NCBI GenBank assembly: GCA_030549955.1
Contig: JAUQQI010000259.1
Span: 1-10,472, forward strand
Source of the DNA: Chloroflexota bacterium
Lineage (GTDB): Bacteria; Chloroflexota; Dehalococcoidia; JAUQQI01
DNA length: 10,472 nt
Direction of reading: 5' to 3'
Shown here: positions 1-10,472 of the stretch, one piece after another
Layout of the letters: each line of letters begins with the position of its first letter
Numbering within the stretch: position 1 is the first letter of the stretch
Position numbers and translations under genes: made by a program
Notes under the pieces: generated by a model
Told to the model about the DNA's origin: nothing
Database searches by the model: none
What the model saw: only the letters and a program-made list of their open reading frames with translations

Positions 1-178
1 TCAGGTTAAAGGTTACTTTGAGCCTCGGGAACTCCGCGACCAGGCGCGCCATATGGAGGTAATCCTTGGCGGCGTGGAGGCGTACCCACGGCAGCCAGAC
101 CTCCCCGGTCAGGCTGTTCCGGTAGTTCGGCTGGTTTATGTGCCAGAGGAAGGCCACGTACAGCGGATGTTCGGCCAT
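1..178 (-). CDS. Glycoside hydrolase family 57 protein, N-terminal part (runs off left edge)
   Basis: Only the first 59 residues are inside the window, starting at ATG 178-176, six bases after the lysS stop. The stretch reads as a GH57 N-terminus: a beta strand YVAFLWH (residues 7-13), then NQPNY (15-19), then LPWVRLHAAKDY (29-40) and EFPRLKVTFNL at the edge. GH57 enzymes are retaining alpha-glucan hydrolases or branching enzymes with a (beta/alpha)7 barrel, often from thermophiles; which one this is cannot be told from 59 residues. The first GH57 conserved region normally reads H-Q-P and here reads N-Q-P, which may matter for substrate or activity. No strong Shine-Dalgarno is visible, so translation is probably coupled to lysS. 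There is no signal peptide, so the product is likely cytoplasmic. Confidence 0.8.
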   Translation of the reverse strand, partial: MAEHPLYVAFLWHINQPNYRNSLTGEVWLPWVRLHAAKDYLHMARLVAEFPRLKVTFNL

Positions 179-184
179 CAGCGG

Positions 185-1669
185 CTATTCGGATGGCAGG
201 GGTCGGAGGTGGGGGAAGGGAATGACCTCCCGAATGGACTGATTGTCGGTCAGGAGCATGACGAGGCGGTCGATGCCCATCCCGAGGCCGCCCGTCGGGG
301 GCATCCCGTGCTCGAGGGCGACCAGAAAGTCCTCGTCAACCTGCTCGGCCTCCTCGTCCCCGGCCAGGAACCGGCGGCGCTGCTCTAAAAACCGTTCCCG
401 CTGGTCCACCGGGTCATTAAGTTCGGTGTAGGCGTTGGCGACCTCCATCCCCCCAATGAAGCCCTCAAATCGCTCGACAAGTCGGGGGTTATCAGGCTTG
501 CGCTTAGCCAGCGGCGACATCTCGACCGGGTAGTCAAGTACAAACGTCGGCTGAATAAGATTGGGCTCGACAAACTCCTGGAGGAGCCGGTCGATGATTT
601 TCCCCCGCCCCCGGGCCGGGTCGACTCGCAGACCCAGGTCGGCGGCCCGGGCAGCCAGGGATTCGGCATCGGGGTAGTCTTCGAAATGGAGGCCGGCGAA
701 TTCCTTAATGGCATCCCGCAGGGTGACACGCCGCCACGGCGGCGTCAGGTCAACCTCGTGACCGGCGAACGTTACGGTGAGGGTTCCGAGGACGGACCTG
801 GCCACGTGGGCAACCAGCTCTTCCACCATGCGCATAACGTCGTTATAGTCGGCGTAGGCCTCGTAACTTTCGAGCATAGTAAATTCGGGGTTATGTTTGG
901 TCGAAAGGCCCTCATTCCGGAAGACCCGGCCGATTTCGTAGACCTTGTCAAAGTTGCCGATGATGAGCCGCTTCAGATAAAGCTCGAGGGAAATTCGCAG
1001 GAAAACGTTCTGGTCAAGGGCCTCATAGCGGGTCACAAAGGGCCGGGCGGCGGCCCCGGTCGCGCTGGTCTGGAGCACGGGCGTCTCGAGTTCGACAAAG
1101 CCGCGGCTGTCCAGAAATTCCCGGATCGCGGCGATGACCCGGCTCCGCGTCCGGAGCACCCGGCGGGACCGCTCGTTGGCGATGAGGTCGAGGTAGCGCT
1201 GCCGGTAGCGCTTCTCAACATCCGTAAGGCCGTGCCACTTTTCGGGCAGGGGGCGGAGGGCCTTGGCCAGCACCGCGAAGTCGTGAACCTCAACGGTTAC
1301 CTCGCCGGTCCGGGTCCGAAAGAGGGTGCCGGCGGCCCCGACGAAGTCGCCCAGGTCCAGCTCCCTGAGGAGCTCGTAACGCTCGGCCCCCAGGACATCC
1401 TGCCGGAACGCGACCTGGAGCCGGCCGGCGCCATCCTGGATGTGGGCAAACGTCAGCCGGCCCATCACCCGGAGGCCGACCAGCCGGCCGGCCACCCGGA
1501 CCTCGCCGGGGGCGGGCCCCTGGCCCCGCTCGGCGACCTCAAAGGCAGTCCTGGCCTCCAGAGTGGTATGGGTCCGCCGCCAGCGGGGCGGGTAGGGGTC
1601 GATACCCCGGGCCCGAAGGCGCTCCAGCTTGAGGAGCCTGGCCTGGTAAAGCTCGTCAGAAACTTCCAT
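185..1669 (-). CDS. lysS: Lysyl-tRNA synthetase, class II
   Basis: The 494-residue protein charges tRNA-Lys with lysine in the cytoplasm and has the usual bacterial LysRS-II length. The N-terminal OB-fold anticodon-binding domain covers about residues 55-145 (VRVAGRLVGLRVMGRLTFAHIQD). The class II catalytic core follows: motif 1 around 176-200 (REFLDSRGFVELETPVLQ), motif 2 at about 249-267 (VFRNEGLSTKHNPEFTMLE) and motif 3 at about 461-480 (GLGMGIDRLVMLL). The family signature GGMEVANAYTELNDP is at 406-420. I chose ATG 1669 because MEVSDELYQARLLKLERL matches the usual helical N-terminus. There is no good Shine-Dalgarno in front of it, but a TATAAT lies 13 bases upstream. The GH57 gene follows after six bases, suggesting one transcript. 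Confidence 0.97.
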   Translation of the reverse strand: MEVSDELYQARLLKLERLRARGIDPYPPRWRRTHTTLEARTAFEVAERGQGPAPGEVRVAGRLVGLRVMGRLTFAHIQDGAGRLQVAFRQDVLGAERYELLRELDLGDFVGAAGTLFRTRTGEVTVEVHDFAVLAKALRPLPEKWHGLTDVEKRYRQRYLDLIANERSRRVLRTRSRVIAAIREFLDSRGFVELETPVLQTSATGAAARPFVTRYEALDQNVFLRISLELYLKRLIIGNFDKVYEIGRVFRNEGLSTKHNPEFTMLESYEAYADYNDVMRMVEELVAHVARSVLGTLTVTFAGHEVDLTPPWRRVTLRDAIKEFAGLHFEDYPDAESLAARAADLGLRVDPARGRGKIIDRLLQEFVEPNLIQPTFVLDYPVEMSPLAKRKPDNPRLVERFEGFIGGMEVANAYTELNDPVDQRERFLEQRRRFLAGDEEAEQVDEDFLVALEHGMPPTGGLGMGIDRLVMLLTDNQSIREVIPFPHLRPLPSE

Positions 1670-1682
1670 GCAGCTACCCAGG

Positions 1683-1688
1683 ATTATA
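1683..1688 (-). promoter_or_regulatory. Candidate -10 element for lysS
   Basis: A perfect TATAAT is read on the minus strand at 1688-1683, unusual in DNA this GC-rich. It ends 13 bases before the lysS ATG, so initiation 6-8 bases downstream would give a leader of only about 6 bases, in line with the missing Shine-Dalgarno. The region 17 bases upstream (about 1711-1706) is a poor -35 match, so the call is tentative. Confidence 0.35.
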
Positions 1689-1728
1689 ACCCCGTCAGCC
1701 CCGACCGGACAGGACCGCTTCTCCCCTT

Positions 1729-1745
1729 CCCGTCAGGGTGACGGG
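1729..1745. repeat. Perfect 7-bp inverted repeat in lysS upstream gap
   Basis: CCCGTCA (1729-1735) and TGACGGG (1739-1745) flank a 3-base GGG loop. The hairpin lies between the sulfite-oxidase-type gene and lysS. Neither strand has a T-run after it, so it is not a classical intrinsic terminator. It could be an operator or an RNA stem stopping upstream transcription by another route. The rest of the 1670-1924 gap holds the candidate lysS -10 and a possible small plus-strand ORF. Confidence 0.4.
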
Positions 1746-1800
1746 GCGGTCAGACCACCGGCCCTGAAAATGGCAAAGGCCCCGGTGTATAACCGGTAGG

Positions 1801-1950
1801 ATGAGACGGCGAAAAATCGGCGCCACCGGCAGGCTGAAGTGGGAGCTGCTCTGGTGGCTCCTGCTGGCCTGGCGGGCCGTCAACCGGCTTGGGCGGCGGC
1901 TCGGATTCCGGCCAGACGGCCCGCCTAAACCTCCCGAATCCGCACGGTAA
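1801..1950 (+). CDS. Possible small basic membrane-associated protein (49 residues)
   Basis: The frame opens at ATG 1801 and closes with TAA at 1948-1950. It encodes a cationic N-terminus (MRRRK), a Trp/Leu-rich hydrophobic stretch (WELLWWLLLAWRAV, residues 14-27), a second arginine cluster and a proline-rich tail. This layout is typical of a small membrane-binding protein. There is no properly spaced Shine-Dalgarno: GGTAGG abuts the ATG. A TATAAC lies at 1788-1793 inside an inverted repeat (CCGGT 1782-1786, ACCGG 1792-1796), seven bases before the ATG, which could allow leaderless expression. The last 26 bases run antisense to the end of the sulfite-oxidase-type gene. I do not recognise the family, and in GC-rich DNA an ORF of this size may be chance. 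Confidence 0.25.
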   Translation: MRRRKIGATGRLKWELLWWLLLAWRAVNRLGRRLGFRPDGPPKPPESAR

Positions 1951-3433
1951 TGCTGTGGTAGCCTGACGCCCCGTCAGGGAGGGGCGGCCGCGGGGTGGCG
2001 TCCTGAAGCTGGCCCGAACCATCCACGGCCCGGACTACGACCCGGTAGCTGCCGGGCGGCGGGTTCCATTCGGCCACCCAGAGAACCCAGCTGTAGCGGG
2101 AAAGGGCCGGCCGCAGCTCGGCCGGCCGCCACGTCCGCCCACCGTCAAAACTTAGTTCAACCCGCAGGATGCCCCGGTCGCCGGCAAAGGCCACGCCCCC
2201 GAGGCGGACCGGACCCGGCGTCCGGACGGCCAGGGTCCGGCTCGGGACGATGACCTCCGACATCGTCTTGATGACGGCCTGGTCGCTCCAGCCGCGCTGT
2301 TCCCAGAAGCCCAGGTAGTCGTAGTCGACCGCCTCGACGGCCGTGACCCACTTCGGGTTCTTCATTCCGTACAGCCCGGGGGTCACGAGGCGGACGGGGA
2401 ATCCGTGCTTGTGGGGCAGGGGCTCGCCGTTCATCTCATAGGCCAGGATTGTGCTGGGGTGGACGGCTCTGTCCACCGGTATCGCCGTTGAATAGTCGTC
2501 CCAGGCCCGGACAATGACTTTTCGGGCCTCTGGCCGCAGTCCGGCCTGCTCGAGCAGATAGGCCAGGGGCACGCCGCGCCATCGGGCCGTGCTGATGAGG
2601 TCGCCCCCGACCTCGTTGCTTATGCACTCAAAAGTAACGATTTCTTCCCTGGCCGGCAGACGCCGGAGGTCGTCATAGGCCAGGGAAAGGGGCCGGTCAA
2701 CAAGGCCCCGGATTTCGAGCCGCCACCGGGCCAGGTCAACGGTCGGGTCGACGACGTTCTTTGAGACCACGTAAAACCGGTCGTTCGGGGTGATTTCCGG
2801 GGGCATCGACTCTTCCGGAGTGAGGGGAATAACAAACCCAGCTCTGGTCTGACTGCCCGCCGGATTCAGCAGCCGCAAGACCACGCCCCCGGCCGCCACC
2901 AGGACGGCCCCGGCCCCAACCCCGACCAGGAGCCGCCGGCCGGGGTCAAAGCCGGCGCCGCCCGGCAAACTAATAAGCCGCCAGGCGAGGGTCAGGCCCA
3001 GGCCGTAGGCGAGGCAGAGGGCCAGGAGTCCCGGTCCGACCGCGGCCGGGCCGCCGGTCAGGCTTGCCCCGAAAAGCCCGGCGCCAAGCAGGGGAAGAAC
3101 GACACCCCCGAGAATTAGCCAGCCGGCAATACCCACCCCAAGGCCCCTGGCGAGAGAACCCACCGGGCCTAGAGCAAGGCCGGCCAGGCCCCCGACCCCG
3201 GCCAGGACAAAAAGTAACCCGACGTAAAAGACGACCTTGGCCCAGCCCCCCAACAGGCGTATTCCCAGGGAAAAGAGGTCCATCGGAACCAGGAACAGAA
3301 GCCGGTCAATAAGGACGTCGGCGAGGGTAACGAGCCCGAAGGCAAGCTTCAGGAAAAGGATGACCGCGGCCCCGGCGAGGCCCCCCAATACGCCGGCCCC
3401 GAATCGCCAGCGCCTGTCCGCCTGCGTGTCCAT
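1925..3433 (-). CDS. Membrane-anchored sulfite-oxidase-family molybdopterin oxidoreductase
   Basis: The 502-residue protein has two parts. Residues 1-190 are hydrophobic, with about five membrane segments (roughly 11-35, 65-90, 98-122, 130-155, 168-189), placing the rest outside the cytoplasm if the N-terminus is inside. Residues 200-375 are the sulfite oxidase molybdopterin domain. The molybdenum-ligand cysteine is C270 in the segment FECISNEVGGDLISTARW, and the cofactor-binding run KHGFPVRLVTPGLYGMKNP is at 342-360. Residues 390-500 form the Ig-like Mo-co dimerisation domain (ELSFDGGRTW). No heme or signal-peptide cleavage site is visible, so electrons would pass to an unseen partner. Sulfite oxidation is one option; protein methionine-sulfoxide or other oxo-transfer is also possible. 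ATG 3433 has a GAGGGGG Shine-Dalgarno. Confidence 0.88.
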   Translation of the reverse strand: MDTQADRRWRFGAGVLGGLAGAAVILFLKLAFGLVTLADVLIDRLLFLVPMDLFSLGIRLLGGWAKVVFYVGLLFVLAGVGGLAGLALGPVGSLARGLGVGIAGWLILGGVVLPLLGAGLFGASLTGGPAAVGPGLLALCLAYGLGLTLAWRLISLPGGAGFDPGRRLLVGVGAGAVLVAAGGVVLRLLNPAGSQTRAGFVIPLTPEESMPPEITPNDRFYVVSKNVVDPTVDLARWRLEIRGLVDRPLSLAYDDLRRLPAREEIVTFECISNEVGGDLISTARWRGVPLAYLLEQAGLRPEARKVIVRAWDDYSTAIPVDRAVHPSTILAYEMNGEPLPHKHGFPVRLVTPGLYGMKNPKWVTAVEAVDYDYLGFWEQRGWSDQAVIKTMSEVIVPSRTLAVRTPGPVRLGGVAFAGDRGILRVELSFDGGRTWRPAELRPALSRYSWVLWVAEWNPPPGSYRVVVRAVDGSGQLQDATPRPPLPDGASGYHSITVRIREV

Positions 3434-3509
3434 CCGGCACCCCCTCGGCTGTGCTGCTGTTTAAATTATCTGCTAAACTTAAAGTAGATGCATCCCTGAA
3501 TGGGGGAAG
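3434..3509. promoter_or_regulatory. Divergent promoter region between molybdoenzyme and PD-(D/E)XK-like gene
   Basis: This 76-base gap separates two divergent genes and is clearly richer in A/T (about 3459-3490) than its surroundings. On the minus strand GATAAT (3470-3465) is a fair -10 for the molybdoenzyme gene, without a good -35. On the plus strand CTGTTT (3457-3462) and TAAAGT (3480-3485) are 17 bases apart and could serve the rightward operon. Both are partial matches, so only the general placement is supported. Confidence 0.35.
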
Positions 3510-3950
3510 ATGGCCAGAAAGCGCAGGCGACGGAAGGCCGCTGCCCCGCCTGAACTTAAGTCACCCGACGGCCGGGTTGTATTTGCCCACATTGCCGAGG
3601 CCGAATTCGCCCGCCTGCTCGACTTTTACCAGATAAAGTGGGAGTATGAGCCCCGCTCCTTTCCCCTTCGCTGGGACGAAGAGGGCCGGCCTGTCCAGAG
3701 TTTCACCCCCGACTTCTACCTGCCCGAGTTCGACCTTTATGTTGAGCTTACGACCCTCCGCCAGCGTCTGGTGACCCGGAAAAATCAAAAGCTTCGCCGG
3801 CTTCGGGAGCTTTACCCCTGGGTCAATATTCGCCTGCTTTATGCTCGGGACGTGCGAAATCTCTTTTTAAAGTACGGCATTGCCGGCCTGCTCGGTTCGC
3901 CCTCGAGGAACGGTTCCGGGCCATCGGCCGGGAGGGCCGGGGATAATTAG
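3510..3950 (+). CDS. Uncharacterised protein with PD-(D/E)XK nuclease-like core
   Basis: This is a 146-residue protein of no name I recognise. After a very basic N-terminus (MARKRRRRK) it has an acidic helix (HIAEAEFARLLDFY, 27-40) and YEPRSFPL (46-53). Then comes FTPDFYLPEFDLYVELTT (65-82), followed by a basic helix (VTRKNQKLRRLRELYP, 88-103) and a strand plus helix (INIRLLY-like, 106-111). The spacing of E32, P67-D68 and E79 matches restriction-endonuclease-like PD-(D/E)XK folds of the Vsr/DUF559 type. The usual E-x-K is E-L-T here, so K91 or K94 might replace the lysine or the protein may be catalytically dead. The last 20 residues are low-complexity. It starts at ATG 3510 close behind GGGGGA and precedes hpt by 23 bases, so it is probably co-transcribed with it. 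Confidence 0.75.
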   Translation: MARKRRRRKAAAPPELKSPDGRVVFAHIAEAEFARLLDFYQIKWEYEPRSFPLRWDEEGRPVQSFTPDFYLPEFDLYVELTTLRQRLVTRKNQKLRRLRELYPWVNIRLLYARDVRNLFLKYGIAGLLGSPSRNGSGPSAGRAGDN

Positions 3951-3973
3951 TCGCTGAAGTCGGAACTTTCTAA

Positions 3974-4528
3974 GTGGCCGTCAACTTTGCTCAGGACGTT
4001 ACCGAGACGGTTCTGCTGGACGCCGAGACCATCGGCCGCCGCGTCGCCGAGCTTGGGGCTGAGATTTCCCGGGACTACGCCGGCCTTGAACCGATTCTGG
4101 TCGGCGTCCTGCGGGGGACAATTTTCTTTCTCGCCGACCTGATCCGGCACATCAGCATCCCCATCACCGTCGACTTCCTGGCAATAAGTTCGTATTCGCC
4201 CCACAGTTCGGCCGGGGTGGTCCGGATCACCAAGGACCTGGACGAGAACATCGAGGGCCGCCATGTCCTCATCGTCGAGGACATCATCGATACCGGGCTC
4301 ACCTTGCGGTACATCGTCCGAACCCTGGAGGCCCGCCGGCCCGCCAGCCTGAACGTCTGCGTCCTGCTGGACCGCCCGGCGCTCCGGCTCGTCCCCATCC
4401 CGGTCCGCTACGTCGGGTTCACCATTCCGAACCAGTTCGTCGTCGGCTACGGCCTCGACCTCTGGCAAACATACCGCAACCTCCCCTATATTGCCACCGT
4501 CAAACGGGAGATCCTCGACGGCCGCTGA
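3974..4528 (+). CDS. hpt: Hypoxanthine phosphoribosyltransferase
   Basis: The 184-residue enzyme salvages hypoxanthine and guanine to IMP and GMP using PRPP in the cytoplasm. The PRPP-binding loop LIVEDIIDTGLT is at 99-110, with the acidic pair E102-D103. The N-terminal strand and loop VGVLRGTIFFLADL is at 43-56, the flexible loop SSYS near 72-75, and the base-binding end region VGFTIPNQFVVGYGLD at 147-162, followed by YRNLPYI. Length and order are normal for bacterial Hpt. The usual LLDKP segment reads LLDRP (131-135). The start is GTG 3974 with only a weak GGA upstream, so coupling to the preceding gene is likely. The short MscS-type gene follows 29 bases later. Confidence 0.95.
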   Translation: MAVNFAQDVTETVLLDAETIGRRVAELGAEISRDYAGLEPILVGVLRGTIFFLADLIRHISIPITVDFLAISSYSPHSSAGVVRITKDLDENIEGRHVLIVEDIIDTGLTLRYIVRTLEARRPASLNVCVLLDRPALRLVPIPVRYVGFTIPNQFVVGYGLDLWQTYRNLPYIATVKREILDGR

Positions 4529-4557
4529 GCGCCGTCTCGAAAGAGGGGGCAAAGCCG

Positions 4558-5115
4558 ATGCCGCTTTCTCAGCTTGAGGTTCTGGGCGTCCTGCTGACCA
4601 CCCTCCTGGTTCGACTGGCAATCAGCCTCGTCATCGTCGGGGTCGCTTATCTTTTCGTCAGCAGGGTTCCGGGTCTGATTGACCGGCTCCTGAGCCGCAC
4701 CGGGGCCGAACCGAACGCCCGGGTGCTTCTCAGTCGGGTCACTCAGGTTGGGCTCTGGCTCGTGGCCGGCATCACCATCCTCGGTGTCTGGGGTATTGAG
4801 CTCGGGGCCCTGGCCGCCGGCGTCGGGCTCTTCAGCCTGGCCATCTCCATCGCCCTCCAGGACGTCCTCCGGAACTGGGTCGTCGGCCTCTATCTCCTGA
4901 TCGAGCGGCCCTTCCGAATCGGGGACCGGGTGCTGCTGAAAGATAGCCAGGGGGTCATCGAAGACGTCCAGCTCCGGGTTACCCGGATCCGGGCGGACGA
5001 CGGCCGCCTCATCTACATCCCCAACCTGACGGTTTTCAACGAGATAATCGCCGTGCTCCCGCCCGGCTCGGGCCGGCAAGCGGTCAAGCCGGAAGAGTCG
5101 ACCGGTCCGGGTTAA
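4558..5115 (+). CDS. Short MscS-family mechanosensitive ion channel
   Basis: This 185-residue inner-membrane protein belongs to the MscS superfamily, which opens under membrane tension to release solutes on hypo-osmotic shock. Membrane segments lie at about 8-35, 60-78 and 82-115. The last is the pore-lining TM3 (GALAAGVGLFSLAISIALQD), followed by the conserved RNWVVGLYLLIERPFRIGD (105-123). The beta domain (GVIEDVQLRVTRIRADDG, IPNLTVFNEII) ends near 165. The protein is much shorter than E. coli MscS (286 residues): the C-terminal alpha/beta vestibule domain is missing and replaced by a short polar tail. The ATG 4558 has GAGGGGG at a good distance. The TAA stop overlaps the stop codon of the convergent selD. 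Confidence 0.88.
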   Translation: MPLSQLEVLGVLLTTLLVRLAISLVIVGVAYLFVSRVPGLIDRLLSRTGAEPNARVLLSRVTQVGLWLVAGITILGVWGIELGALAAGVGLFSLAISIALQDVLRNWVVGLYLLIERPFRIGDRVLLKDSQGVIEDVQLRVTRIRADDGRLIYIPNLTVFNEIIAVLPPGSGRQAVKPEESTGPG

Positions 5116-6194
5116 GGCCGTCGGCGGACCCGCACCGCGGCCCCGGCAGCTTCGGCCGGCGCGAGAAACCGCCCCACCTCCCAGGCGGGCACACCCCGCC
5201 GGGCCAGGGCAGCTTTAAGGGCCCCGGCCCGCTCCGGGGTCACGGCGATAAGCATGCCCCCCGACGTCTGGGCATCGGCCAGAATAAGCTTTTCGGCCTC
5301 GGCAAAGCTGTCTTCCCAGTCCACCCGGAGCCGGCCGCTCTTCTCCCGTCCCGAGAGGAAGGCCAGGTTCCGCCGGGTGCCCCCGGGCACCACCCCGGCC
5401 CCGGCCAGCTCCCGGACCGCCGGCATAAGGGGGACTGCCTCGAAGTAGACCTCGGCCCCGAGGGCCCGCTCCCGAACCATCTCGTAAAGGTGACCCAGCA
5501 GGCCGTAGCCGGTGACGTCGGTTGCGGCCCGGACGCCCACTTCGACCATGGCCAGGGAGGCATCCCGGTTGAGGGTCAGCATCCAGCGGACGGCCTCGGC
5601 CACGGCCTCGGGCGGGGCAGCCTCCCGCTTGATGGCCGTCGAGATGATACCGGTCCCCACGGGTTTCGTCAGAAAGAGCCGGTTCCCGGGCTCGGCTGCG
5701 TCCTTGGTGATGACCCCTTCAGGATGGACGATCCCGGTTACGACCAGGCCATACTTGGGCTCGGGGTCATCAATCGAATGCCCGCCTATAATCGGGACCC
5801 CGGCCTCCCGGGCCTTGTCGGCCCCACCCCGCAGAATCTCGACAAGGGTTTCCCGGGGCAGGGTATTGACCGGGAACCCGATAATATTCAGGGCGAACAG
5901 GGGCCGGGCCCCCATCGCGTAGATGTCGCTCAAGGCATTGGCGGCCGCGATGCTCCCGAAAAGGTACGGGTCGTCGACAATGGGCGTGAAGAAATCAACC
6001 GTCTGGATCACCGCCAGCTCGTCCGAAAGACGGTATACGCCCGCATCGTCCGGCCGGTCAAGGCCGACCAGGACATTCGGGTCCGCATAGAACGGCACGC
6101 GGCTCAGGACCTCCCCGAGGTCCTCGGGCGAAAGCTTACAAGCTCAGCCGGCGCCGTGGGAAAGGGTTGTGAGCCGGATCTTCTGACGGTCCAC
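5112..6194 (-). CDS. selD: Selenide, water dikinase (selenophosphate synthetase), selenocysteine-containing
   Basis: SelD makes selenophosphate, the selenium donor for selenocysteine and selenouridine synthesis, from selenide and ATP. The uninterrupted frame begins only at 6098, which would lack the catalytic N-terminus. Reading upstream in the same frame to GTG 6194 gives VDRQKIRLTTLSHGAG-TGA-ACKLSPEDL. The TGA (6146-6144) is codon 17, the position of catalytic Cys17 in E. coli SelD, with C19 and essential K20 following. An upstream in-frame TGA (6212-6210) limits the start, and GGTGG (6206-6202) serves as Shine-Dalgarno. The rest is canonical: VDFFTPIVDDPY and AAANALSDIYAMG near residues 65-90, GGHSID, TDVTGYGLLGH, and DAQTSGGML near the end. 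Full length is 360 residues with Sec, normal for the family. It follows cysM by four bases, as last gene of the operon. Confidence 0.93.
6106..6124 (-). promoter_or_regulatory. Candidate bacterial SECIS hairpin in selD
   Basis: On the minus strand AGGACCTC (6124-6117) pairs perfectly with GAGGTCCT (6113-6106) around a GGG loop. The loop begins 27 bases after the in-frame TGA at 6146-6144. Bacterial SECIS elements lie within the coding region just downstream of UGA, typically with about 16-37 bases to a small apical loop that carries G in its first two positions. This hairpin meets those rules. It would recruit SelB with Sec-tRNA to read UGA as selenocysteine. No folding energy was computed. 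Confidence 0.75.
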
Positions 6195-6198
6195 TAAA

Positions 6199-7131
6199 TT
6201 ACCACCAGATCACTTTTTCGGCGGCTTCTTCGAGCTCCTCCACCGGGGTCGTCCAGACCCCGCTCGATAGATACTTCCAGCCGCCGTCGGCGAAGAGCAC
6301 AACGATGTTTCCTCTGGTCAGCCGTTCGGCGTACCTGAGGGCGGCGTAGAGGGCGGCCCCGGATGAGATCCCGGCGAAGATGCCTTCCCGCCGGAGCAGC
6401 TCCCGGGTCAGCCGGAAGGAGTCGATGGCCCGGACCAGAATTTTGCCGTCGAGGAGGTTCAGGTCGAGAATCGGGGGCACAAACCCCTCCTCCAGGCTTC
6501 GGAGGCCCTGAACCTGTTCGCCCGGGTGGGGCTCGGCGGCGACAACCCGGATGTTCGGATTGTATTCTTTAAGGCGGCGGCCAACCCCCATCAGGGTTCC
6601 GCCGGTTCCCAGGCCCGCCACGAAGACGTCTACATCCGGCAAATCTGCCAGGATCTCAGGACCGGTCGTCTCGTAGTGGGCGAGGGGATTTGCCAGGTTG
6701 CCGTATTGGTACGGCATGAAATACTGTGGGTCCTCGGCCATCCTGAGGGCGACCTCGATGGACCCGTTTGTCCCCCGCCGGCCCTCGGTCAGGACGATTT
6801 CGGCCCCGAAGGCCTCGAGGACCTGGCGGCGCTCGACGCTGACGTTCTCGGGCATGACAACCTTGAGGCGGTAACCCTTAACCCGGCAGACCATCGCCAG
6901 GGAGATCCCCGTGTTTCCGCTCGTCGGTTCAAGGACGGTTTTGTCGGGCGTGAGCTTGCCTTCGGCCTCGGCCCGCTCAATCATGTATTTGGCGATCCGG
7001 TCCTTGACGCTGCCCGAAGGGTTGTGTCCCTCAAGCTTTGCGAAGATCCGGACGCCTTCTTTCGGCCGGAAGTGCTTGAGCTCTACCAGCGGTGTGCGGC
7101 CGATGGCCGCCAGGATGTCATCGAAGCGCAT
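6199..7131 (-). CDS. cysM: CysM-type cysteine synthase (sulfur-carrier thiocarboxylate dependent)
   Basis: The 310-residue PLP enzyme resembles Mycobacterium CysM, which joins O-phosphoserine-derived aminoacrylate with sulfur from CysO-thiocarboxylate to make cysteine. The PLP lysine is K43 in NPSGSVKDR, the substrate loop [12 protein letters not shown] is 69-80, the phosphate-binding loop GLGTGGTLMG is 173-182, and GIFAGISSGA is 250-259. R211 in GLRSLEEGFVP sits where the M. tuberculosis enzyme has R220, implicated in phosphoserine choice, and the CysM-like end ADGGWKYLSSG is present at 281-291. The correct start is ATG 7131, preceded by GGAGG at eight bases; a longer open frame reaching to 7227 overlaps cysO and has no homologous sequence. 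It overlaps the cysO stop by 14 bases and precedes selD by four. Confidence 0.92.
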   Translation of the reverse strand: MRFDDILAAIGRTPLVELKHFRPKEGVRIFAKLEGHNPSGSVKDRIAKYMIERAEAEGKLTPDKTVLEPTSGNTGISLAMVCRVKGYRLKVVMPENVSVERRQVLEAFGAEIVLTEGRRGTNGSIEVALRMAEDPQYFMPYQYGNLANPLAHYETTGPEILADLPDVDVFVAGLGTGGTLMGVGRRLKEYNPNIRVVAAEPHPGEQVQGLRSLEEGFVPPILDLNLLDGKILVRAIDSFRLTRELLRREGIFAGISSGAALYAALRYAERLTRGNIVVLFADGGWKYLSSGVWTTPVEELEEAAEKVIWW

Positions 7132-7411
7132 GGATGCCCCCTCCAGCCAGGGCCGGGAGGATGGAGATGATATCGCCGTCCCGGGCGGGGGTCTCCAACC
7201 GCTGGAGGAACCGGATGTCTTCGTCATTTAGATAGATATTGATGTGCCGGCGGACCTGGCCGTCCTCGTCGAGGAGAAGCTTCTTCACGCCCGGGAACTC
7301 CTGGTCCAGCCGGTCGAGAATTTCCCCAACTGTCCGGCCCTCGACCCTGAGGACCTTCTGGCCGCCGACCACCGACTGGAGGATCGCCGGAACCCGAACC
7401 TCAACTGCCAT
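7118..7411 (-). CDS. cysO: CysO-type ubiquitin-like sulfur carrier protein
   Basis: The 97-residue beta-grasp protein of the MoaD/ThiS family closely follows the pattern of mycobacterial CysO. It has VPAILQSVVGGQK at 7-19, GEILDRLDQEFPG at 29-41, HINIYLNDEDIRF at 56-68 and DGDIISILPALAGG at 78-91. The carrier is adenylated and thiocarboxylated at its C-terminal glycine by an E1-like enzyme and passes sulfur to CysM, encoded next. The C-terminus does not end at Gly-Gly: GIHALR follows, coded inside the overlap with the cysM start. A Mec+-like metalloprotease would have to trim it. ATG 7411 has GGAGA seven bases ahead. It lies 22 bases after the E1 fusion gene. Molybdopterin MoaD is the alternative, less likely next to CysM. 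Confidence 0.88.
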   Translation of the reverse strand: MAVEVRVPAILQSVVGGQKVLRVEGRTVGEILDRLDQEFPGVKKLLLDEDGQVRRHINIYLNDEDIRFLQRLETPARDGDIISILPALAGGGIHALR

Positions 7412-7433
7412 CTCAACTTCTCCGCAGGCGGTC

Positions 7434-8564
7434 TTAACTCTGGGCCAGCACGGGCACGCCGCAGAAGGCCTCGTAGTCGATAAGCTGGGTAATAGTCGGG
7501 TTGTCCCCGCAGACCGGGCAGTTGGGATTGCGCCGGAGCTTCACGGTCCGGAAGTCCATGGCCAGGGTATCAATGAGGAGGAGCCGCCCGGCCAGCGACT
7601 CACCCAGCTCGAGGATCAGCTTGATGACCTCAGTTGCCTGGATGGCCCCGACCAGCCCGGTCACGACCCCAAACACCCCGGCCTCAGCGCAGTTGGGAAC
7701 CGCCCCCGGGGGCGGCGGAGCCGGATACAGGCAGCGGTAGCACCCCTGCCCGGGCAGGAAAACCGTCACCTGGGCGTCGAACTTGAAGACGCTGGCATCC
7801 ACCAGCGGCTTCCTCAGAAAGACACAGGCATCGTTCACCAGGTAGCGGGTCGGGAAGTTGTCGGACCCGTTCAGCACCACGTCATAATCTTTGATTATGT
7901 CAAGGGCATTGGCCGAGGTCAGGGCAGTGTTGTAGGGCACGACCTCGACGTCGGGGTTGATGCGGCGGACCGTGTCCCGGGCGGATTCGACCTTCGGCCG
8001 GCCGATGGCATCCGTCGTATGGATGACCTGGCGCTGCAGGTTTGAGAGGTCAACGACGTCGAAATCGACGACCCCGATCCGGCCGACCCCGGCCGCCGCC
8101 AGGTAAAGGATGGCCGGGGCCCCGAGGCCCCCCGCGCCGATGACGAGGACACTCGAGCTCAGGAGCTTGCGCTGGCCGGTGCCCCCGATCTCCGGCATGA
8201 TCATGTGCCGGCTGTAGCGGATCACCTGCTCAGGGGTCAGCCGAACCAGCTTCTCCCGGGCCGGGGCGGCCGGCGCCCCGTCGGCACCCCCGGCGAGGGC
8301 CGGAACGACCGCAATCTCATCCCCGTCCCGGACCTGGGTGTTGGGACCGGCCAGGTCTTCGATCTCCTGGTTGTTGACGTAGACGTTGACGTAGCGGCGG
8401 AGCTGGCCGGCCTCGTCAAAGAGCTCCGCGCGCAGGCCGGGGAAACGGGCCGAGAGCCGGTCGAGGGCCTCGGCCACGTCCCGGGCCTCGACCTCAACCC
8501 GGGCCAGGTTGCCCGTGAATCGCCTGAGCGGCGTTCCGATATAGACGCGAACCGGCATCTTCAC
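7434..8564 (-). CDS. Fusion of CysO/MoaD-like sulfur carrier with MoeB/ThiF-type E1 activating enzyme
   Basis: Numbering here counts from ATG 8570. Residues 6-95 are a beta-grasp sulfur carrier ending in ALAGG (91-95), like the free CysO encoded next. After an Ala/Pro linker (96-105), residues 108-378 form an E1-like adenylating domain: RYSRHMIMPEIG (118-129), the ATP-binding VIGAGGLGAP (143-152), VDFDVVDLSNLQRQ (168-181), NGSDNFPTRYLVND (234-247), a zinc site from C277, C280, C351 and C354, and the family cysteine C294 in NCAEAGVFG. The E1 part resembles mycobacterial MoeZ but lacks the C-terminal rhodanese, so sulfur must come from elsewhere. GGAGG (8575-8571) abuts ATG 8570, and GTG 8564 has the best spacing; ATG 8558 is also possible. 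Likely role: activating carriers for CysM. Confidence 0.88.
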   Translation of the reverse strand: MKMPVRVYIGTPLRRFTGNLARVEVEARDVAEALDRLSARFPGLRAELFDEAGQLRRYVNVYVNNQEIEDLAGPNTQVRDGDEIAVVPALAGGADGAPAAPAREKLVRLTPEQVIRYSRHMIMPEIGGTGQRKLLSSSVLVIGAGGLGAPAILYLAAAGVGRIGVVDFDVVDLSNLQRQVIHTTDAIGRPKVESARDTVRRINPDVEVVPYNTALTSANALDIIKDYDVVLNGSDNFPTRYLVNDACVFLRKPLVDASVFKFDAQVTVFLPGQGCYRCLYPAPPPPGAVPNCAEAGVFGVVTGLVGAIQATEVIKLILELGESLAGRLLLIDTLAMDFRTVKLRRNPNCPVCGDNPTITQLIDYEAFCGVPVLAQS

Positions 8565-8580
8565 CATCATCCTCCGTCAG

Positions 8581-9522
8581 TCAAAATGGCATTGTCAGGT
8601 AGCGTTCGCCGGTATCCGGCAGGACCGTAACGACCACCTTGCCCGCCCCGAGCCGCTCGGCGACCTGGAGGGCGGCAAAGACGTTGGCCCCGGAAGAGAC
8701 GCCTACCAGCAGGCCCTCCTCCCGGGTGAGCCGGGCGGCCGTGGCGATAGCGTCCTCGTCCCGGACGTGAATGAGCTCGTCGATAACCTTCCGGTTGAGC
8801 ACGCCCGGCACGAAGCTGGCACCCAGGCCCTGGATGGCGTGGGGCCGGAACTTTCCCCCAGCCAGGACCGGCGCCCGGGCCGGCTCGACCCCCACCACCA
8901 GGACCCCGGGCACTTCCTGTTTGAGGACTTCCCCGACCCCCGTAATGGTTCCGCCGGTTCCGATACCGATGACGACGGCATCAACCCGGCCGTCGGTGGC
9001 CTCGAGAATCTCCCGGGCCGTGGTTTGCCGGTGGATTTCGGGGTTTGCCGGGTTCTCGAACTGCTGGGGCATAAAATAGCCGTGCTTGGCGACCAGTTCC
9101 TGAGCCGCGTAAACGGCCCCGGTCATGCCTTCGATGGCCGGGGTAAGAACGATCTCCGCCCCGAACCGCTGAAGGAGCCGGCGGCGTTCGATGCTCATAT
9201 CCTCCGGCATCGTCAGAATCAGCCGGTAACCTTTGACGGCCGCAACCATCGCCAGTCCGATGCCGGTGTTGCCGCTGGTCGGCTCGACGATGGTGTCACC
9301 CGGCTTGAGAATGCCGGCCCGTTCGGCCGCCTCAACCATCGCAAGGGCGATCCGGTCCTTGACGCTCCCGGCCGGGTTCAGGGACTCAAGCTTGGCGTAG
9401 ATGGTCGCCGAGCCGGGTTTTGGGAGCCGGTTGAGCCGGACCATCGGCGTGTTTCCGATCAGGTCCAGCACGCTGTCCGCCACCTTCGGACGGGTCGAAG
9501 CCTTACGGATAGTCCTGGCCAC
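8581..9522 (-). CDS. cysK: Cysteine synthase A (O-acetylserine sulfhydrylase)
   Basis: The 313-residue cytoplasmic PLP enzyme makes cysteine from O-acetylserine and sulfide. The PLP lysine is K55 in [11 protein letters not shown], the substrate loop [12 protein letters not shown] is 81-92, the phosphate-binding loop [12 protein letters not shown] is 186-197, and [12 protein letters not shown] is 274-285. The ending [12 protein letters not shown] is typical of CysK rather than CysM and length is normal. The start is GTG 9522 with AAGGAG five bases upstream. It follows the Rrf2 gene by 15 bases and precedes the carrier-E1 fusion by about 16. It is therefore a second cysteine synthase in the same operon as cysM, probably the free-sulfide branch. 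Confidence 0.95.
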
Positions 9523-9537
9523 CGCAACTCCTTGAGC

Positions 9538-9975
9538 CTAAATGTGATACATGACCCGGACTTCGGCCTGCTCCTCCCGCTCCAGCAGGTCCTGAATGGT
9601 TACCGACTCCAGGACCCGCCGGGTCATCGTCCGGATTTCCTGCCAGACCGACCGCTGGCCGCACCGCTCCGAGAGCTGACAGGCCCCTATATCCTCCAGA
9701 CAGTCGAGGACCGTGATATTCCCTTCCAGGGCCGCGATTACCTCGCCCATTGTTATCTGGGTCGGGGGCCGAACCAGCATGTGCCCGCCCTGGGGGCCCC
9801 GAATGCTCCGGATTAGCCCGGCCTTGCGCAGGACCGTAAGGAGCTGGTCAAGGTAAGGCTCGGGGATGAGCTGGCGGGCCGCAATCTCGCTGGTCTGGAC
9901 CGGGCCCTCCCCGTAGTGACGGGCAAGGTCCACCATCGCCCGGATGCCGTAGTCGGCTTTCATTGAAATGCGCAT
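9538..9975 (-). CDS. Rrf2-family transcriptional regulator, likely Fe-S binding
   Basis: The 145-residue protein begins with the Rrf2 signature MRISMKADYGIRAMVDLA. A winged helix-turn-helix follows: helices in TSEIAARQLIPEPYLDQLL (28-46) and the wing RGPQGGHML (59-67). Three cysteines, C92, C99 and C105, lie in the C-terminal loop, close to the IscR [2Fe-2S] ligands (C92, C98, C104 in E. coli) but with one extra residue between the first pair. CymR-type cysteine regulators lack this cluster, so this one probably senses iron-sulfur, redox or sulfur state. It is first gene of the cysK-cysM-selD operon and likely autoregulates it. ATG 9975 is preferred over ATG 9963 because it keeps the MRIS start. 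Confidence 0.92.
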   Translation of the reverse strand: MRISMKADYGIRAMVDLARHYGEGPVQTSEIAARQLIPEPYLDQLLTVLRKAGLIRSIRGPQGGHMLVRPPTQITMGEVIAALEGNITVLDCLEDIGACQLSERCGQRSVWQEIRTMTRRVLESVTIQDLLEREEQAEVRVMYHI

Positions 9976-9993
9976 TGGCCGCCGCCCCCGTTA

Positions 9994-10022
9994 TTGTTTA
10001 GCTGTAAACTCAACTTTATATT
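9994..10022 (+). promoter_or_regulatory. Candidate promoter overlapped by a GTTTA/TAAAC inverted repeat (possible Rrf2 operator)
   Basis: TTGTTT (9994-9999) and TATATT (10017-10022) are 17 bases apart and form a plausible rightward promoter for the iron-sulfur gene at 10217. GTTTA (9996-10000) and TAAAC (10005-10009) are perfect inverted arms with a 4-base spacer, covering part of the -35 and the spacer. Placed between the divergent Rrf2 gene and the rightward gene, the repeat is a natural operator candidate. A leftward promoter for the Rrf2 operon probably lies in the same AT-rich patch (9991-10025), but I see no clear pair. Confidence 0.45.
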
Positions 10023-10075
10023 ACCAAACCGGCGGCTGACGTTTCCAGTGAGGAGTTACTCCGGCAGTGGGTCCC

Positions 10076-10190
10076 GGCCCGGCAGGCGCCGGGGCCACCG
10101 GGTATAATGCCAGGTGGCCAACGGGTGATTCTCCCGTACGGTAGGCTAAAATCTTCCCGATGGCGGATGGGCAGGGCCGAAACTGAGCCT
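10076..10190 (+). promoter_or_regulatory. Candidate structured RNA leader upstream of iron-sulfur subunit gene
   Basis: Several potential stems lie in order. GGCCCGGC/GCCGGGGCC (10076-10096, one bulged G) and GGCCACC/GGTGGCC (10093-10119) share bases, so only one can form at a time. ACGGG/CCCGT follows (10121-10137). AGGCT/AGCCT (10143-10147 with 10186-10190) could enclose CCCG/TGGG (10156-10159 with 10168-10171) and CAG/CTG (10172-10174 with 10183-10185) as a three-way junction. I cannot match it to a known riboswitch. The last stem ends 26 bases before the ATG at 10217. A molybdenum/tungsten cofactor or redox signal would suit the gene, but that is a guess from context. Confidence 0.35.
10093..10119. 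repeat. Inverted repeat enclosing a TATAAT sequence
   Basis: GGCCACC (10093-10099) and GGTGGCC (10113-10119) are perfect 7-base arms around a 13-base spacer that contains TATAAT at 10103-10108. The TATAAT could be the -10 of a second rightward promoter starting near 10115, though no -35 is evident around 10080-10085. The repeat could then be an operator, or an RNA stem if transcription starts further upstream. Confidence 0.45.
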
Positions 10191-10216
10191 TAAAATAGCT
10201 TCAGGACTGTGAGCCG

Positions 10217-10472
10217 ATGACGACTTACGGCTTTTTAATCGACCAGGCCCGGTGCATCGGCTGCCATGCCTGCACGGTCGCGTGCAAGGTGGAGAACGCC
10301 GTGCCCCTGGGGGTTTTTCGGACCTGGGTTAAATACATGGAGAAGGGCACATTCCCCAGCACCCGCCGCTACTTTCAGGTCACCCGCTGCAACCACTGTG
10401 CAAACCCGCCCTGCGTGTCCGTCTGTCCGACCCGGGCGATGTACCAGCGGCCCGACGGGATCGGGGAATGCG
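10217..10472 (+). CDS. Polyferredoxin-type [4Fe-4S] electron-transfer subunit of a molybdopterin oxidoreductase (runs off right edge)
   Basis: The first 85 residues are present. MTTYGFLIDQARCIGCHACTVAC opens with a CxxCxxCxxxC cluster motif (C13, C16, C19, C23), followed by the typical linker PLGVFRTWVKYMEKGTFP (30-47). A second motif, C58-x2-C61-x4-C66-x3-C70, completes a two-cluster module. This is the beta-subunit family of the complex iron-sulfur molybdoenzymes (PsrB, TtrB, ArrB and NrfC types), which carries electrons between a membrane quinone subunit and a molybdopterin catalytic subunit. The particular enzyme cannot be told here; its partners should lie to the right. No Tat signal is present, as usual for this subunit. 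ATG 10217 has AGGA about ten bases upstream. Confidence 0.9.
   Translation, partial: MTTYGFLIDQARCIGCHACTVACKVENAVPLGVFRTWVKYMEKGTFPSTRRYFQVTRCNHCANPPCVSVCPTRAMYQRPDGIGEC

Follow-up and report, generated by a model that had tools for sequence, protein, structure and literature searches.

The selD gene of the 10,472-nucleotide stretch analysed here (the window, a contig from a Chloroflexota genome of the class Dehalococcoidia) almost certainly encodes an authentic selenocysteine (Sec)-containing selenophosphate synthetase, SelD, in which the UGA at codon 17 is read as Sec. The evidence comes from the reading frame and its alignment to solved SelD proteins, from the same codon in related genomes, and from the genes for Sec decoding in the genome itself. 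The features are collected in Table 1.

A selD frame crossed by a single TGA

On the minus strand, the selD frame runs from GTG 6194–6192 to 5112, and the sole stop inside it is TGA 6146–6144, codon 17, which lies within S-H-G-A-G-U-A-C-K. With TGA translated as U, the frame gives 360 aa and has no other stop. Plain ORF calling (table 11) starts selD at GTG 6098 and returns 328 aa, losing the first 32 codons. Both points agree with an earlier reading of this DNA made from the sequence only, which had noticed that the ORF from 6098 lacks the catalytic N-terminus and that an extension to GTG 6194 crosses one TGA in SHGAG-U-ACK.

The protein translated with TGA as Sec scores 391.7 bits against TIGR00476 (cut-off 125) and 385.4 bits against NF002098 (cut-off 299), stays under the cut-off of a third SelD model (NF010705; 193.4 bits, cut-off 291), and contains both AIRS domains (PF00586 and PF02769). 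The two best solved SelD chains are 3u0o and 2yye, and positions 17 and 20 of the window protein fall on their Cys and Lys. The alignment to 3u0o, which we take to be E. coli SelD, spans residues 4–357 and places U17 on Cys17 and K20 on Lys20, so that the protein has the Cys or Sec at 17 and the Lys at 20 by which a SelD is recognised. The sequence-only reading had matched U17 and K20 to these catalytic residues of the E. coli enzyme, and the alignment bears this out.

A start at GTG 6098, as plain ORF calling has it, would yield a truncated SelD missing its catalytic N-terminus and with it residues 17 and 20, both of which align with solved SelD. Relatives are recognisably SelD in the stretch that includes codon 17 and begins near codon 8. 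Furthermore, GTG 6194 sits only 4 nt past the TAA of the upstream cysteine synthase gene, a spacing that would fit translational coupling. We regard initiation at 6098 as extremely improbable. The annotation of selD is corrected accordingly, with the true start at 6194 and Sec as residue 17.

Table 1. Positions of the selD gene, its signals and its neighbours in the window
Feature	Position	Strand	Basis
selD, selenide water dikinase	5112..6194	minus	GTG to TAA, 360 aa; a single in-frame TGA translated as Sec
UGA for Sec at codon 17, the catalytic position	6144..6146	minus	Aligned with Cys17 of 3u0o; TGA in 30/30 class loci read, own included
Catalytic motif SHGAGUACK, codons 12–20, with Lys20	6135..6161	minus	Translated frame and alignment to solved SelD
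Candidate bSECIS hairpin, 8-bp form, loop GGG, 27 nt after UGA	6106–6124	minus	Fits the model quoted by PMC13188914
Candidate bSECIS hairpin, 7-bp form, loop AGG, 31 nt after UGA	6103–6119	minus	Folding
CysM-like cysteine synthase, the gene just before selD	6199..7227	minus	TIGR01136 cysKM 362 bits, over cut-off; PF00291
MoaD/ThiS-type sulfur carrier	7118..7411	minus	NF041918 and TIGR01687 over cut-off
MoaD–MoeB/ThiF fusion, carrier and activating enzyme	7434..8570	minus	PF02597 and PF00899 in one ORF
Cysteine synthase CysK	8581..9522	minus	TIGR01139 442.9 bits, over cut-off
Rrf2-family regulator, CymR-like	9538..9975	minus	TIGR00738 over cut-off; NF047409 CymR 126.7 bits, under cut-off 195

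Codon 17 in related genomes

We surveyed 60 genomes, the window's own and 59 others of the same class, counting as SelD-scale any match with E below 1e-70; the next match down stood at 5.4e-22. Thirty-five of the 60 genomes gave 36 SelD-scale matches. A single TGA lies within 35 of these; the exception, the match of genome G030, has no internal stop. Another related genome, G006, has two such matches, each with an in-frame TGA. Weaker matches were all that the other 25 genomes gave; judged by size and coverage, many of these are probably other AIRS proteins. Codon 17 was read in the 30 of the 36 matches that were available as loci, the window among them, and is TGA in all 30. The in-frame TGA of selD is not due to chance, because the N-terminus around it aligns with solved SelD and the same codon is TGA in every class locus read.

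A second set of loci was formed by the best 80 of 560 loci encoding a relative, a choice biased towards close matches and towards the patterns used. The 110 loci were examined together; L047 does not reach codon 17, leaving 109 assigned loci, in which five are counted twice. Codon 17 in this collection is TGA at 92 loci, TGC at 11 and TGT at 6, so that the in-frame TGA aligns with Cys of homologues (92 TGA against 17 Cys codons), the pattern by which a selenoprotein gene is recognised. The exchange of Cys and Sec at position 17 that had been claimed for the SelD family is found at these loci. In many relatives (L111–L134) the SHGAG-U-ACK motif varies, for example to CAGUAAK; the His and the second Cys are lost, and U17 and K20 are kept.

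These counts also bear on whether the TGA replaces a Cys codon, through faulty sequencing or a recent nonsense mutation, which would make the gene a Cys-SelD or a pseudogene. One base change turns TGC or TGT into TGA, and Cys forms do occur at 17 of the 109 assigned loci. Against this, codon 17 is TGA in 29 other class loci, each from a different genome, the remaining frame is intact, and the genome has the genes for Sec decoding along with another Sec-encoding gene (see below). We consider such an error or mutation very unlikely, and a Sec codon remains our reading of the TGA.

Selenocysteine machinery and a second selenoprotein gene

The genome to which the window belongs, as contig C291, measures 2.47 Mb in 334 contigs (82.36% complete, 4.24% contamination). 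The sequence-only reading had proposed that the host decodes UGA as Sec, and named the absence of selA, selB and selC as what would count against it; a search of the genome found all three. The selA gene lies on C317 (571.5 bits, cut-off 267.9), selB on C245 (347.1 bits, cut-off 242.25), and the gene for tRNA-Sec, selC, on C271 (79.2 bits, Rfam gathering 47), where ARAGORN reads the anticodon as TCA. The sole further match above the Rfam tRNA-Sec cut-off in the genome is tRNA-Ser by ARAGORN. The four genes selA, selB, selC and selD are on four different contigs, and since the bin is fragmented and carries 4.24% contamination, a foreign contig among them is possible.

The same reading had also expected more selenoproteins to be hidden in the genome, and one formate dehydrogenase alpha gene with an in-frame TGA came to light. 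Our search covered four families (AhpC-TSA, TusA, FlpD and molybdopterin oxidoreductases) and not the whole selenoproteome. Molybdopterin oxidoreductases gave 8 matches, of which one, on C27, contains an in-frame TGA; this match and one more are parts of the same gene. The C27 fragment is clipped by the contig start, reads ARI-U-HGPTVASLAATFGRGAMTN around the TGA, and scores 1300.7 bits against formate dehydrogenase-N alpha (cut-off 814.2). A hairpin with the loop GUU follows, 19 nt past the codon. In the other three families, the genome gave 9 AhpC-TSA matches and 1 TusA match with no stop within any matched stretch, and no FlpD match.

A TGA in purL on contig C2 was considered as a further Sec codon and rejected: the match that follows, 2811–3008, lies in a different frame, which makes a frameshift or a fault of the assembly likelier than Sec. 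At L007/L008 on this contig, purL seems to be broken by a frame change in the assembly.

The machinery also speaks to a general reassignment of UGA, for example to Trp or Cys, in which the codon would not be decoded as Sec. The genome has tRNA-Sec, SelA and SelB genes, and among the matched stretches listed an internal TGA is confined to selD, formate dehydrogenase and a single purL position, the last explained by the frame change; we give general reassignment a negligible probability. The gene content is that of a genome equipped to read UGA as Sec, with no fewer than two genes for selenoproteins, so that annotation ignoring Sec would cut genes short or break them apart.

A candidate bSECIS hairpin

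Two mutually exclusive hairpins, of 8 bp and 7 bp, can form within 6103..6124. The bSECIS model given in a 2026 review asks for a loop of 3–9 nt, a stem of 4–16 bp, a G among the first two nucleotides of the loop, a distance of 16–37 nt from the UGA and an energy of at most -7.5 kcal/mol (PMC13188914). The 8-bp hairpin of the window, with the loop GGG, a spacing of 27 nt and -13.1 kcal/mol, agrees with this model. The agreement weighs little, because 26% of 5000 synonymous shuffles have a stem as long in that register; 9% match the 7-bp hairpin in its register, and 7% have two registers of at least 7 bp. Tested alone, neither form of the window hairpin is distinguishable from synonymous-codon chance. 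The folding energy of the window gives z -0.78 against synonymous shuffles and z -0.60, -1.82, -2.64 and -0.68 against dinucleotide shuffles, varying with the stretch chosen.

At the level of the family, the signal is clearer. We compared folding energies at 103 of the 109 loci, leaving out stretches that were identical, contained N or lay too near the locus end; the mean z against synonymous shuffles is lower in Sec genes (-1.85, n=87) than in Cys genes (-0.53, n=16; Mann–Whitney p 0.0002). Registers were compared at 95 of the 109 loci, with stretches more than 90% identical also left out. The commonest register in Sec-selD genes places the loop some 33 nt past the UGA and has a stem of at least 5 bp in 53/80 Sec and 0/15 Cys genes; its stem averages 5.92 bp, compared with 2.70 bp for synonymous shuffles. 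The z of 20.9 obtained for this register is inflated, because the test ignores relatedness between the sequences; the contrast of 53/80 with 0/15 is more robust, albeit with few Cys genes behind it.

The window, itself one of the 80 Sec genes, has 2 bp in this commonest register and so is missing it. The register is not a defining feature, as 27/80 Sec genes do not have 5 bp there. A stem of at least 5 bp in the register of the window's 8-bp hairpin is found in 37/80 Sec and 2/15 Cys genes, hardly above synonymous shuffles (mean 4.42 vs 3.98 bp), and in the register of the 7-bp hairpin in 1/80 Sec genes, that one being the window. An RNA element after the UGA codon of the window is plausible, with its support at the level of the family only.

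selD at the end of a cysteine-gene cluster

All on the minus strand, the genes upstream of selD form a cluster in the order rrf2, cysK, moaD–moeB fusion, moaD, cysM and selD, with selD last. The cysteine synthase next to selD, over the cut-off of the joint cysKM model, scores 304 bits against TIGR01138 cysM, under the cut-off of this second model, and ATG 7134 is probably its start rather than the ATG 7227 of the ORF. The MoaD/ThiS–MoeB/ThiF fusion adjoins a second, free-standing carrier gene.

We compared these neighbours with 29 other class loci, mostly over about 1.5 kb of upstream flank, at E 1e-5. A same-strand cysteine synthase precedes selD in four of them (L113, L114, L117 and L126), its alignment ending about 20–90 bases before the approximate selD start, and L117 and L126 carry an rrf2 gene as well. 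L118, which is the same place as L098 counted twice, has a MoeB-like gene just upstream of selD. At the same threshold and within the same flank, 24 of the 29 loci show none of the window's neighbours. Of the 110 loci examined, leaving aside the window's own, 10 of the 109 others have any window neighbour gene at E 1e-10; for example, cysM and moaD lie about 1.7 kb upstream of selD at L025, and moeB, moaD and cysM lie downstream of selD in an uncultured actinobacterium (L066).

A selD gene ending a cysteine-synthase, sulfur-carrier and Rrf2/CymR-like cluster, partly shared with 4/29 related loci, is the less usual aspect of this window. In our literature search, no paper title among the matches listed describes a selD cluster with cysK and Rrf2/CymR. 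A precedent of another kind is the selD operon with Sec lyase of Enterococcus faecalis, mentioned in PMC13188914. Since selD comes last in a cluster of an Rrf2/CymR-like regulator, cysteine synthases and MoaD-type carriers, SelD might be under sulfur control, and in part of the class selenium activation might be wired to cysteine supply, with SelD maybe drawing selenide from the carrier/cysteine-synthase pathway. We offer this proposal tentatively and think it rather less probable than its absence; it gives a small testable idea on how selenium and sulfur use may be coordinated.

Two further ORFs of the window are described here for completeness. The ORF at 1925–3433 encodes, starting near residue 202, a molybdopterin domain resembling that of sulfite dehydrogenase, after sequence that looks membrane-spanning by eye. 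The 146-aa ORF at 3510–3950 has no Pfam match; by eye it resembles a PD-(D/E)XK-type nuclease.

Discussion

From what is established for these protein and RNA families, we infer how the gene would work in the cell. SelB and Sec-tRNA-Sec would read UGA codon 17 as selenocysteine, and a stem-loop just downstream of the UGA may help decoding. Sec17 and Lys20 would then serve in the synthesis of selenophosphate from ATP and selenide, and the selenophosphate would feed SelA, and hence the synthesis of SelD itself and of the selenoprotein formate dehydrogenase.

The Sec-SelD reported here is correct but ordinary, as nearly every related genome in which selD was found does likewise, and the underlying biology is already well established. 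The interest placed in it by the sequence-only reading was too high, because Sec-SelD is common. FdhA and SelD are described, in the text of PMC1794560 and PMC5029168, as the most widespread bacterial selenoproteins, and PMC4561486 describes the two forms of SelD, with Sec or with Cys, as equivalent in function. The word Chloroflexi is absent from the main text of PMC4561486, PMC5029168 and PMC13188914.

Compared with known systems, the window protein shares the SHGAG-x-x-C-K motif with the solved SelD 3u0o and differs from it in having Sec17 where 3u0o has Cys17. The Sec formate dehydrogenase-N alpha (FdnG/FdhA) of the same genome resembles selD in its in-frame TGA followed by a hairpin, but is another enzyme, encoded on C27 and cut at the contig start. 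Mycobacteria have carrier-dependent cysteine synthesis by CysO/CysM; the cluster of the window is alike but ends in selD. The closest counterpart is the Sec-containing bacterial SelD, with which the window shares Sec at the Cys17 position, Lys20, the AIRS domains and a host with SelA, SelB and tRNA-Sec; nothing essential differs, and the hairpin register of the window is not the one seen most often in the Sec-selD genes under comparison.
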